A DNA stretch of 64,000 nt, taken from contig JAPEVH010000006.1 of the NCBI GenBank assembly GCA_026645415.1, positions 1-64,000 of the forward strand, read 5' to 3'. Of this stretch, positions 1 to 64,000 are shown piece by piece (the first letter of the stretch is position 1; every line of letters starts with the position of its first letter). The translations under genes were made by a program, and so were the position numbers. Under the pieces are notes generated by a model, which saw only the letters and a program-made list of their open reading frames with translations, searched no databases and was not told where the DNA came from. Origin of the DNA: Candidatus Electronema sp. GTDB lineage: Bacteria; Desulfobacterota; Desulfobulbia; Desulfobulbales; Desulfobulbaceae.

Positions 1-3000
1 TTCCGGTGTAGCCAGTATTCGGTGTGTAGATACACTGACCTGAAGTATTACAGGTTACGTTACCATTAGTCGCCTGAGTAGTCACGCTCACTGAACTGTT
101 ATCTATCGTACCGCCGACATTTGTGTCGTTCGTGGTTACCGATGTCGTTACAGCCGTGTTCGGCGCAGTTGTAGTAGAGTCGTCTGCGGCAGTGATGCTA
201 ACTTTATTGACAGTCACACTGTCTATATTGGAATTAACACCACCAACCGTAGCTGTTGCTGTGTTAGTGACAGAACCAGCCGTCACATCTCCTGATAGCA
301 CCGTATAGGTTGCGGTGCAAGTGAGACTTTCATTCCCCTCCAGCCAATTATCCAAATCTCCTACAGTATTCACTGCCGGACAGGTGACGGTTGTTTTATC
401 ATCGGTAACAGTTATAGGGCCAAGCAGCGGCGCATAGCCGCTGTTGGTGACAACATAGCTATAAGAAAGCGTATCACCTGCAGCGGTGAAGGAAGACTGA
501 GCCGAAGTTTTTGCTATCGTCAGAGCTGTTGTGGCATAGTTTGCCGTGGAGTCATCTGTGACAGTTGTTCCGTTATACGTTCCGCTGGCTGTCGCTGTAT
601 TGGGGACTTCTCCTGTCTGCGCTGGCACAGGCCCGACAATACAAGTGGCAATATGATCGTCGTTACCGAATGTGGCCACAGGCAATGAGGTAGGCCATGT
701 GCAGCCAGACAAACTGATAACAGGATCTGTAACCATCACTGGACTTAATGGAACTTCACCTGTGTTTTCGATCTTAATCAGATAATAAACATCTGTTCCA
801 TTCGCCACTGGCAGATACGATAACCAATCCCCGTTTGGGTCATTAGTCAAGCCAGCTTTTTTCTCAACTTTAATGCTGGGAATGGGATTATCCACCAACA
901 GAGTGGCGGATGCTGTATTGCCTGTATATGTTGTTCCATTAAATACATGACTGACCGTACTGGTCACATTCGGAAACTGCACAGGGCCGCTGGATACATC
1001 GACACTGGTCACCGTCACTGGGATTGTGACCGTGCAAACAGTAGCAGCCGGTATTTCGCCATTGTTGAAGGACAGGGTGTTGGTGCCGTCCCAAGTCAGG
1101 CTGGGTGACGCACCGCAATTGCTATAAGTAGGATTAAGGGGTGAAACCGGCTCCATCTGCACCCCGCCGACAAGGGGAAGTTGATCGGTGAATGCCACTG
1201 AAGAAATAGGCAGTGTCGGATCGTTATTGGTGATCTTAAACGTGAGCGTGGTTGAAGCTGTCGGATCAAGCAGCGGATTTGGGCTGAATAATTTGGCAAT
1301 CGAGGGTGTTTCCGGCGGCGGCTGAACGGTGAGCGTTGCTTCAGCACTGTTGCCGGGCAAAGTCTCGGTTGCGTCAATTGGATCAGTGAGATTTAGGTTG
1401 TCGCCAATGCTGGTGGCGATCACGTTGACCGTAATGGTGCAGTTTCCGCTGCCGCCCAAAGTGCCACCAGTGAAACTTAGCACTGTGTCTCCGGCAGCAG
1501 GATTCCATGTGCCGGTGCACGTACCACCCGGAGCAGGCGAACCGGCAACCTGCATACCGTCAGGTAGCTCATCGCGGAAGGTGACACCTGTCAGCTGATT
1601 ACTTGTATTAGGATTGTTGAGAGTGAACGTTAAAGTTGACACTTCCCCAACACGAACTGGGTTGGGCGAAAAAATCTTGGCAAGGCTTGGCGGATTGGGC
1701 TCGCTGCCATCAGGGATGGCGGTACAGACAGTGCCCTCGCCTTGAATTTCTACATCAAGAAGACTGACAGGCTGGTTGACATTACTGGAGTCGTAAGCAT
1801 AAATCCTGAATACTGTGTAACCAGAAGTGTTTAAGTTGGCCAGTCCTGCTGCTGAGAAATTCTGGGCACCTGGACGGTTATTTTGTGTCGGCAGCGGCGA
1901 AAGCGTTGTTGTTTGCGTTAACGTTCCGCCTTCTGGTCCGTAGTCCAATGTGATCATACCGGGTGCGCCATTGTTTCGGCGAAATGCCTCGAGGGCAAAG
2001 TTGACTGAGGTGATACCAGTCGTATCTACCCGAAACTCATAGTAGCGACTATTATCGCGGGCGTTTTGCAAGGTTTGACTGCTTACTGGTGATGTAGATC
2101 TCCATTCAACCGAGTCATTGCTCACACTGAAATTCAAGCCGCTGCCTCCTTGGGCAGTCGCGGTTACACCTGCATACGTAATCGTTGGCGTTGGATTTGA
2201 TGCGTTATCAAACGTCGCCCACGCTGCCAAGGTTGTTCCAGCGGCTACCGGTGCGCAGGTCATCGGCGGAGGAGGCACATTCGTCACTGTAAGTGTTGCT
2301 ATGGCCTGCTTGCCAGTATCCGTGGTGCCAATGAAAAGATTGTCAGACTGGTTATCCAACGTAAGCGGATAGGTGGCACTTGCATTCGCTGGAACGGTCA
2401 CATCCACCCGAATGGTGCAGCTGCCGTTGGGGCCAATCTCACCATCTGCAAAACTTACTGTCCCTGATCCAGCAGCAGCAGTCACTGTCCCGCCGCAGGT
2501 GCTGCTGGCATTAGGGGAAGCAGCCACCACCATGCCGTTAGGCAGAGTGTCTGAAAAGTTATAACCGGAAACCGTCACCGGATAGATATTAGTGATGTTG
2601 AAGCGCAGAGCAACGGTGCCGTCTTTATATGTCTCCGAGGGAATGAAACGCTTGGAAAAATTTGCATCGACAGGCTCGAACACATTAATTTCGCCCGGCG
2701 ATTGGCTGTAATCGGTGTTGTAATGAAAGCTGCCGCCAGAACGGTCATAGATGAGGGCTTCAAGCCCGACAGTATCGCCACCACCTGCAATGATGGAAAT
2801 TTCATACAGCGTCGTCACAACACCTCCTGCCTTGCCGGTGTCGAGACAGGAGTGGTAATTTGGACTGTCAGGGTCGCTGTCCCACAGACAGCCGTCTGCC
2901 CAGAGCTGCGGGTTTGGATTTGGAACGCGGCTTATCGGCGCAGTCTGCTGGTCATAGGTGGTGGAGACAGACAAAACTTGGAATATGGTGTTGGACAACG

Positions 3001-3691
3001 TCAAAAACGATTGAACCTCTTCATAAGAGGTTGATGTTTCTGTCTCAAGCTCAATAAAATATTTTCCGCCTACGGACAGATTAATGCTGCCGCCGCCGCC
3101 CAGAATCACCCAGCCGGTTCCGCCACTTTGCGCACAGTTGTTCCCGGCAACACTTGGATCGCAGTAGCGAATTTGACGTGTGGTATTGCGGTTTTGAGAA
3201 ACAAGCTGCTCAACGACGATCTGTCGTCCTACGGGTGTTGATGCCGAAACTGCGCCGCTATCATAAGAGGCAGTGATTGAATATTCGCGGGTTTTTCCAA
3301 ATGAATTAGGAGCGCGGGTCAGCTCAATTTCGTAATAAGCGTCAACGCATTCGCCATCTGCGACATTAGAAAAAGTAAGTGTAGTCAAAGAACCTGCACG
3401 TTCCTTGATATAAGTGGCATCAGCATCACCCCATGCAAACTTTGCTTCTATGTCTTTAGTAGAACCAGAGTTGTTGCAAACCTCGGCACCCACAGGGAAA
3501 TACTGCGGCCCTTCGGTGGTAGGGCGGTTGCTATCCAACCCAACCACATCCCAACTGATTGGAGTGACGGTTAAGTTTGCCTGAGCAAACGCTGTCTCCA
3601 CTTGCACAAGAATAATAAACAGAAAACATAAGACTCCTGTTCCATAAAAAGCCGCAAGCTTTCTGCTTGTCGAATTCATGTTCTTCATCAT
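1..3691 (-). CDS. Large secreted surface protein with DUF11-like repeat modules (partial, C-terminus beyond the left edge)
   Basis: The frame is open from an ATG at 3691 to the window edge, so 1230 codons are visible. GAGGGTGGG lies just before the ATG ATG pair. The N-terminus is a signal peptide: basic MMKNMNSTSRK, a hydrophobic core, then ETAFA cleavage. After about 350 residues of unrecognised secreted sequence come at least three related beta-sandwich modules that open with F-S-P-N-P or F-I-P-S-E and contain a D-x-L-P-[DN]-G-M motif and paired cysteines. These fit the DUF7933/DUF11 families. They are followed by two DUF11-type modules (LTIAKTSAQ, KVEKKAGL) and the start of a cadherin-like VTCNTSGQCIYTPNTGYTG module. 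Inference: an extracellular, disulfide-stabilised adhesin or sheath protein. A C-terminal anchor or sorting signal cannot be seen. Short plus-strand frames over this gene are shadows. Confidence 0.85.
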   Translation of the reverse strand, partial: MMKNMNSTSRKLAAFYGTGVLCFLFIILVQVETAFAQANLTVTPISWDVVGLDSNRPTTEGPQYFPVGAEVCNNSGSTKDIEAKFAWGDADATYIKERAGSLTTLTFSNVADGECVDAYYEIELTRAPNSFGKTREYSITASYDSGAVSASTPVGRQIVVEQLVSQNRNTTRQIRYCDPSVAGNNCAQSGGTGWVILGGGGSINLSVGGKYFIELETETSTSYEEVQSFLTLSNTIFQVLSVSTTYDQQTAPISRVPNPNPQLWADGCLWDSDPDSPNYHSCLDTGKAGGVVTTLYEISIIAGGGDTVGLEALIYDRSGGSFHYNTDYSQSPGEINVFEPVDANFSKRFIPSETYKDGTVALRFNITNIYPVTVSGYNFSDTLPNGMVVAASPNASSTCGGTVTAAAGSGTVSFADGEIGPNGSCTIRVDVTVPANASATYPLTLDNQSDNLFIGTTDTGKQAIATLTVTNVPPPPMTCAPVAAGTTLAAWATFDNASNPTPTITYAGVTATAQGGSGLNFSVSNDSVEWRSTSPVSSQTLQNARDNSRYYEFRVDTTGITSVNFALEAFRRNNGAPGMITLDYGPEGGTLTQTTTLSPLPTQNNRPGAQNFSAAGLANLNTSGYTVFRIYAYDSSNVNQPVSLLDVEIQGEGTVCTAIPDGSEPNPPSLAKIFSPNPVRVGEVSTLTFTLNNPNTSNQLTGVTFRDELPDGMQVAGSPAPGGTCTGTWNPAAGDTVLSFTGGTLGGSGNCTITVNVIATSIGDNLNLTDPIDATETLPGNSAEATLTVQPPPETPSIAKLFSPNPLLDPTASTTLTFKITNNDPTLPISSVAFTDQLPLVGGVQMEPVSPLNPTYSNCGASPSLTWDGTNTLSFNNGEIPAATVCTVTIPVTVTSVDVSSGPVQFPNVTSTVSHVFNGTTYTGNTASATLLVDNPIPSIKVEKKAGLTNDPNGDWLSYLPVANGTDVYYLIKIENTGEVPLSPVMVTDPVISLSGCTWPTSLPVATFGNDDHIATCIVGPVPAQTGEVPNTATASGTYNGTTVTDDSTANYATTALTIAKTSAQSSFTAAGDTLSYSYVVTNSGYAPLLGPITVTDDKTTVTCPAVNTVGDLDNWLEGNESLTCTATYTVLSGDVTAGSVTNTATATVGGVNSNIDSVTVNKVSITAADDSTTTAPNTAVTTSVTTNDTNVGGTIDNSSVSVTTQATNGNVTCNTSGQCIYTPNTGYTG

Positions 3692-3881
3692 TAGCCCACC
3701 CTCATATTGTCAAAAATCCAATGGATTTCTCTGGTATTGCCCTTTCTTGAAAAGCAATAAGACAAATACAGTTTACTGTTTTAATGTTAGAATAAGATGA
3801 GATTCTTTTTATATAGACCGCTCCTCTCTTTTTCATTATACACAAAAAGACTCATTCCCAATAAAGAAAAAATAATTAAAT

Positions 3882-5096
3882 ATGATTAAGCTCCCGCAAG
3901 ATAACTCCGAAATAAATTGTGCCAAATGTGGGGCCTGCGCCCCAGTTTGTCCCGTTTTTGAAGCCGAGGGCCGCGATTCGCTGACCGCTAGAGGGCGAAT
4001 GCACCTACTAAGTGCCTCCTCTAATCGGCCATCGGCTCTGTTAGCAGATATGTTCTCTCGTTGCCTGCTCTGCGGTGCCTGTGAACAGGTCTGCTCCCGC
4101 CAGCTTCCGATCACACAAATTATTGCGCACGTGCGCAGCCGTTTACCTCAGCCACTTAATCTGAGTAAATTACAGCAAACTACTGCCTGTATTGTTCTTG
4201 GTATGCCTGCTTTAGTGGAAGTACTTGTTAAAGCAGGTATCGGTTTACGGCGAATCTACAGTTTGCCTCAAGATTCTGGCCTACGCCTCAAATTGGCTTT
4301 GCTTGAGGAGCGAACTCCTGCTGCTCCATTACCACTTGAATTTAGTCATCCGCAAACTGATTGCAGCTATTTCACCGGCTGCTTTGCTCGCCATCTTCAG
4401 CCCTCCATCGTAACAGCGACAACAAACCTGCTAAAGGAATGTAAGCTAACACCGTATATATCTGCGGATCAATGCTGTTGCGGTTTGGCGGCTTGGAGTT
4501 CTGGTAGGTTAGAACAAGCCCGTGAATTGGCCAAACGGAACATAGAGGCTTTTAGGGAAACAAAAGGGCCTATTCTCACATCTTGCGCTTCTTGCTCTGC
4601 GCATCTGCTCGCCTATCCAGACTTGTTTGCAGAGAGTGACCCTTGGTGGGCACGGGCAAAAGCATTTGCTGCCCGTGTTCGTGAATTCACCGAGTTTTTC
4701 AATGAGCATCTGCCAAATTTTACTCGTTCTTGCAGACTACAGATTTTTTATCATGACCCTTGCCATCTTCGTTTCCGTAAAAACGGAATGACAACGCCAC
4801 GTCAGCTACTCAAAAAAACAGGGTATTCTATATTGGAACCAAAAGATGGCCCGCATTGCTGTGGTCAAGGTGGTCTATTTCACCTTACTTGTCCTGACAC
4901 CTCAGCTAAAATATTTGCAAAAAGCAGTTTGCAAGCCTTAGCTGCTAATCCTGACTATATTACATCAACCTGCTCTGGCTGTTTAATCCAATATCAACAA
5001 GGATTAGTCGCTCAGAATAAAAAAATACAGGTTGTACACTTGGCGATACTGTTAAACTTTAGCAATCCTTGTACCACAAATCATGTTTTATACTAA
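3882..5096 (+). CDS. GlcF-like (Fe-S)-binding oxidoreductase subunit
   Basis: 404 aa. Two ferredoxin-type [4Fe-4S] motifs are visible: C13-x2-C16-x2-C19-x3-C23 and C61-x2-C64-x2-C67-x3-C71. Two CCG domains follow (GCFARHL...CCCGLAAW and HDPCHLRF...HCCGQGGLF). This order matches the iron-sulfur subunit of glycolate oxidase (GlcF) and related lactate oxidases (LutA/LldE), which pass electrons from an FAD-linked dehydrogenase to the quinone pool. No FAD subunit (GlcD-like) is adjacent, so the substrate is unknown. The 190 bp upstream, between this gene and the divergent surface-protein gene, is AT-rich and should hold both promoters, though I could not pick one confidently. Confidence 0.8.
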   Translation: MIKLPQDNSEINCAKCGACAPVCPVFEAEGRDSLTARGRMHLLSASSNRPSALLADMFSRCLLCGACEQVCSRQLPITQIIAHVRSRLPQPLNLSKLQQTTACIVLGMPALVEVLVKAGIGLRRIYSLPQDSGLRLKLALLEERTPAAPLPLEFSHPQTDCSYFTGCFARHLQPSIVTATTNLLKECKLTPYISADQCCCGLAAWSSGRLEQARELAKRNIEAFRETKGPILTSCASCSAHLLAYPDLFAESDPWWARAKAFAARVREFTEFFNEHLPNFTRSCRLQIFYHDPCHLRFRKNGMTTPRQLLKKTGYSILEPKDGPHCCGQGGLFHLTCPDTSAKIFAKSSLQALAANPDYITSTCSGCLIQYQQGLVAQNKKIQVVHLAILLNFSNPCTTNHVLY

Positions 5097-5174
5097 AATA
5101 GTAATTTTCCCTTTTAAAAACAAGATAACGCAGGTCTTCTCTGTAGAAGTTAACAATAATTACCATTAACTTTT

Positions 5175-5222
5175 CTTGGATACTTTTCATCCACTACGAT
5201 ATTTCTCGGATACTTTTTACCC
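5175..5222. repeat. Two imperfect 18-bp direct repeats, possible old transposon end
   Basis: CTTGGATACTTTTCATCC (5175-5192) and CTCGGATACTTTTTACCC (5205-5222) are spaced 30 bp apart and differ at three positions. The second copy abuts the left end of the MITE-like element. Repeated short subterminal motifs are typical of IS21-like element ends, but no transposase is left here, so that origin is a guess. Confidence 0.4.
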
Positions 5223-5385
5223 GGTTAGTTTTTTGCATACGATTTTACGGCGGATGTCGCACTGGACCAAGTTCCGCCAGTATTTCGTCCCGCCGTCATT
5301 ACAGGAAAACACATGAAGCCTTACGAGAGGTCTGGCAAGCGGACAAGCTGTTTTTCGGTAGATTCACATGCAAAAAACTAACCGG
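5221..5385. mobile_element. 165-bp MITE-like element with perfect 18-bp terminal inverted repeats
   Basis: The left end CCGGTTAGTTTTTTGCAT (5221-5238) is the exact reverse complement of the right end (5368-5385). There is no coding capacity. The left ~80 bp (5221-5300) recurs, with a few substitutions, at 16772-16850, immediately downstream of an IS4-family transposase remnant. The element is therefore best read as an internally deleted, non-autonomous derivative of that IS. No convincing target-site duplication was found; only AC flanks both sides. Confidence 0.75.
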
Positions 5386-5579
5386 ACGCTACTGAGTATG
5401 ATAGCTCAATTTAATCCGGATCTATTTAAAAAATATACGGGACCAACACTTAGCCAATTCTTTATGTGCCATGATTGTAGCTGAATGCAGTGCAAAAGAG
5501 AAGCGTATTAGGTATGATGTAGCTCTTTCATAAAAGCGCAGCCTGCGCTCTCTTTTAACAGCAAGAGGACAAAAGAATC

Positions 5580-6263
5580 ATGAGAACTATTATTGTACTT
5601 GCTACGAGCAATCAGAATAAGGTAAAGGAGCTACGCGAGATGATCAAAGATGCTCCAGTGGAGATTCGCTGCCTCAAGGATTTTGGCCCACTGCCAGAGG
5701 CGATTGAGGATGGCACGACCTTTGATGAGAATGCCTATAAAAAGGCTCTGCATTATGCCAAAATACTTGGTTTGCCAGCTTTGGCCGATGACTCTGGCCT
5801 GTCGGTAGATATCCTTAATGGTGCGCCCGGAGTTTATTCAGCCCGCTATAGCGGCGAGAAAGCCACAGATTGGGATAATTGCGAGAAACTACTGCGCGAG
5901 ATGGAGGGCAAAACTAACCGTACTGCCCGCTTTGAATGCGTTCTCTCCTTGGCTGTACCGCATGGCCCAGCCTTGACTTGGGAAGGTCGCTGCGAGGGAC
6001 AGATCACTGAAGAACGACGCGGCAGCTCTGGCTTTGGCTATGATCCAGTGTTCTATTATGAGGACTTTGGCAAAACTTTTGCTGAAGTCAGCATGGAAGA
6101 GAAGAGCAAGGTCAGCCATCGGGGCAAGGCTATGCAAGACTTTGCTGCTGAACTAGACAAGGTGCTGCGTTGGGTTCAGCTTCGCATGAGTGAAGTTAAG
6201 CCGCCTAAGCCTGATCACGCTGAATTTGAGCACAACGACTGGTCAGAAGAACGAATAGCTTAA
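5580..6263 (+). CDS. rdgB: XTP/dITP diphosphatase (RdgB/HAM1 family)
   Basis: 227 aa. It hydrolyses non-canonical purine nucleotides (ITP, XTP, dITP) to monophosphate and pyrophosphate, keeping them out of DNA and RNA. Family signatures are all present: ATSNQNKVKEL at the N-terminus (nucleotide binding), DDSGLSVDILNGAPGVYSAR (catalytic Asp pair), GSSGFGYDPVF and SHRGKAM. The ATG is preceded by AGCAAGAGGAC. About 25 residues after the usual end (SEVKPPKPDHAEFEHNDW) are an acidic extension of unknown role. It stands alone, 194 bp downstream of the MITE-like element. Confidence 0.93.
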   Translation: MRTIIVLATSNQNKVKELREMIKDAPVEIRCLKDFGPLPEAIEDGTTFDENAYKKALHYAKILGLPALADDSGLSVDILNGAPGVYSARYSGEKATDWDNCEKLLREMEGKTNRTARFECVLSLAVPHGPALTWEGRCEGQITEERRGSSGFGYDPVFYYEDFGKTFAEVSMEEKSKVSHRGKAMQDFAAELDKVLRWVQLRMSEVKPPKPDHAEFEHNDWSEERIA

Positions 6264-6273
6264 TTATACTTGC

Positions 6274-6647
6274 TTTCAACTGGAAGCCAGTATCTATGGT
6301 AACTACGGCGACTATGCGGTTGAAATATCTTCACCGGGCCGTTCTGCTTTAACCGCCTACTGCGACTGTCCCTGCAAATAAAATATATTATTGCAGTGCT
6401 TTTCTTTTTCATCAACAAGCGGAAAGAGCTGCTTGCCAGCAGTAACATGGCAAAATGGTTCTGCTGCTTCGTTTCTTCCCTGATACGGAGCAGACCGTTT
6501 TTTATTGAGCTGCACCGGCAGGATGCTGATTTGGCTGGAATGAAGGCGGAGATTGAGAAGAAGCTGCGGGTTTATTACGATGAGGACGGCAGATGGTTGG
6601 ATAATCTGCTGGCCGAGATGCTGGGGGAGATGGCGGCAAAATACTGA
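6274..6647 (+). pseudogene. SWIM-type zinc finger gene remnant (frameshifted, 5' truncated)
   Basis: Frame 1 from 6274 reads FQLEASIYGNYGDYAVEI...AYCDCPCK and stops at 6381. A +/-1 shift near 6378-6384 continues it as KYIIAVLFFFINKRKELLASS and then 6396-6647. Together these give the SWIM pattern C-x-C-x(n)-C-[HY]-I-x-A-[VL]-L, with the usual His replaced by Tyr. The N-terminal part of the gene is missing. SWIM domains bind zinc and often mediate DNA or protein contacts. The 83-codon frame 6396-6647 could still be translated on its own from a GTG, but nothing supports that. Confidence 0.55.
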
Positions 6648-6698
6648 GCCGCGTTATAGAGTTTGGAGTTAAGCAACCACTTGAATATATAAGTCATC

Positions 6699-7940
6699 AT
6701 GAAATCTCAAACAACAGATGAAACTGAACAGTGCGGAATAGGCATTGCCATAGAAACCTTTTGTAGATTAGGATTTGCTTTTAGAGAACAACCTGTAAGG
6801 GACTATGGCATAGATGCTCACGCTGAGTTGATTAAATCTGAACAGGCAACTGGTCAAATTTTAGGTATCCAGCTTAAATCAGGCGCAAGCTATTTTTCAG
6901 AGCGAAATGAAACAGGCTTTATATTTCGTACTGATGAAAAACATATAAACTATTGGTGCAACCACGCATTGCCAGTACTGATTTGCCTTTGTGATGTGGA
7001 TACGAGAAATATTTATTGGCAAGTTGTAAACCGAGAAACAGCTATTTCTACTGGTAAAGGATACAAAATTATCGTACCAGTAACGCAAATAATTAACTCA
7101 TCATCTGTCGAGACGTTGCAAAAAATGCTGACTCCTATTGTGCCAGCAACTCGTTATACTATTTTTAAAACAAATGATTCGAGTCATGGTACAGCAAAAC
7201 GATATTCTTTTGCTGTGGTCATCAATGGTACTGCTACAAAGTCAGAAATTGCGTCTATTGTTCGTCAGGTTACGAAAAATGGCATAAAAAGTAGATACTA
7301 CAGAGATCATATAACTGAAAACAAGTATGCTGATTCTGATGCCCAAGTGGTCTGGACATTTATCTATCCAACACCAGAAGATTATCAGCGGGGTGCTTTA
7401 TGGATATGCCGAACCATTTGGATTGACAACAACTTAGATGAACAATTCAGACCAAGCAGCTTTGAAGGTGAGAATATAGGCGATGATATCATCGTAGATT
7501 GGAATACTAATTATCATGAATGGTCAAATTTTTACTCAGAAGGTACTGCGTCAAAAGAGAAGTATTTATCTATAACACTCCCTATTTTTGAAAGCCTAGT
7601 AATTATTTTCGGAAAAATAGTAGAGTTGTTAACGAAATACAAGGCTAACGAAATTGATGAGGAAAAATTTATTCTTTTGACCAAAGAAGACCTAAAACAA
7701 ATTTATGCATTCTATCGAGAAAGTATAGATCTTCCATTCTCAGCCCCGTTTGAATGTCGTGAGGTCGAAGATAACTTTCAGGCTTTTGTCGCTCTTCTTG
7801 ACGATATACGATTATTTTATGATGAAAGCTCCCGTAATAACCGGAGCAAAGAAGATAAACTCTATTTGTCTATTGAACGGTGTCAAGATGCACTAGAAAA
7901 AATGAACAATTTTAAGTATGAATTATCGAAAATAAAATAA
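6699..7940 (+). CDS. DUF4365 domain protein, predicted nuclease-like fold
   Basis: 413 aa. Residues ~10-150 match DUF4365: an acidic-Gly start (ETEQCGIGIAIE), RDYGID ending at D39, then GQILGIQLKSG with Q58-x-K60. The D...QxK arrangement resembles the PD-(D/E)xK restriction-endonuclease core, so nucleic-acid cleavage is plausible but unproven. The C-terminal ~250 residues are mainly helical, without a motif I recognise. It sits alone between a pseudogene and a LytM gene, and its codons are more AT-rich than those of rdgB. DUF4365 proteins occur both as solo genes and in defence loci; no partner is visible here. Confidence 0.65.
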   Translation: MKSQTTDETEQCGIGIAIETFCRLGFAFREQPVRDYGIDAHAELIKSEQATGQILGIQLKSGASYFSERNETGFIFRTDEKHINYWCNHALPVLICLCDVDTRNIYWQVVNRETAISTGKGYKIIVPVTQIINSSSVETLQKMLTPIVPATRYTIFKTNDSSHGTAKRYSFAVVINGTATKSEIASIVRQVTKNGIKSRYYRDHITENKYADSDAQVVWTFIYPTPEDYQRGALWICRTIWIDNNLDEQFRPSSFEGENIGDDIIVDWNTNYHEWSNFYSEGTASKEKYLSITLPIFESLVIIFGKIVELLTKYKANEIDEEKFILLTKEDLKQIYAFYRESIDLPFSAPFECREVEDNFQAFVALLDDIRLFYDESSRNNRSKEDKLYLSIERCQDALEKMNNFKYELSKIK

Positions 7941-7946
7941 CTTAAC

Positions 7947-8549
7947 GTGCATTTTTCAAAAGAGCTTACATACAAATACATACCGGCTGTTATTTTATTT
8001 TGTCTCCTCCTGCTGGCTGCCCCTTCAGCGCAAGCAAGCCAAGGCGACGTGCTAGCCAAAGGAACTGTCTATCAAGCGGCCACCTATATCAATCACCCCA
8101 AATACGGCACCCATCCCAGCTACTACGGCAACCCACCCGGCCAAGTTGTTGACATCAACATTGGCCAGAATAGCTTTGATGATTACGGAGTACCGATCTT
8201 TGCCCCAGAAGATGGCTCTGTGCGGGTTGTTTACGCCAACAGTAATGCGTGGGGCTATGCCATTGAATGGCAGAACATGACAGGCACTGAGCGGCTCTTC
8301 ATGGCGCACTTGAAGAGCATCTCAGTGAGTGGGGCAGTGCTGGCAGGCGAACAGATCGGCGAAATTGGTGGAACTGGTGGCTGGAAACCGCATCTGCATA
8401 TTGAGAGTTCACAGGGCTGGGTGGAACTATCAGGGCATAAAATAGTGCCGCCAATTAATCCGCAAAGGCATGGAGCGTTTTATCTGTCTAATGGCCCGCT
8501 AACGCAGAAGAACCGCTCTACTTTTCCCTTGTTTCAGAGCACTTGGTAA
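7947..8549 (+). CDS. Secreted LytM/M23-domain protein, probably degenerate
   Basis: 200 aa from a GTG start, 6 bp after the DUF4365 gene. A signal peptide is clear (residues 1-30, cleavage after AQA). The M23 fold is recognisable from GVPIFAPEDGSV, MAHLKSI (H121) and PHLHIES (H149, H151). In the first zinc-ligand motif H-x3-D, the Asp is present (D69) but the His position is Gly, so catalytic zinc binding may be lost, as in EnvC/NlpD-like activators. Likely periplasmic. The 3' end overlaps the convergent FmdE gene by 16 bp. Confidence 0.7.
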   Translation: MHFSKELTYKYIPAVILFCLLLLAAPSAQASQGDVLAKGTVYQAATYINHPKYGTHPSYYGNPPGQVVDINIGQNSFDDYGVPIFAPEDGSVRVVYANSNAWGYAIEWQNMTGTERLFMAHLKSISVSGAVLAGEQIGEIGGTGGWKPHLHIESSQGWVELSGHKIVPPINPQRHGAFYLSNGPLTQKNRSTFPLFQSTW

Positions 8550-9115
8550 TATCGTTGCCCAGCACAGGCCCGGCAAATAACCTTACTGTTCTGCTCAACC
8601 TCCCGGCAATCCTGCACATAATCACCACACTGCGCACATTGGATTCGGCGCATAGGCCGACCGGGCATATCGCTCTCTGGAATGGTAACTGTAACTTGTT
8701 GCACTGTGAAGAGTTCTTCTTCCGGCATGACTCGGTAGGCTTCGAGCTGCCTTCGATACTTGTCAGCTAAATCAGGACAATACTTTGTCGACAACTCACG
8801 GGCCTCCTCTCGTGCCGTGACCCGCACAGCTTGGCCGGACTTGAGATTGACAAAGGTCGCAGCCATAATGCCAAAGTCCATCCAGCGTAAGGAACGTTTG
8901 CCCAAGCTACACCCTGTCACGGATTGAATGGCATCTGTAGCACAGCGGTCAATCTCGACAAGAACATACAGCTTTTTGCGGTCTGCGCCTTTGGGGTCGT
9001 CAATGCCGATATGGCGCAGGCCGAGCAGGGCCATACGCACCCCGATCACCTGCCCAGCACAAAGATGGCCATGAATCTTAGCAGAAACTTCAAGAAGGGC
9101 TTCAAAAGACTCCAT
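8534..9115 (-). CDS. FmdE family protein with C-terminal zinc ribbon
   Basis: 193 aa. The N-terminal domain matches formylmethanofuran dehydrogenase subunit E (FmdE): SAKIHGHLCAGQVIGVRMA (H and C metal ligands), then EIDRCATDAIQSVTGCSLGK. The C-terminus has a four-Cys zinc ribbon of TraR/DksA type (CAQCGDYVQDC, then CRACAG). FmdE proteins outside methanogens are common in sulfate reducers and are thought to act with molybdenum or tungsten enzymes, but their function is not established. It overlaps the convergent M23 gene and lies 2 bp downstream of the U32-like gene, so it is probably the last gene of that operon. Confidence 0.82.
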   Translation of the reverse strand: MESFEALLEVSAKIHGHLCAGQVIGVRMALLGLRHIGIDDPKGADRKKLYVLVEIDRCATDAIQSVTGCSLGKRSLRWMDFGIMAATFVNLKSGQAVRVTAREEARELSTKYCPDLADKYRRQLEAYRVMPEEELFTVQQVTVTIPESDMPGRPMRRIQCAQCGDYVQDCREVEQNSKVICRACAGQRYYQVL

Positions 9116-9117
9116 AC

Positions 9118-10191
9118 TTAATTCTCTGTAGTTACGCTGTTGGTTATAGGAAGAGGGTTTGAAATCGATTGAAACAGCTCTATGCAGAAACGGCAGGTCT
9201 CGCAGCGGTTGTTGCAGAGAGAAAGCATATTGGCAAAATCAAAGGAAAGTGCGCTGTTATCTATATACAACTCTTTGGCTAACCAATTGGAGGAATCCAG
9301 TAACTCCATCAGATTACCATTCCAGCTCCGCTCAATATAAGCACTGATAATCCGTGTTAAATCTGTACTGCTTAGGTTGCGCCCGCTTATTTTAATGAGA
9401 TCAACATCGTAGAGATAAGAGTCAATATCTTCTGGCCGAATAAAAGGCGATTGCAAGATGCGATACGGCTGCTTTTTTAAGAGTTGCCTGCAACCCAAGG
9501 CTTGGTTAATTGCCTCACTGTTATCGCTGCTGTTGCAGTTATCTAACGCAATGTAGGCATCATGCGAACTACGATAAGGGCACCACGGCAAGCAGCCCTC
9601 ATTACCTACGATCTCTAAACGCATATCAGGCAGGCCCTGTCTGCACCACGTAGAAATTTCCGTCAGCTTGGTGAGATTACGATTAAGGGATCGGTCTAAA
9701 ATAAGTCGTTTGGGTTGGCAAAAGCGGGTTTCACCAATATAGGCAAGATGGGCCTCAATTTTCCCTTGGGAATCCAGCATGGTGTTGAGGCCGGGAACAG
9801 CCTCCAACTGGGCTGCTAAATTTGGTGCCTCATTAGACAGTGCCTGAAGTAGATACTGGTCACAGTAAACAATCCCGTTGACTATACCCTGTTCTACACA
9901 ATGCTCCAGCTTTGCGACCAAAGCACGGAGCTGTTGTTTGTCTGTAAGTAGCCCGGTACCGTAAAACCTGCTATTCAGCAAGATATATCGTTTATGTCCT
10001 TTTGCAAGCTGGGCCAGCAACTTGATCAGGTGACTCAGTGTTTCACCAGGATAGGCATGGGAGCGGTTATCGAGTCGCTGCTCACCTGGTAGACTAAAGT
10101 ACACGCTGTCTATCGAGTCGCTGTTGCTATTAAGAAACGCAACATAGGCTTCTTCAGGAAGAAAAGGAACGTCCAGAAAAGGGGTGGTCAT
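9118..10191 (-). CDS. U32-peptidase-like protein of unknown function
   Basis: 357 aa, with ATG overlapping the end of the upstream U32 gene by 4 bp, so translationally coupled. No classical U32 signature is present. It does have RLEIVGNEGCLPWCPYR around residue 200, a Cys pair followed by Arg as in U32-related TIM-barrel proteins, and a C-terminal Cys cluster (CNNRCETCRFC) that could hold a metal or Fe-S site. Inference: a partner or paralogue of the adjacent U32 enzyme. Substrate unknown. Confidence 0.5.
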   Translation of the reverse strand: MTTPFLDVPFLPEEAYVAFLNSNSDSIDSVYFSLPGEQRLDNRSHAYPGETLSHLIKLLAQLAKGHKRYILLNSRFYGTGLLTDKQQLRALVAKLEHCVEQGIVNGIVYCDQYLLQALSNEAPNLAAQLEAVPGLNTMLDSQGKIEAHLAYIGETRFCQPKRLILDRSLNRNLTKLTEISTWCRQGLPDMRLEIVGNEGCLPWCPYRSSHDAYIALDNCNSSDNSEAINQALGCRQLLKKQPYRILQSPFIRPEDIDSYLYDVDLIKISGRNLSSTDLTRIISAYIERSWNGNLMELLDSSNWLAKELYIDNSALSFDFANMLSLCNNRCETCRFCIELFQSISNPLPITNSVTTEN

Positions 10192-11453
10192 GAGTCAGTA
10201 TTATTGGAATAATTAGTTCTTCGGAACAGCGCATTAACAGATAGATCATCAGGCATTGGATCCAAAAGAGGCAGGATCCTATTGCTTGGGTTAGCTCGCT
10301 GGATGACTGTCCCGTCCGTTGTAGTCATGCCCATCACTGTGCAGCGCGTTGGTTCAAGCCTGCGGCCTAGGTATTCAATATGATCACCTATCTCCAGAAC
10401 ATTGCGGGTTTCCAGCACGAACGGGTCTGTGCTCCGCACAATGCCAACCGGAACCCAAGCCTGATTTTCTCTCATTGTATCATAAAGCATGGCAGATGAT
10501 GAAGGGGCGGATGCGAAAAAGTTTTCAGTCCTGCCTCTGGTACCAACCTTGGCCATCTCTTCCTGAAATATAGGTGGCAAAACGATTGCCTGACAAGGCA
10601 AGCCTTTCTCTTGTTGTTCTTGGATATAATCCAAAGCGGCCCGATAAACCCTGACTGCTGCGCCGACATAACCTGCTGATTTCATCCGACCTTCTATTTT
10701 TACTGAGTCAACTCCAGCGGTAACTAATTCAGGGAGACGCTCTAAGAGGCAGAGATCGCGGGAATTAAAAATATACGTGCCGCGCTCATCCTCCTCTACG
10801 GGGAAATACTGGCCAGGCCGTTTTTCCTCAACAAGCCGATAGGAGTAGCGGCAAGGATGGGCACAATCGCCCTGATTGGCGTTCCGGCCAGTCATATAGG
10901 CAGAGAGCAGACAACGACCTGAATACGAGATACAGATTGCACCATGAACAAAGACTTCTAGGCGAATATCCGGGACAGCTTGGCGAATAGTTTGGATCTC
11001 TTCTAGCCCTAATTCACGGGCCAGATTAACTCGTGCTACACCCTGTTTCTGCCAAAAACGAACGCTGGCGTGGTTGGTCACATTGGCTTGGGTGGAAAGA
11101 TGGAGCGGCAGCTCTGGCACGGTCTCTTGACAGAGGATAAGAATACCTGGATCAGCAATAATCAGCGCATCTACACCTGCATCACGCAGAAAGAGCAGAT
11201 AGTCTTGTAAACCGCCTAAATCTCGATTGTGGGCAAAAATATTAACGGTAACATAAACGTTGACTTTGTGCTGATGCGCATAACGAACGGCCTCAGCCAA
11301 GCCAGCGTGATCAAAATTGCCTGCTTGTGCCCTGAGACTCCAGCCAAGGCCGCCAAGATAGACTGCGTCTGCGCCATAATGAATTGCCGTGATCAGCTTC
11401 TCCATATTACCTGCTGGAGCCAGCAACTCTGGGATGTTTTTTTCTGTCTTCAT
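10188..11453 (-). CDS. U32 family protein, TrhP/RlhA-like RNA hydroxylation enzyme
   Basis: 421 aa from the ATG at 11453. The U32 signature is intact: EVFVHGAICISYSGRCLLS followed by GDCAHPCRYSY. The N-terminus PELLAPAGNMEKL and GADAVYLGG match E. coli TrhP (YegQ, tRNA uridine hydroxylation) and RlhA. Sequence alone does not separate these paralogues, so no symbol is given. The frame extends upstream to a TTG at 11558, but that adds 35 residues absent from the family and has no good ribosome binding site; the internal ATG follows an AGG. It heads an operon with the U32-like and FmdE genes. Confidence 0.8.
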   Translation of the reverse strand: MKTEKNIPELLAPAGNMEKLITAIHYGADAVYLGGLGWSLRAQAGNFDHAGLAEAVRYAHQHKVNVYVTVNIFAHNRDLGGLQDYLLFLRDAGVDALIIADPGILILCQETVPELPLHLSTQANVTNHASVRFWQKQGVARVNLARELGLEEIQTIRQAVPDIRLEVFVHGAICISYSGRCLLSAYMTGRNANQGDCAHPCRYSYRLVEEKRPGQYFPVEEDERGTYIFNSRDLCLLERLPELVTAGVDSVKIEGRMKSAGYVGAAVRVYRAALDYIQEQQEKGLPCQAIVLPPIFQEEMAKVGTRGRTENFFASAPSSSAMLYDTMRENQAWVPVGIVRSTDPFVLETRNVLEIGDHIEYLGRRLEPTRCTVMGMTTTDGTVIQRANPSNRILPLLDPMPDDLSVNALFRRTNYSNNTDS

Positions 11454-11615
11454 GAACCTGTTTGTGGTATGTACTGCGGCGGGTAAAGCCGATTCGTGGA
11501 AAAAAGGCAAAATAGCAGCTCCGTCTTGACCGACCTTGATTTTGCGGATATTGTGCAATCTATTCGCATAGCATAAAATGTAGCCCCTTTCTATGTCAAT
11601 ATTGGTGGTCTTCTT

Positions 11616-11635
11616 TTGCTCTTTTAAGAGAGCAA
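11616..11635. other. Short inverted repeat in the divergent trhP-like/hslR intergenic region
   Basis: TTGCTCTT-TTAA-GAGAGCAA forms an almost perfect 8-bp stem in the gap between two divergent operons, 49 bp before the hslR ATG. It could be an operator or a weak hairpin. No regulator can be assigned. Confidence 0.3.
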
Positions 11636-11684
11636 CAAGGTCAGTTCTTGCATTTTAGCGCAATTCTTATTAAGTGGTACAAAC

Positions 11685-12092
11685 ATGAGGCAAGAACAGC
11701 AACAGACAACTGGAGTCCGCATTGATAAGTGGCTCTGGGCCGCCCGTTTTTTTAAAACCCGCTCCTTAGCCTCGACAGCCGTGAATGGCGGACATGTGCA
11801 TGTAGATAACTGTCGCGTTAAGCCTTCTCGTAATGTACAGATTGGCAATCACTTGCAAATCAGGCGCGGTAACGAGGAGTATGAAGTCGTGGTATTGGCT
11901 TTGAGTGATCGACGCGGCCCAGCAAAAGAAGCGGCTCTCCTCTATGTTGAAACGGAAGCATCAACAAGCAAGCGCGAGGCAGCCCGCGAGCAACGCAAAT
12001 TAGTTGGTGGCCCAATGGCTCGACCTGAAGGACGGCCTGACAAACGCGACCGGCGCAAAATTCGTCAGTTTTTACGTAGAGACGATGAATAA
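11685..12092 (+). CDS. hslR: S4-domain RNA-binding protein, Hsp15 (HslR) family
   Basis: 135 aa. The S4 fold is seen at residues ~11-70: [19 protein letters not shown], then [19 protein letters not shown]. The C-terminal tail is highly basic ([26 protein letters not shown]), as in E. coli Hsp15, which binds 50S subunits carrying a stalled nascent chain and helps recycle them. First gene of a plus-strand run leading to purine genes; the next ATG is 25 bp on. Confidence 0.88.
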
Positions 12093-12117
12093 TAATAACT
12101 GTAAACGGAGAACATAT

Positions 12118-12738
12118 ATGAAAAAAGTAGAACGAGCCTTGATCAGTCTGACGGATAAGTCTGGGATTGAGGATTTTGCCAAAGCCTTAACAGCGTTGGG
12201 CATTGAAATACTTTCCACCGGTGGAACTGCTAAAAAACTGCGGAGCAGCGGCGTGCCGGTTAAGGATGTTTCTGAATTTACAGGCTTCCCAGAAATGCTG
12301 GATGGACGGGTTAAAACCCTGCATCCTTTGGTGCATGGCGGTATCCTTAATCAGCGTGACAACACCGAGCACCAAGAACAGTGCAGTAAATATGGTATCA
12401 AACCAATTGATATTGTTGCGGTCAACCTTTATGCCTTTGAAAAGACCGTAGCTGATCCTAACTGTCCGCTCGCTGAGGCAATTGAAAATATTGACATTGG
12501 CGGGCCAACGTTACTTCGGGCTTCTGCTAAAAATTTCCATGATGTGACGGTAATTGTTGATCCTGCCGACTATGAGCAAGTGCTCACGGAAATTCGTGCT
12601 ACGGGCAATACCACGTTGCAAACTCGCTTTCGTCTAGCAGTCAAAGTCTTCCAGCTCACCTCAGCCTATGATACTGCCATTGCTGCTTGGCTGACTAAGG
12701 TGGATGTTGACAAAAACCCCTATTTCGAGGGAAAATAA
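12118..12738 (+). CDS. IMP cyclohydrolase, stand-alone (PurH N-terminal domain only)
   Basis: 206 aa from the ATG at 12118, which follows GGAGAAC; an upstream in-frame extension to 12004 overlaps hslR and is not needed. It closes the FAICAR ring to give IMP, the last step of purine synthesis. MGS-fold motifs: [42 protein letters not shown], and [15 protein letters not shown]. The AICAR transformylase half (~300 residues) of ordinary PurH is absent: the stop is followed at once by purN. Split PurH is known in Deltaproteobacteria, and the transformylase should be encoded elsewhere. Confidence 0.88.
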
Positions 12739-13314
12739 ATGCAGAAAATGGCGGTGCTGTTGTCTGGTTCCGGCAGGACACTCGATAACTTTCACGAATG
12801 GATTGAGGCAGGCAGATTGCAGGCTGAGATCCTCGTCGTGATTGCGAATGTGGCTGATGCCTTGGGCTTGGAAAAGGCGCGGCGATATGGATATCCAGCT
12901 TTTCATGCGGTCGGCAGTGCGACGACAAACGCCATTCTTGCTGACTACGATATTAACCTGATTGCTTTGGCTGGTTATCTCAAGCTCTATCAGGCACCAG
13001 AAACCCTCAAGCGGCGGGTGCTTAATATTCACCCTGCTCTGATTCCTGCCTTTTGTGGGCCAGGTTTTTATGGTCATCATGTGCATGAGGCGGTTTTAGC
13101 TAAAGGTTGCACGGTGAGTGGTTGCACAGTTCATTTTGCCAACGAAATTTATGATGATGGCCCGATTGTCCTGCAACGCTGTGTAAATATTGCTGACTGC
13201 GGCACCGCAGACGAGATTGCTGACCGAGTTTTTGTCGCTGAATGCGAGGCATTTCCTGAAGCAATCAATTTGGTAGATCAACAGGGCGCGGAGCATTTCT
13301 GGAGCAGGGACTAG
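12739..13314 (+). CDS. purN: Phosphoribosylglycinamide formyltransferase
   Basis: 191 aa, starting directly after the stop of the cyclohydrolase gene, so co-translated. It transfers formyl from 10-formyl-THF to GAR in purine synthesis. The catalytic Asn/His are in LNIHPALIPAF and the Asp in EIYDDGPIVLQ; LIALAGYLKLY is the usual folate-site strand. The phosphate loop reads GSGRTLDN rather than the commoner GxGSNLQ, a variant also seen in PurN-like proteins outside gammaproteobacteria. Length is normal. Confidence 0.88.
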   Translation: MQKMAVLLSGSGRTLDNFHEWIEAGRLQAEILVVIANVADALGLEKARRYGYPAFHAVGSATTNAILADYDINLIALAGYLKLYQAPETLKRRVLNIHPALIPAFCGPGFYGHHVHEAVLAKGCTVSGCTVHFANEIYDDGPIVLQRCVNIADCGTADEIADRVFVAECEAFPEAINLVDQQGAEHFWSRD

Positions 13315-13357
13315 AAACCTCGTCTCACTTTTTTTGACCGACCCAGCGGGAGAGAAC

Positions 13358-14761
13358 ATGCGCGACTGTCCTGATTTGCAGAAAATGTGTCAGCGGGTGC
13401 GAGAAAAATCCGCCAGCTATGAGCAGTACAATTTCACCTGCTATTTTGATGATTTTCTTAAAGCCTTTTTTGATTTGGCTCAGGAATATGATTCGCTGAA
13501 TGACTTTTATCGAATCTGCGTAGCTGTTCCTATGGAAATGCTTGACGTTTCCAGTGCATTACATCTTTATGACGAAAAAGATCAGGAACTCTACTTGATT
13601 TGCGACTGCAAGGAAGGAGTCTATCAGAAGAAACAAGCTGCCCCGCCGGAAATTATTCTCAGTAGTGAGCCATATCGGGTCAAAGACACCTTTGTCATGC
13701 CGATTTACAGCAAGGTGCCACCAGAGCCGCAGAAAACAGATGCGCACTCGGCCCCAACAGGCCCACTCTGCCCCAGTTCTGGTTGGCTACATGGCCCCAG
13801 CCGGGTCTTGGGGATGTACAGTATTTCCCCATACGGCAAGCTCTCTAAGAATGACCGTTTTTTCTTTATTAAATACAGCAACCGGGTTGGTTATAGCCTG
13901 CATAACCGGTTAGTTGCTCTGCAAAACATTGACCATCTTAAATTTATCAATACCTTGGTAGCCGATATTGAGCATAATGTGATTGTGCCCAATATGTATT
14001 TTCTTCACCTCTTTAATAAGCTGCGGCGAAATATTGCTGAGATGGAAGGACTGGGCAAGGCCATCCGTAAGGCTGTATCAGCGAAAGACATAGAAAAGTG
14101 CTCTGTTCGTTACGAGGAATTACGGGAAGGACTGATCTTCCATCACAGAGAGTTAGTCAAACATCATCACAATATTAGCATGTTTCTCGAAAGCCTCTTT
14201 CGACGAGAGCATTTTGAAAGTGGTCGTTTTGTCCTTCATCCAAAGCGTTGCTTTATCGAAAAAGAAATTATTCTTCCTCAGTTAGAACATTATGCAAGCC
14301 GCTTCCGTTCAGCGAATATTACTGTTGAGCGGCCTGGCAACATGCTAGAAGAGGAATTTCAACTTTTTGTTGATATTGGTTTATTGTCACAAGTATATGC
14401 GAATCTTTTTTCCAATGCAGCTAAATATACTCGTGAAATAATTCTCCACGATGGCACCGTACGTAAAGCAGTAGCGTATGGGCGCGAGATGATTAATGAT
14501 TTTCCTGAGCATGGCGAAAAAGGGGTGAAATTTAATGTATTTAGTACTGGGCGACATTTAGATAAAGACGAGGCGCGACAAATTTTTCAAGAAGGAGTGC
14601 GAGGCAAGGACACGCAGGGAATTCATGGTACTGGCCACGGCCTCTCTTTTGTCCAGCATGTCGTTGAATTACATGGTGGTATTGTCGGATATGAACGCAC
14701 CCCAGAAGGGAATAATTTTTATTTTATCTTGCCAATGATTTCCGCAATAGCGCAGTCTTAA
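13358..14761 (+). CDS. Histidine-kinase-like protein (GAF-like sensor plus HATPase)
   Basis: 467 aa from ATG 13358, preceded by GGGAGAG; a TTG at 13334 is less likely. No membrane segments. Residues ~45-185 look like a GAF-type sensor. H206 in ADIEHNVIVPNMY is in the place of the phospho-accepting His but is not a classic H box. The ATPase domain has an N box (NLFSNAAKYT), and a G2 region GIHGTGHGLSFVQHVVELHGG. The G1 region reads VFSTGRHLD instead of DxGxG. It may be a kinase with weak activity or a signalling scaffold. No receiver gene is near. It lies in an operon with purN and a glycosyltransferase (0 bp to the next ATG). Confidence 0.65.
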   Translation: MRDCPDLQKMCQRVREKSASYEQYNFTCYFDDFLKAFFDLAQEYDSLNDFYRICVAVPMEMLDVSSALHLYDEKDQELYLICDCKEGVYQKKQAAPPEIILSSEPYRVKDTFVMPIYSKVPPEPQKTDAHSAPTGPLCPSSGWLHGPSRVLGMYSISPYGKLSKNDRFFFIKYSNRVGYSLHNRLVALQNIDHLKFINTLVADIEHNVIVPNMYFLHLFNKLRRNIAEMEGLGKAIRKAVSAKDIEKCSVRYEELREGLIFHHRELVKHHHNISMFLESLFRREHFESGRFVLHPKRCFIEKEIILPQLEHYASRFRSANITVERPGNMLEEEFQLFVDIGLLSQVYANLFSNAAKYTREIILHDGTVRKAVAYGREMINDFPEHGEKGVKFNVFSTGRHLDKDEARQIFQEGVRGKDTQGIHGTGHGLSFVQHVVELHGGIVGYERTPEGNNFYFILPMISAIAQS

Positions 14762-15880
14762 ATGAACAAGGCACCATTGATCGCGCATACAGACTGGTCT
14801 TGCTCTTGGGGAGGACAGGAAATCCGTACTCTCACTGAGCTGCGCGAGATGCAACGGCTTGGTTTTCGTACTGCTCTTATTGTGAGAAAGGGTGCTGAGT
14901 TGGCCCATCGTTGTGCGCAGGAAAGTATTCCTGTGTATTACATTGATTTTTCTTCTAAATTTAATCTGGTTGCTTGGCTAAAGTTGTTTCGCCTGCTCCG
15001 CCAGCTACAGCCTGCGGTACTCAATACGCACTCTTCTGAAGATTCGTGGATGGCTGGCAGCGCAGCACGGCTTTGCGGTGTGCCACTCATTGCCCGTACT
15101 CGGCATGTGCTTGCACCTGTTTCTTCTGCTCTGAGCTACAATGCTTTTCCGCATGTAATCTTTGCTTGTAGCGAAGCTATTGCCGAGCAACTCGCTGGTC
15201 AAGGGGTGCAGCGAAAGAAAATTGTAGTCCAATCTACAGGTGTGAATGAGGAACGCTTTCAATTTTCTAGTCACGACCGGAAGGAAATCAGGCAACAGTA
15301 TCAGATCAGCGACGAGGATATTCTTGTCGGCAATGTAGCTTTTCTCCGTCACTACAAAGGCCATGAATTCATTGCGCAAACTGCGGCTCAATTGCCAGAG
15401 CAATTCAAATTCATGATTGTTGGCGGTGGCAACGGCCGCGCCCTACTGGAGAAAGCCATTGCTGAGGCTGGAGTAACGCATCGCTTTATTCTCACTGGCC
15501 ACCGTGAAGATCCAGAGCGATATTTTTCGGCAATGGATATGATCTTCTTTTCCTCTTATGAAACAGAAGGCATTTCGCAGTCTTTTATTCAAGGTCTGTT
15601 TTATGGCCTACCTTTACTTACCTGCCGAACCCCTTCTCTTCTCGAACCACTGGAGTTTGTCCATAAATACAAAACTGTCGATTATGGCGATGTAAGTGCC
15701 GCCCAGCAGGGCGTACTGGAGCTGGCAGAAGGCTTAGTTTGCAACGAAGAACAGATTCAGCAGCAGCGACACAATATTGCCGCCAAGTATGGCTTAAAAA
15801 AAATGGTGGCCAATATCCTTAGCATTTACAGTGAACACGGAATCATTCCACCTGCGATAGAAAATAGTTTCAGCTCATAA
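14762..15880 (+). CDS. Family 4 glycosyltransferase
   Basis: 372 aa, GT-B fold. N-terminal HTDWSCSWGGQEIRTL is the acceptor-side Gly-rich loop. The C-terminal half holds VAFLRHYKGHEFIAQ, FMIVGGGNGRALLE and SSYETEGISQSFIQGLFYGLPLL, the E-x7-E-like nucleotide-sugar site of GT4 enzymes. Soluble or membrane-peripheral. It abuts the kinase-like gene and overlaps the next gene by 1 bp. With that nucleotidyltransferase it probably makes a surface or cell-wall glycan. Donor and acceptor are unknown. Confidence 0.85.
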   Translation: MNKAPLIAHTDWSCSWGGQEIRTLTELREMQRLGFRTALIVRKGAELAHRCAQESIPVYYIDFSSKFNLVAWLKLFRLLRQLQPAVLNTHSSEDSWMAGSAARLCGVPLIARTRHVLAPVSSALSYNAFPHVIFACSEAIAEQLAGQGVQRKKIVVQSTGVNEERFQFSSHDRKEIRQQYQISDEDILVGNVAFLRHYKGHEFIAQTAAQLPEQFKFMIVGGGNGRALLEKAIAEAGVTHRFILTGHREDPERYFSAMDMIFFSSYETEGISQSFIQGLFYGLPLLTCRTPSLLEPLEFVHKYKTVDYGDVSAAQQGVLELAEGLVCNEEQIQQQRHNIAAKYGLKKMVANILSIYSEHGIIPPAIENSFSS

Positions 15881-16743
15881 TGCAGGCAATGATTTTGGCT
15901 GCCGGATTTGGTACCCGACTCCGCCCTTATACGCTTATTCGTCCCAAGCCTCTTTTTCCAATCTGTAATACTCCCCTCCTCCATCTGCTGTTAGACAAAC
16001 TGCGCTTTGCAGGCTGCGAGCGAATCGTAGTCAATTGTCATTATCTTCCTGATCAAATTGCCGCCGCTGTTGCAGATAGACCGGAAGTGATTCTCCAACA
16101 TGAACAGGACGTGCTTGGAACGGGCGGTGGGCTGCGCAAAGCAATGAGGCACTTTGCAGACGGGCCAGTTTTAGTAATGAATGGTGACGTTTATCATGAC
16201 ATCGATCTGCATGGCCTGCTGGAAGCGCACAGGGCAAGTGGCTTGCCAGTAACACTTGCCTTGCATGACTATCCCCGTTTCAACGTAGTGCAGGTGCAAA
16301 ACCATCTTGTTTGCAGTTTTGAAAAAACAACTTCAGCCAAGCCCCTGCTTGCTTTTACTGGCATTCATGTCCTTAATCGAGAGGTACTGGAACTTATTAC
16401 GACAGAAGGATTTTTTCATATTATCAATCTCTACGAACGGTTAGCACAGGCGGGCCAGATTGGCTTCATTCGTACAGACGACTGTTTCTGGCAGGATATT
16501 GGCACGCCAAAGGACTATCTTGATCTACATTGTCATTTACTAAAGAAAAAATCGACTGCGTGGCTGATAAGCGATACCGCAAAGATAGAAAGGAATGTTA
16601 AATTGCGAGACTGGGGCGTAGTTGGACCCGGTGCGGTAATCAGTTCTGATGTAGAACTAAGTCGCTGCGTGGTCTGGGAAAACTCTACAATAGCACCTGA
16701 TCAGCACCTGATAGATAGGGTTATCTGTACCGGGCATGAGTAA
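15880..16743 (+). CDS. Sugar-phosphate nucleotidyltransferase (MurU/ManC-like)
   Basis: 287 aa. N-terminal MILAAGFGTRLRPYT...RPKPLFPI is the nucleotide-binding signature; GTGGGLRKA and MNGDVYHDIDL carry the base-contacting loop and metal-binding Asp; FWQDIGTPKDYLDLH closes the active site. The C-terminal ~50 residues look like a short left-handed beta-helix (GVVGPGAVISSDVELSRCVVWENSTI). Closest families are N-acetylmuramate/mannose-1-phosphate uridylyl- or guanylyltransferases. MurU usually sits beside the kinase AmgK, which is absent, so the substrate is not settled. Last gene of the operon; 28 bp on lies the end of an IS remnant. Confidence 0.82.
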   Translation: MQAMILAAGFGTRLRPYTLIRPKPLFPICNTPLLHLLLDKLRFAGCERIVVNCHYLPDQIAAAVADRPEVILQHEQDVLGTGGGLRKAMRHFADGPVLVMNGDVYHDIDLHGLLEAHRASGLPVTLALHDYPRFNVVQVQNHLVCSFEKTTSAKPLLAFTGIHVLNREVLELITTEGFFHIINLYERLAQAGQIGFIRTDDCFWQDIGTPKDYLDLHCHLLKKKSTAWLISDTAKIERNVKLRDWGVVGPGAVISSDVELSRCVVWENSTIAPDQHLIDRVICTGHE

Positions 16744-16771
16744 AAAATATTCAGTAGTGTCCCAGTAGTGT

Positions 16772-17214
16772 CCGGTTAGTTTTTTGCATACGATTTTACA
16801 GCGGGTGTCGCACTGGACCAAGTTCCGCCAGTATTTCGTCCCGCCGTCATTTATTCTGAATTTTTGAGCATATCCAGCCGGCGGATATTTTGAACAGAAA
16901 CGTTCTCATTGAAGTTTTTCCGGCAGTAAATCACCATCAGCAGGTATGTGATCAATCCGCCGAGCATCTGAACCGTGAGGCCGTATCTGCTCCGCTGTCA
17001 GATCAAACCGATTCGTTGCGACATAATATTTTACTCCTGATACCCGACGACCCGAACTGGCACCTCGCTCCGTTTTTTCGCCGTACCGAGATACGCGGAT
17101 GAATCTTGAAAAACATAGCTGCTCGGTTTGACGCAATTTTCCTTAATTTCAGCCATACGAATACGCCGCACGCAATACTTGCAGTTCTTTGTATAGAGTC
17201 TGCCCATTACGTCC
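16772..17214 (-). mobile_element. Degenerate IS4-family insertion sequence (3' part of transposase plus terminal repeat)
   Basis: The end at 16772-16789 is the same 18-bp CCGGTTAGTTTTTTGCAT as in the MITE-like element at 5221. Reading the minus strand inward, a transposase C-terminus is found in pieces: NCKYCVRRIRM (from 17206), then in another frame KYYVATNRFDLTAEQI, then YGLTVQMLGGLITYLLMVIY and ending NIRRLDMLKNSE at a stop at 16851. These match IS4-type transposases in order but need at least two frameshifts and lack the catalytic N-terminal two thirds. The remnant runs up to the stop codon of gatA. CAGTAGTGTC is duplicated just outside the end (16752-16770). Confidence 0.78.
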
Positions 17215-18675
17215 TCACAGCTCTGGCACCTTCCCTTTCACTCCAGCTCGCTGCTCCAGATTCCACGCCGCTTGGAAGAGTATTTCCTCATTGAAATGCG
17301 CGGCCTGTATCTGCATTCCTATGGGCAGCCCTTCTGCGGAGAAACCGCAGGGCACTGAAAGGCCAGGAATTCCGGCCAGATTTGCCGATATTGTCAAAAT
17401 ATCAGATAAATATAAAGCCAGCGGATCGTCTGTCTTCTGGGCAATTTGCCAAGCAGGAGTTGGGGTAACTGGCGAAACCAATAGATCACATGCAGCAAAA
17501 GCCTTAGCAAAGTCATCTCGGATCAGCGTTCGTACCTGCGAAGCCTTTTTATAATAGGCATCATAATAGCCCGCTGACAAAGCATAGGTACCGATCAGAA
17601 TGCGCCGCTTAACCTCATCGCCAAAGCCTTGCGAGCGGGTTTGTCGGTACATGTCAATTAAGCTGTCTGCATCAGCCCGTTTGCCATAACGTACACCATC
17701 ATAGCGAGCTAGATTAGAGCTGGCTTCTGCCGGAGCGATGAGATAATAGACCGCCACGCAATATTCCGTGTGCGGTAGAGAAACCTCGACAATTTCCGCC
17801 CCGGCATCTCGGAGCATATCAATCCCGGCTCGGACAACCCGATCAACATCTGGGTGTAAGCCTTCGCTAAAATACTCGCGGGGAATGCCAACCCGGATAC
17901 CTTTCATACCATCCTGTAAGGCTGCACTGTAACTCGGCACCTCGCGCTTGACTGAGGTAGAATCACGTTGATCATGCCCAGCAATGGTCTGCATCATCAA
18001 GGCGCAGTCAGCTACATCCTTGGTCAGAGGCCCGACTTGATCAAGCGAGGAAGCAAAGGCCACTAATCCGTAGCGCGAAACTCGACCATAAGTCGGCTTC
18101 ATGCCGACCACGCCGCACAGCGAAGCTGGCTGCCGGATAGAACCACCAGTATCAGAACCGAGCGATGCCAAACATTCGCCTGCTGCCACTGAGACTGCCG
18201 AGCCGCCGCTGGAGCCGCCTGCCACATAGCCAAGTTTCCAAGGATTTTGCGGAATTTTATCCTTGTAGGCGCAGTTCTCGTTGGTAGAACCCATAGCAAA
18301 CTCGTCCATACTCACCTTGCCCAGCAGCACCGCATCCTCTGCCAGCAGCTTTTCCACTACGGTCGCATTGTAAGGCGGGATAAAGCCTTCCAGCATTTTC
18401 GAGCCGCAAGTGGTGGGCATGGTCGCAGTGCAAAGCACATCCTTGATCGACAAAGGCAGGCCGCAGAGCATTCCGCCTTGACCTTGCGCCAGTTTTTTAT
18501 CTGCTTGCTCTGCCGCAGCCATTGCTTGATCAGGGTGGAGGCTCAGGTAGGCCCTAACCGTGCCTTCCACCTGCTCAATTCGGGCCAGCATGGATTCCGT
18601 AAGGGCCACAGCGGTGATTTCTCGCGCTGCCAGTTTCTCCTGTGCCTGTCGCAAGGTAAGTGTATGCAAATCCAT
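17215..18675 (-). CDS. gatA: Asp-tRNA(Asn)/Glu-tRNA(Gln) amidotransferase subunit A
   Basis: 486 aa, normal length. It releases ammonia from glutamine for transamidation of mischarged Glu-tRNA(Gln)/Asp-tRNA(Asn). The Ser-cisSer-Lys triad is visible: Lys in LPLSIKDVLC, the Gly/Ser loop AGGSSGGSA, and GSDTGGSIRQPASLCG with the nucleophilic Ser. ATG at 18675. gatB and gatC are not in this window. Last gene of a minus-strand run; 66 bp separate it from yajC. The IS remnant begins directly after its stop, so any native terminator has been displaced. Confidence 0.96.
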   Translation of the reverse strand: MDLHTLTLRQAQEKLAAREITAVALTESMLARIEQVEGTVRAYLSLHPDQAMAAAEQADKKLAQGQGGMLCGLPLSIKDVLCTATMPTTCGSKMLEGFIPPYNATVVEKLLAEDAVLLGKVSMDEFAMGSTNENCAYKDKIPQNPWKLGYVAGGSSGGSAVSVAAGECLASLGSDTGGSIRQPASLCGVVGMKPTYGRVSRYGLVAFASSLDQVGPLTKDVADCALMMQTIAGHDQRDSTSVKREVPSYSAALQDGMKGIRVGIPREYFSEGLHPDVDRVVRAGIDMLRDAGAEIVEVSLPHTEYCVAVYYLIAPAEASSNLARYDGVRYGKRADADSLIDMYRQTRSQGFGDEVKRRILIGTYALSAGYYDAYYKKASQVRTLIRDDFAKAFAACDLLVSPVTPTPAWQIAQKTDDPLALYLSDILTISANLAGIPGLSVPCGFSAEGLPIGMQIQAAHFNEEILFQAAWNLEQRAGVKGKVPEL

Positions 18676-18741
18676 TGTGGTAACAGCCTAAAGGTTATTT
18701 GTTAGCAAACAAGCTGTTGCGATTTCACTTTTCGATAACGA

Positions 18742-19113
18742 TCAGCTACAGCCACCAAGTCCGCAACTTTTGGTCGGAGCTGCCTGTTTGTCATCTACTG
18801 AAGGTATTGGCAGGACGTAGCCTCGATGCACTTTAATCCGCACATTGTCAGTGATTTCCAAGGTGACAGCAGAATCTGTCAGGCCAGTGATGGTGCCATG
18901 CACACCGCCAGCAGTCATCACTTTGTCGCCTTTTTTCAGATTGCCGAGAAAATTTTGTTGTTCCTGAGCCTTTTTCTGCTGCGGACGGATGAGCAGAAAG
19001 TAGAAGACGACAAAAATTAGAATGAGCGGGACAAACTGGCCAACAGCGGCAAAACCTCCCCCGGCTGCTGGTGCTGCGGCTGCGCTTCCTTGGGCAAAAG
19101 CAATTCCAAACAT
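18742..19113 (-). CDS. yajC: Preprotein translocase subunit YajC
   Basis: 123 aa. One membrane helix (VPLILIFVVFYFLLIR, residues ~28-44) followed by the family hallmark RPQQKKAQE and a small cytoplasmic beta domain (GDKVMTAGGVHGTITGL). It associates with SecDF at the Sec translocon. The N-terminus is Ala/Gly-rich and the C-terminus ends in Cys-containing CGLGGCS, which is unusual for YajC and might bind metal or be modified. secD/secF, the usual downstream neighbours, are replaced here by gatA. Confidence 0.93.
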   Translation of the reverse strand: MFGIAFAQGSAAAAPAAGGGFAAVGQFVPLILIFVVFYFLLIRPQQKKAQEQQNFLGNLKKGDKVMTAGGVHGTITGLTDSAVTLEITDNVRIKVHRGYVLPIPSVDDKQAAPTKSCGLGGCS

Positions 19114-19148
19114 AAAATTCTCCGTAAGATTATTGAAAACAGTACAAT

Positions 19149-20105
19149 TTATTCATCGGCTGTAATATGAGCCGCATAGTATGCAGCACCAAACAGGCCA
19201 ATTCGTTCGTCTTGAAGCAAAGAAACCGATATATGAGCAAGCACGTCTTTTGCGGTGCCCGAACCTTGCAGAAATTCCTTTCTGAAGGCATCATTGTCAA
19301 CCAAGAACGGATTTTTCATAGCAACACCACCAGAGATAAACAATTTACCACCCGCCGCCAAAGTGGTGAGCACATAATTTCTGCAATCTCTGGCGTAGAA
19401 TTTGGCAAACCACTGGGTTGTTTCTGAAGCAGCGTTAATCTTGGCAGCAACCTCGCTGGGTTGCAGTTTATTCCCAGTGAGAAACTGATAGAGCATGGCC
19501 AACCCTCTACCAGAAACCAGATCATCACCCACCGGATTCGCTATGCCGGTTTGCTGGACAATGAAGGTACGGTATCGCTGCTCAAATTCATCAGCCGCAA
19601 AAGGGAACGGAATATGGCCAGCTTCAGAGGGAATATGCGCATAAGCAGATTCGTTGATTTTTTTCAAAGTGCCGTGGCCAAGTCCTGTTCCTGCTCCGAC
19701 AATAGCAATATCATCCTGCGTCTGTTCTCTGCTGATCAATGGCAGTGCATCAGCAACCGACTCAGTTAAGCAGCCATACGCCTGCGCGGTAAAATCGTTG
19801 ATGAACGAAATTGCTGTATCGGGATAGAGCTGTTTTAGACTGGATTTGCTGATCTGCCATTTCACATTTGGAAAGGAAAGCAGATCTGCTGAGGTAACCG
19901 GCCCAGGAATGGCCATGACGCATCTGCTGCAATTGTTCACATCATAGCGGCTGTCGTTTTTTTGTATTTGCGATAGCAGGTGTTCAAAAGAGTCAAAGCT
20001 ATTGCTCTTTTCCCATCGTTCATCTTCCAGCGTGAGTTTGTCGTCACTAAGAGAGAATAAGGCAAATCTGCTGTTTGTGCCACCAATGTCACCTGCTATA
20101 ATCAT
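19149..20105 (-). CDS. glk: Glucokinase (Glk family)
   Basis: 318 aa from the ATG at 20105 (MIIAGDIGGTNSRF). An in-frame extension to 20171 overlaps tgt and adds no family sequence. It phosphorylates glucose to glucose-6-phosphate with ATP. Motifs: phosphate-1 GDIGGTNSRFALF, sugar-site FINDFTAQAYG, GAGTGLGHG (phosphate-2) and EAGHIPFPF. C-terminal KLFISGGVAMKNPF is the adenosine motif. It is inserted between tgt and yajC, 11 bp after tgt, and is presumably co-transcribed with them. Confidence 0.9.
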   Translation of the reverse strand: MIIAGDIGGTNSRFALFSLSDDKLTLEDERWEKSNSFDSFEHLLSQIQKNDSRYDVNNCSRCVMAIPGPVTSADLLSFPNVKWQISKSSLKQLYPDTAISFINDFTAQAYGCLTESVADALPLISREQTQDDIAIVGAGTGLGHGTLKKINESAYAHIPSEAGHIPFPFAADEFEQRYRTFIVQQTGIANPVGDDLVSGRGLAMLYQFLTGNKLQPSEVAAKINAASETTQWFAKFYARDCRNYVLTTLAAGGKLFISGGVAMKNPFLVDNDAFRKEFLQGSGTAKDVLAHISVSLLQDERIGLFGAAYYAAHITADE

Positions 20106-20116
20106 TTGAAAATTTC

Positions 20117-21346
<1,230 letters not shown>

Positions 21347-21745
21347 TCACAAGCACCATCCGCCTCTGCAAACCTCTTTTTCTTCTATTGAACCGCCGCA
21401 GCTCTCGTAGCAATGCTGGTATTCATCTTCCCAGCTATCAGAGCGAAGTGGTGGACAAGGCAACGCGCTAGCATGATAGCAGTTAGTTGCTCCAGAAGCA
21501 ATGCAGCGTTCAAACTCTAAGCGCACCATCCGGTTATGATGCTCGCAATTCTTGAGCTGAATTTTTTCATTTTCTATACATTGCTTTCTGTCGCGCTCGC
21601 ACTTCATGACGCACATCTGCCCTTCAGGGCTTGTTGGAGGATGCATTTCCTGTTCTGTCTGAGCATACCGTCCACAGCCGCTCAGAACCATCATAATCGC
21701 GGCGGCCGCTGCCAGACTCCAAAAATGACCTTTACCGATCTTCAT
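21347..21745 (-). CDS. Cys-rich lipoprotein of unknown function
   Basis: 132 aa from the ATG at 21745, chosen because GGGAGGAACG precedes it; the frame opens further upstream without a ribosome site. A lipoprotein signal is clear: MKIGKGHFW, an Ala-rich core and lipobox LSGC. The mature part holds about eleven more cysteines, largely in pairs at regular spacing (CVMKCERDRKQC, CEHHNR, CIASGATNC, HCYESCGG, CRGGWC), a pattern of disulfide-bonded alpha-hairpins (CX3C-CX3C type). Outer- or inner-membrane anchored. No family recognised. Monocistronic, with its own terminator. Confidence 0.7.
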   Translation of the reverse strand: MKIGKGHFWSLAAAAAIMMVLSGCGRYAQTEQEMHPPTSPEGQMCVMKCERDRKQCIENEKIQLKNCEHHNRMVRLEFERCIASGATNCYHASALPCPPLRSDSWEDEYQHCYESCGGSIEEKEVCRGGWCL

Positions 21746-21871
21746 CTTTTCGTTCCTCCCTAGCGTTGTTGGTGAACTGCGCCGTACTATGCGGCACAGA
21801 CGTTGTACATTATAATTATCTATTAATTCATTCAAAGAGCAAAAAGAATATCTGCCTGATCTTTTCTTAAT

Positions 21872-22351
21872 TTAGGCAAGATGTTTTTTGACCAAATCAT
21901 GAAGACAAGTACTGGTCTCTTTAACAACTTGCACACAATGCTTTCGACGGCTGTTTGGATCTGTACGAAATTGTCGTATAGCCTCACTATCTTGCCAATC
22001 AATTTTGGCGATATCAGCACAGTTCATACCACCGTATTCTTCGGTAATTTTAGCAAATTCTTTAATCATCTCTTGCCCAACTTGGTTCATTTTTTGATGA
22101 TTCATCCCTTTGGGTGTGGTTTTCCCTAAAGTAAAACCAATGGTTGCTAATGCCCCAGTGAGTGCGCCACAGATTTGCCCACTGCCTACCATCCCAGAAG
22201 CAAAAGGTGCCATCGCTGCTATCAATTCTTGAGGAGGTTGCTCCTCCCGAAATAGCCCTGCGCAGGCGCATAACACAGCTTGACTGCAATGAAATCCATC
22301 CGCAAATAGCTCTGCTGCTTTGGCCGCTGTAGTCTTTTGGTCTTGCATCAT
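21872..22351 (-). CDS. C_GCAxxG_C_C family redox-type protein
   Basis: 159 aa. The family pattern is visible: FHCSQAVLCA, GSGQICGALTGALATIGF, and later MNCADI and RKHCVQVV cysteines. These proteins are frequent in anaerobes and probably bind a metal or carry reactive cysteines; no function has been proved. AAGGAG lies before two adjacent ATGs (22351 and 22348), and the second has better spacing. It is divergent from the polysaccharide cluster. A 126-bp gap separates it from the lipoprotein gene. Confidence 0.85.
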   Translation of the reverse strand: MMQDQKTTAAKAAELFADGFHCSQAVLCACAGLFREEQPPQELIAAMAPFASGMVGSGQICGALTGALATIGFTLGKTTPKGMNHQKMNQVGQEMIKEFAKITEEYGGMNCADIAKIDWQDSEAIRQFRTDPNSRRKHCVQVVKETSTCLHDLVKKHLA

Positions 22352-22476
22352 TTTCTCCTTGCACCGAGGTTGAAATTATTATACCATGCGCTCCACTTGA
22401 AATTCAAAGAAGAATTTTCAAATTCACTGCGGCAGAATACCGAGGTAGGCATGTTCCTGCAAGTTTGTTTTCTGCT

Positions 22477-22487
22477 GCGGTAGCCAG
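22477..22487 (+). promoter_or_regulatory. ops-like element upstream of the polysaccharide cluster
   Basis: TGCGGTAGCCA matches the operon polarity suppressor consensus GGCGGTAGCnT at nine positions, including the full GCGGTAGC core. It lies 123 bp before the flippase start, on the coding strand and in the untranslated leader, which is where ops elements recruit RfaH-type antiterminators in enterobacteria. It also sits in the 3' arm of an imperfect hairpin (GCGGCAGAA...TTCTGCTGC, from about 22431). No rfaH-like gene is in the window, so the role is inferred from position only. Confidence 0.4.
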
Positions 22488-22606
22488 ACACTATTAGGAT
22501 TTAGGCAGTTCAATTAGATAGTGAATGATTCCAGCAGGTTATAAGATTTCGTTACGTACAAATGTTCAACAAAATCAACCAGTAATATTCGAGAGCAGGA
22601 ACTTAA

Positions 22607-23917
22607 TTGCTAATTGATAAACTCCAGCAAGCCTTTCGCCACGCCGGTTTTCGTAAATATTTTTTTAATACAGGCTGGCTTATGGCGGATAAGGTTCTGC
22701 GCTTATTCGCTGGGCTGTTTGTCGGGGTATATGTGGCGCGTTATCTGGGGCCGGAACGGTTCGGACTGTTGAATTATGCTATAAGTTTTGTCGGACTGTT
22801 CATCGCGTTTGCCACCTTGGGCCTGGATAGTATAGTGGTGCGCAGCCTTGTGCAGAATATTGAAGACAGGGATCGACTCCTCGGTACAGCTTTTATCCTT
22901 AAATTGATGGGCGGCATTTTGCTTTTCGGGTTTGTTGCCTTTGCAGTGCGGTTTACTTCCAGTGACAGTTATACAAAACTGCTGATTCTCATAATTGCCG
23001 GGGGGATGATTTTTGAATCCCTCAAAGTCATTGATTTCTATTTTCAGTCTCAAATACTAGGTCGTTTTTCAGCTATGGCTGGAATCTGTGCTCTTTGCGC
23101 ATCATCATTACTACAGATTTTACTTGTTTTTTTTCAAGTTTCTTTGGTTTGGTTTGCAGTTGCGCAAGTTTTTTCAACAGGAATACTTGCACTGATATTG
23201 TTTTTTTTCTATTTCAAAGCCGGGCGTTCGATTTTTAAGTGGCACTTTTATTGGAGTACAGCTAAAGAGTTATTGCAGGATAGCTGGCCGCTCATTTTTT
23301 CTGGGTTAGTCATTATGATCTATATGCGGATTGATCAGATTATGATTAAGGAGATGCTAGGTACAGAGGAAGTTGGTTTGTATGCTGTTGCAGTTAAATT
23401 AAGCGAGGCATGGTATTTTATTCCAATGACAATTGCATCTTCTTTTTTTCCTGCTATTGTTAATTCTAAAAAGCAAAGTGAAGAACTGTATTATCAACGA
23501 TTACAGAGATTGTATAGTTTAATAGTGTGGCTAGCTCTGGCAATTGCATTGCCAACTACTTTTTTAAGCGATTGGATAATTGGTTTATTGTATGGAGAGA
23601 AGTATAATGGTGCTGGCAATGTGCTGATGATATATATTTGGGCTGGTGTGTTTGTTTCTTTAGGGATTGGACAGGGGAAATTTTGGTTAATTCAAAATTT
23701 GCAAAAGCAACAGTTTGTAATTACTTCTTCATGTTCAATAATTAATATAATATTAAATTTTATTTTAATTAAAAGCTATGGAATTACAGGTGCGGCTCTA
23801 TCTACATTAATATCTTACGCATTAGGTTCTTTGCTGTTTCCATATATAATAAAAGATGCTAGAAAAATGCTAAAAATTTCCTATAAAAGTTTTTATATAA
23901 AAGTTTTTATAAAATGA
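22607..23917 (+). CDS. Polysaccharide flippase (Wzx-like, MOP superfamily)
   Basis: 436 aa, with 10-12 predicted membrane helices. The N-terminal motif YFFNTGWLMADKVLRL...VGVYVARYLGPERFGLLNYA is typical of Wzx/RfbX. It should flip undecaprenyl-linked glycan units to the periplasm. The start is a TTG at 22607 with AGGA eight bases before it; the first ATG would remove the amphipathic N-terminus. Base composition drops sharply within the gene, from ordinary to AT-rich after about 23050. First gene of the polysaccharide cluster; the stop overlaps the next ATG by 4 bp. Confidence 0.88.
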   Translation: MLIDKLQQAFRHAGFRKYFFNTGWLMADKVLRLFAGLFVGVYVARYLGPERFGLLNYAISFVGLFIAFATLGLDSIVVRSLVQNIEDRDRLLGTAFILKLMGGILLFGFVAFAVRFTSSDSYTKLLILIIAGGMIFESLKVIDFYFQSQILGRFSAMAGICALCASSLLQILLVFFQVSLVWFAVAQVFSTGILALILFFFYFKAGRSIFKWHFYWSTAKELLQDSWPLIFSGLVIMIYMRIDQIMIKEMLGTEEVGLYAVAVKLSEAWYFIPMTIASSFFPAIVNSKKQSEELYYQRLQRLYSLIVWLALAIALPTTFLSDWIIGLLYGEKYNGAGNVLMIYIWAGVFVSLGIGQGKFWLIQNLQKQQFVITSSCSIINIILNFILIKSYGITGAALSTLISYALGSLLFPYIIKDARKMLKISYKSFYIKVFIK

Positions 23918-24816
23918 ATAACAAGAAAATTATTATTTGTACAACATTTAGGGATTTCACTAATAGTGAAAATGATACTATACAACATTTTTTTTTGAAA
24001 AGTATTGAAAATCAAACCTATAAAAAATATGAATTAGTGATTACACTTTTTGGCGAAAAAAACGTTAAAAAAGAAATTGAGAAGTATAATTTTAAATCCA
24101 CATTTTACAATGCTAAAGTTGATGATTGTAGATATTCATTAACTAAAGTTCTTGCTAATTCTATTCAAGGAAATATTGATAATTGCATTGTCCTTTGGAC
24201 AACCTGCGATATTATACTAAGCGAGTTTTTCTTTGAGCATCTTGCATCTAAAACAAAATCCTATTCTATAGGAACATCTCATCCGCATTTGCTATTTTCT
24301 AGCATAGAAGATTTTCAGAAATCTAACAAAAGCAGAAGACCAAGGCTTTTCAGCGGATTTGACTTGATTTTTTTTGATAGTTCTATTCTAAATGAAAAAG
24401 TTATTAGAAAAGCTATTGAAAACTACATTTATAATGATTGGGGTATTTTTGAACATTTTTTAATTTCATTGAATGAAATTATTCCGCAGTGCTCTATGAT
24501 AAATTTATATGAGATTTCAAAAATTAGTAAAATTGAAAATGATAGACAATTAACAAATGAACCTAATGCCTTTTTAACAGAAAGCCATAAAAAAAACAGT
24601 TTAACTTTTAATAACTTTTTAAATGATTTCAAGATTAGTAAAAAATATTTTGACTTAGCATATTGTCACATTAAGTTTAAAAATGTATCCAATCCTATTG
24701 GGCATTATTTTTTATTTATTCACGACATCATTAGTTTAGCTTACAGACACATTACAAGAATGATAGCGAGGTTATTACCTCATGTATTAAAAAAAATTAT
24801 TAAAGGTATAAAATGA
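23914..24816 (+). CDS. Putative glycosyltransferase, AT-rich, divergent
   Basis: 300 aa. It begins KKIIICTTFRDFTNSENDT and has SIENQTYKKYELVITLFG, then WTTCDIILSEFFFEHL where GT-A enzymes carry their DxD metal site (here CD-I). This suggests a family-2-like GT-A fold, but only weakly. A C-terminal basic amphipathic segment (HITRMIARLLPHVLKKII) may touch the membrane. Coupled by ATGA overlaps to the flippase before it and the FAD protein after it. Very AT-rich, consistent with acquisition. Confidence 0.45.
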   Translation: MNNKKIIICTTFRDFTNSENDTIQHFFLKSIENQTYKKYELVITLFGEKNVKKEIEKYNFKSTFYNAKVDDCRYSLTKVLANSIQGNIDNCIVLWTTCDIILSEFFFEHLASKTKSYSIGTSHPHLLFSSIEDFQKSNKSRRPRLFSGFDLIFFDSSILNEKVIRKAIENYIYNDWGIFEHFLISLNEIIPQCSMINLYEISKISKIENDRQLTNEPNAFLTESHKKNSLTFNNFLNDFKISKKYFDLAYCHIKFKNVSNPIGHYFLFIHDIISLAYRHITRMIARLLPHVLKKIIKGIK

Positions 24817-26036
24817 AAATTTGTATTATTGGTGCAGGTATTTCAGGTTTATCTATCGCACAAATGCTATCAAAAAATAATGAAGTGAAAATATTTGAAC
24901 AAGATAGCAAAATTGGAGGAATTGCAAAAGTTAAGATGATAGGCAATGTTCCATATCATATGGTAGGTGGACATTGTTTTAATTCAAAAAACAAAGAAGT
25001 CATAGATTTTGTCTTTAGTAAGTGTATGCCAGGAAATGATTGGCATAAAGTTGAAAGAATTGCCAAAATTTTTTTCAAGAACAATTTTATTGATTACCCG
25101 ATAGAATTTTCTGTTCCTCAAATAAAAAAATTTGATGAAAATCTGGCTTTTAAAATAACAAATGACTTCTTTAATACAAAAGAGGCAGCAGTTTTTAATT
25201 TGGAAGATTGGTTTGTAAATAGATTTGGTAAAACGCTAGCTTATGAATATTTTATTCCATATAATAAAAAAATATGGGGGCAGAATCCAATATTAATGAG
25301 TCCTCATTGGGTAGAAGGAAAGCTACCTATTCCCCAAAAAAATACGTTTTTTAAGAGTTTATTTGGTTTTGAAAAAGACAAAATGCCACATTCTACTTTT
25401 TACTATCCTAATTCTAATACACAAAATACATTTATAGAATGTTTAGCAAGAAATCTTAGCATTAAGACTAATTATAGAGTTTCTTCTATCGAAATAAAAT
25501 GCAATAAGTGGCTTGTTAATAATGAAGAAATATTTGATACTGTTATCAGCACAATGCCACTTAACGTAATAGGACAAATAGTTAAAAAAACACCTTGCGA
25601 AATTTTAGAAGCCTCAAAAAAACTCAAGTACAATAAAGTGACAAATATGCTTTGGAGGACAAAAAAAGTTGATGCCACATGGACTTATTACCCGGAGGAG
25701 TCATCTCTATTTCATAGAGTAATCCATATAGGAAATTTCCTTAATCCGAAGCAAAATTATTCAATTACTGAGTCCATTGGGGTTAAATCATATGAAATAA
25801 TGAGGTTGGAAGGCGAAAAAATAGATTATCTTTTAGAACCAATAGATTACAATGTTTCAGATTATGCATATGTTGTATATGATGAAAATCATAAGGCTAA
25901 TATTTCAATAATAAAAGATTATTTAGATGAAATTGGTATTTATACTCTTGGAAGATTTGGAGAATGGGCGTATTACAATATGGACATCTGTATAGAAAGT
26001 GCGATGAAATTGGCAAAGAGGATACAAATGAAATGA
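24813..26036 (+). CDS. FAD-dependent protein of the UDP-galactopyranose mutase/amine-oxidase type
   Basis: 407 aa. Rossmann motif IIGAGISGLSIAQML with the usual acidic residue at strand end (KIFEQDSKIGGIA). YHMVGGHCFNSKN and the mid-region WVEGKLPIPQ resemble UDP-galactopyranose mutase-like proteins of O-antigen loci, and the C-terminus GRFGEWAYYNMDICIESAM is the second FAD-contact motif. It could be a sugar mutase or another flavin oxidoreductase on a nucleotide sugar; the Arg pair of true Glf was not confirmed. Part of the AT-rich trio 22607-26036. Confidence 0.68.
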   Translation: MKICIIGAGISGLSIAQMLSKNNEVKIFEQDSKIGGIAKVKMIGNVPYHMVGGHCFNSKNKEVIDFVFSKCMPGNDWHKVERIAKIFFKNNFIDYPIEFSVPQIKKFDENLAFKITNDFFNTKEAAVFNLEDWFVNRFGKTLAYEYFIPYNKKIWGQNPILMSPHWVEGKLPIPQKNTFFKSLFGFEKDKMPHSTFYYPNSNTQNTFIECLARNLSIKTNYRVSSIEIKCNKWLVNNEEIFDTVISTMPLNVIGQIVKKTPCEILEASKKLKYNKVTNMLWRTKKVDATWTYYPEESSLFHRVIHIGNFLNPKQNYSITESIGVKSYEIMRLEGEKIDYLLEPIDYNVSDYAYVVYDENHKANISIIKDYLDEIGIYTLGRFGEWAYYNMDICIESAMKLAKRIQMK

Positions 26037-26458
26037 ATTTATTGGCACTGGGATGTTGGGAGCATCAGACTCGTTCCCATATAAGCTTGCAGGTCTATTT
26101 TTCGTTTTTTAAATATCTGTATTTACCGAAATGAAGTTTATTTAGAAAAAAATTTATTCCCTATTTATTGATGATCTGGTAAAAAAGTCGAAAAATGGCA
26201 AATCGCAGACGATAACTCAATGGGTTACAAAGCGTTTTTTCGTAAAATTGGACTTGTTGCGGAACCATCATTTATTAATTTCGACACAGAGAATTAATAT
26301 TCTAGCATCAGCAGCTATGACATAGCTGTGTAATGAGAGTGCTTCAAGCTAATGGGGGCTATGAACACTATGATTTTATACTCAAAGTCGATACCTTAAC
26401 CGATTTTTTAAAACTCTGACCTAGTGTTTTTGTGAGATGCACAACTAATTTATTTATA
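26037..26458. other. Intergenic gap with no recognised gene, possible gene debris
   Basis: AT-rich stretch between the FAD gene and the decarboxylase. Two short in-frame pieces look protein-like: SMGYKAFFRKIGLVAEPSFI, ending at a stop near 26298, and a 28-codon frame at 26333-26419 (MRVLQANGGYEHYDFILKV). Neither was assigned to a family. Probably the scar of a lost cluster gene, at the junction between AT-rich and ordinary DNA. Confidence 0.4.
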
Positions 26459-27418
26459 ATGACAAAACGAATCCTCATAACCGGCGGAGCAGGCTTCCTC
26501 GGCTCCCATCTCTGTGAACGGCTTTTAGGTGACGGACACGAAGTTCTCTGTGTTGATAATTGCTTTACCGGCAACAAGCAGAATATCATACACCTCATGG
26601 ATAATCCCCGTTTTGAGTTTATCCGCCATGATATCACCTTTCCTCTCTACGTGGAGGTGGATGAAATTTATAATCTTGCCTGCCCGGCATCTCCGGTACA
26701 TTATCAATATGATCCGGTGCAGACCACAAAGACTATAGTACACGGCGCAATTAATATGTTAGGGCTTGCCAAGCGTATTCAGGCCAAAATACTTCAGGCA
26801 TCGACCTCGGAAGTGTATGGAGATCCGTCTGTTCATCCGCAGCCGGAGACATATTGGGGCAATGTCAATCCCATCGGAATTCGTTCCTGTTACGATGAAG
26901 GCAAACGCTGTGCCGAAACCCTCTTTTTCGATTATCGCCGTCAGCATAAACTCGGCATCAAGGTTGCCAGAATTTTTAACACCTATGGTCCACGGATGCA
27001 CCCTGACGATGGAAGGGTCGTTTCTAATTTTATTGTTCAGGCCCTCAAAAACAAGCCTATCACAGTATATGGAGACGGTTCTCAAACCCGTTCTTTCTGC
27101 TATGTAGATGATATGATAGAAGGGTTTGTCAAATTAATGGGGACAGATGACAGCTTCACAGGTCCTGTCAATTTAGGTAATCCCGGAGAATTTACCATTC
27201 TGGAATTAGCCGAACAGGTTCTGGAGATGACAGGTTCAAAATCTGAGATTCAGTTTAATCCGTTGCCTCATGACGACCCTAAACAGAGAAAACCGGATAT
27301 TTCATTGGCCGGAAAAGAATTGAGCTGGCAACCGAAGGTGAAATTGCAAGAGGGGCTTGTAAAAACGATACAATATTTTGACAACCTCCTTAAACTCAAA
27401 GGAGCACCCAATGCCTGA
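26459..27418 (+). CDS. UDP-glucuronate decarboxylase (UDP-xylose synthase)
   Basis: 319 aa from the ATG at 26459; a GTG at 26432 is possible but adds non-family sequence. Extended SDR: NAD loop [12 protein letters not shown], then the UXS signature [30 protein letters not shown] and the Tyr-x3-Lys pair in [21 protein letters not shown] and [15 protein letters not shown] are substrate-site motifs. It makes UDP-xylose from UDP-glucuronate in the cytoplasm, supplying pentose for the glycan. Overlaps the next gene by 8 bp. Confidence 0.9.
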
Positions 27419-28346
27419 TGTTGTCGCATTTACACCTCCCTGCCCTCTGCATACCCCGGTTCTGTTTCTGATCTACAAACGCCCGGATACAACTCAACAA
27501 GTATTTGAGGCGATTCGTCAAGCAAAACCGCCGCGTCTTTATGTGGCGGCTGACGGGCCGAAGCTGGATGTTCCCGGAGAAGCGGAAAAGGTTAAGCAGG
27601 TTCGGGAGATTGTATTAAATGGGGTTGATTGGGATTGTGAAGTTAAGACTCTTTTTCGAGATGAAAATCTGGGATGCAAATATGGAGTCAGTGGCGGGAT
27701 TGACTGGTTTTTTGAGAATGAAGAAGAAGGAATTATTTTAGAAGATGATACGTTGCCTAGCCAGAGTTTTTTTTGGTTTTGTCAGGAGTTATTTGAGAAG
27801 TATCGTGATGATAAACGAATTTTTGTTATTTCAGGAGATAACTTTCAAAAAGGACAAGACTGCTCAATATCAAACAGCTATTATTTTTCATGTTTTAACC
27901 ACTGTTGGGGCTGGGCTACCTTTAAAAGGGCTTGGGAACACTTTGATGTTGACATGAAACTATGGCCGGAAATTCGAGAAAAAGGTTGCTTAGAATATGT
28001 TTGGTCGGATAAAAGTGCATTAAAATATTGGACAAATATTTTCCAATCTGCTTATGAAAATAAAGTAGATAGTTGGGCTTATTGCTGGACATTTGCCTGC
28101 TGGCTCCAGAGTGGCCTTACAATACTTCCAAACGTAAATTTGGTGCAAAATATTGGTTTCGGGATAGATGCCACTCATACCACGACGAGCCGTGAAGCAT
28201 CAAAAGCTTATCAATTAACTTATCCCTTGATTCATCCGGAATATATGGTGAGAGATGTGCAGGCAGATAATTTTACTCAACGGACTCAGTTTCGGAAATC
28301 TTTCATGCGGAGAGCTGTAGGAAAGATCAAAAGATGTTTAAAATAA
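27411..28346 (+). CDS. GT-A-type sugar transferase (HlpA-like)
   Basis: 311 aa from the ATG at 27411, preceded by AAAGGAG; the frame upstream lies inside the decarboxylase gene. [21 protein letters not shown] and the acidic ILEDDTLPS motif (EDD in place of DxD) place it with GNT-I-like or HlpA-like glycosyltransferases found in O-antigen loci. W-rich C-terminal half ([18 protein letters not shown]). Donor and acceptor unknown. Overlaps the methyltransferase gene by 13 bp. Confidence 0.75.
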
Positions 28347-29209
28347 TGGACACGGCAACAGAAAAAAATATTTGGGGTATTAATATCCCACTCTCTATTT
28401 TAGATAGGGATACTGTCAATTACTTGAGAAACTTGCCGCAAGACAGACCTGCTCAAGAATGGCTTCTTCAAGAGATGGATAAGATATGGTATAGCTATAA
28501 ACTTGACAACATGAAACCTCTCTTTTCGCAACCTCTTGATAATTTTTATTCACATCCTGTTTGGTTAGTGAATGGCATTTTTAGTGCAGTTGATCCAGTA
28601 TCAGCATCTCATAGAATAGCAATTGCAAAATACATTAAAGGAAATGATATTAAAAAGATAGCAGATTATGGCGGCGGATTCGGTGAGCTTGCTTTGCAAA
28701 TTTTAAAATATAACTTTCAAGCAAAAGTTTCTATCATAGAACCGTATCCTTCAGAAGTCGGCAAGTATAGAGTATCTAAAATTAATAATATATCATTTTC
28801 AGCCAAACTTGAAAACGACTATCATGCAATAATCGTACAGGATGTGTTGGAGCATGTAGATCAACCTATAGATTTGGCTTATAAAATAGCTAATGCTGCA
28901 AAAGATGGAGGGGTATTAATATTTGCTAATTGTTTTCAGCCAATAATTCAATGTCATCTACCTTCAACATTTCACCTCCGTCACACTTTTTCTTTTGTAA
29001 TGGAAGCAATGGGACTGAAATATATTGGCAGAGTTAATAATTGCCAATACGCACAGGTGTTCAGAAAAACTGATAGACCATTGGATTTACCAAGAGCGAA
29101 GAAAGCGGAACGAGTCTCAAAAATTATTGGTCCAATCCTGAATAAAAGTCGAAGTTTTCTTTCAAGAGTTAAGCATATCGTAATAGATGAGAATTGTTCA
29201 TTTAAATAG
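28334..29209 (+). CDS. Class I SAM-dependent methyltransferase
   Basis: 291 aa. Motif I is IADYGGGFGELALQIL and the acidic strand-2 end is VSIIEPYPSE; VQDVLEHVDQPIDL is motif IV (DVLEH, as in UbiG-like enzymes). Likely methylates a sugar or lipid-linked glycan in the cytoplasm. The first ~90 residues (IWGINIPLSILDRDTVNYL) are an unassigned N-terminal domain. The start may be M1 or M5. Overlaps neighbours on both sides, 22 bp with the next gene. Confidence 0.78.
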   Translation: MFKIMDTATEKNIWGINIPLSILDRDTVNYLRNLPQDRPAQEWLLQEMDKIWYSYKLDNMKPLFSQPLDNFYSHPVWLVNGIFSAVDPVSASHRIAIAKYIKGNDIKKIADYGGGFGELALQILKYNFQAKVSIIEPYPSEVGKYRVSKINNISFSAKLENDYHAIIVQDVLEHVDQPIDLAYKIANAAKDGGVLIFANCFQPIIQCHLPSTFHLRHTFSFVMEAMGLKYIGRVNNCQYAQVFRKTDRPLDLPRAKKAERVSKIIGPILNKSRSFLSRVKHIVIDENCSFK

Positions 29210-30428
29210 TCCTGACATTGCTGGCGGTGCCGCTCGTGCTGCTTATCGCGTGCATCAAGCACTTCTGACTGAGGGCGTGGACAGTAAGATGCTGGTTCAG
29301 AGAAAAAGCTCTGATGATTATACCGTCATTGGCCCTGAGACAAAAATACAAAAGGCATTGGGGCGAATTCGCCCGACACTGGATACGCTCCCTGTACAAT
29401 TTTATAGAAACAGAACCAAAACGTTTTTCAGTCCAAGCTGGCTGCCTTTCAGCCCCATCCTCAAACATATTAACGAGATCAAACCAGACCTTGTACATTT
29501 ACATTGGATAGCGGGCGGCATGATTCGTATTGAGGATATAGCTAAAATAAAATTTCCGATTGTTTGGAGTTTACATGATATGTGGGCCTTGACCGGCGGT
29601 TGCCATTACGACGAAGGCTGTAAAAAATTTGAGACTCGCTGCAAGAGCTGTCCTGTGCTGGGTTCTGATAAAGTTAACGACTTAAGTAATAAAGTTTTCT
29701 ATCGGAAAAAGAAAGTGTTTCAAAAAGTTAAAAGTTTAACAGTCATTGGATTAAGCAGGTGGTTAGCTGATTGCGCCGAACGCAGTGCTTTATTTAAAAA
29801 TAGGTCGGTAGTTAATTTACCTAATCCTATTGATACAGATATATTCGCTCCGGTACCTAAAAAAAATGCTAGAGATATATTAAATCTCCCTCATGATAAG
29901 AAGATAATTTTGTTCGGTGCCATGAATGGAAGCACTGATCCCAGAAAAGGTTTCAACTACCTGTCGTCAGCTTTGCAGAAGTTACATGCTGAAGATATTG
30001 AATTAGTGGTATTCGGAAGCACTGAACCTCGTACCCCAGCGGCTTTTAAACAACCTGTCCGCTACGTTGGACATTTGCATGATGATGTCAGCTTGCGTGT
30101 ACTGTATAGTGCTGCGGATGTAATGGTTGTTCCAAGTTTACAGGAAAATCTATCCAATGCCATTATGGAATCACTGGCTTGCGGTACACCTGTAGTTGCT
30201 TTTAATGTGGGTGGAAATTCAGATCTGATTGAACATAAAAAAACTGGTTACTTGGCTACACCATTTGATACCGATGATTTGGCACAAGGTATTGACTGGA
30301 TTTTACATGCTGAAAATTATCAAGAATTTTGTGAGAATTTAAGAAATAAAGTGCTACAGAATTTTGACAGCAAAGTTGTTGTCAAGAAGTATATTGAACT
30401 GTATAAAAATATTTTAGAAGCCTCGTAA
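29187..30428 (+). CDS. Family 4 glycosyltransferase (WcaL/AmsK type)
   Basis: 413 aa, GT-B. N-terminal [20 protein letters not shown] and [16 protein letters not shown] with an internal Cys group ([12 protein letters not shown]) are typical of colanic acid/amylovoran glycosyltransferases, where a zinc-like Cys cluster is common. Donor-side motif [20 protein letters not shown] contains the E-x7-E pair. The start ATG lies inside the preceding methyltransferase frame. Confidence 0.88.
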
Positions 30429-30433
30429 AACCA

Positions 30434-31552
30434 ATGAAAAAAGCCCTCATCACCGGTATCACTGGTCAAGACGGTTCTTATCTCGCAGAGTTTTTGCTGG
30501 AAAAGGGCTATCAAGTTCATGGCATCAAACGCCGGGCATCGGCCTTCAATACCCAGCGGATAGACCATATCTATCAAGATCCGCATGTTGAGCAGCATAA
30601 TTTTGTTCTGCATTATGGTGATTTGACTGATTCATCAAATCTGACTCGAATCATCCAAGAGGTGCAACCAGATGAAGTCTATAATCTTGGTGCGCAGTCT
30701 CATGTGGCGGTGAGTTTTGAATCACCTGAATACACTGCTGATGTTGATGCGATGGGAACGTTGCGACTGCTGGAGGCGATTCGTTTCCTTGGATTGGAAA
30801 AGAAAACCCGCTTTTATCAGGCTTCCACTTCCGAGCTGTTTGGTCTGGTGCAGGAAACACCGCAGCGAGAAAGCACGCCGTTTTATCCGCGCTCACCTTA
30901 CGCTGTAGCCAAACTCTATGCTTACTGGATTACGATCAACTACCGCGAGGCTTATAAGATGTATGCCTGCAACGGTATTCTGTTCAACCATGAGTCACCG
31001 CGCCGGGGTGAGACCTTTGTTACCCGCAAAATAACGAGGGGCTTGGCAAATATTGCGCAAGGATTGGAACGATGCTTGTATATGGGTAACATGGATGCTC
31101 TACGCGACTGGGGTCACGCCAAAGACTATGTACGAATGCAGTGGCTGATGCTGCAACAGGAACGGCCAGAGGATTTTGTCATTGCCACTGGTGTACAGCA
31201 CAGTGTGCGCGATTTTATCCGCTGGTCGGCGCAGGAGTTAGGCATTGAGCTGCGTTTTGAAGGGCAAGGTCTCGACGAACGTGCAAAGGTTGTAAGTATC
31301 TTTGGTGACAACGCTCCTGCGGTGAAAGCAGGCGATGTGCTGGTGCGAGTCGATCCGCGTTATTTCCGTCCAACAGAGGTAGAAACATTATTAGGCGATC
31401 CATGCAGAGCCAAGCAGCTCCTTGGCTGGACACCTGAAATCACTGTGCAGGAGATGTGTGCCGAAATGGTGGCAGAGGACTTGAAAATTGCTCAACGTCA
31501 TGCTTTGCTGAAACAGCATGGTTATGACATGCCAGTCGCCACAGAGAATTAA
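30434..31552 (+). CDS. gmd: GDP-mannose 4,6-dehydratase
   Basis: 372 aa. It converts GDP-mannose to GDP-4-keto-6-deoxymannose, precursor of fucose, rhamnose or perosamine. NADP loop [20 protein letters not shown], the RRAS motif ([17 protein letters not shown]), catalytic STSELFG and Tyr-Lys in [35 protein letters not shown] is the Gmd hallmark. Normal length. 5 bp after the glycosyltransferase stop; base composition is ordinary, unlike the genes that follow. Confidence 0.95.
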
Positions 31553-31553
31553 C

Positions 31554-32750
31554 ATGGCTAGACTGTTCCAACACGTTAAGAAAAAAAATCTTAATCTGAG
31601 TTTGTTTTACCAAGTTGTATTGGTATCAATATTGCTCTTTCTAATTTCGCTTGCTTTTTCATTTTCCGATAGTTTTGCTGTTCATTTGAAAATGGAAACA
31701 AGAGTGGTAGCTATTACTGATTTTTTTACATCATTGGCAGTGTTGATACTTGCAGTATATAGAAATAAAGAAAAAATACAAAATATGAAAAAAAATTCTT
31801 TTTTGTATTCAGATATAATAAATAAAAATTCTTTTTTTAGATTTATCATCTTGTTGCTTGCGGTATATTTTTTTTACAAGGCAGTTATCTCTTATCAATT
31901 AATTTTACATGGAGCAAGAAGGGAAGATTTAATTTTTAATTATCGAACAACAGATGGATTATTTATTTTATTTGCAAACAGTATTGTTATATATCTATTT
32001 TCATTTATTATTGTCTTTCCTTTAAAAAAGGATATGGCTATCTTGATTTTATTTTCATTTTTTTTATCTTTGGTTGTTGCTGCTTCCAGATCGCAGATTC
32101 TCGTCGTCATATTTTTGTCGAGTATTTATTTTGTGTTTTCCAATAAAAAGGTAAATGTATTTAAAATAGCAATAATAATATTATTTTTTTTATATGTTTC
32201 GTATCTTATTACAGCGTACTTGCAGAGAAGAAGAATAACATCTGGATTAGGCATGATAACAAAATTGTCGGATACTTTATTTTACTACAGAGCGTATTCA
32301 TTTTATTTAGCAGAATATGTAATATCAGTAATAGATACAGAAAAAATTATGTATCCTTTTTTTGGTTATGCAATAGAAAAAATATCAAGTATTATCGCCC
32401 CTTCTGCGAGATTACAGATAGATTCTGCTTTTGTCACGAATTACCATATGTTAGGCTATAGTGGAGCACCTATGCTTGCAAATGTGCTTTATCCTTGGTG
32501 GGCATGGTTTTTTGGCATTTTTGGCATTTTTGGCATTTTTATTAAAAATTTATTCTTATTTCTTTTTGTAAATTTATTCTTAAATAAAGAATTATTTTTT
32601 TTATCAGTCTGGATGCTTTACGTAATTTTATTTCTATCTCCCATCAAACACCCTTTTTTAACTAGCGGTGATACAGTTTTTTTCCTAGCAGCATTTGGAA
32701 TGGATTTCTTTTTTACATCAAAAATAAAGAATTTAAGAAGCAGAGTATGA
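31554..32750 (+). CDS. O-antigen polymerase-like membrane protein (Wzy)
   Basis: 398 aa from the ATG at 31554, 1 bp after gmd. About ten hydrophobic segments (for example VVLVSILLFLISLAFSF, FIILLLAVYFFYKAV) separated by short loops, plus a larger loop around residues 235-300 with TAYLQRRRITSGLGMI. No family signature, as is usual for Wzy. Assigned from topology and from lying in a cluster with a Wzx-like flippase. Extremely AT-rich. Contains a 9-bp in-frame microrepeat. Confidence 0.65.
   Translation: MARLFQHVKKKNLNLSLFYQVVLVSILLFLISLAFSFSDSFAVHLKMETRVVAITDFFTSLAVLILAVYRNKEKIQNMKKNSFLYSDIINKNSFFRFIILLLAVYFFYKAVISYQLILHGARREDLIFNYRTTDGLFILFANSIVIYLFSFIIVFPLKKDMAILILFSFFLSLVVAASRSQILVVIFLSSIYFVFSNKKVNVFKIAIIILFFLYVSYLITAYLQRRRITSGLGMITKLSDTLFYYRAYSFYLAEYVISVIDTEKIMYPFFGYAIEKISSIIAPSARLQIDSAFVTNYHMLGYSGAPMLANVLYPWWAWFFGIFGIFGIFIKNLFLFLFVNLFLNKELFFLSVWMLYVILFLSPIKHPFLTSGDTVFFLAAFGMDFFFTSKIKNLRSRV
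32509..32535. repeat. Three tandem 9-bp units inside the wzy-like gene
   Basis: TTTTTGGCA is repeated exactly three times in a row, coding for repeated F-G-I in a membrane segment (FFGIFGIFGIF). Copy-number change would add or remove three residues without a frameshift. Confidence 0.8.
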
Positions 32751-33487
32751 TTACAATCGTAACAGTGGGGTTCAAAAATATAGATGAAATAAATAGAACA
32801 TGTGATTCCATAGATAACCAAGAAGGCATTTCTAATATAGAAAATATATTAGTGATTTCAGGGGTAAAAGATGAAGATATCAAATTTATAACAAGAGAGA
32901 AAAAAAAATATTACAGGGAATTTATTATAAACAAAGATAAATCTATTTATCATGCTATGAATATAGGGATAGATACTGCTTGTGGAAATTTTATTTTTTT
33001 CCTTAACGCTGGAGATTGTTTTGCAGAAAAAGATATATTGCGAAAAATTTTTTCATTGATAAAAAAAGAGAAGAAATGCTATTTATTCAGAACAATGCAG
33101 ATATGGAAAAATGATATATATGTACGCCCATCTATTGATAATCTTGATAGTTTATCGGGCAATCCCGCGCATCAGGGTTTTTTTGCTCCTCTTGATGCTA
33201 ATACTCCAAGATTTAAGGAGGAACGTCAAATAGATGCTGATTATATTTGGATGAAGTCATGTATGAATATATATGGATTTCAAATCAGGCCGGAAATCAT
33301 ATCAAGATTTTATCTTGGTGGCGTATCTAACTATCCAACTTTCAATACTATATATAAAAGATTTAAAAATCAAGGTGCTGTATTTGGCGTGAAAGAATTT
33401 ATTAAATTTGCGATCAGAATGTTATTAACTAATAAAAAATATTATAGATTTACCATGCGAATAAAAAATAATGAAAGGATAACTTGA
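32747..33487 (+). CDS. Family 2 glycosyltransferase (WcaE-like)
   Basis: 246 aa, coupled by ATGA to the polymerase gene. GT-A motifs: ITIVTVGFKNIDEIN at the N-terminus, NKDKSIYHAMNIGIDTACG (the DxGxYxAMNxG-type motif of WcaE/colanic transferases) and FFLNAGDCF in the DxD position. RQIDADYIWMKSC is the catalytic-base region. AT-rich. Followed by 158 bp without a gene, suggesting a lost gene or a promoter there. Confidence 0.85.
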   Translation: MITIVTVGFKNIDEINRTCDSIDNQEGISNIENILVISGVKDEDIKFITREKKKYYREFIINKDKSIYHAMNIGIDTACGNFIFFLNAGDCFAEKDILRKIFSLIKKEKKCYLFRTMQIWKNDIYVRPSIDNLDSLSGNPAHQGFFAPLDANTPRFKEERQIDADYIWMKSCMNIYGFQIRPEIISRFYLGGVSNYPTFNTIYKRFKNQGAVFGVKEFIKFAIRMLLTNKKYYRFTMRIKNNERIT

Positions 33488-33645
33488 CGAATATCGCTTA
33501 TCTTATATTAGCTTTTCATTATCGTTGCGAGGGTAATTGATTGATATTGCAAAACTTGATAGTTTCACATGCCGAGTTTTCCGATTTCACGAAAATGTCT
33601 CTTTCTGAACGAATAAACAACAAGTTAAAGTGAATTTTATATCCC

Positions 33646-34398
33646 GTGATCGCTTACGATAAAGTATCCATAATAATTCCAGTTTATAATACGGCACTCT
33701 TTTTGAGAAGAGCTGTAGAATCCGCTCTTAAGCAAAGTTATAGAAATATAGAAATAATTATAGTTAATGATGCCTCAACTGACGACTCTATTTCTATAGC
33801 TAAAGAAATAGAAAAATATGATAACCGTATCTTATTAATTGATCAAAAAGAAAATAAAGGAGTGGCTAATTCAAGAAATATTGGAATTGCAATAGCAACT
33901 GGTTCATATATTTCTTTTTTAGATAGTGACGATTTTTGGCATCAGGAAAAAATAGAAAGGCAATTGGATTTCATGAAAAATAATAATTCTTCAATATCTT
34001 GCACTGGATACAGTGTAATTGATGAGAGAAATAATGTGATAGGAAAATTGATTCCCCCGGTAAAAAGTGATTATTTTGATTTCTTAAAAAGGTGTACTGC
34101 TGGATGTTCAACTGTGATGTATCATGTCGGTAGTATCAAAAAAAGATATTTTCCAGTTTGTGGTCATGAGGATTATGCTCTTTGGTTAAATATATTAAAA
34201 GAAAAATATCAGTTTGATGGCATTCAAAATATTCTTTCCTTCTATACTAAGAGGGAAAAATCTGTAAGTTATAATAAGTTTAAGAATTTAAATTATTTTT
34301 GGTACATATATAGAGTGCAGGAAAAATATTCCTTTTTAAGGAGTATCTTTTTTATAGCTAGGTACAGTTTGTTAAATAGAGGTAAATATAATAAGTAA
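33646..34398 (+). CDS. Family 2 glycosyltransferase
   Basis: 250 aa from a GTG at 33646. Clear GT2 domain: VSIIIPVYNTALFLRRAVES, IIIVNDASTDDSISIA, NKGVANSRNIGIA and the metal site SFLDSDDFW. C-terminal basic and aromatic segment (FWYIYRVQEKYSFLRSIFF). It resembles WbbD or exopolysaccharide transferases, but the sugar cannot be named. Its end overlaps the start of the epimerase-like gene. Confidence 0.9.
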   Translation: MIAYDKVSIIIPVYNTALFLRRAVESALKQSYRNIEIIIVNDASTDDSISIAKEIEKYDNRILLIDQKENKGVANSRNIGIAIATGSYISFLDSDDFWHQEKIERQLDFMKNNNSSISCTGYSVIDERNNVIGKLIPPVKSDYFDFLKRCTAGCSTVMYHVGSIKKRYFPVCGHEDYALWLNILKEKYQFDGIQNILSFYTKREKSVSYNKFKNLNYFWYIYRVQEKYSFLRSIFFIARYSLLNRGKYNK

Positions 34399-35350
34399 AA
34401 TTATTATTACAGGTGCAACAGGCTTTATTGGCAAAGCTCTCTCTTGTCGTCTTGACCAGCAAGGCTGCACTGTTATCGCTGCCGTCCGCCATCCAGCAAA
34501 CACTTTGCCAGAAACTATCCAGCAAATTTCTATAGGAGATATGCTTCCTGACACCGACTGGACATACGCTCTGACCAAGGTGGATAATACAGTCATCCAT
34601 TTAGCCGCCCGTGCTCATATAATGTCTGATACCGCTGCAAATCCGCTCACAGAATTTCGCCTTGTCAATACCGCTGCCACGCTCAATTTTGCCCACCAAG
34701 CTGCTGCCGCAGGAATACGACGTTTCATTTTCATCAGCTCCATAGGTGTAAATGGTAATCAAACGTCAAATATTCCCTTTTCTACTGAAGATACACCAAA
34801 TCCAGTTGAACCATACGCAATTTCCAAACATGAAGCCGAAATTGGTCTGCGGCAAATTGCTCAAGAAACAGGCATGGAAATTGTTATCATCCGCCCTCCT
34901 TTAGTATATGGTGCCAACGCTCCCGGTAATTTTGGACGCTTGCTCAGTATTGCAGCAAAGGGCATCCCTCTGCCGCTCGGCGCAGTTCACAACCAGCGCA
35001 GCTTGGTTGCTCTTGACAATCTCATTGATCTTATAACCGTCTGTATTAATCATACTGCTGCTGCCAATCAAACCTTTCTGGTCAGCGATGGTGAAGATTT
35101 ATCTACTGCGGACTTGCTGAAACGTTTAAGAGCAGCTCTTGGCAGACCAGCCCGTCTGCTGCCTGTGCCTGCGTCTTGGCTCCATAAGGTGGCCTCCTTG
35201 CTGGGCAAAGGTGATATCGCTCAACGTCTGTGCGGCAGCCTCCAAGTGGATATCAGCAAAACCCGCAACCTCCTTGACTGGACACCGCCTGTCAGCGTCG
35301 ATCAAGCACTACGCCAAACCGCGCAGGCGTATCTGCAAAACCAACGCTAA
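34391..35350 (+). CDS. NAD-dependent epimerase/dehydratase (SDR) lacking a standard start codon
   Basis: The frame codes a complete extended SDR of 319 aa, beginning SKIIITGATGFIGKALSCRL (dinucleotide loop), then VIHLAARAHIM, FISSIGVNG, Tyr-x3-Lys in PYAISKHEAE and IRPPLVYGANAPGNFG. The in-frame stop upstream is at 34373, and between it and the glycine loop there is no ATG, GTG or TTG; the first TTG (34505) would remove the whole NAD site. The best candidate start is ATA at 34391, where ATG would be expected, eight bases after AGAGG and overlapping the upstream stop. The closest known type is the WbpK/WbuB-linked 4-epimerase that often precedes the sugar transferase. Start uncertain. Confidence 0.7.
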   Translation: MSKIIITGATGFIGKALSCRLDQQGCTVIAAVRHPANTLPETIQQISIGDMLPDTDWTYALTKVDNTVIHLAARAHIMSDTAANPLTEFRLVNTAATLNFAHQAAAAGIRRFIFISSIGVNGNQTSNIPFSTEDTPNPVEPYAISKHEAEIGLRQIAQETGMEIVIIRPPLVYGANAPGNFGRLLSIAAKGIPLPLGAVHNQRSLVALDNLIDLITVCINHTAAANQTFLVSDGEDLSTADLLKRLRAALGRPARLLPVPASWLHKVASLLGKGDIAQRLCGSLQVDISKTRNLLDWTPPVSVDQALRQTAQAYLQNQR

Positions 35351-35382
35351 TTTGATACACTCCACGCATCACAGGTATCATC

Positions 35383-35832
35383 ATGAATGAAGCCGCCTAT
35401 GACCAAGACCTTTACACATGGTCATTACAACAAGCGCAGCTCCTGCGTGAACGCAAATTTGATCAAGCTGACTGGGAACATATTATTGAGGAAATTGAAG
35501 ACATGAGCAAGTCTGAAAAGCGGGCCTTGCAATCCTTTATAGAAACCTTGCTTATGCACTTGCTGAAATGGCAATACCAACCCGCTTACCAAGGACGCAG
35601 CTGGAAGTTCACCATCATCGATCAACGCAAACGCATTATCGAACATCTGCAAGAAAATCCAGGACTGAAAAACAAATTGCCTGATTTAATCACCAAGGCC
35701 TACGGCTATGCCGTGACAGGTGCAGTACGCGAGACAGGTTTATCCACTGCCCATTTCGCACCAGATTGCCCGTGGACATTTGAAGTATTCATGGATGAGG
35801 CATTCTGGCCTGAATCGGATGTCAATCCGTAA
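35383..35832 (+). CDS. DUF29 family protein
   Basis: 149 aa. Matches DUF29: YDQDLYTWSLQQAQLLRERKFDQADWEHIIEEIEDMSKSEKRA..., a helical family abundant in cyanobacteria and some mobile-rich genomes. LLMHLLKWQYQP and SWKFTIIDQRKRI are the conserved central part. Function unknown; some DUF29 genes behave like toxin-antitoxin or addiction cargo, but no partner is seen here. It interrupts the order of the polysaccharide genes and is probably a passenger. Confidence 0.85.
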   Translation: MNEAAYDQDLYTWSLQQAQLLRERKFDQADWEHIIEEIEDMSKSEKRALQSFIETLLMHLLKWQYQPAYQGRSWKFTIIDQRKRIIEHLQENPGLKNKLPDLITKAYGYAVTGAVRETGLSTAHFAPDCPWTFEVFMDEAFWPESDVNP

Positions 35833-35848
35833 CTATCAAATAAAACGC

Positions 35849-36400
35849 ATGATCCGCCTGCTCGACATCCTGTTTTCCGCCCTCGGTTTAGCCCTCGCCG
35901 CCCCTATCTTGCTACTGCTCACCCTCATCGGCTGGATGGACACTGGCTCACCGTTGTTCCGTCAATCTCGCGTAGGCCGCAAGCAACAGCCCTTCACCTT
36001 GGTCAAGTTTCGCACCATGCGCCTTGGCACCGCTGATGTGGCCACTCATCTTGCTAATGCTTCAGCTATCACTCCGTTTGGCCGATTCCTGCGGCGCACG
36101 AAGTTGGACGAACTGCCGCAGCTCTGGAATGTCCTCAAAGGCGAAATGAGTCTTGTCGGGCCGCGTCCTTGCCTGCCTAAACAGCACGAACTGATTACCG
36201 CCCGGGCCGCTTTAGGTGTTTTTGCCGTTCGTCCCGGCATCACCGGTCTTGCCCAAGTGCAGGAAATTGACATGTCCACTCCTGAAAAACTTGCGCAAAC
36301 CGATGCTGAGATGATCAAAACCATGAATCTATCTCGCTATTTTCAGTATATCGTTCAAACAGTGATGGGCAGCGGCAGAGGGGACCGTGTCAGAACGTAA
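35849..36400 (+). CDS. Initiating sugar transferase (polyprenol-phosphate phosphoglycosyltransferase)
   Basis: 183 aa from ATG 35849 (M-I-R-L-L-D); an ATG at 35819 is also possible. Small monotopic PGT of the PglC/WcaJ-C-terminal type: reentrant helix [19 protein letters not shown], then [40 protein letters not shown] (catalytic DE pair) and LVGPRPCLP. It transfers the first sugar phosphate to undecaprenyl phosphate. With the adjacent epimerase and CapD-type dehydratase it fits the WbpL/WbpM-like start of O-antigen or capsule assembly. Confidence 0.92.
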
Positions 36401-36433
36401 CATAACAATCCTTCAGCAGCACAAATACGAAAT

Positions 36434-36708
36434 ATGAACTGGCAAGAAATTTGCGCAAACCCTGCTCTGCAAAATCTACCCTACAAAATGGAGCTGAATC
36501 AGCAGGGGCAAATTATTATGAGTCCAGCAAGTGTAAGGCACGTTCTTGTGCAGGCGAAATGAATCATAAAAAAGAACTGTACTTCGAGAAAGGTGCAGAA
36601 GAATTTTGGCTCTGTGACCTACAAGGAGCAATGAGTTTTTATAATAAAAAAAGCGAACTCAGCAATTCTGAATTAGCAGCCCTGTTTCCTGCCACTCTTG
36701 ACTTTTGA
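36434..36708 (+). pseudogene. Uma2 (DUF820) nuclease pseudogene
   Basis: Frame 2 from the ATG at 36434 gives the Uma2 N-terminus (MNWQEICANPALQNLPYK, GQIIMSPASVRH) and stops at 36562. The C-terminus of the same family (KKELYFEKGAEEFWLCD...FPATLDF) follows in frame 1 up to 36708. The central ~100 codons with the PD-(D/E)xK core are missing, so the gene is dead. It lies between two cluster genes, overlapping the start of the next one. Confidence 0.75.
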
Positions 36709-38581
36709 AGCCTCTTCAGTGAAAATTAGACAGCGACCACGCAGACCTGCACGGCAATTTTTCCGCATCATTCCAATCATTCTGCACGACATAGCTGTCG
36801 CTTTTTTTGCGTGGCTGGGTGCCTACTGGCTACGCTTCAACTTATCGCTGCCTTCAGAATATTTGGGCGATGCTCTTGTCACCCTAACTTGGGTGCTGCC
36901 TCTGCAAACAGTAGTTTTTTCTCGGTTCGGCCTGTACAAAGGTGTCTGGCGTTTTGCCAGCCTACCTGATCTCAAACGCATTGCCTCGGCTGTCCTGCTC
37001 ACGGCCTTGCTCATCCCGATTGTTCTCTATATTTTCCGAATAGATGCAGTAGTGCCCCGTTCAGTGCTGCTCCTTGATCCGCTGCTGCTTGTTGCTATAA
37101 TGGGAGGCAGCCGCTTGGCGTACCGGGTCTGGAAAGAGCAGCGGTTAGTCAGCGCATTTCGGCCTGAAAGCAAGCCGGTTTTGGTGGTCGGTTCAGGCGA
37201 GACAGCAGATTATCTGCTCCGCGAACTATCCCATCATCCGACTGGCTTTCATGCGGTGGGTCTTTTAGATGACAGCCCGGATAAGCAGGGACGACAGGTT
37301 TTGGGTGTGCCAGTGCTAGGCAAACTAGAAGAAGCAGTGCAGTGGGCAGAAAAGATGGGGGTTGATGATATTGTGTTGGCATTGCCAAGAGTTGAGCATG
37401 GCATCCGCCGCCGCATCACCAAAGTTTGCGCTGAGTCTGGCTTGACTGTGCTGACTGTGCCGCCCTTGGAAGATTTGGTTTCAGGTCGGGTGACAGTCTC
37501 AAGCCTACGCCAGATTGAGCTGGACGATTTATTGGGTCGCGATCCAGTACAGCTAGACAATAGCGGCCTAAACCGTCTACTGACTGACCAGACGGTACTG
37601 GTTACTGGAGCGGGTGGCTCCATTGGCTCAGAGCTTTGCCGACAGATTGCCCGCTTCAAGCCTAGCAAATTAGTGCTCGTCGAGCAATCAGAACTGGCTC
37701 TTTATGCAATGGAGCAGGAACTGCCGCAGCATTTTCCTCATTTACAGATCGAGCCAGTGATCGGCGATGTCAAGAATGCGGTACGGATGAATCAGGTCAT
37801 GGCTGAACATCACCCGGCAGTGCTGTTTCATGCTGCTGCGTACAAGCATGTACCGCTGATGGAAAACAGCAATGCTTGGGAAGCTGTGCGCAATAACGTG
37901 CTGGGCACCCAGACCGTAGCGGCGGCGGCCAAGGCACATGACGTGGGCAAGTTCGTGATGGTTTCCACAGACAAGGCGGTCAATCCGACCAATGTGATGG
38001 GTGCGACCAAGCGACTGGCAGAGATGGTCTGTCAAGCCTTGCAGGAAGAGAACGGCACCCGTTTTATCTCAGTACGCTTCGGCAATGTACTTGGTTCCTC
38101 TGGCAGTGTGATTCCCAAATTCCAGAAGCAATTGGAGGCGGGCGGGCCACTGACTGTCACGCATCCTGAAATCACCCGCTATTTCATGTCCATCCCAGAG
38201 GCGGCCCAGCTGGTCCTTCAAGCTGGACTGATGGGCCAAGGCGGAGAAATCTTTGTTCTCGACATGGGCGAGCCGATCAAAATCGCGGAACTGGCAAAAT
38301 TGATGATCACGCTGTCCGGCGCGGAAGAGGACAGCATCCGCATCGAATACACTGGCCTACGTCCGGGCGAAAAGCTCTATGAGGAGCTGCTCGCTGACGA
38401 TGAATCAACCCTTGCCACGCCGCATCCAAAACTGCGTGTCGCCAAGGCTCGTTCAGCGGATATAGAGTGGCACACTGAATGTTTGACATGGATGTTGCAG
38501 CCCGGCATGCGTGATGAAATGGAAATCAAAAGCCAGCTCAAAATCTGGGTGCCAGAATATCAGCCGGATTTGAGGGCATGA
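36698..38581 (+). CDS. CapD/WbpM-type membrane nucleotide-sugar dehydratase
   Basis: 627 aa. Four N-terminal membrane helices (residues ~20-135), a first Rossmann-like domain (PVLVVGSGETADYLLREL) and a second, catalytic SDR domain: VTGAGGSIGSELCRQI, HAAAYKHVPLMENS, VSTDKAVNPTNVMGATKR (TDK plus Met-x3-Lys in place of Tyr) and SVRFGNVLGSSGSVIP. It makes UDP-4-keto-6-deoxy-GlcNAc-type intermediates at the membrane. The track-style start is a TTG inside the Uma2 remnant; a GTG at 36719 is a good alternative. Confidence 0.9.
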   Translation: MTFEASSVKIRQRPRRPARQFFRIIPIILHDIAVAFFAWLGAYWLRFNLSLPSEYLGDALVTLTWVLPLQTVVFSRFGLYKGVWRFASLPDLKRIASAVLLTALLIPIVLYIFRIDAVVPRSVLLLDPLLLVAIMGGSRLAYRVWKEQRLVSAFRPESKPVLVVGSGETADYLLRELSHHPTGFHAVGLLDDSPDKQGRQVLGVPVLGKLEEAVQWAEKMGVDDIVLALPRVEHGIRRRITKVCAESGLTVLTVPPLEDLVSGRVTVSSLRQIELDDLLGRDPVQLDNSGLNRLLTDQTVLVTGAGGSIGSELCRQIARFKPSKLVLVEQSELALYAMEQELPQHFPHLQIEPVIGDVKNAVRMNQVMAEHHPAVLFHAAAYKHVPLMENSNAWEAVRNNVLGTQTVAAAAKAHDVGKFVMVSTDKAVNPTNVMGATKRLAEMVCQALQEENGTRFISVRFGNVLGSSGSVIPKFQKQLEAGGPLTVTHPEITRYFMSIPEAAQLVLQAGLMGQGGEIFVLDMGEPIKIAELAKLMITLSGAEEDSIRIEYTGLRPGEKLYEELLADDESTLATPHPKLRVAKARSADIEWHTECLTWMLQPGMRDEMEIKSQLKIWVPEYQPDLRA

Positions 38582-38594
38582 ACCGTTTCTTCTG

Positions 38595-39758
38595 ATGAAA
38601 GTCATTTTTTTTGCAGCTTCTGACGGATTTCTTTGCAAGTTCTGCCTTCCTCTCGCCCGTTCCTTACGAGATCGCCAGATTGACGTTGTCCTGATGTCGC
38701 CGCCCGGTGACTATGTTTCCCATTTCAAAGATGAAGGCTTCAGATGGGTGCCGCTGCCCATGAAGCGGTCCAGCCTGAATCCGCTGCGCGAGCTTCTTGT
38801 TTTGTGGTCTGTTTATACTGTTTGCAGACAGGAAGCACCTGATGCTGTACACAGTTTTACCATCAAGGCTGTTGTCTATGGAGGATTGGCGGCTCAAGCC
38901 GCAAGGGTGAAAAAAAGAATTCACGCTGTCACCGGCATGGGATATGTATTCAGCAGCTCTTCATTCAAAGCCCGTCTTCTTCGTCCTGTGGTCAAAGGCT
39001 TGCTCAAGCTGGCATTGCGGGGCAAAGAAAGCCTGCTGATCGTCCAGAATCCTGATGACAGCCAGTTGTTCAGTGATTGCAAGTTGATTTCGCCGGACAA
39101 CATTCATCTGATCAGAGCATCAGGATCAGGTGTGGATGCTGAGTATTTTGCGCCGATGCAGCAACAACAACGCGGCGGCACGTTCAAAGTGCTGCTGGCC
39201 GCCCGGCTGCTGCGGGAAAAAGGCATCCAAGAATATGCGGCGGCAACCGACTTGCTGGCGCATCGGGCCGAGCAGGTGGAATTTCTCCTCGCAGGCGCTC
39301 CTGATAACAGCAATCCCGGTTCGCTTAAAAATACTGAAATAGAGCACATCAAGCAGGCTGGTCACGTCACTGTACTTGGGCATGTTGCTGATATGCGGCG
39401 GCTGTTGAACGACGTTGATCTTTTTGTCCTTCCCAGTCATTACCGGGAAGGAGTGCCGCAAGTGCTGCTGGAGGCAGCTTCCATGTCCCTGCCGCTCATA
39501 ACCACAGATGCGCCGGGATGTCGGGAAGCAGTGGCTGAAGGAGTCAACGGCTTTCTGGTCCCAGTGCGAAATGCTGCGGCTTTGGCGGAAAAAATTGAAT
39601 ATCTGCTCGATCATCCTGAGCTGTGCCTCGCCTTTGGCAGAGCTGGCAGAAAAAAAGTGCTCAATGAATTTGATCAGAGAATTATTTTTCCCCAAACGTT
39701 GGAGGTTTACCGTTCTCTGAAATTGACTTGCAATGACCGTCCGCAACCTGCACCCTGA
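38595..39758 (+). CDS. Family 4 glycosyltransferase (PglA-like)
   Basis: 387 aa, GT-B. VIFFAASDGFLCKFCLPLAR at the N-terminus, HSFTIKAVVYGGLAAQAA and HAVTGMGYVF are shared with PglA/WbnK-type N-acetylgalactosaminyl transferases that act on the second sugar of lipid-linked units. Donor motif VLPSHYREGVPQVLLEAASM. 13 bp after the dehydratase. Overlaps the next gene by 26 bp. Confidence 0.88.
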   Translation: MKVIFFAASDGFLCKFCLPLARSLRDRQIDVVLMSPPGDYVSHFKDEGFRWVPLPMKRSSLNPLRELLVLWSVYTVCRQEAPDAVHSFTIKAVVYGGLAAQAARVKKRIHAVTGMGYVFSSSSFKARLLRPVVKGLLKLALRGKESLLIVQNPDDSQLFSDCKLISPDNIHLIRASGSGVDAEYFAPMQQQQRGGTFKVLLAARLLREKGIQEYAAATDLLAHRAEQVEFLLAGAPDNSNPGSLKNTEIEHIKQAGHVTVLGHVADMRRLLNDVDLFVLPSHYREGVPQVLLEAASMSLPLITTDAPGCREAVAEGVNGFLVPVRNAAALAEKIEYLLDHPELCLAFGRAGRKKVLNEFDQRIIFPQTLEVYRSLKLTCNDRPQPAP

Positions 39759-40854
39759 AACGGCTGACCTTCTGCGTAGCCTATTCAGCGGCCAAGAGGT
39801 ACATTGGCCTGCTGATCTGTCGGCAGAGGTCTTTTTCCAAGAAACTGCCGGGCAGGGCATGGCTCCGCTGCTGTTCCGCAGAATCAGCAAACAAGACTGC
39901 TCTGACTGGCCGTCCGATCTGTTGGCCCGTTTGAAAGAAACGGCCCTGCGTCAAGCTGCGGCAGAACTGCTCTTGGAAGCTGATCTCCGCGCCCTGCTGC
40001 AAGCTTTTGCGGAAGCGGGCATTCAGCCGCTGCTGCTCAAAGGCACTGCCTTGGCTTACAGTCTCTATTCTGAACCGTGGCTTCGCCCCCGCTGCGACAC
40101 CGATCTGCTTATTGCTGAATCAGAGCGAGAAAAGGCGGCAGCAGTGCTCCGGCAGTTGGGTTACGCTCCTTTGCTTGAAGAAAAAACGGAATATCTCAGC
40201 TCACAGATGAGCTATTCCAAGGCCGTGCAGGGAATGCGTTTTAGCTATGATCTGCACTGGCAGATCAGCAACACTAACCGCCAGTTCAGCCGCAGCTTTG
40301 CTGATGAGCATTTATTTGCCGCCGCAGTCCCTGTTCCAGCCTTGGGCGAACATGCCCGGACATTAAGCAAGATTGACACTCTGCTTTATGCCTGCTTCCA
40401 CCGGGCTGGACATTTCTCTCACAGCGGTGACCGGCTGATCTGGCTGCATGACATCCACCTGCTCTGCCAATCCCTGACTGACGAAGAGGCTGAGAGCTTC
40501 TGTGCCAAAGCAAAGCAGCTTGAAATAACCACAATCTGTACAGATGCAATTACTACGGCCAAGTCGTGGTTTAACACGCAATTACTTGCGCAACTGGCAG
40601 CATTGTTACAAGAAAAGACAGACAATGAAGATTTTGCAGTACTTCTCACACCGGGTGGAAGACAGGTTGGCATCAAAAATCATGCCCTGCTGGAGCTGAA
40701 AGGACTGACTACCTGGCAGGAGCGTATCCGTTTTCTCCTTCAGAACGCTTTTCCCCCACCAGAATTCATGCGCTTACGATACGGTAATTCTGCGCTACCT
40801 CTCCTCTACATAAAGCGTTTCGCAGAAGCAGTATATATTTTTTTAAGACGATAA
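39733..40854 (+). CDS. Nucleotidyltransferase-fold protein (PF14907-like)
   Basis: 373 aa. LLLKGTALAYSLYSEPWLRPRCDTDLLI contains the G-[ST] and D-x-D metal motif of the polymerase-beta-like NTase fold, and RFSYDLHWQIS supplies the third acidic residue. This family is often found beside polysaccharide and exosortase genes, but no reaction is known. Its start lies within the previous gene. Last gene of the polysaccharide cluster; 94 bp follow before trpA. Confidence 0.75.
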   Translation: MTVRNLHPETADLLRSLFSGQEVHWPADLSAEVFFQETAGQGMAPLLFRRISKQDCSDWPSDLLARLKETALRQAAAELLLEADLRALLQAFAEAGIQPLLLKGTALAYSLYSEPWLRPRCDTDLLIAESEREKAAAVLRQLGYAPLLEEKTEYLSSQMSYSKAVQGMRFSYDLHWQISNTNRQFSRSFADEHLFAAAVPVPALGEHARTLSKIDTLLYACFHRAGHFSHSGDRLIWLHDIHLLCQSLTDEEAESFCAKAKQLEITTICTDAITTAKSWFNTQLLAQLAALLQEKTDNEDFAVLLTPGGRQVGIKNHALLELKGLTTWQERIRFLLQNAFPPPEFMRLRYGNSALPLLYIKRFAEAVYIFLRR

Positions 40855-40948
40855 CCTCCTGTGTCCGCAAATCAACATACCTTTTTTGCCCATCCTCTGT
40901 TAAAATAGCCAAACCGTTTTAAGAGTACCTCTTCAACAGGAACATCCT

Positions 40949-41722
40949 ATGAACTTGCAGCAGGATTTGCAGCAGCGGCTGCAGCAGAAGTCCGTTCTTC
41001 TCATGACGCATCTGGTTCTCGGCTATCCTTCCTTAGCCATCAACCGTGAAGTGATTCAGCAGATGGCTGAAAACGGAGTGGACTGCATCGAACTCCAGAT
41101 TCCTTTTTCTGAACCAATGGCTGATGGGCCGGTTATTTTGAAAGCAAATCAAGACGCTCTTGCTTCAGGTATCAAAGTGCAGGACTGCCTTAGCTTTGCT
41201 GCTGAAATGGTGCGGGAATATCCTCAAGTGCATTTTCTGTTTATGACCTACTGCAACATTGCCTTCCGTTATGGCTTTGCCGCCTTTATGAAGCAGACAG
41301 CAGAACTCGGTCTTAAAGGGTTGATTATTCCTGACTTGCCGGTCGAAGAAGGCAAAGAATATCTGCGGCTGACCAAGGAGAACAATTTAGCAGCCATTAT
41401 GTTCTTCACTCCGACTTCCACAGATGCGCGGATGGCAGAAGTAGCAGGGCAGGGCGACGGTTTTATTTACTGCGTAGCTCGCAAAGGAGTAACTGGTGAA
41501 CATACCGAGATCGATAACAATCTTGCCGACTACCTAACTCGCTGCCGCAAGGCCACGGATCTCCCTTTAGCCGTGGGCTTTGGCATTGCCAGCCGCAAAG
41601 ATGTAGCTACGCTGGAGGGCAGGGCGGACATGGCCGTGATCGGCACTGCGACCATCAAACTGGTTGACCGGGAAGGCGCAGCAACCGTTGGGCCGTTCAT
41701 CCGCTCGCTGGCTGGAGTCTGA
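40949..41722 (+). CDS. trpA: Tryptophan synthase alpha subunit
   Basis: 257 aa. It cleaves indole-3-glycerol phosphate. Catalytic Glu in CIELQIPFSEPMADGPVI (the strand reads ELQ instead of ELG) and Asp in LIIPDLPVEE; FFTPTSTD, YCVARKGVTG and VGFGIASRKD form the phosphate site. AGGAACATCC precedes the ATG. No trpB is nearby, which is unusual for trpA; it is followed 6 bp later by the prenyltransferase, with which it is probably co-transcribed. Confidence 0.93.
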   Translation: MNLQQDLQQRLQQKSVLLMTHLVLGYPSLAINREVIQQMAENGVDCIELQIPFSEPMADGPVILKANQDALASGIKVQDCLSFAAEMVREYPQVHFLFMTYCNIAFRYGFAAFMKQTAELGLKGLIIPDLPVEEGKEYLRLTKENNLAAIMFFTPTSTDARMAEVAGQGDGFIYCVARKGVTGEHTEIDNNLADYLTRCRKATDLPLAVGFGIASRKDVATLEGRADMAVIGTATIKLVDREGAATVGPFIRSLAGV

Positions 41723-41728
41723 TTTTCC

Positions 41729-42586
41729 ATGTTTGCCAAAATCAGCACCATGCTTGAAATGATCAAGTTCAAGCATACGGTCTTTGCCATGCCCTTTGCT
41801 CTAATGGGGGCAGTCTTGGCTGTACGCGGCATTCCATCGTTCTGGGTCTTCTTCTGGGTGATCATTGCCATGATCGGAGTGCGCACTGCGGCTATGACCT
41901 TCAACTGCATTGCAGACCGCCGCTTTGATGCAGCCAATCCTCGAACTAGCAAAAGAGCCATTCCTAGTGGACAGGTCTCGCTCAATGAATCGTGGTCGAT
42001 GGTCGCAGCAGCTTCGGCTCTGTTCTTTTTTGCCTGCTGGATGCTCAACAGCTTGGCTCTCCAGATTGCTCCGTTTGCCCTTGCCCTGACCTTTTTCTAT
42101 TCGCTGACCAAACGTTTCACTTGGCTCTGTCATGTCGTACTAGGTATTGCCTTGGCTTTTTCACCACTGGGCGGCTGGGTAGCAGCCGCAGGCAGCCTGA
42201 GTGGCTATCCTTGGGTATTATCGCTCGGAGTGCTGTTCTGGGTAGCAGGTTTTGATATAGTCTATGCCTCGCAAGATGCAGAATTTGATCGGCAGGCTGG
42301 ACTCTATTCTATACCTGCCTCGCTAGGGCGGCGTAATGCCTTTCAGTTAGCAGTCGTCTTTCATATTCTTGCCTTCATTCTTTTCACCGTGACTGGTTAT
42401 CTCCAGCATTTGCATGTAGTTTATTATATAGGTATTGTCTTGACCGGCGCAGCGTTGTTCTATCAGCATCTGATTGTCAACCCAAGAGATCTCTCTAAGA
42501 TCCAGATGTCTTTCTTCTCAATGAATGGTTTCATTTCGCTAACGCTATTTGTTGCAACCTGTCTCTCTCTGTTGATGAGGGGCTAA
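41729..42586 (+). CDS. UbiA-type prenyltransferase (MqnP-like)
   Basis: 285 aa, about eight membrane helices. First Asp motif TFNCIADRRFDAANPRTSKR (NxxxDxxxD) and second DIVYASQDAEFDRQAGLYSIP are complete. The second motif and the loop SKRAIPSGQVS match the MqnP subgroup, which prenylates the 1,4-dihydroxy-6-naphthoate of the futalosine menaquinone route. 4-Hydroxybenzoate prenyltransferase (UbiA) is the alternative. Menaquinone fits an anaerobic respiring host. Confidence 0.88.
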   Translation: MFAKISTMLEMIKFKHTVFAMPFALMGAVLAVRGIPSFWVFFWVIIAMIGVRTAAMTFNCIADRRFDAANPRTSKRAIPSGQVSLNESWSMVAAASALFFFACWMLNSLALQIAPFALALTFFYSLTKRFTWLCHVVLGIALAFSPLGGWVAAAGSLSGYPWVLSLGVLFWVAGFDIVYASQDAEFDRQAGLYSIPASLGRRNAFQLAVVFHILAFILFTVTGYLQHLHVVYYIGIVLTGAALFYQHLIVNPRDLSKIQMSFFSMNGFISLTLFVATCLSLLMRG

Positions 42587-42677
42587 AGGAAAGCGTTCCT
42601 TTTTTGCTTGAAAAGAAAGGGTATTCTTTGTAAGAATCGCAATATCCTTTGCTCAAACTGCCTAATAACTCAAAGCT

Positions 42678-44570
42678 ATGAAGCCTGACTTTCTTGAATA
42701 TATCCATAATCATGTAGTGCTCGGTGACGGTGCCCTTGGTTCTTATCTCTTTGAACAGGGCGTGGAGCGGGGCCGCAATCTCGATCTGCTCAACCTGCAA
42801 GCTCCAGAGACTATTCTGGCTGCGCATGAGGAGTATATTCGGGCAGGAAGTCAACTGATTGAGACCAATACCTTTGGGGCAAATCGCTTTAAGTTGCGCG
42901 AAGCTGGGGCCAGAGAGCAGGCTCGGCAAATCAACCGGCTTGGGGCAGAGATTGCAAGTAAAGCTGCGGGCAAACAGGTTTATGTTGCTGGTTCGGTTGG
43001 GCCAAGTGGCATCAGCTTTCCGTTGCATGACGACGAGGATGTCAACCTAGAAGCAATTCAGGAGAGCGTTTGCGAGCAAGTTTTAGGCTTGCTTGAAGGT
43101 GGGGTTGACCTGCTGATCTTAGAGACGTTTTCCAGTTTGGAGGAAATCCTGCTGGCCATTAAGGCCACCCGCAGCGTGGCCCCGCATCTGCCTGTGGTTG
43201 CGCAGATGGTTTTTCCTACCAAAGGGCTGACTGTTTTGGGTGAAGACGCGCTGTTCTGTGGCCAGCAAATGCGGGCTGCTGGCGCGGCCTTAGTTGGGAC
43301 AAATTGCGGCCGGGGCGTGGATGCTACAGTGCAGGCTGTTGCCCACATGTCGCCCTTGGCGGGCGAGGGCACGCCCTTATCTGCCTTTCCTAATGCTGGC
43401 TTACCAGAGCTGCTTGGCGGGCGGATGATCTATCCGGCCCAGCCTAGTTACATGGCTGTACGGGCTAAAGAAATGATCCGCAAAGGGGTACACCTGATTG
43501 GTGGCTGTTGCGGTACCCAACCTGCCCATATTCAGGAGTTTCGTTCTGTCTTGCGCATTAAGCCGGTGCGGATCTCTCTGAGTGGCCCAGAAGTTCCGCC
43601 CGAACCTACAGAGCCTGTGACTGGTGCGGCAAAGCACGGCGGGTTTCTGGACTCCCTGCAAGCAGGCCGCTTGCCAATTATTGTTGAACTTGATCCGCCA
43701 ACGCATTTGGATGCAGAGCCAGTTCTCTTGGGAGCCGAGCAATTAGCGCAAGCTGGGGTGGATGCTATCTCTTTGGGCGAGAACCCCTTGGCCGTGCTGC
43801 GGGCCGGCAACCTGAGCATGGCTGCCTTGATTCGGCAGCGGACAGGGGTGCAAACTATTCTCCATCAGACTGGCCGGGATGTGAACGCCCTTGGGCTACA
43901 GTCGCGGATGATGGACGCGCACCTGCTCGGTATTGAAGCAGTGCTGGCAGTGTCTGGTGATTCTGCCGCAGGCACGGATCAGCCGGGTGTAAGTGGTATT
44001 TTTGATCTGCGCTCCTATGGCCTGATTGCCATGCTGGAAGGTCTCAACCGAGGTCTGAGCATGGCCGGGCAGAGCCTCCGGCAAGAGACCAATTTCTCCA
44101 TTGGAGCAGCCTTTAGTTTCCGCCCCGATGATCCTGAAACCCAGCTTCGCCGCTTGGAGAAAAAGGCTGAACTGGGGGCACGCTTTGCCATGACCCAGCC
44201 TATCTTTGCCCCTGAAACAGTGGAACAGATGCTGGAGCAGGTGCGCCATCTTGACATTCTTGTATTTCCGGGTATCTTTCCTTTGATCTCAGCTCGGAAT
44301 GCTGAGTTTCTCCATAATGAAGTACCTGGTATTTCCGTGCCACAGGACTTGCGTCGCCGTTTAGCTCAGTTTGAGCAGGTGGCAGATCAGCGCAAGGTTG
44401 CTTTAGAATACACTGCTGGCATGATTGCGCAAATAGCACCCATGATCGACGGCCTGTACTTAATCAGCCCGCTCAATAAATGGGATATTGCCCTCAACTT
44501 TGTCCTTCAAGCTCGGCAGGGTGGGTGGAAAGGGAGCGGCCGGGCTAATCCGCCGCAGAGTGGCTGCTGA
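42678..44570 (+). CDS. Bifunctional homocysteine S-methyltransferase/methylenetetrahydrofolate reductase
   Basis: 630 aa, fusion of the YitJ type. Residues ~1-300: zinc-dependent homocysteine methyltransferase ([23 protein letters not shown], zinc Cys in GTNCGRG and IGGCCGTQ). Residues ~325-620: MTHFR TIM barrel ([29 protein letters not shown]). In the cytoplasm it could reduce methylene-THF and methylate homocysteine, but the physiological pairing is not proved in this family. Next gene is metK, then ahcY: a methyl-cycle block. Confidence 0.9.
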
Positions 44571-44632
44571 ATTTTCTCTTCCCACTACGCCGCATCAATC
44601 TTCCAATTTCTTTAAACGGAGCGTTCTTTCTT

Positions 44633-45796
44633 ATGGCAAGCCATCTTTTTACGTCCGAATCTGTGTCTGAAGGCCATCCTGATAAGGTGGCAGACCAGAT
44701 CTCTGATGCCATTCTTGATGCTATTCTGGCTCAGGATCCTCATGCCCGCGTGGGTTGCGAGAGCCTTGTCACCACGGGGTTGGCCATGATCGCCGGGGAA
44801 ATCACCACCACTGCCTGGGTTGATATGCCAGACATAGTCCGGCAAACCATCAAGGAGATTGGCTACAACTCCTCGGACATGGGCTTTGACTGGCAGTCCT
44901 GTGCGGTCATGACTACCATTGACAAGCAGTCGCCAGACATTGCCCAAGGCGTGAATGAAGGCACTGGCCTTGATCTGGAGCAGGGCGCAGGCGACCAGGG
45001 CCTGATGTTTGGCTATGCCTGTGACGAAACCAGCGTCTTGATGCCCATGCCGATCACCTATGCCCATCGGCTGGTGAAACAGCAGGCCGAAGTGCGCAAG
45101 AACGGGGTGCTGCCGTGGTTGCGGCCTGATGCCAAGAGCCAGGTTACAGTGGAGTATCAAGACAACCAGCCCAAGCGGATTGAGGCGGTGGTCTTGTCCA
45201 GCCAGCACAGTCCAGATGTCTCCTATGCTGACCTAAAGGAAGGCATCATGGAGGAGATCATCAAGAAGATCCTGCCCGCTGACATGGTTGATGAGCAGAC
45301 CAAGTATTTCATCAACCCAACTGGTCGTTTTGTTATTGGTGGGCCAGTGGGTGACTGCGGCGTGACCGGGCGGAAGATCATTGTTGATTCCTATGGTGGA
45401 CGCGGCTCGCACGGTGGCGGGGCTTTCTCTGGCAAGGATCCGTCCAAGGTTGACCGTTCGTCCTCGTACATGGGCCGTTATGTAGCCAAGAATATTGTTG
45501 CGGCGGGCTTGGCCTCAACCGTGGAAGTGCAGGTAGCCTATGCTATTGGCGTTGCCAAGCCGGTGTCGATCAACGTCAATACCTTTGGCACGGGCAAGAT
45601 TTCTGAGGAACGGCTGACGCAGTTAGTCAGCCAGATCTTTGATCTGCGGCCCAAGGCTATTATTCAGCAGCTCAACCTCCTGCGGCCCATCTATCATCAA
45701 ACTGCTGCCTATGGTCACTTTGGCCGCGAGCTGCCTGATTTCACTTGGGAGCGCACGGACAAGGCCGAGGAGCTGAAGGCTGCGGCAAGCATCTGA
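44633..45796 (+). CDS. metK: S-adenosylmethionine synthetase
   Basis: 387 aa. N-terminal [21 protein letters not shown] (ATP/metal site), [16 protein letters not shown] and the P-loop-like [44 protein letters not shown] precedes the ATG. Forms the AdoMet consumed by many methyltransferases. Length normal; no riboswitch could be recognised in the 62-bp gap before it. Confidence 0.97.
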
Positions 45797-45817
45797 GCCT
45801 GTCTGTCCTTCATGTAG

Positions 45818-45932
45818 ACACCAAACAATCTTTGGTGTCTACACCAACCGAATCTTGGTGTCTACACCAAACAATCTTTGGTGTCTACACCAACTGAATC
45901 TTGGTGTCTCCACCAAGCAACTGTTCGTGTCT
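45818..45932. repeat. Five tandem 23-bp palindromic repeats between metK and ahcY
   Basis: Five units of exactly 23 bp. Units 1 and 3 are identical and contain ACACCAAA...TTTGGTGT; units 2 and 4 differ from each other at one base (ACACCAAC[CT]GAATC...). Unit 5 is degenerate. Each unit is itself a hairpin with 7-10 bp arms and a 5-7 nt loop, and alternation of A and B forms gives a 46-bp higher-order period. There are no spacers, so this is not a CRISPR array. Ends 106 bp before the ahcY start. Confidence 0.92.
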
Positions 45933-46038
45933 GCATGAATCGGACAAACTATCCTGCGGGGATGATTCTTTGATCGCCCCCCATTTATTTTATCAGGGCG
46001 GATGCGTAATTCGTCCCTACGTGCATTGGAGCAATACT

Positions 46039-47325
46039 GTGAGTGATTATAAAGTAAAAGATATGAGTCTGGCCGACTGGGGCCGCAAAGAAGTTGCCAT
46101 TGCCGAAACCGAGATGCCCGGCCTGATGGCCTTACGTGAGGAGTACGGCAATGACAAGCCGCTCAAAGGGGCGCGCATTGCCGGCTGCCTGCACATGACC
46201 ATCCAGACTGCTGTGCTGATGGAGACCTTGGTCGAGCTGGGCGCAGAACTGCGCTGGTCGTCCTGCAACATCTTCTCCACCCAAGATCAGGCCGCAGCAG
46301 CTATGGCAGCCGCAGGCATTCCTACCTTTGCTTGGAAGGGCGAGACCGAAGAGGAGTTCTGGTGGTGCATTGAGCAGACTATCTTTGGCCCGGATGACTG
46401 GCGGCCGAACATGATTCTGGATGACGGCGGCGACCTGACCCAAATCATGCACGAGAAATACCCAGACATGATGAAAGACATTCGCGGCATCTCCGAGGAG
46501 ACCACCACGGGTGTGCATCGCCTGAACGAGATGGCCAATGAAGGCAAGCTGCTCGCGCCTGCGATCAATGTCAATGACTCTGTGACCAAGTCCAAGTTCG
46601 ACAACCTCTACGGCTGCCGTGAGTCCCTGATTGACGGTATCAAGCGGGCTACAGACGTGATGATTGCGGGCAAGGTGTCTGTGGTTGCTGGCTATGGCGA
46701 TGTTGGCAAAGGCTGCGCCCAAGCCCTGCGCCACATGGGTGCCGTGGTTATCGTGACCGAAATCGACCCTATCTGTGCCCTGCAAGCGGCTATGGAAGGC
46801 TACCGGGTCATGACTATGGAAGAGGCCGCGCCCATCGGTGACATCTTTGTCACCTGCACCGGCAACCTGCGGGTCATCAGCCGAGCGCACATGGATATGA
46901 TGAAGAATCAGGCTATAGTCTGCAACATTGGCCACTTTGATTCAGAGATCGACATTGCTGGCATTCGCGATCTCCCTTGGGAGAACATCAAACCACAGGT
47001 CGATCATGTTATCTGGCCGGACGGCAAGCGGCTCATTGTTCTGGCTGAGGGACGGCTGGTCAACCTTGGCTGCGCCACTGGTCATCCCAGCTTCGTGATG
47101 AGCAACTCTTTTACCAATCAGGTCTTGGCCCAGATGGAGCTGTGGAATAACCCCGACTCGTACAAGAAGCAGGTTTACTTCCTGCCTAAGCGGCTCGATG
47201 AGATGGTAGCGCGCTTGCATCTCCAGAAGATCAACGCCCACCTCACCACCTTGAGCAAGGAACAGGCCGCCTACATTGGCGTGAATGTGGACGGGCCGTA
47301 TAAACCAGAGTATTACCGCTATTGA
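46039..47325 (+). CDS. ahcY: S-adenosylhomocysteine hydrolase
   Basis: 428 aa from a GTG at 46039 with GGAG eight bases upstream; the protein then begins [18 protein letters not shown], as the family does. Reading from further up would run through the 3' end of the repeat array. Signatures: [40 protein letters not shown] loop [13 protein letters not shown] and the C-terminal KPEYYRY. Clears S-adenosylhomocysteine to adenosine and homocysteine, completing the cycle with metK and the fused methyltransferase. Confidence 0.96.
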
Positions 47326-47717
47326 TGTATTGATGTAGAATGCTCGCAGGCAGGGGAGGGAAATAGCCTCTCCGGTCTGTGGGTGAATCTGTTGTCCCTT
47401 AGTCTGTATAGCTGACGCATTCATACTTTCTCCGAATGCCCTTGCTCTTCTTCCCACCCATGACTTTCACGACTTGCCCCTTTGCGCAGCGACCATTCTT
47501 CGGCATCTCTTTGCGCACTCTTGTTACAGCCTACAAGGGATTTTGAATTTTATCAAATTACCTGTCACCCTGCTGCATCAGCATAAGAACGTTCAATAGC
47601 AAGGATAAGCATTTTTTCTCTCGACTCTACAGCAGTGTTCAGGTAGTTTCACAGTACAAACTCATAAGGGACTGACAAAGCGTCATTACCCGTCCAAGAA
47701 GATACAAGCCAGCATCA
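47326..47717. other. 392-bp intergenic region before moaA
   Basis: No convincing gene, terminator or riboswitch. A weak hairpin (GGGGAGG...CCTCTCC, about 47353-47373) lacks a T-tract. I looked for the molybdenum-cofactor RNA pattern because moaA follows, and did not recognise it. Confidence 0.5.
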
Positions 47718-48767
47718 ATGCCCGCAAGAAAAAGCGTCTCTAGCACCACGCTTTCCACAGAAAAGAGCGTTCTCACGGATCTCTTCGACCGCACTATTTC
47801 CTATCTCCGGCTTTCCCTTACTGATCGCTGCAATCTAAAATGTCTTTACTGTGCTCCAGAAGGGCGAAAAGGCAAGTTGCTGCGGCATAGTGATCTGCTC
47901 ACCTATGAGGAGCTACTCCGGGTGGTACGGGCGGCAGTGAGTATGGGCATGAGCAAGCTGCGCCTTACTGGTGGCGAACCGCTGGTGCGGCGAGATGTAA
48001 TGCGTTTTATTAATCAGCTTGGTGAAATTAATGGCCTGCGTGATATTCGTATCACTACAAATGGGGTTTTGCTCGAAAGATATGCCGAAGGACTACGAGC
48101 TGCTGGGATCAGCAAGATCAACATCAGCTTGGACTCTTTGAAACCAGAACGCTTTGCCCGTATCACTGGTATGGACTGCTTTGCCCAAGTCTGGCGTGGC
48201 ATTGAAAAGGCTCAGGCTGTTGGTTTTGCGCCAGTCAAACTCAACATGGTGGTGATGCGCGGGATCAACGATGACGAGCTGGTCGATTTTGCTCAACTTT
48301 CGCACGATACTGATCTGCATGTACGCTTTATTGAGTTCATGCCGGTTGGCGCGTCCTCGCGCTGGAATGCGGATACGTATATGTGCTCCGACAAAATCAA
48401 AGAGCGGCTACAAGATTTGGGTGAGCTGATTCCAGTTCATCGTGGCGAAACTGACGGCCCGGCCTGCATGTTTCGGCTGGGAGCAGAGGCAAAGGGCAAG
48501 CTCGGCTTTATCAGCCCGCTCAGTCACCATTTCTGCGACCGCTGCAATCGCCTTCGCTTGACTTCCGAAGGCAAGCTCCGGGCCTGCCTGCTCCATGATA
48601 CAGAAACTGATCTCCGCGCATTGCTCCGGCAAAATTGTAGTGATGAAGAAATCCGAGCTGCCCTCTTAGCTGCTGTCCGCAGTAAACCACAAGGCCATCG
48701 CATGGAAGAGCGACTCAAAGAGCAGGAAGGCGGCTGCCACGGGCGAATGTCAAGGATTGGGGGCTAA
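47718..48767 (+). CDS. moaA: GTP 3',8-cyclase (MoaA)
   Basis: 349 aa radical SAM enzyme for the first step of molybdopterin synthesis. N-terminal cluster DRCNLKCLYC, GGEPLVRRD (AdoMet loop), and a second [4Fe-4S] site at FCDRCNRLRLTSEGKLRAC. HRMEERL...RMSRIGG ends in the Gly-Gly needed to reach the active site. The N-terminal ~20 residues (MPARKSVSSTTLSTEK) are Ser-rich and non-conserved, so a later start is possible. Confidence 0.95.
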   Translation: MPARKSVSSTTLSTEKSVLTDLFDRTISYLRLSLTDRCNLKCLYCAPEGRKGKLLRHSDLLTYEELLRVVRAAVSMGMSKLRLTGGEPLVRRDVMRFINQLGEINGLRDIRITTNGVLLERYAEGLRAAGISKINISLDSLKPERFARITGMDCFAQVWRGIEKAQAVGFAPVKLNMVVMRGINDDELVDFAQLSHDTDLHVRFIEFMPVGASSRWNADTYMCSDKIKERLQDLGELIPVHRGETDGPACMFRLGAEAKGKLGFISPLSHHFCDRCNRLRLTSEGKLRACLLHDTETDLRALLRQNCSDEEIRAALLAAVRSKPQGHRMEERLKEQEGGCHGRMSRIGG

Positions 48768-48886
48768 TGGATAGTTTGAGAGGAGCTGGAGCACTAGAGT
48801 TTTGCGTGAATAACCAAGCAGCAGAAAGAGTTGGCTAGAGTTATTCTCTTTGTTAGCTAAGATTCCTACAGCCACTAGCAAAAACT

Positions 48887-49864
48887 ATGTCCTCCAATAC
48901 CGCCATTATTGCCCTGACTAAAGGTGGCAAAGAGCTGGCAAAACAGCTTTCTGCCGTACTGCCTAACAGCAAAGTTGTCAATGTACAAAGTGGTATCAAT
49001 AAGACACTACATCATGCGTGGCAGGAATACGAGGCATTGGTCTGCATCATGGCTGCTGGTATCGTAGTTCGCGCTATTGCTCCGCTTCTTCATGATAAAA
49101 ACACTGATCCAGCAATAGTGGTCTGCGATGAGCGAGGACAATTTGCCATTTCTTTGCTCTCTGGCCATCTTGGTGGTGGCAATGCCTTGGCGCAACAGGT
49201 TGCTGGGCTGCTTGGTGGACAGGCAGTACTTACTACTGCTTCTGATGTGTTAGGCCATACAGCACTTGACCTCTGGGCACGCGATCTTGCCCTTACTGTA
49301 GCTGACCGGCACCGTTTGACCAACATTATGGCAAAACTGGTCAACAATGGTTTTGTTTTTGTTTTTAGCGACTATTTGTTACCAAAGCTCCCGCCAGACA
49401 TTATTTCCACAGATAAAGCACAGCTTGCTGACTTGCTGATCAGCTACCGGACAGAGCATTTATCTGGTCAAGCCTTACTCCATCCAAAAATTTTGGTAGC
49501 CGGGGTTGGCTGCAATCGTGGCACTCCAGCCACGGAAATTAGCGAGGCTTTGCAGTTGGCTTGCATGGAAAATGGTCTTGCTTTTCAGTCAATTCGTAAT
49601 TTAGCTTCTATTATTCTGAAACAGGATGAAGCAGGGCTGTTGGCGGTGGCCCAAGAACAAGACTGGCCCATTGATTTTTATTCAGCAGAGCAACTAAATA
49701 GCGTCGAAAATGTTACAGTATCTCCAGCAGCTTTACAGGCAACTGGAGCGCAAGGTGTAGCTGAACCTGCGGCTATTCTTAGTTCTGGCGGCGGCAAACT
49801 ACTGGTACGGAAGCGAAAAATGCCCAATGTAACTATAGCCATTGCCGAAGTACATTTTTTATAA
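48887..49864 (+). CDS. cbiG: Cobalt-precorrin 5A hydrolase (CbiG)
   Basis: 325 aa. Opens the delta-lactone of cobalt-precorrin 5A in the anaerobic B12 pathway. N-terminal half: VCIMAAGIVVRAIAPLLHDK, DPAIVVCDERGQFAISLLSGHLGGGNALA. C-terminal half: KILVAGVGCNRGTPATEI and the final AEPAAILSSGG, KLLVRKRK. Other cob/cbi genes are not in the window. The lone position next to an sdhB-like gene is odd. Length normal. Confidence 0.92.
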   Translation: MSSNTAIIALTKGGKELAKQLSAVLPNSKVVNVQSGINKTLHHAWQEYEALVCIMAAGIVVRAIAPLLHDKNTDPAIVVCDERGQFAISLLSGHLGGGNALAQQVAGLLGGQAVLTTASDVLGHTALDLWARDLALTVADRHRLTNIMAKLVNNGFVFVFSDYLLPKLPPDIISTDKAQLADLLISYRTEHLSGQALLHPKILVAGVGCNRGTPATEISEALQLACMENGLAFQSIRNLASIILKQDEAGLLAVAQEQDWPIDFYSAEQLNSVENVTVSPAALQATGAQGVAEPAAILSSGGGKLLVRKRKMPNVTIAIAEVHFL

Positions 49865-49865
49865 C

Positions 49866-50642
49866 ATGAGCAAAAAGATGGTTGAAGCCAAGACGATCAC
49901 TCTTATCCTAAAAATCTGGCGACAAGCTGGGCCGCAGGCAGATGGCCACTTTGCAACCCATCAACTGAATGGTCTCAACCAAGACATGTCTTTTCTGGAG
50001 ATGCTGGATATTCTTAATCAACAGCTCACTGTGGCGGGACAAGAACCAGTAGCCTTTGACAGTGATTGCCGTGAAGGTATCTGTGGTAGTTGCGGGGCAG
50101 TTGTGGATGGTATCGCGCATGGCCCAGAACGAGGTGGAACGCTCTGCCAGCTTTATATTCGTCATTTTAAGGACGGGCAAACGATTTGGTTGGAGCCATT
50201 CCGGGCCAACGCCTTCCCAGTACTCAAAGACCTTCTTGTTGATCGTTCTGCTCTTGATCGAATCATCCAAGCAGGTGGTTTTGTCTCTGTTAATGCCGGT
50301 TCTGCGCCAGAGGCTAACACCTTGCCAGTCGCCCAGCCTCTCGCAGAGCAGGCAATGGATACCGCAGCTTGTATCGGTTGCGGAGCCTGTGTTGCAGCTT
50401 GCCAAAATGCAGCAGCCATGCTCTTTGTTTCAGCGAAAATTTCTCATCTTGCCTTGCTACCACAAGGACAAACAGAACGCAAACGCCGCGCCTTGACAAT
50501 GGTTGCGGCTATGGATGAAGAAGGTTTTGGCAGCTGTAGTAATCAGCGCGAATGCGAACAGGTCTGCCCAAAAAGCATTTCTATTCGCAGCATTGCTCGA
50601 TTAAATCGGGAATATTTAACAGCGATAGTTGATGAAGAATAG
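49866..50642 (+). CDS. sdhB: Succinate dehydrogenase/fumarate reductase iron-sulfur subunit
   Basis: 258 aa from the ATG at 49866, one base after cbiG stops. N-terminal plant-type ferredoxin domain: DCREGICGSCGAVVDG plus distal GTLCQLY ligand of the [2Fe-2S] cluster. C-terminal domain: CIGCGACVAACQNAAAM and FGSCSNQRECEQVCPKSI, the [4Fe-4S] and [3Fe-4S] sites. It carries electrons between the flavoprotein (SdhA) and quinone. sdhA and the membrane subunit are absent here. No clear ribosome site, so translation is probably coupled to cbiG. Confidence 0.9.
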   Translation: MSKKMVEAKTITLILKIWRQAGPQADGHFATHQLNGLNQDMSFLEMLDILNQQLTVAGQEPVAFDSDCREGICGSCGAVVDGIAHGPERGGTLCQLYIRHFKDGQTIWLEPFRANAFPVLKDLLVDRSALDRIIQAGGFVSVNAGSAPEANTLPVAQPLAEQAMDTAACIGCGACVAACQNAAAMLFVSAKISHLALLPQGQTERKRRALTMVAAMDEEGFGSCSNQRECEQVCPKSISIRSIARLNREYLTAIVDEE

Positions 50643-50648
50643 TACTCG

Positions 50649-51281
50649 TTAATCCTCCTGATCAAGGTCATTAAGATCGACTTTCTTTTCTGTCAATTTA
50701 CGAACATGCTCCATTTCTTTTCTATAGCAATCTGGACAAAGACCATGACTAAACAGGGCCTTAGAGTGCTGACCAATATACTCCTCAACCTGTTGCCAGT
50801 AGCCTTCATCAGAACGAATTTTTTTGCAATAAGAGCAGATAGGGAGAATGCCAGTAAGGGTCTTAATCTCGGCTAAAGCCTGTTCTAGCTCCAATTCCCG
50901 TTTTCTGAGCATGATATGGGTTTTGATCCGAGCCAAAACCTCTACCTGTTGGAAAGGTTTAGTGATGTAGTCTACTCCACCAGCGGCAAAGCCTGCTATT
51001 TTGTCTTCAACGCTGTCTAAGGCGGTCATGAAAACCACGGGAATGCTCTTCCGTGTCGCATCCATTTTTATTCGTCGGCAGGTCTCAAAGCCGTCCATGT
51101 CTGGCATCATCACATCCAAAAGGATCAGATCCGGGCAGACCTTACTGAGGATGGTTAGAGCACGTCTGCCGTTGTCAGCAACGTAAATCTGGAATTTATG
51201 CGATTGGAGAAAAGAAAGCAGCACCTTGAGATTGGTGGGCTGATCGTCAACAACCAAAATTGAATCTTTAGCTTCGGACAT
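50649..51281 (-). CDS. Response regulator with C-terminal zinc-ribbon-like domain
   Basis: 210 aa. Receiver domain 1-125: VVDDQPTNLKV, D56 in LILLDVMMPDMDG, T86 in VVFMTALD and K108 in YITKPF. A helical linker (ELELEQALAEIKTL) leads to ILPICSYCKKIRSDEGYW...HGLCPDCYRK with C149/C152/C182/C185. This short module (CxxCKKIRxDxGYW) is common at the C-terminus of Desulfobacterota signalling proteins; its role is unknown. No DNA-binding output domain. Last gene of the signalling operon, 3 bp from the hybrid kinase. Confidence 0.88.
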   Translation of the reverse strand: MSEAKDSILVVDDQPTNLKVLLSFLQSHKFQIYVADNGRRALTILSKVCPDLILLDVMMPDMDGFETCRRIKMDATRKSIPVVFMTALDSVEDKIAGFAAGGVDYITKPFQQVEVLARIKTHIMLRKRELELEQALAEIKTLTGILPICSYCKKIRSDEGYWQQVEEYIGQHSKALFSHGLCPDCYRKEMEHVRKLTEKKVDLNDLDQED

Positions 51282-51284
51282 GGT

Positions 51285-53864
51285 CTATTGTTTCAAGCGT
51301 CCTGCGGCAAGTTCCAGCAGGGAAGTAAAGTTGAAGTCCTCTGCTAGTTCCTGCGCCCGACGAGCAAAGGCCCGGTATTCTCCTGCCTCTAATTGGCTAA
51401 TTTCAGCAATTTTTTCCGTGAGTCCTTGGATGTCACCAATATCAGCCAAGGCATCTAATGCAGCCAATAGTTCCTTGGGTGGCAAGACAATCTCCTCCTG
51501 TTTTTCTGCAATGCTGATCTCACTATAGACTAACTCAATCTTAAGCTGTTTCGCTATAATTTCTAACAATTCAACAGCAGAATAGGGTTTGTGTATATAG
51601 TCACTAAAGCCGTTTTCTAAACAATGACGACGAAAAAAATCACCATCAGCAATAGAGGCTGTGACCGCAATTAACGGAATATGACGGAATTCTGGCAAGC
51701 GTTTGAGCTGGGAAGCCGCTGTAAAACCATCTACTTTTGGCATCCGTAGATCCATTAAGATAATATTAGGTCGGAAGCGACGGCACGCCGCTGGCACTTC
51801 TGCCCCGTCTTCAGCCTCTTGCACCAGAAAACCGAGTGGCTCTAAGGTATCGCGCAGTACGGCCCGATTAGACAATTTATCATCAACAACTAACACTCTA
51901 AGCCGCTGGGCTTGTTGCCATGAGCAGACATAGCCAGTCACTTTGCGCTGCTGATGAATTGTGACAGGCTGATGGTGAGAAACAGGTACTTCAATGTCAA
52001 AGAAAAAACGACAGCCCGGTCCAGCTCCAGGCTGTGGCTTGCTCTTAACAGGACTGACTAATTGTAACTCGCCGCCCATTAATCGGACTAACTCCCGACT
52101 AATAGCCAAGCCAAGACCAGTACCTTCTTGGTGCTGAAGTCGCTCACCTACCTGTAAAAAAGGTTCAAAAACCAGTTGCTGATCCTCGGCACTGATGCCA
52201 GGGCCGCTGTCTTCAATCGTGATGCGCAGCCGTACTTTTCCTGTTCCAGTAGTTTCAGCCTCTACTTGGAGAGCGCACCAGCCACTGCTGGTAAATTTAA
52301 CCGCATTAGCAAGGAGATTGAGTAGCACTTGTCGCAAGCGTAGCTCATCAGCAATGATAACAGTAGGCAGGCTCTTCATTTCCTCCCGGAAATCTAACCC
52401 CTTTTCTCGTGCCCGAAGCTGGATGATATCGCTAATACCTTGGAGAAAAGAGCTAAGAAAAAATTCGGTTTCAATCAGCTCCAGTTTGCCAGATTCGATG
52501 CGAGAGATATCAAGGATATCATTAATCAAGAGCAGTAAATGTTCACCAGCCTGATGGATGGTTCTGATCCCATTCCGCTGCCGACTACTCAGACTCTCAT
52601 CGTTGAGAAAAATTTGCGTGTAGCCAAGAATTGCATTGAGCGGAGTGCGCAGCTCATGACTCATATTAGAAAGAAAAACCGATTTGGCTCGGCTGGCGGC
52701 TTCCACTTTTTCTGCCGCCTCATGCCGTTCAGTAATGTCATGGCCAATGCCCATCACGCCAGCAATGCTATCATCATCGTCAATTAACGGAGCTTTGGTC
52801 GTCTCCAACAAGACATGTTCTCCGCTTGCCAGCGTGATCCATTCCTCGTGTACCAAAGCCTGTCTTGCTGTTGCAGCCTTTTGATCATACATGCGGAAAG
52901 CGTCGGCCAGTTCTTTGCTAACAAAGTCATAATCTGTTTTGCCAATGATCTCTGCTTCCGATGCGCCGAGAAGCTCCTCAAAAGGCGGATTGCAGGTTAA
53001 ATACACTCCGTTCGCATCTTTGAGCCAAACTAGGTCCGGGATAGTATCAATAATCAACCGGTTGAGCCGCTGGATATGCTGAATTTTTTTTTCAGCGGCC
53101 TTTTTCTCGGTAATGTCAATCCAAGTAGAGCGGGTCTGAAGAACTTTTCCTGTTTCATCCCGTACTGCTGAAACGTTGAGCAATACCTCTAGCGTTGAAC
53201 CATCTTTTCGTTGGAGCTGGAGTTCAGCATTTTTTATCCTGCCGCTATTAAGAAAAGAAGCAAATAACTGGGAGAAACGTTCTAAGCAGTCAGGATGATA
53301 AAAAAGATCAATTTTTTTACCAACAAGCTCTTCTCGACTGTATCCGGTTTTATCGACAAAGGTCTGATTGCAAGTCAATACTTGACGACTAAGCGCATCA
53401 ACAGAGCCAAGCATATTTGGCGAGTTGTCATACAGATCTTTATAAGCCTCCTTACTTTCAAACAGCTCTTGCCGGAGTCGCCAACGGTCCAGATTAAAAT
53501 GAATAGTTCGCTCTAAGAGAACATCATTTAACTCTACTTTTGGGAGACAGTCATCTGCACCTTTGCTAATAACATCAAGGATGGTACGTCGGTCGTCAAG
53601 AGAGGTAAGAACAATGATTGGGCAGGAAACCTTTAGTTCTGGCAACCTCTCTAAGGTTTCCTTAATACTGCTGTCTTTGAGCGAAAGATCAATAAAAAGC
53701 AAATCAAAAGACTCTGTTGCTAAACTCGACAGCCCTTCGTGCAGACTTTCCTTCCAAAACACTTGCGCAGAAGCATAAGCGGTCAGGGACAGATTAGCTA
53801 TAAAAAGATCAGCATGATCAGGATTGTCCTCGATCAGCAGAATATGTAATGGTTGCCTAGGCAT
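51285..53864 (-). CDS. Hybrid sensor histidine kinase (REC-PAS-PAS-HisKA-HATPase-REC)
   Basis: 859 aa, no membrane helices. N-terminal receiver (IEDNPDHADLF, D59), PAS domains at ~145-250 and ~265-380, H box SNMSHELRTPLN (H403), ATPase N box LLANAVKFT, G1 EDSGPGIS, G2 GTGLGLAIS, then a second receiver (VVDDKLSNRAV, D705 in MDLRMP). A ~60-residue helical tail (LLAALDALADIGDIQGL) lacks a recognisable Hpt His. Its first receiver probably takes phosphate from the upstream membrane kinase, making this a phosphorelay hub. Start overlaps the preceding receiver gene by 8 bp. Confidence 0.92.
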   Translation of the reverse strand: MPRQPLHILLIEDNPDHADLFIANLSLTAYASAQVFWKESLHEGLSSLATESFDLLFIDLSLKDSSIKETLERLPELKVSCPIIVLTSLDDRRTILDVISKGADDCLPKVELNDVLLERTIHFNLDRWRLRQELFESKEAYKDLYDNSPNMLGSVDALSRQVLTCNQTFVDKTGYSREELVGKKIDLFYHPDCLERFSQLFASFLNSGRIKNAELQLQRKDGSTLEVLLNVSAVRDETGKVLQTRSTWIDITEKKAAEKKIQHIQRLNRLIIDTIPDLVWLKDANGVYLTCNPPFEELLGASEAEIIGKTDYDFVSKELADAFRMYDQKAATARQALVHEEWITLASGEHVLLETTKAPLIDDDDSIAGVMGIGHDITERHEAAEKVEAASRAKSVFLSNMSHELRTPLNAILGYTQIFLNDESLSSRQRNGIRTIHQAGEHLLLLINDILDISRIESGKLELIETEFFLSSFLQGISDIIQLRAREKGLDFREEMKSLPTVIIADELRLRQVLLNLLANAVKFTSSGWCALQVEAETTGTGKVRLRITIEDSGPGISAEDQQLVFEPFLQVGERLQHQEGTGLGLAISRELVRLMGGELQLVSPVKSKPQPGAGPGCRFFFDIEVPVSHHQPVTIHQQRKVTGYVCSWQQAQRLRVLVVDDKLSNRAVLRDTLEPLGFLVQEAEDGAEVPAACRRFRPNIILMDLRMPKVDGFTAASQLKRLPEFRHIPLIAVTASIADGDFFRRHCLENGFSDYIHKPYSAVELLEIIAKQLKIELVYSEISIAEKQEEIVLPPKELLAALDALADIGDIQGLTEKIAEISQLEAGEYRAFARRAQELAEDFNFTSLLELAAGRLKQ

Positions 53865-54312
53865 CAGATTGGTGAGGCCCGTAGAAAAAAAAGTGGTGTT
53901 CGTTTAACTGCCAGTAGCTCAGTATTTCACTGATCACTTCGCCGTAGCGATCTGGCTCCATCGGTTTGACAATATAGCTGTTGGCATGATTGATGAGTGC
54001 CTGTTCAATATCTTTACCAGAATTAGAAGTGGAAAAAATAACTACGGGAATTTTAGCTAAATGAGGACTATTTTTGAAGCGAATAAGAATTTCATGGCCG
54101 TCGTATTTAGGCAGCTTGAGATCCAGTAGAACGAGCCAAGGTAGGGACAGTTCCGTATTCTTAGTCTGCTCGATATAGGTCATAGCCTCTTCTCCATCAC
54201 GGAGGCGATTAACCTCTATTGCTGGGCAGCAGTCTCTGATATAGAATTCAGTCAGTTCAGCATGATCATCGCTGTCCTCAATCAATAATAGGTTGTGTTC
54301 CTTTTGGCACAT
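53857..54312 (-). CDS. Single-domain response regulator (Rcp1/CheY type)
   Basis: 151 aa from the ATG at 54312, preceded by AAGGAGAAGGAC. Receiver only: LLIEDSDDHAELTEFYI, D64 in VLLDLKLPKYDG, S in VVIFSTSNSG, K in SYIVKPM. The LKLPKxDGHE and VIFSTS patterns are those of Rcp1-like regulators that pair with phytochrome-type kinases. It shuttles phosphate rather than binding DNA. The gene lies 46 bp after the membrane kinase. Confidence 0.92.
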   Translation of the reverse strand: MCQKEHNLLLIEDSDDHAELTEFYIRDCCPAIEVNRLRDGEEAMTYIEQTKNTELSLPWLVLLDLKLPKYDGHEILIRFKNSPHLAKIPVVIFSTSNSGKDIEQALINHANSYIVKPMEPDRYGEVISEILSYWQLNEHHFFFYGPHQSDA

Positions 54313-54358
54313 GTCCTTCTCCTTATATACTCCTCTTCTCATAATTTGCTTGGCAGTT

Positions 54359-56173
54359 TTATCCTGTTGTCGCTTTTGGGAAGATCAGGTGAAAGACCGC
54401 TCCAGCTTCCGGCCCACTTTCCGCCCAGATGTCACCGCCATGCAATCTCATAATCTTTTTGGCCACAGCCAAGCCAATGCCAGTGCCTTCTATATTGACA
54501 TCCAGTCGGTAAAAAAGTCCAAAGATTTTTTCTCGAAATTCCTCTGGAATACCCGGCCCTTTGTCCGTGCAAAGAAGATGATGCCATTGTTCATCGCTGT
54601 ACGTGTTGATCCGCAGGCAGCCGTTTTTTTCCTGGTTCGCGTACTTAAGGGCATTAGAAAGGATGTTTTCAAAGACTTGGAGGATGCGGCTTTCATTGGC
54701 AAGAATAGTCGGCAACTTAGATTCAATGGTCAGGCTAAACTGCTCCTGCGCCAGCCGTTCCGCCTGATTGCTGGAAAAATCTGCCAAAAGCAGGTCAAGG
54801 TCAAGCTGTGTGGTGTCCATATCAATCCGGCCAACTCGGCTCAATTCGAGCAAGTCGCTAATGAGCTGACTCATTCGTTCATTGGCCTTAGCCACTTTAT
54901 CCAGCATTCCGAATGCTTGTTCGGTTTTTCCCTGATCGGCCAGCTTGCGGATAATAGCAATAAAGCCCATGCTGGTGACTATCGGCGATTTGAGATCATG
55001 AGAAACCGTATAGACAAACTGTTCTAATTCATCATTCGACTTTTCCAGTGCTTTTTTACTTGTCTCTAACTCAATGTTCTTGGCCTTGAAACTTGCAGCA
55101 GCGCGGGTTAACGCCCCTAATTCATCTGCAAGCGGATAGACAGGGATTTCTGCCTCAGACGAACCTGCCGCCAAACTCTTAAAGGTTTTGGTCAGTTGTT
55201 TCAGCGGGATCGTAATACTTCGGGTAATGACATAGGAGAAGAGAATGATGCACAAGAGTAACAAAGCACTGCTCAAGAGGAGAAGCCATAGCCTAGAACT
55301 AATATGGGCTGTGACTTTTCCTTGAATCTGCTCAGATTCGCTGATCATTAAATTAGAGAGCTTTTGCGCCTGATACATTGTTTCATAGGCTTCAGCAGCC
55401 ATAACCACATTAACCAAATAGAGATAGCCACGAGTACGCTGCACGGCCTCTAAAAAGGCACTTTCATATTGATTGAGTACGCTGCCGAGTTCTTCAGTTC
55501 TGCTCCAGGTGAATTTTTTTAGGATGAAACGGGTTTCCTGTAGGCGTAGAGAAGCAGCTTGAATAAATTTTCCATCAAGAGAATCAAAATATCGATAGGC
55601 ATTTTTTTCAATTTGTAGAAAAGAGTTAAGCATCCGTGCGCATTCCAAGCGATTCTCGATTTTTTCTTGTCTGGTTAATTCCTCTATGAGTTGCTGCGCC
55701 CGTACTGCATAGACTCGCAGTTCAATTTTAACCAGTCGTTCTCGGATATTCCGCTGCCGTTGTACCTCTTGAAAGGCCTTGTAATAGGCGGTTAGATGTG
55801 TTCTTGCTTGGACAAGAATCAGTTCTGCATTTGGTAATTCTTTCCCGCCAATACTGCCAATCATTTCCTTATATACTACGCCGACCTGCTCACCTGCGGA
55901 GTTATGCCCTTCATGAATATAGATGAGAGCCTCACGCTGCATTTCGGCCATGTACGCGGCAAACGTTATATTTTCTCGAGCATGGCGGCTGAAGAAGACA
56001 ATCTGGTGGAGGTCATTGGAAAAACGATTAAAGGTTCCCCACGCAAGTAAGGCAATGACAAAGGCTACGGTTCCGGTGAAGATATACCCTAAAATAATAC
56101 GCTTTTTTAACCCAAGAGTGTGGGCCAGCAGGTTGGGCAACAATTCTTCTATTTTAAGCCAATACGAATTCAT
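54359..56173 (-). CDS. Membrane sensor histidine kinase
   Basis: 604 aa. Transmembrane helices at ~25-48 and ~293-316 enclose a helical periplasmic domain of ~245 residues; HAMP follows (SITIPLKQLTKTFKSLAAG). H392 in FVYTVSHDLKSPIVT, N box ILSNALKYA, G1 TDKGPGIPEEF, F box FGLFYRLD and G2 GTGIGLAVAKKI are all good. The start overlaps the end of the binding-protein gene by 20 bp. Topology and linkage suggest it senses the binding protein, whose ligand-bound form may dock on its periplasmic domain. Confidence 0.92.
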   Translation of the reverse strand: MNSYWLKIEELLPNLLAHTLGLKKRIILGYIFTGTVAFVIALLAWGTFNRFSNDLHQIVFFSRHARENITFAAYMAEMQREALIYIHEGHNSAGEQVGVVYKEMIGSIGGKELPNAELILVQARTHLTAYYKAFQEVQRQRNIRERLVKIELRVYAVRAQQLIEELTRQEKIENRLECARMLNSFLQIEKNAYRYFDSLDGKFIQAASLRLQETRFILKKFTWSRTEELGSVLNQYESAFLEAVQRTRGYLYLVNVVMAAEAYETMYQAQKLSNLMISESEQIQGKVTAHISSRLWLLLLSSALLLLCIILFSYVITRSITIPLKQLTKTFKSLAAGSSEAEIPVYPLADELGALTRAAASFKAKNIELETSKKALEKSNDELEQFVYTVSHDLKSPIVTSMGFIAIIRKLADQGKTEQAFGMLDKVAKANERMSQLISDLLELSRVGRIDMDTTQLDLDLLLADFSSNQAERLAQEQFSLTIESKLPTILANESRILQVFENILSNALKYANQEKNGCLRINTYSDEQWHHLLCTDKGPGIPEEFREKIFGLFYRLDVNIEGTGIGLAVAKKIMRLHGGDIWAESGPEAGAVFHLIFPKATTG

Positions 56174-57416
56174 TCCACTTGGTCAGGATATATTCGTAGG
56201 TGTCCATCACGGTGTTCCAAACTGCAACATTTTCAAAGCGTTTGATATAGGACCCACCAGTTCTAATGCTTCCTTGTTGGACAGAAATCTTGCCGTCAGT
56301 GCCTTGTAACGGCTCAGTAGCAGGCTTGCCTTCGTACCAATACTCCCATTCGGCCTTGGACATGAAATTACGTGACCGTTCTGGATTAGAAATATAATAG
56401 CCTTGCCGAGCAATGAACGCACCTGGCCAGCCCGAAAGCCACCAGTTCATGAAGGCGTAAGCTGCCTTTTGTCGTTCGCCAGTGCAAGCGCGAGACAAAC
56501 ACATCACTCCTTGCCAAGCCCGATAGCCTTCCTTGGGTGCAGCGTAGATACAGGGAATGCCCATACCATTAAGCGCACTCACGCCTGGCGAAAACATACT
56601 CTGAATTACGGTTTCACCAGAGGCCATAAGTTGGACTGAATGGGGCACAGAAGTCCAGACCCCGCGAAAATGGCCTTTTCGTTTTAAGCTGATAGCAATA
56701 TCAAAGAGTTGATCAACCTCTTCACGGCTCATGTTGCCTAGATCTTTGAAGGTCATTAACCCCTTGGCCTGCACTGCCAAGGCTAAATCAAAAATCCCTA
56801 TTTCTGGTGAGTTAACAATCGCTACTCGGCCATGCCAGCGTTCATCTAACAGCCAGCCCCAGCTTTCTGTCTTGTAGGGAATACCTTTGGGCACAACTGC
56901 GGAGTTATAGCCAAAGGAATCTACATTATGCACATAGGGCAAGAAGCTAATCTGCTGGGTTGGATGAGGGCCGATGTTGCCGTCCTGCTGCACATAGAGA
57001 ATTTTATTTGGCACATCACCAGCTCCCGGTTTGGCCTGTTCTGAGATGCGACCCAGCTTGCTGAGGCTATTGACTTCATGCCAGTATTTTAGTTTATGCG
57101 TATCAATAGGCTGGATGGTCTTGGCTTGCCAGAGCACCTTGATACTATTTGACCACTGTTCGTAGATATCAAAGGCCGTTGGGTCAGTTGCAGCCTTAAG
57201 TAACACTTCGGCATCGCCACTAGGGTAAAATTCTATCTTGATCCCTAAATCCTGTTCTGCTTGCTGCCGAATTGGCTCTAGCAAGGTGACATGGGTGCCA
57301 ATTACTTTGAGCGTTGGCTGAGAATTACCAGCATAAATAAGTTTGGGAAACGCAGCAGCAGCTAAGGCAGCAGTGCCAATTTTTCCACTTTGCTGGAGAA
57401 AGGTGCGGCGGTTCAT
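56154..57416 (-). CDS. Periplasmic solute-binding protein (PotD-like), probable sensor component
   Basis: 420 aa. Export signal begins MNRRTFLQQSG, a twin-arginine-type motif, and is cleaved near IYAGN. The mature protein is a class II binding protein: KVIGTHVTLLEPIRQQAEQDL, EQWSNSIKVLWQAK, WGWLLDERWHGRVAIVNSPE, KAAYAFMNWWLSG. It is related to polyamine/iron-type ABC binding proteins. No permease or ATPase gene is next to it; the neighbours are kinases. So it is inferred to be a dedicated ligand-presenting partner of the histidine kinase. First gene of that operon. Confidence 0.85.
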   Translation of the reverse strand: MNRRTFLQQSGKIGTAALAAAAFPKLIYAGNSQPTLKVIGTHVTLLEPIRQQAEQDLGIKIEFYPSGDAEVLLKAATDPTAFDIYEQWSNSIKVLWQAKTIQPIDTHKLKYWHEVNSLSKLGRISEQAKPGAGDVPNKILYVQQDGNIGPHPTQQISFLPYVHNVDSFGYNSAVVPKGIPYKTESWGWLLDERWHGRVAIVNSPEIGIFDLALAVQAKGLMTFKDLGNMSREEVDQLFDIAISLKRKGHFRGVWTSVPHSVQLMASGETVIQSMFSPGVSALNGMGIPCIYAAPKEGYRAWQGVMCLSRACTGERQKAAYAFMNWWLSGWPGAFIARQGYYISNPERSRNFMSKAEWEYWYEGKPATEPLQGTDGKISVQQGSIRTGGSYIKRFENVAVWNTVMDTYEYILTKWNEFVLA

Positions 57417-57512
57417 AGCTCACCTAGCAGGAAGTTGATCAGCAAAAAAACGCTTCTTATTTATTTTCCTAAAATAAGGAAGATCGTGCAAGGAAAAGGT
57501 GGGGCGCAGCGT

Positions 57513-58421
57513 TTAGCCACGGGGATGAAACTGCTCATGAGCAGCTTTAAGATGGCTTTTATCTACATGAGTGTAAATTTGGGTGGTCGAGATGTCAGAA
57601 TGACCGAGCATCATTTGGAGGGCGCGCAGGTCAGCTCCGCCTGCCAACATGTGCGTGGCAAAGGAGTGGCGCATTGTCTTGGGACTGACTGTCTTGCTAA
57701 TTCCGCGCTGGCGAGCCATTTCGCCAATGATCTGCCAAAAGCGGATGCGGGTCATAGCCTTGGCCTGTCTGGTGATGAAGAGAAAACGGCTGCTTTTCTG
57801 ACCTAGTAACAATGGGCGGCTCTGCTCTAAATAGGCAGCAATTCTCTGCCCAGCCTCCTCGTTAAAGGGAATTATGCGTTCCTTGCTCCCTTTACCAAAG
57901 ATACGGACAAAGCCGCCATTCAAGCTGCAATCTTGTACAGGTAAATTAACCAGCTCAGAAACTCGAATGCCAGTGGCATAAAGCAAATGCAGCATCGCAG
58001 TGTTTCGTAAGGTAAGAGGTTCCTCAATAGCATCCTCTGGAAGGGCCAGCAATAAATCTACCTCAGCAGGAGAGAGAAACTCTGGGAGTACACTGCCTAT
58101 TTTAGGTAGATCCACCTCAGCGGCTGGACTGATGGGTAATATTCCTTGAATAACCAGAAAATCAAAAAAGGAACGAAGAGCGGAAAGCCGTCGAGCATTA
58201 CTGCGGGCATTGAGCTTGCGGGTAAAGCAGTCTTTAAGAAAGGCTCGTACCTCAGCAGCCGTAATTTGCGCTGGGTTAACAATACCTTGTTCTTGCAGAA
58301 AACTAATAAAAAAACGGAGATCAGAACCGTAACTGTTGACCGTATTCCGAGAAAGCCTGCGCTGGACGGTCAGGTGACGGATAAAATGGTCAAGCTGGAG
58401 AGTAAGTTGGCAAGTTTCCAG
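57513..58421 (-). CDS. XerC/XerD-type tyrosine recombinase, CTG start inferred
   Basis: 302 aa if translated from CTG at 58421. The catalytic set R...K...H-x-x-R...H...Y is present: ATGIRVSELVNL, GKGSKERIIPF, SPKTMRHSFATHML, LGHSDISTTQIYTHV. The N-terminal SAM-like domain (RRLSRNTVNSYGSDLRFF) is also intact and in frame, so the gene is not truncated. But between that domain and the preceding stop (58490s) there is no ATG, GTG or TTG. A GTG at 58115 would lack the domain. CTG at 58421 gives normal family length, though it has no Shine-Dalgarno. Resolves chromosome dimers or related elements. Starts ~30 nt after the rpsU terminator. Confidence 0.75.
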   Translation of the reverse strand: METCQLTLQLDHFIRHLTVQRRLSRNTVNSYGSDLRFFISFLQEQGIVNPAQITAAEVRAFLKDCFTRKLNARSNARRLSALRSFFDFLVIQGILPISPAAEVDLPKIGSVLPEFLSPAEVDLLLALPEDAIEEPLTLRNTAMLHLLYATGIRVSELVNLPVQDCSLNGGFVRIFGKGSKERIIPFNEEAGQRIAAYLEQSRPLLLGQKSSRFLFITRQAKAMTRIRFWQIIGEMARQRGISKTVSPKTMRHSFATHMLAGGADLRALQMMLGHSDISTTQIYTHVDKSHLKAAHEQFHPRG

Positions 58422-58446
58422 AACAAAAAGATACGAAGGAAGGGGT

Positions 58447-58483
58447 GAAAGAAAAAGCCCTTGCCGCAGAGCGGCGGCAGGGC
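58447..58483 (-). terminator. Rho-independent terminator of rpsU
   Basis: On the minus strand GCCCTGCCGC...GCGGCAAGGGC forms a 10-bp GC-rich stem with one bulged base and a six-base loop, followed by TTTTTCTTTC. It lies 17 bp after the rpsU stop. Confidence 0.85.
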
Positions 58484-58499
58484 CAGAACAGCTAATACA

Positions 58500-58697
58500 C
58501 TAATAAGCTCGGTTTTTGAGCCGGTTGTACTTACGCAGCTTACGCAGAGCTTCAGCAGACTTACGGCGTTTTTTAATGCTTGGCTTCTCGTAGTATTCGC
58601 GCCGTTTCAGTTCTCGCTTAATGCCGTCGATTTGCAGCTTTTTCTTGAGCTGGCGGATGGCGTATTCAAGGTCTCCTTTGACTTCGACTTCAATCAT
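58500..58697 (-). CDS. rpsU: 30S ribosomal protein S21
   Basis: 65 aa, highly basic. MIEVEVKGDLEYAIRQLKKK, GIKRELKRREYYEKPSIKK and RRKSAEALRKLRK are the family pattern. Close to 70S platform, contacts the Shine-Dalgarno helix. Own terminator, and the nearest upstream gene is murJ, 113 bp away. AAAGGATGTG precedes the ATG. Confidence 0.97.
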   Translation of the reverse strand: MIEVEVKGDLEYAIRQLKKKLQIDGIKRELKRREYYEKPSIKKRRKSAEALRKLRKYNRLKNRAY

Positions 58698-58810
58698 GAA
58701 AAATCACATCCTTTGGTTGATGGCATGTCCCATCTACATATTCATCTTGTTGCTTATAAAAAAGAGCGATTACTATAATTTGCTCGTTGAGAACTGTCAA
58801 GAGCTTTGAA

Positions 58811-60406
58811 TCAATTTTTTATAAAGCGTTGCTTCATCTTATGAGTGATTTCTTCAAACTCTGGCAAACGGAGCAGATGTAGCGTGGCGGCGTGCAGCAG
58901 AGCAGCGGTACTGATCAGCACCGCAACTGCGATAAGCTGAGAGGGAATCGCACCGGCTAAGAGCGGCCGCAGCAGCAGCTTTAGCCCAATCAGTCCGCCT
59001 GCCATGACCATACTGGAAAGGAGGATTTTTGCGGTACCTTTGCCAAGATAACTGAGAGAAAAACCAGCCAGTTTTCGATGCAAGACAAAACCAAGAAAGA
59101 AAAAATTTAGCACCATAGAACAGGAGGTAGAAAGGGCAATGGCTCGGAAAGAAAGGAGATCAATAGTCAAGGTTATGAATAGAATATTGACAGCCACAGC
59201 AAGAAAAGAGCCGATTACCGGATACTTGGTGTTGTCAAGTGCATAGAAGACTGGCACCATGATTTTTACTGCTGAATAGGCAAAGAGGCCGCAGGCATAG
59301 CAGATCAGAGCTTGGGCAGTACGGGTCGTGTCTTGAGCCGTAAAAGCACCGTGCTCAAAGATCAGGCGGATGATTGGCTCTGCCAGCAAAATTAGGCCAA
59401 TTGCCGCTGGAATGGTGAGACTGAAAACCATAACCAAGGAAGAGGAAAAAGTCTGGCGCAGGCCGGGCAAATCTTTTTGTGCCGCATGACGAGCCAGCAC
59501 TGGCATGGCGGCAATCGAGAAAGCCACACCGAATACACCGATAGGAAGCTGTACCAAGCGGAAGGCGTAGTTGAGCCAAGAAACTGAGCCTTGTATGCAG
59601 GACGAGGCAAAATTGGTATTAACAAAGATGTTGATCTGGGTAGCGGACAGGCCAATTGTGGCGGGCAGCATCAGCCGGAGGATGCGGCGCAGGCCGGGAT
59701 CACGGAGATTAAGCATGGGCTGAAAGCGGAAACCGGTCTTGCGCAACGCAGGCAGCTGAATCAAAAGTTGGAACAGGCCGCCGCTTAACGTGCCCCACGC
59801 CATGCCGACAATCGCAGGTTGACCAAACTTGGGCAGCAACCAAGCCAAAGACACACCGCCGATGATCGAGCCAAGATTGAAAAAAGCAGAGGAGATGGCA
59901 GGAATAAAAAATTTGCCTTTGGTATTGAGCATCCCCATCACCACTGCGGCTAAGGCCACAAGGATGAGAAAGGGAAACATGATTCGGGTCATCATGGAGG
60001 TGAGGGCAGTTTTGCCTGCTACAGCAGCAAAATCCGGGGCCAGCAAACGGACGATTGGATCAGCAAATAGAATGCCAAGCAAAGTGAGAAGACTGAGAAG
60101 AATACTGATAAAGACGAGCACATTCGAGGCCAGCTGCCAGGTTGCCTCGCTACCTTTGTTGGTGTCATAATCAGAAAAAACCGTAACAAAGGCAGCAGAC
60201 AGCGCGCCTTCGCCAAACAAATCTCGAAGCAAATTAGGAATGCGGAAGGCAACGACAAAGGAATCATAAGCGTATCCAGCACCAAACAGCCCGGCAAAGA
60301 CCTGCTCTCGTACTAAACCAAGCACTCGACTGCACATCACAGCCCCGCTGACTGCGCCAGCAGAGCGGGCAATCTTCCCGGTTGAACTGCTTGCTTTCTC
60401 TGACAT
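58811..60406 (-). CDS. murJ: Lipid II flippase MurJ
   Basis: 531 aa, ~14 membrane helices. MOP family; N-terminal SRVLGLVREQVFAGLFGAGYAYDSFVVAFRIPNLLRDLFGEGALSAAF... is the strongly conserved MurJ signature, with the Arg residues of the central cavity. Moves lipid II for peptidoglycan synthesis. ATG at 60406. Its promoter should lie in 60407-60590, the gap shared with the divergent NTPase module. Confidence 0.96.
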   Translation of the reverse strand: MSEKASSSTGKIARSAGAVSGAVMCSRVLGLVREQVFAGLFGAGYAYDSFVVAFRIPNLLRDLFGEGALSAAFVTVFSDYDTNKGSEATWQLASNVLVFISILLSLLTLLGILFADPIVRLLAPDFAAVAGKTALTSMMTRIMFPFLILVALAAVVMGMLNTKGKFFIPAISSAFFNLGSIIGGVSLAWLLPKFGQPAIVGMAWGTLSGGLFQLLIQLPALRKTGFRFQPMLNLRDPGLRRILRLMLPATIGLSATQINIFVNTNFASSCIQGSVSWLNYAFRLVQLPIGVFGVAFSIAAMPVLARHAAQKDLPGLRQTFSSSLVMVFSLTIPAAIGLILLAEPIIRLIFEHGAFTAQDTTRTAQALICYACGLFAYSAVKIMVPVFYALDNTKYPVIGSFLAVAVNILFITLTIDLLSFRAIALSTSCSMVLNFFFLGFVLHRKLAGFSLSYLGKGTAKILLSSMVMAGGLIGLKLLLRPLLAGAIPSQLIAVAVLISTAALLHAATLHLLRLPEFEEITHKMKQRFIKN

Positions 60407-60437
60407 AATCTTCTTGACTCTGAACGATCTGGTTTAT

Positions 60438-60540
60438 GGTTATTGCTTGACTTGAAAGGGATTACGGAGCAGAATACAGCTCAACAGTCCCGACCGATGG
60501 TTGTTACCACTCTCGGCGCAAAAGAGGAAGACCTTTTCTG
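60438..60540. repeat. Direct repeat copy 1 flanking the NTPase module
   Basis: About 100 bp aligns with 63177-63276: shared blocks include TGCTTGACTTGAAA, GGAGCAGAAT and ATGGTTGTTACCA, with one 5-bp gap and scattered substitutions. It lies just before the three-gene module; the second copy lies just after it. Confidence 0.85.
60447..60475 (+). promoter_or_regulatory. Predicted sigma-70 promoter of the NTPase module
   Basis: TTGACT (60447-60452), 17-bp spacer, CAGAAT (60470-60475). The -35 is near consensus, the -10 matches four of six. Located 116 bp upstream of the first module ATG, inside repeat copy 1. The same boxes and spacing occur in copy 2. Confidence 0.6.
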
Positions 60541-60590
60541 CGCTCTTTGTTTGCCGAGGCCGGGCTAATCTTTTTCCACAGAAGAGCAAA

Positions 60591-60872
60591 ATGAGCGAAA
60601 CCGTGCAAATTGCCCTGATTATTGCCGTGGCGGTTGCTATGGTCTGCGGTATTGCATTTTTTGTGCTGAAGGACAAGCTCCGCAGCGGCAGCCTCAAGAT
60701 CAGCAAAGACTGCATTGAAGGCGGTGTGAAAACCCACGGGCCGTCTGTGACCAAAATCAGCGGTAACACGATCAAGGGCGACGGACACAAATTGACTGCC
60801 CACAACGGCGGTCAGATCGAGCAAAACAAGATTGACGGAAACAAAACCCAGTTAGATAGCATCAATCGCTGA
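60591..60872 (+). CDS. Small membrane protein with Gly/Asn-rich repeats
   Basis: 93 aa from ATG 60591 (GAAGAGCAAA before it). One N-terminal membrane helix, residues ~6-26 (IALIIAVAVAMVCGIAFFVL), then a positively charged boundary and a soluble tail of short repeats: KISKDCIEGG, KISGNTIKGDGHK, EQNKIDGNK. ISGN-x-I-x-G-x-G recurs in the next gene's product at residues 94-103. This looks like a beta-arch or amyloid-like segment, but no family was recognised. The tail should face the cytoplasm if the N-terminus is outside, which is not certain. First gene of the module, 9 bp from the next. Confidence 0.75.
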   Translation: MSETVQIALIIAVAVAMVCGIAFFVLKDKLRSGSLKISKDCIEGGVKTHGPSVTKISGNTIKGDGHKLTAHNGGQIEQNKIDGNKTQLDSINR

Positions 60873-60881
60873 TTCAACAAT

Positions 60882-61643
60882 ATGCTGGCGAATTATCACA
60901 AAGAACGGACTGCGTTTGCCCGCCTGTGGGAGCGGCAGTGCCGGGAGCGCATTCTGCTGCTGCGTGGACAAGTCGGCTACGGCAAGAGTAGTCTGTTGAC
61001 GCATTGCCGCCAAAGCGGGCCGGACAGCATCTTTCCTGTCTTTGTGAACTGCAAGCGGGATGGCATCAATCCCGCCGAGATATTTCGCCTTGCTGCCGTC
61101 CAAGTGGGCCGTGACAGATTCCCCGCTTTCAGCCAGTGTCTGCGCCAGCACAATGTGGAGATCAGCGGCAATCGGATTGAGGGCAGCGGCAACCAGATCA
61201 GCGTGGTGCTCGGCAGCGGCAGCGAGCAGGAGCGCAAAGAGCGGTTAGTCTGGCTGACTGATGCGTGGCTGCGCGACCTCAGCCAGCTTGACCGGCCCCT
61301 GCTTTTGGTTGTGGACACTTACGAAAAGGCCGGTGCTGATCTGCAAAGCTGGCTGCTCAGTGTCCTTGTCCTTCTGCCCCGCGCCTGCAAGCAGCTGCGG
61401 GTGGTGATTGCAGGGCAGGAGGTGCCCGACACCAACACCTGCGAAGAATGGGCCGACTGCTGCTGCGAGCACGAGCTGAAAGGCGTGCCAGAGGCGGAGC
61501 ATTGGCTGCCAGTGATCAAGGATCGGGGCTTCCGGGTGCCGGAAGAACCGCCGCTGATCTTCCTTTCCGGCATCTGCCGCGCTTTGGCAGGCAATCCGGC
61601 CAAGATATTGGAAGTCATAGAAACCTTTCCCCGTCTGCTCTGA
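60882..61643 (+). CDS. STAND-like P-loop NTPase
   Basis: 253 aa. Walker A RGQVGYGKSSLL (G29-K35-S36), Walker B LLLVVDTYEKA (D145, E148), a sensor-1-like strand VVIAGQE and a GNP motif (ALAGNPAKIL, ~237-240), the order seen in AP-ATPase/STAND proteins. Between Walker A and B, residues 93-116 (EISGNRIEGSGNQIS...GSGSEQE) interrupt the domain with a Gly/Asn-rich stretch resembling the tail of the upstream small protein. The winged-helix and sensor parts of a STAND protein are missing and seem to be supplied by the next gene. Soluble. 6 bp before the TPR gene. Confidence 0.75.
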   Translation: MLANYHKERTAFARLWERQCRERILLLRGQVGYGKSSLLTHCRQSGPDSIFPVFVNCKRDGINPAEIFRLAAVQVGRDRFPAFSQCLRQHNVEISGNRIEGSGNQISVVLGSGSEQERKERLVWLTDAWLRDLSQLDRPLLLVVDTYEKAGADLQSWLLSVLVLLPRACKQLRVVIAGQEVPDTNTCEEWADCCCEHELKGVPEAEHWLPVIKDRGFRVPEEPPLIFLSGICRALAGNPAKILEVIETFPRLL

Positions 61644-61649
61644 ATCAGC

Positions 61650-63095
61650 ATGTCCGATTATCAGAAATTTCTCGCCGAATTGCAAGCCTGCGACAATCAG
61701 GATAAACGTGAGCGGCTATCCCTGGACTTCAGTCTTGCCCGGCTGCCAGAGCAGATACAGGCCGCTGTGCAGGCCGCCGCCGTGCCGCGCTTTTTTGACC
61801 GCGCCTTTCTTAACGCCCTGCTTAATCAGCCGTTTGATGAAGAGCAATTTGCCGCGCTTATCGGCTTCTCGTACATTGAGCCGTATCCCGGCGAAGGGCG
61901 ATTCAATGTTCACGAGCGTAGTCGCAAGCTGCTGCAAGAAAAGCTCTGGCAGGAAGAAGAGACGTTGTACCGGGAAATCTCCAGCCGTGCTTTTGTTTAT
62001 TGCGAGAAGCAAGACCAAGACGATACGACGTGGCGGATTGAGACGGTATATCATCAGTTGATTGCCGAGCCGGAGAAGGGGGTGGGTAATCTCAACAACA
62101 CCTGTGTTGACTGGCTGAATCCGCCTCATTTCGCTTATGACAAAGCGGAGAGTCTGCTCCAAGCCGCACATGAACACCAAGAGATGAACCGACTAACTGA
62201 GAAAGTAACATGCTACCTTTTGCTCAATCAAGCGAAGGTGGATATCCGTTATGAGCGCAATCGCGAGGCAAAAGAAGCCTTGCAGAAAATTCGATTGGCC
62301 TCTATTCAAGATGATCATTATCTAAAGCGCGAAGGGCTTCTTTCCCTTGGTCGTGTACATTTTTATCTATCCGAATTCAACGATGCACAGCAGAGTTATG
62401 ATGAGGCTATGCCGCTGTGCCGAGAAAGCAAGGATCGTCTCTACAAGGCTAAGTATCTTCAAAATCTCGGAGATTTGCATCTTCGTCTTTTTGACTTTAA
62501 GAAGGCTCGGAGATATTATGACAAATCCTTGCCGCTGTTTAACCGAATTCAGTTAGAGCAAGCTCACTGTCTTCATGGTATTGGAGAAGTTCTTCTGCAC
62601 CTTTCAAAATTCAAAAAATCTCGGTCTTACTTCAGGAGTGCGCTTAAGTTGTACCAAAAAATAGGCGAACGGATGAGTGAGGCACACTGTATTTTGTCTC
62701 TTGGTAAGGCACATCTTGCTTGTTCTGAACTCCCGGAAGCGCAGCGGCAACTTGAAGAAGCCTTGCAACTTTACCGGAAAATAAATCACCAAAGAGGTGA
62801 AGCCAATTGTCTACAGTCATTTGGTGATTTATCCATAAAGACCGATGAGTTCATTGCTGCCAAGCAATATTATGATGAGGCATTAGATTTGGCTGAACAT
62901 ATCCATTGCCCAGAAGGCGTGGCCGAATGCTGGGAAGGCTTTGCCAAGCTGCATCAGGCGCAAGATCAACTTCAGCAGGCAGAGGAATGCTGGCGCAAGG
63001 CGGCGGAGATGTATCGCAACCTCGCCATGCCTCTGCGGGAAAAGTATTGCTTGGAGCAATTGAGCGGCGGGAACGTGGATCGCAACGGTCTGTAA
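61650..63095 (+). CDS. Winged-helix-like/TPR protein, partner of the NTPase
   Basis: 481 aa. Residues ~25-110 (LARLPEQIQAAVQAAAVP, FDEEQFAALIGFSYIEPYPG, FNVHERSRKLLQE) have the layout of the winged-helix domain that follows the NTPase in STAND proteins. From ~190 to the end there are seven or more TPR-like helix pairs (YLQNLGDLHLRLFDFKKARRYYDKSL, CLQSFGDLSIKTDEFIAAKQYYDEAL), built for ligand or protein recognition. So the ATPase and its sensor are split over two genes. Same strand, 6-bp gap, last gene of the module. Confidence 0.75.
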   Translation: MSDYQKFLAELQACDNQDKRERLSLDFSLARLPEQIQAAVQAAAVPRFFDRAFLNALLNQPFDEEQFAALIGFSYIEPYPGEGRFNVHERSRKLLQEKLWQEEETLYREISSRAFVYCEKQDQDDTTWRIETVYHQLIAEPEKGVGNLNNTCVDWLNPPHFAYDKAESLLQAAHEHQEMNRLTEKVTCYLLLNQAKVDIRYERNREAKEALQKIRLASIQDDHYLKREGLLSLGRVHFYLSEFNDAQQSYDEAMPLCRESKDRLYKAKYLQNLGDLHLRLFDFKKARRYYDKSLPLFNRIQLEQAHCLHGIGEVLLHLSKFKKSRSYFRSALKLYQKIGERMSEAHCILSLGKAHLACSELPEAQRQLEEALQLYRKINHQRGEANCLQSFGDLSIKTDEFIAAKQYYDEALDLAEHIHCPEGVAECWEGFAKLHQAQDQLQQAEECWRKAAEMYRNLAMPLREKYCLEQLSGGNVDRNGL

Positions 63096-63176
63096 AATAC
63101 TGCGGCCTCTGTCTGCTATAATGCTGAGGAACAGAGCAATTTTTACGCCGCTGCTGAGAAGAGCGGGGCAATTATT

Positions 63177-63276
63177 GGTTACTGCTTGACTTGAAAAGGA
63201 TTAGGGAGCAGAATAACAGCTTATCATCGGCAGATGGTTGTTACCATTCTCTGTGCAAAAAAGGACGCATTTTCCA
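63177..63276. repeat. Direct repeat copy 2, upstream of the EF-G-type gene
   Basis: Second copy of the ~100-bp repeat seen at 60438-60540, same orientation. Both start with GGTTA[TC]TGCTTGACTTGAAA. It occupies most of the 228-bp gap between the TPR gene and the EF-G-type gene. Confidence 0.85.
63186..63214 (+). promoter_or_regulatory. Predicted sigma-70 promoter of the EF-G-type gene
   Basis: TTGACT (63186-63191), 17-bp spacer, CAGAAT (63209-63214), identical boxes to the module promoter. It lies 110 bp before the ATG at 63324. Confidence 0.6.
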
Positions 63277-63323
63277 CCGTCTGCCTTAGATCAATATTTC
63301 AGCACCGGCTATCGGAGGCAGAT

Positions 63324-64000
63324 ATGCACGACGTTCAGCAGATTAGAAACACGGTTATTCTTGGGCATGGTCACAGCGGCAAAACCAGCCTTGCCGAGGC
63401 GTTGCTTTTTACTGCCGGTGCGGTCGGACGGCTGGGCCGAGTTGATGAAGGGACGGCCTCTTTAGATTTTGAAGAGGAGGAAATCCGCCGGAAAATTTCA
63501 ATCAGTGCTGCCTTTGGGCATCTGCGTTGGCAGGGCTGTGAGATCTTCCTGACAGATACTCCTGGTGATGATAACTTTATCACTGAGACGAAATTTGCCG
63601 CGCGCTTGGCTGACAGTGCCTTACTCACCATTGGCGGGGTTCTGGGCGTGCGCAGCCAGACCGAACATTTTGTTGATTGCATTACTGAGCGCAATTTACC
63701 TTGCCTGATCTGTATCACCAAAATGGACCGGGAACGGGCTAATTTCCAAGAGACCTTTGATGAGATTAGAAGCTCTTTTAACCGCCTCAAGCCAGTAGTG
63801 CTTTATCTACCTATTGGGGCGGAAAAAGAGTTCCGAGGTGCTGTCGATGTGGTCAGCGGTCAGGCTTGGCTTTTTCAGCCAGATGGTACCGCGACACCAA
63901 CGGAGATTCCGGCTGATTTAGTTGATGAGGTTGCTGCGCGGCGGGCCAGCCTGATGGAATATGTGGCAGAAACAGATGATGATCTTATTGAACATTTTCT
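63324..64000 (+). CDS. Translation elongation factor G-type GTPase (partial)
   Basis: 225 codons visible; the gene runs off the right edge. ATG with GGAGG at 63314-63318. GTPase motifs: G1 GHGHSGKTSLAEAL, G3 DTPGDDNF, G4 TKMD. GHGHSGKTS and the LLFTAGAVGRLGRVDEGTASLDF stretch place it in the EF-G-2/FusA2-like group rather than the main translocase, in which G1 is usually AHIDAGKTT. Such proteins can act in translation under stress or ribosome recycling, but that is inference. Translation-factor genes next to a STAND-like module may be coincidental. Confidence 0.85.
   Translation, partial: MHDVQQIRNTVILGHGHSGKTSLAEALLFTAGAVGRLGRVDEGTASLDFEEEEIRRKISISAAFGHLRWQGCEIFLTDTPGDDNFITETKFAARLADSALLTIGGVLGVRSQTEHFVDCITERNLPCLICITKMDRERANFQETFDEIRSSFNRLKPVVLYLPIGAEKEFRGAVDVVSGQAWLFQPDGTATPTEIPADLVDEVAARRASLMEYVAETDDDLIEHF

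What the first reader, a model, noticed from the sequence alone, without database searches (positions are those of the whole stretch)
60591..63095. Split STAND-like NTPase system whose membrane partner and NTPase share a Gly/Asn-rich motif
Seen: three tightly packed genes for a small single-helix membrane protein, a P-loop NTPase with Walker A, Walker B and a GNP motif, and a winged-helix-like/TPR protein. The small protein (residues 56-78) and the NTPase (residues 94-116, between Walker A and B) both read ISGN-x-I-x-G-x-G-x2-[LI]-[ST]...E-Q. Known: in amyloid-type signalling pairs (HET-S/NWD2, bacterial BASS systems), an effector and its NLR share a short motif that lets the NLR template the effector. 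Inference: the TPR protein senses a signal, the NTPase switches state, and the shared motif couples it to a membrane effector. The motif being inside the NTPase core instead of at its N-terminus is unusual.
Basis: partly seen in the sequence, partly recalled or inferred. Interest (0 to 1): 0.82.

Follow-up and report, generated by a model that had tools for sequence, protein, structure and literature searches.

The report
Split immune-receptor trio with shared repeat
In a few related sediment bacteria, three neighbouring genes look like a split immune receptor plus a tiny membrane protein, joined by a short shared sequence present twice in the membrane protein and once inside the receptor's engine, much as in fungal HET-S cell death but at an unexpected position.

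Summary
The trio and the shared motif are real. In three genomes (of 258 in the class) all three proteins occur together, at three different chromosomal sites. The 93-aa membrane protein carries two tandem motif copies (R1 55-69, R2 75-89, period 20) and the NTPase one (r0 93-107), core I-x-x-N-x-I-x-G-x4-[IL]. A profile built only from the membrane-protein repeats scores r0 in all three NTPases above 3000 shuffled NTPases, but does not find it genome-wide. In register 20, R1 and R2 pair opposite charges 7 times and like charges never; r0 resembles R2 and complements R1. This copies the r1/r2 (effector) and r0 (receptor) layout of fungal HET-S/NWD2. The third protein joins a constant part to sensor repeats that differ completely between genomes. 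Sister species carry a restriction-type helicase in the window's site, flanked by the same promoter-bearing repeats, so defence is likely. Most likely: a split NLR-like switch that triggers a single-helix membrane effector by beta-stacking of shared repeats. Amyloid templating is untested and AlphaFold models were too weak. New variant of amyloid-motif NLR signalling: motif inside the P-loop domain, split receptor, minimal effector.

The parts
60437..60538 (+). Left copy of the fusA-leader direct repeat; contains TTGACT-17-CAGAAT promoter-like site at 60447-60475
60591..60872 (+). Small single-pass membrane protein, 93 aa (putative effector)
60606..60668 (+). Transmembrane helix, about residues 6-26; followed by K/D/K/R, so the C-terminal repeats are inferred to face the cytosol
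   Evidence: sequence; helix 3-31 in the model
60753..60797 (+). Motif copy R1, residues 55-69 KISGNTIKGDGHKLT
60813..60857 (+). Motif copy R2, residues 75-89 QIEQNKIDGNKTQLD; the copy most like the NTPase motif over the three genomes
60882..61643 (+). P-loop NTPase, 253 aa (AAA_16/STAND-like), no repeat domain of its own
60966..60989 (+). Walker A GQVGYGKS (res 29-36)
61158..61202 (+). Motif copy r0, residues 93-107 EISGNRIEGSGNQIS, between Walker A and Walker B
61299..61325 (+). Walker B LLLVVDTYE (res 140-148)
61590..61598 (+). GNP motif (res 237-239)
61650..63095 (+). Winged-helix-like/TPR protein, 481 aa (putative sensor half of a split receptor)
61650..62189 (+). Constant N-terminal part, residues 1-180, 66-69% identical across the three genomes
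62262..63029 (+). TPR array, about residues 205-460; replaced by other repeats in relatives
63176..63321 (+). Right copy of the leader repeat, directly upstream of the EF-G-like gene (start 63324)

Best explanation
A three-gene split NLR-like defence or cell-suicide switch. The winged-helix/repeat protein senses a trigger and, together with the NTPase (encoded separately, but jointly equal to one STAND receptor), oligomerises. Oligomerisation clusters the r0 motifs that protrude from the NTPase between Walker A and Walker B. [quoted passage not shown] Shown here: gene order, co-occurrence, the two-plus-one motif layout, charge complementarity, variable sensors, exchange of payload at the site. 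Inferred: oligomerisation, stacking or templating, membrane damage, anti-phage role.
For: All three parts occur in the same 3 of 258 genomes of the class (constant part and NTPase; small protein in the same 3 of 74 of the family), at three unrelated sites: murJ-fusA, clpX-lon, beside lysS. Two motif copies with period 20 in the small protein and one in the NTPase, all aligning to NTPase 93-107, p=0.0005. A profile from the six membrane-protein repeats scores r0 at 5-8 bits in all three NTPases, against a maximum of 3.4 in 3000 shuffles. R1/R2 charges: 7 opposite, 0 like in register 20, p about 0.005; r0 resembles R2 and is complementary to R1 (4 opposite, 0 like), with fewer D/E/K. In fungi likewise r0 tends to resemble r2, has fewer D/E/K, and r1/r2 form inter-repeat salt bridges (PMC4518210). 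Walker A to B spacing is 111 against 65-93 in most other AAA_16 hits of the genome, so r0 sits in an extra segment. Sensor parts swap type, one with 96% identical repeats, as in fungal NLRs (PMC4986451). Sister species hold an Mrr-ResIII-HA restriction-type helicase in the same repeat-flanked slot.
Against: Only three complete examples, all in one family. The motif is short; the small-protein profile does not recover r0 genome-wide. Both AlphaFold models have mean pLDDT below 60 and show no solenoid. Described amyloid signalling motifs of fungal and bacterial NLRs lie at the N-terminus (PMC7889193, PMC12261475). A decayed distant NTPase fragment has the motif but no partner nearby. No amyloid, toxicity or phage data exist.
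Confidence: 0.47

Rival explanations
1. Static docking, not templating: r0 and R1/R2 form a small mixed beta-solenoid that permanently tethers the NTPase complex to the membrane protein. Activation works by ordinary conformational change and no amyloid forms; the small protein may be anchor, inhibitor or pore.
For: Same sequence evidence. The repeats are short and fairly charged (4-7 charged residues of 15 in R1 and R2), and the membrane protein is already in the membrane by its own helix, so no conversion is needed to send it there.
Against: Clustered r0 fits the receptor-oligomer logic of known systems; the two-copies-versus-one layout is that of templating pairs.
Confidence: 0.25
2. The likeness is convergent: r0 is a conserved structural or regulatory element of this NTPase family and the small protein has an unrelated Asn/Gly beta-repeat; the trio works by other contacts.
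For: r0 is conserved in a 35%-identical decayed NTPase without a partner nearby; r0 columns are only mildly enriched in invariant positions (p=0.037); genome-wide recovery fails.
Against: Profile and HMM tests against shuffles, and the matching charge pattern.
Confidence: 0.18
3. A non-defence regulator (MalT-like STAND signalling of a metabolite or envelope stress through a membrane anchor).
For: Weak MalT and SARP/TPR similarities; operon behind a copy of the fusA promoter-like site.
Against: No DNA-binding output domain recognised; patchy presence (3 of 258 genomes), different sites, swapped sensors, and neighbours from toxin-antitoxin or restriction families.
Confidence: 0.1

Closest known systems
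Fungal HET-S/NWD2 and HELLF/FNT1 (HRAM motifs)
   Same: Adjacent effector and NTPase genes; about 20-residue motif twice in the membrane-acting effector and once in the receptor; r0 closest to R2, fewer D/E/K in r0, opposite charges between stacked repeats; repeat-type sensor, sometimes with highly identical units
   Different: r0 lies inside the P-loop domain, not at the N-terminus; receptor split into two proteins; effector is one transmembrane helix plus repeats, with no HeLo domain; the sequence motif is different; bacterial
Bacterial amyloid signalling sequences (BASS1-10) with Bell-domain effectors
   Same: Bacterial NLR-type gene next to a small membrane-associated protein sharing a short Asn/Gly-rich motif
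   Different: BASS motifs sit at NLR N-termini and at Bell C-termini; here no Bell domain was recognised and the motif is internal. BASS profiles were not available to test
Bacterial STAND/NLR anti-phage systems (Avs, bNACHT)
   Same: P-loop STAND-like NTPase, winged-helix-like part and alpha-repeat sensor
   Different: Those are single polypeptides with a fused effector (own knowledge); no PADLOC model covers this trio (only TPR and marginal P-loop hits)
RHIM / PP / BASS3 motif
   Same: Right half G-x-x-N-x-[IL] is present in r0 and some R copies; RHIM can lie centrally in a protein (PMC7889193)
   Different: Core G-[IV]-Q-[IV]-G is absent

Membership tests
STAND / NLR-like NTPase | P-loop with Walker A, Walker B and a downstream GxP-type motif | tested here: met
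   (AAA_16 just above cut-off; Walker A, Walker B and GNP kept in three genomes)
STAND / NLR-like NTPase | Winged helix followed by superstructure-forming repeats in the same chain as the NTPase | tested here: not met
   They are encoded by a separate gene in all three genomes; repeats present; winged helix judged from position and sequence only, no Pfam match
NLR-amyloid-motif pair (HET-S/NWD2, BASS) | Short motif shared by an effector and the adjacent NTPase, beyond chance | tested here: met
NLR-amyloid-motif pair (HET-S/NWD2, BASS) | Motif at the N-terminus of the NLR and at the C-terminus of the effector | tested here: not met
   C-terminal in the small protein, but internal (residues 93-107) in the NTPase
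NLR-amyloid-motif pair (HET-S/NWD2, BASS) | Motif forms amyloid and r0 templates it | not testable with these tools
   needs peptides; AlphaFold models uninformative
HRAM (HET-s-related motif) | Two pseudo-repeats stacking in register with complementary charges | tested here: inconclusive
   7 opposite / 0 like charges in register 20, p about 0.005, but only three sequences
BASS1-10 / Bell | Bell-domain effector and match to one of ten BASS profiles | not tested
   profiles not held; Pfam gives no hit to the small protein
RHIM-type motif | Core G-[IV]-Q-[IV]-G | tested here: not met
   absent from all nine motif copies (definition from PMC7885112)

The most novel reading that the evidence does not exclude
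The amyloid-type seed of an NLR can sit inside the nucleotide-binding domain, in a segment between Walker A and Walker B, so that nucleotide state and ring formation directly expose and line up the seed, and a split receptor drives a 93-aa one-helix effector. I know of no described signalling-motif receptor with this architecture.
Probability: 0.3. Interest if true: 0.84.

Novelty: new variant of a known kind. Interest (0 to 1): 0.66.

Why it matters
If right, it extends prion-like receptor-to-effector signalling to a rare bacterial system in which the receptor is split, the effector is reduced to one helix plus two repeats, and the seed lies in the ATPase core. Surveys that take motifs from NLR N-termini would miss it. 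Its three small, separable proteins make the question of how nucleotide state controls seeding directly testable. Its family contains the multicellular cable bacteria, in line with the proposed link between such systems and multicellularity (whether the window genome is a cable bacterium was not shown).

Tried and rejected
Relatives in viral contigs (NTPase, NTPase core, small protein), phages and plasmids: none. Broader phylum sample of 395 genomes: only one decayed fragment in G304, and no better copy in that genome's class. Search for other motif carriers in the genomes: none beyond the trio (one search finds the trio by construction). Solved-structure sequence search of the NTPase: nothing; Foldseek on a weak model: no hit at E<=0.001 and not interpretable. 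AlphaFold of the small protein: only the transmembrane helix is trusted. A third degenerate repeat at residues 36-50 (KISKDCIEGGVKTHG) was considered but its spacing differs between genomes, so it is not claimed. RHIM membership rejected (core missing). A frameshift as the cause of the NTPase/WH split was rejected: the split is at the same point in three genomes. Identity of G060 as a cable bacterium could not be settled from published genome sizes.

Full report
What is there. Three tightly packed genes lie between murJ (minus strand) and an EF-G-like gene: a 93-aa single-pass membrane protein (60591-60872), a 253-aa P-loop NTPase (60882-61643) and a 481-aa protein with a conserved N-terminal part and TPRs (61650-63095). 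Pfam assigns the NTPase to AAA_16/AAA_22, with sub-threshold NACHT/STAND matches, and the third protein to TPR families. PADLOC has no model for the trio. The own genome has one copy.

Relatives. The NTPase has full-length relatives only in two other genomes of the family: G057, same genus (record JAABPV010000044.1, titled Desulfobulbaceae bacterium S01.Bin068; contig length and position agree with L006), 76% identity, and G060, another genus, 62%. The small protein is in the same three of 74 family genomes; the constant part of the third protein and the NTPase core are in the same three of 258 class genomes. The three loci lie at unrelated places: murJ-fusA, clpX-lon and beside lysS (gene names read from the sequences). 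The NTPase and the winged-helix/repeat protein are separate genes in all three, so the split is real.

The motif. Position-by-position comparison of the two families puts the best windows at one NTPase position, residues 93-107 (EISGNRIEGSGNQIS; EIRDNQIEGNSNQIS in G057; EIRDNQIEGNSNQIN in G060), matched by two places in the small protein exactly 20 residues apart: 75-89 (QIEQNKIDGNKTQLD, score 31.1) and 55-69 (KISGNTIKGDGHKLT, score 26.3); column shuffles reach the top score with p=0.0005, and the internal repeat has p=0.0125. As a test without circularity, a profile from the six small-protein repeats alone picks r0 in each of the three NTPases (best-domain 7.8, 5.9, 5.3 bits; full-sequence 8.8, 6.9, 6.5), while the best of 3000 shuffled NTPases reached 3.4 and the repeat proteins nothing positive. 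The signal is too weak to stand out over a whole genome. Pairwise, only the window pair is clear (p<0.001); the G057 and G060 own pairs have p 0.07 and 0.04.

Stacking signature. If R1 and R2 stack in register, like charges should be avoided. In register 20 the three genomes give 7 opposite and 0 like pairs. No other register within 9 residues gives so many opposite pairs (the nearest is 6 opposite and 1 like at register 22), every genome has zero like pairs with its own R2, and five of the six mixed combinations of R1 and R2 introduce like pairs (permutation p about 0.005). r0 has 4 opposite/0 like against R1 but 3/4 against R2, so r0 behaves as an R2 that caps R1, and it has fewer D/E/K than R2 in every genome and no more than R1. 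Similar relations are described for fungal HET-s-related motifs: r0 often closer to r2, depleted in D/E/K, r1/r2 salt bridges (PMC4518210; PMC8086366). I read this as convergence on the same kind of device, not as descent.

Where r0 sits. The segment from Walker A to Walker B is 111 residues against 65-93 in most other AAA_16-scoring proteins of the genome (two likely ABC-type proteins show 122-124), so r0 lies in extra sequence. The AlphaFold model (mean pLDDT 55, three sequences) shows short strands at 94-95 and 98-99 between two helices, apart from the central strands; this is weak evidence against a buried core strand. A decayed relative in G304 (same phylum, about 35% identity) keeps V-x-I-x-x-N-x3-G-x2-N-Q-I-x-V-x-L at this point, without a recognisable partner on its contig. 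So r0 is old in this NTPase family, and a role within the NTPase cannot be excluded.

The sensor half. The first ~180 residues of the third protein are 66-69% identical across genomes, but what follows differs in kind: diverged TPRs in the window, 28-aa alpha-type repeats in G057 (59% between units), and seven 40-aa TPRs with 96% identity between units in G060. Highly identical repeats in receptors with fast-changing specificity are known from fungal NLRs (PMC4986451).

The site. The trio is flanked by two copies of the leader of the EF-G gene, each with TTGACT-17-CAGAAT. In G054 and G057 the same slot, with the same two leader copies, holds a gene with Mrr_cat_2, ResIII helicase and helicase-associated domains, which matches restriction enzyme models; in G055 the two leader copies lie on separate contigs. 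The slot is thus an exchange site whose other known cargo looks like restriction. At the other two loci, PIN-domain genes and a HicB-like antitoxin gene lie near the trio.

Mechanism. I favour a split NLR-like switch: the repeat protein senses, the NTPase oligomerises, clustered r0 arches seed stacking of R1/R2 on the cytosolic tail of the membrane protein, and its helices gather and harm the membrane. Steps after gene content and sequence pattern are inference. Static docking through a mixed beta-solenoid is the strongest rival.

Membership. It works like HET-S/NWD2 and BASS/Bell pairs, but it is not filed as one: the N-terminal position of the receptor motif, the single-chain receptor and the Bell or HeLo domain are absent or unrecognised, and amyloid formation is untested. 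Published surveys took motifs from NLR N-termini and effector C-termini (PMC12261475), and a review singles out RHIM as a motif that might, unlike the others, work in a central position (PMC7889193).

Noticed in passing
L049 2466-5834 (G054), L050 2506-6080 (G057), window 60437-60538 and 63176-63321: A slot between murJ and the EF-G-like gene carries either the trio or a restriction-type helicase, always between two copies of the EF-G gene leader with its promoter-like site: an exchange site that duplicates a housekeeping promoter.
   Followed up: partly
L007 11100-11190 and 11649-11739: A 91-bp stretch at the end of lysS is duplicated (93% identity) around a HicB-like antitoxin gene next to the G060 trio, again a cargo gene flanked by copies of a housekeeping gene's end.
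   Followed up: partly
L007 8230-9111: Seven nearly identical 120-bp units (97%) encode the TPR sensor of G060, suggesting recent repeat expansion or concerted evolution.
   Followed up: partly
L006 7954-8310: Beyond the stop codon of the G057 sensor gene, 105-nt repeats continue, perhaps remnants of a longer sensor or a reservoir.
   Followed up: no
L013 5463-5987 minus strand (G304): Decayed fragment of a distant NTPase with the motif VQINHNWLAGINNQISVAL kept at the same position.
   Followed up: partly
window 6699-7940: 413-aa ORF that from its sequence resembles DUF4365-type (restriction-like) proteins; not searched.
   Followed up: no
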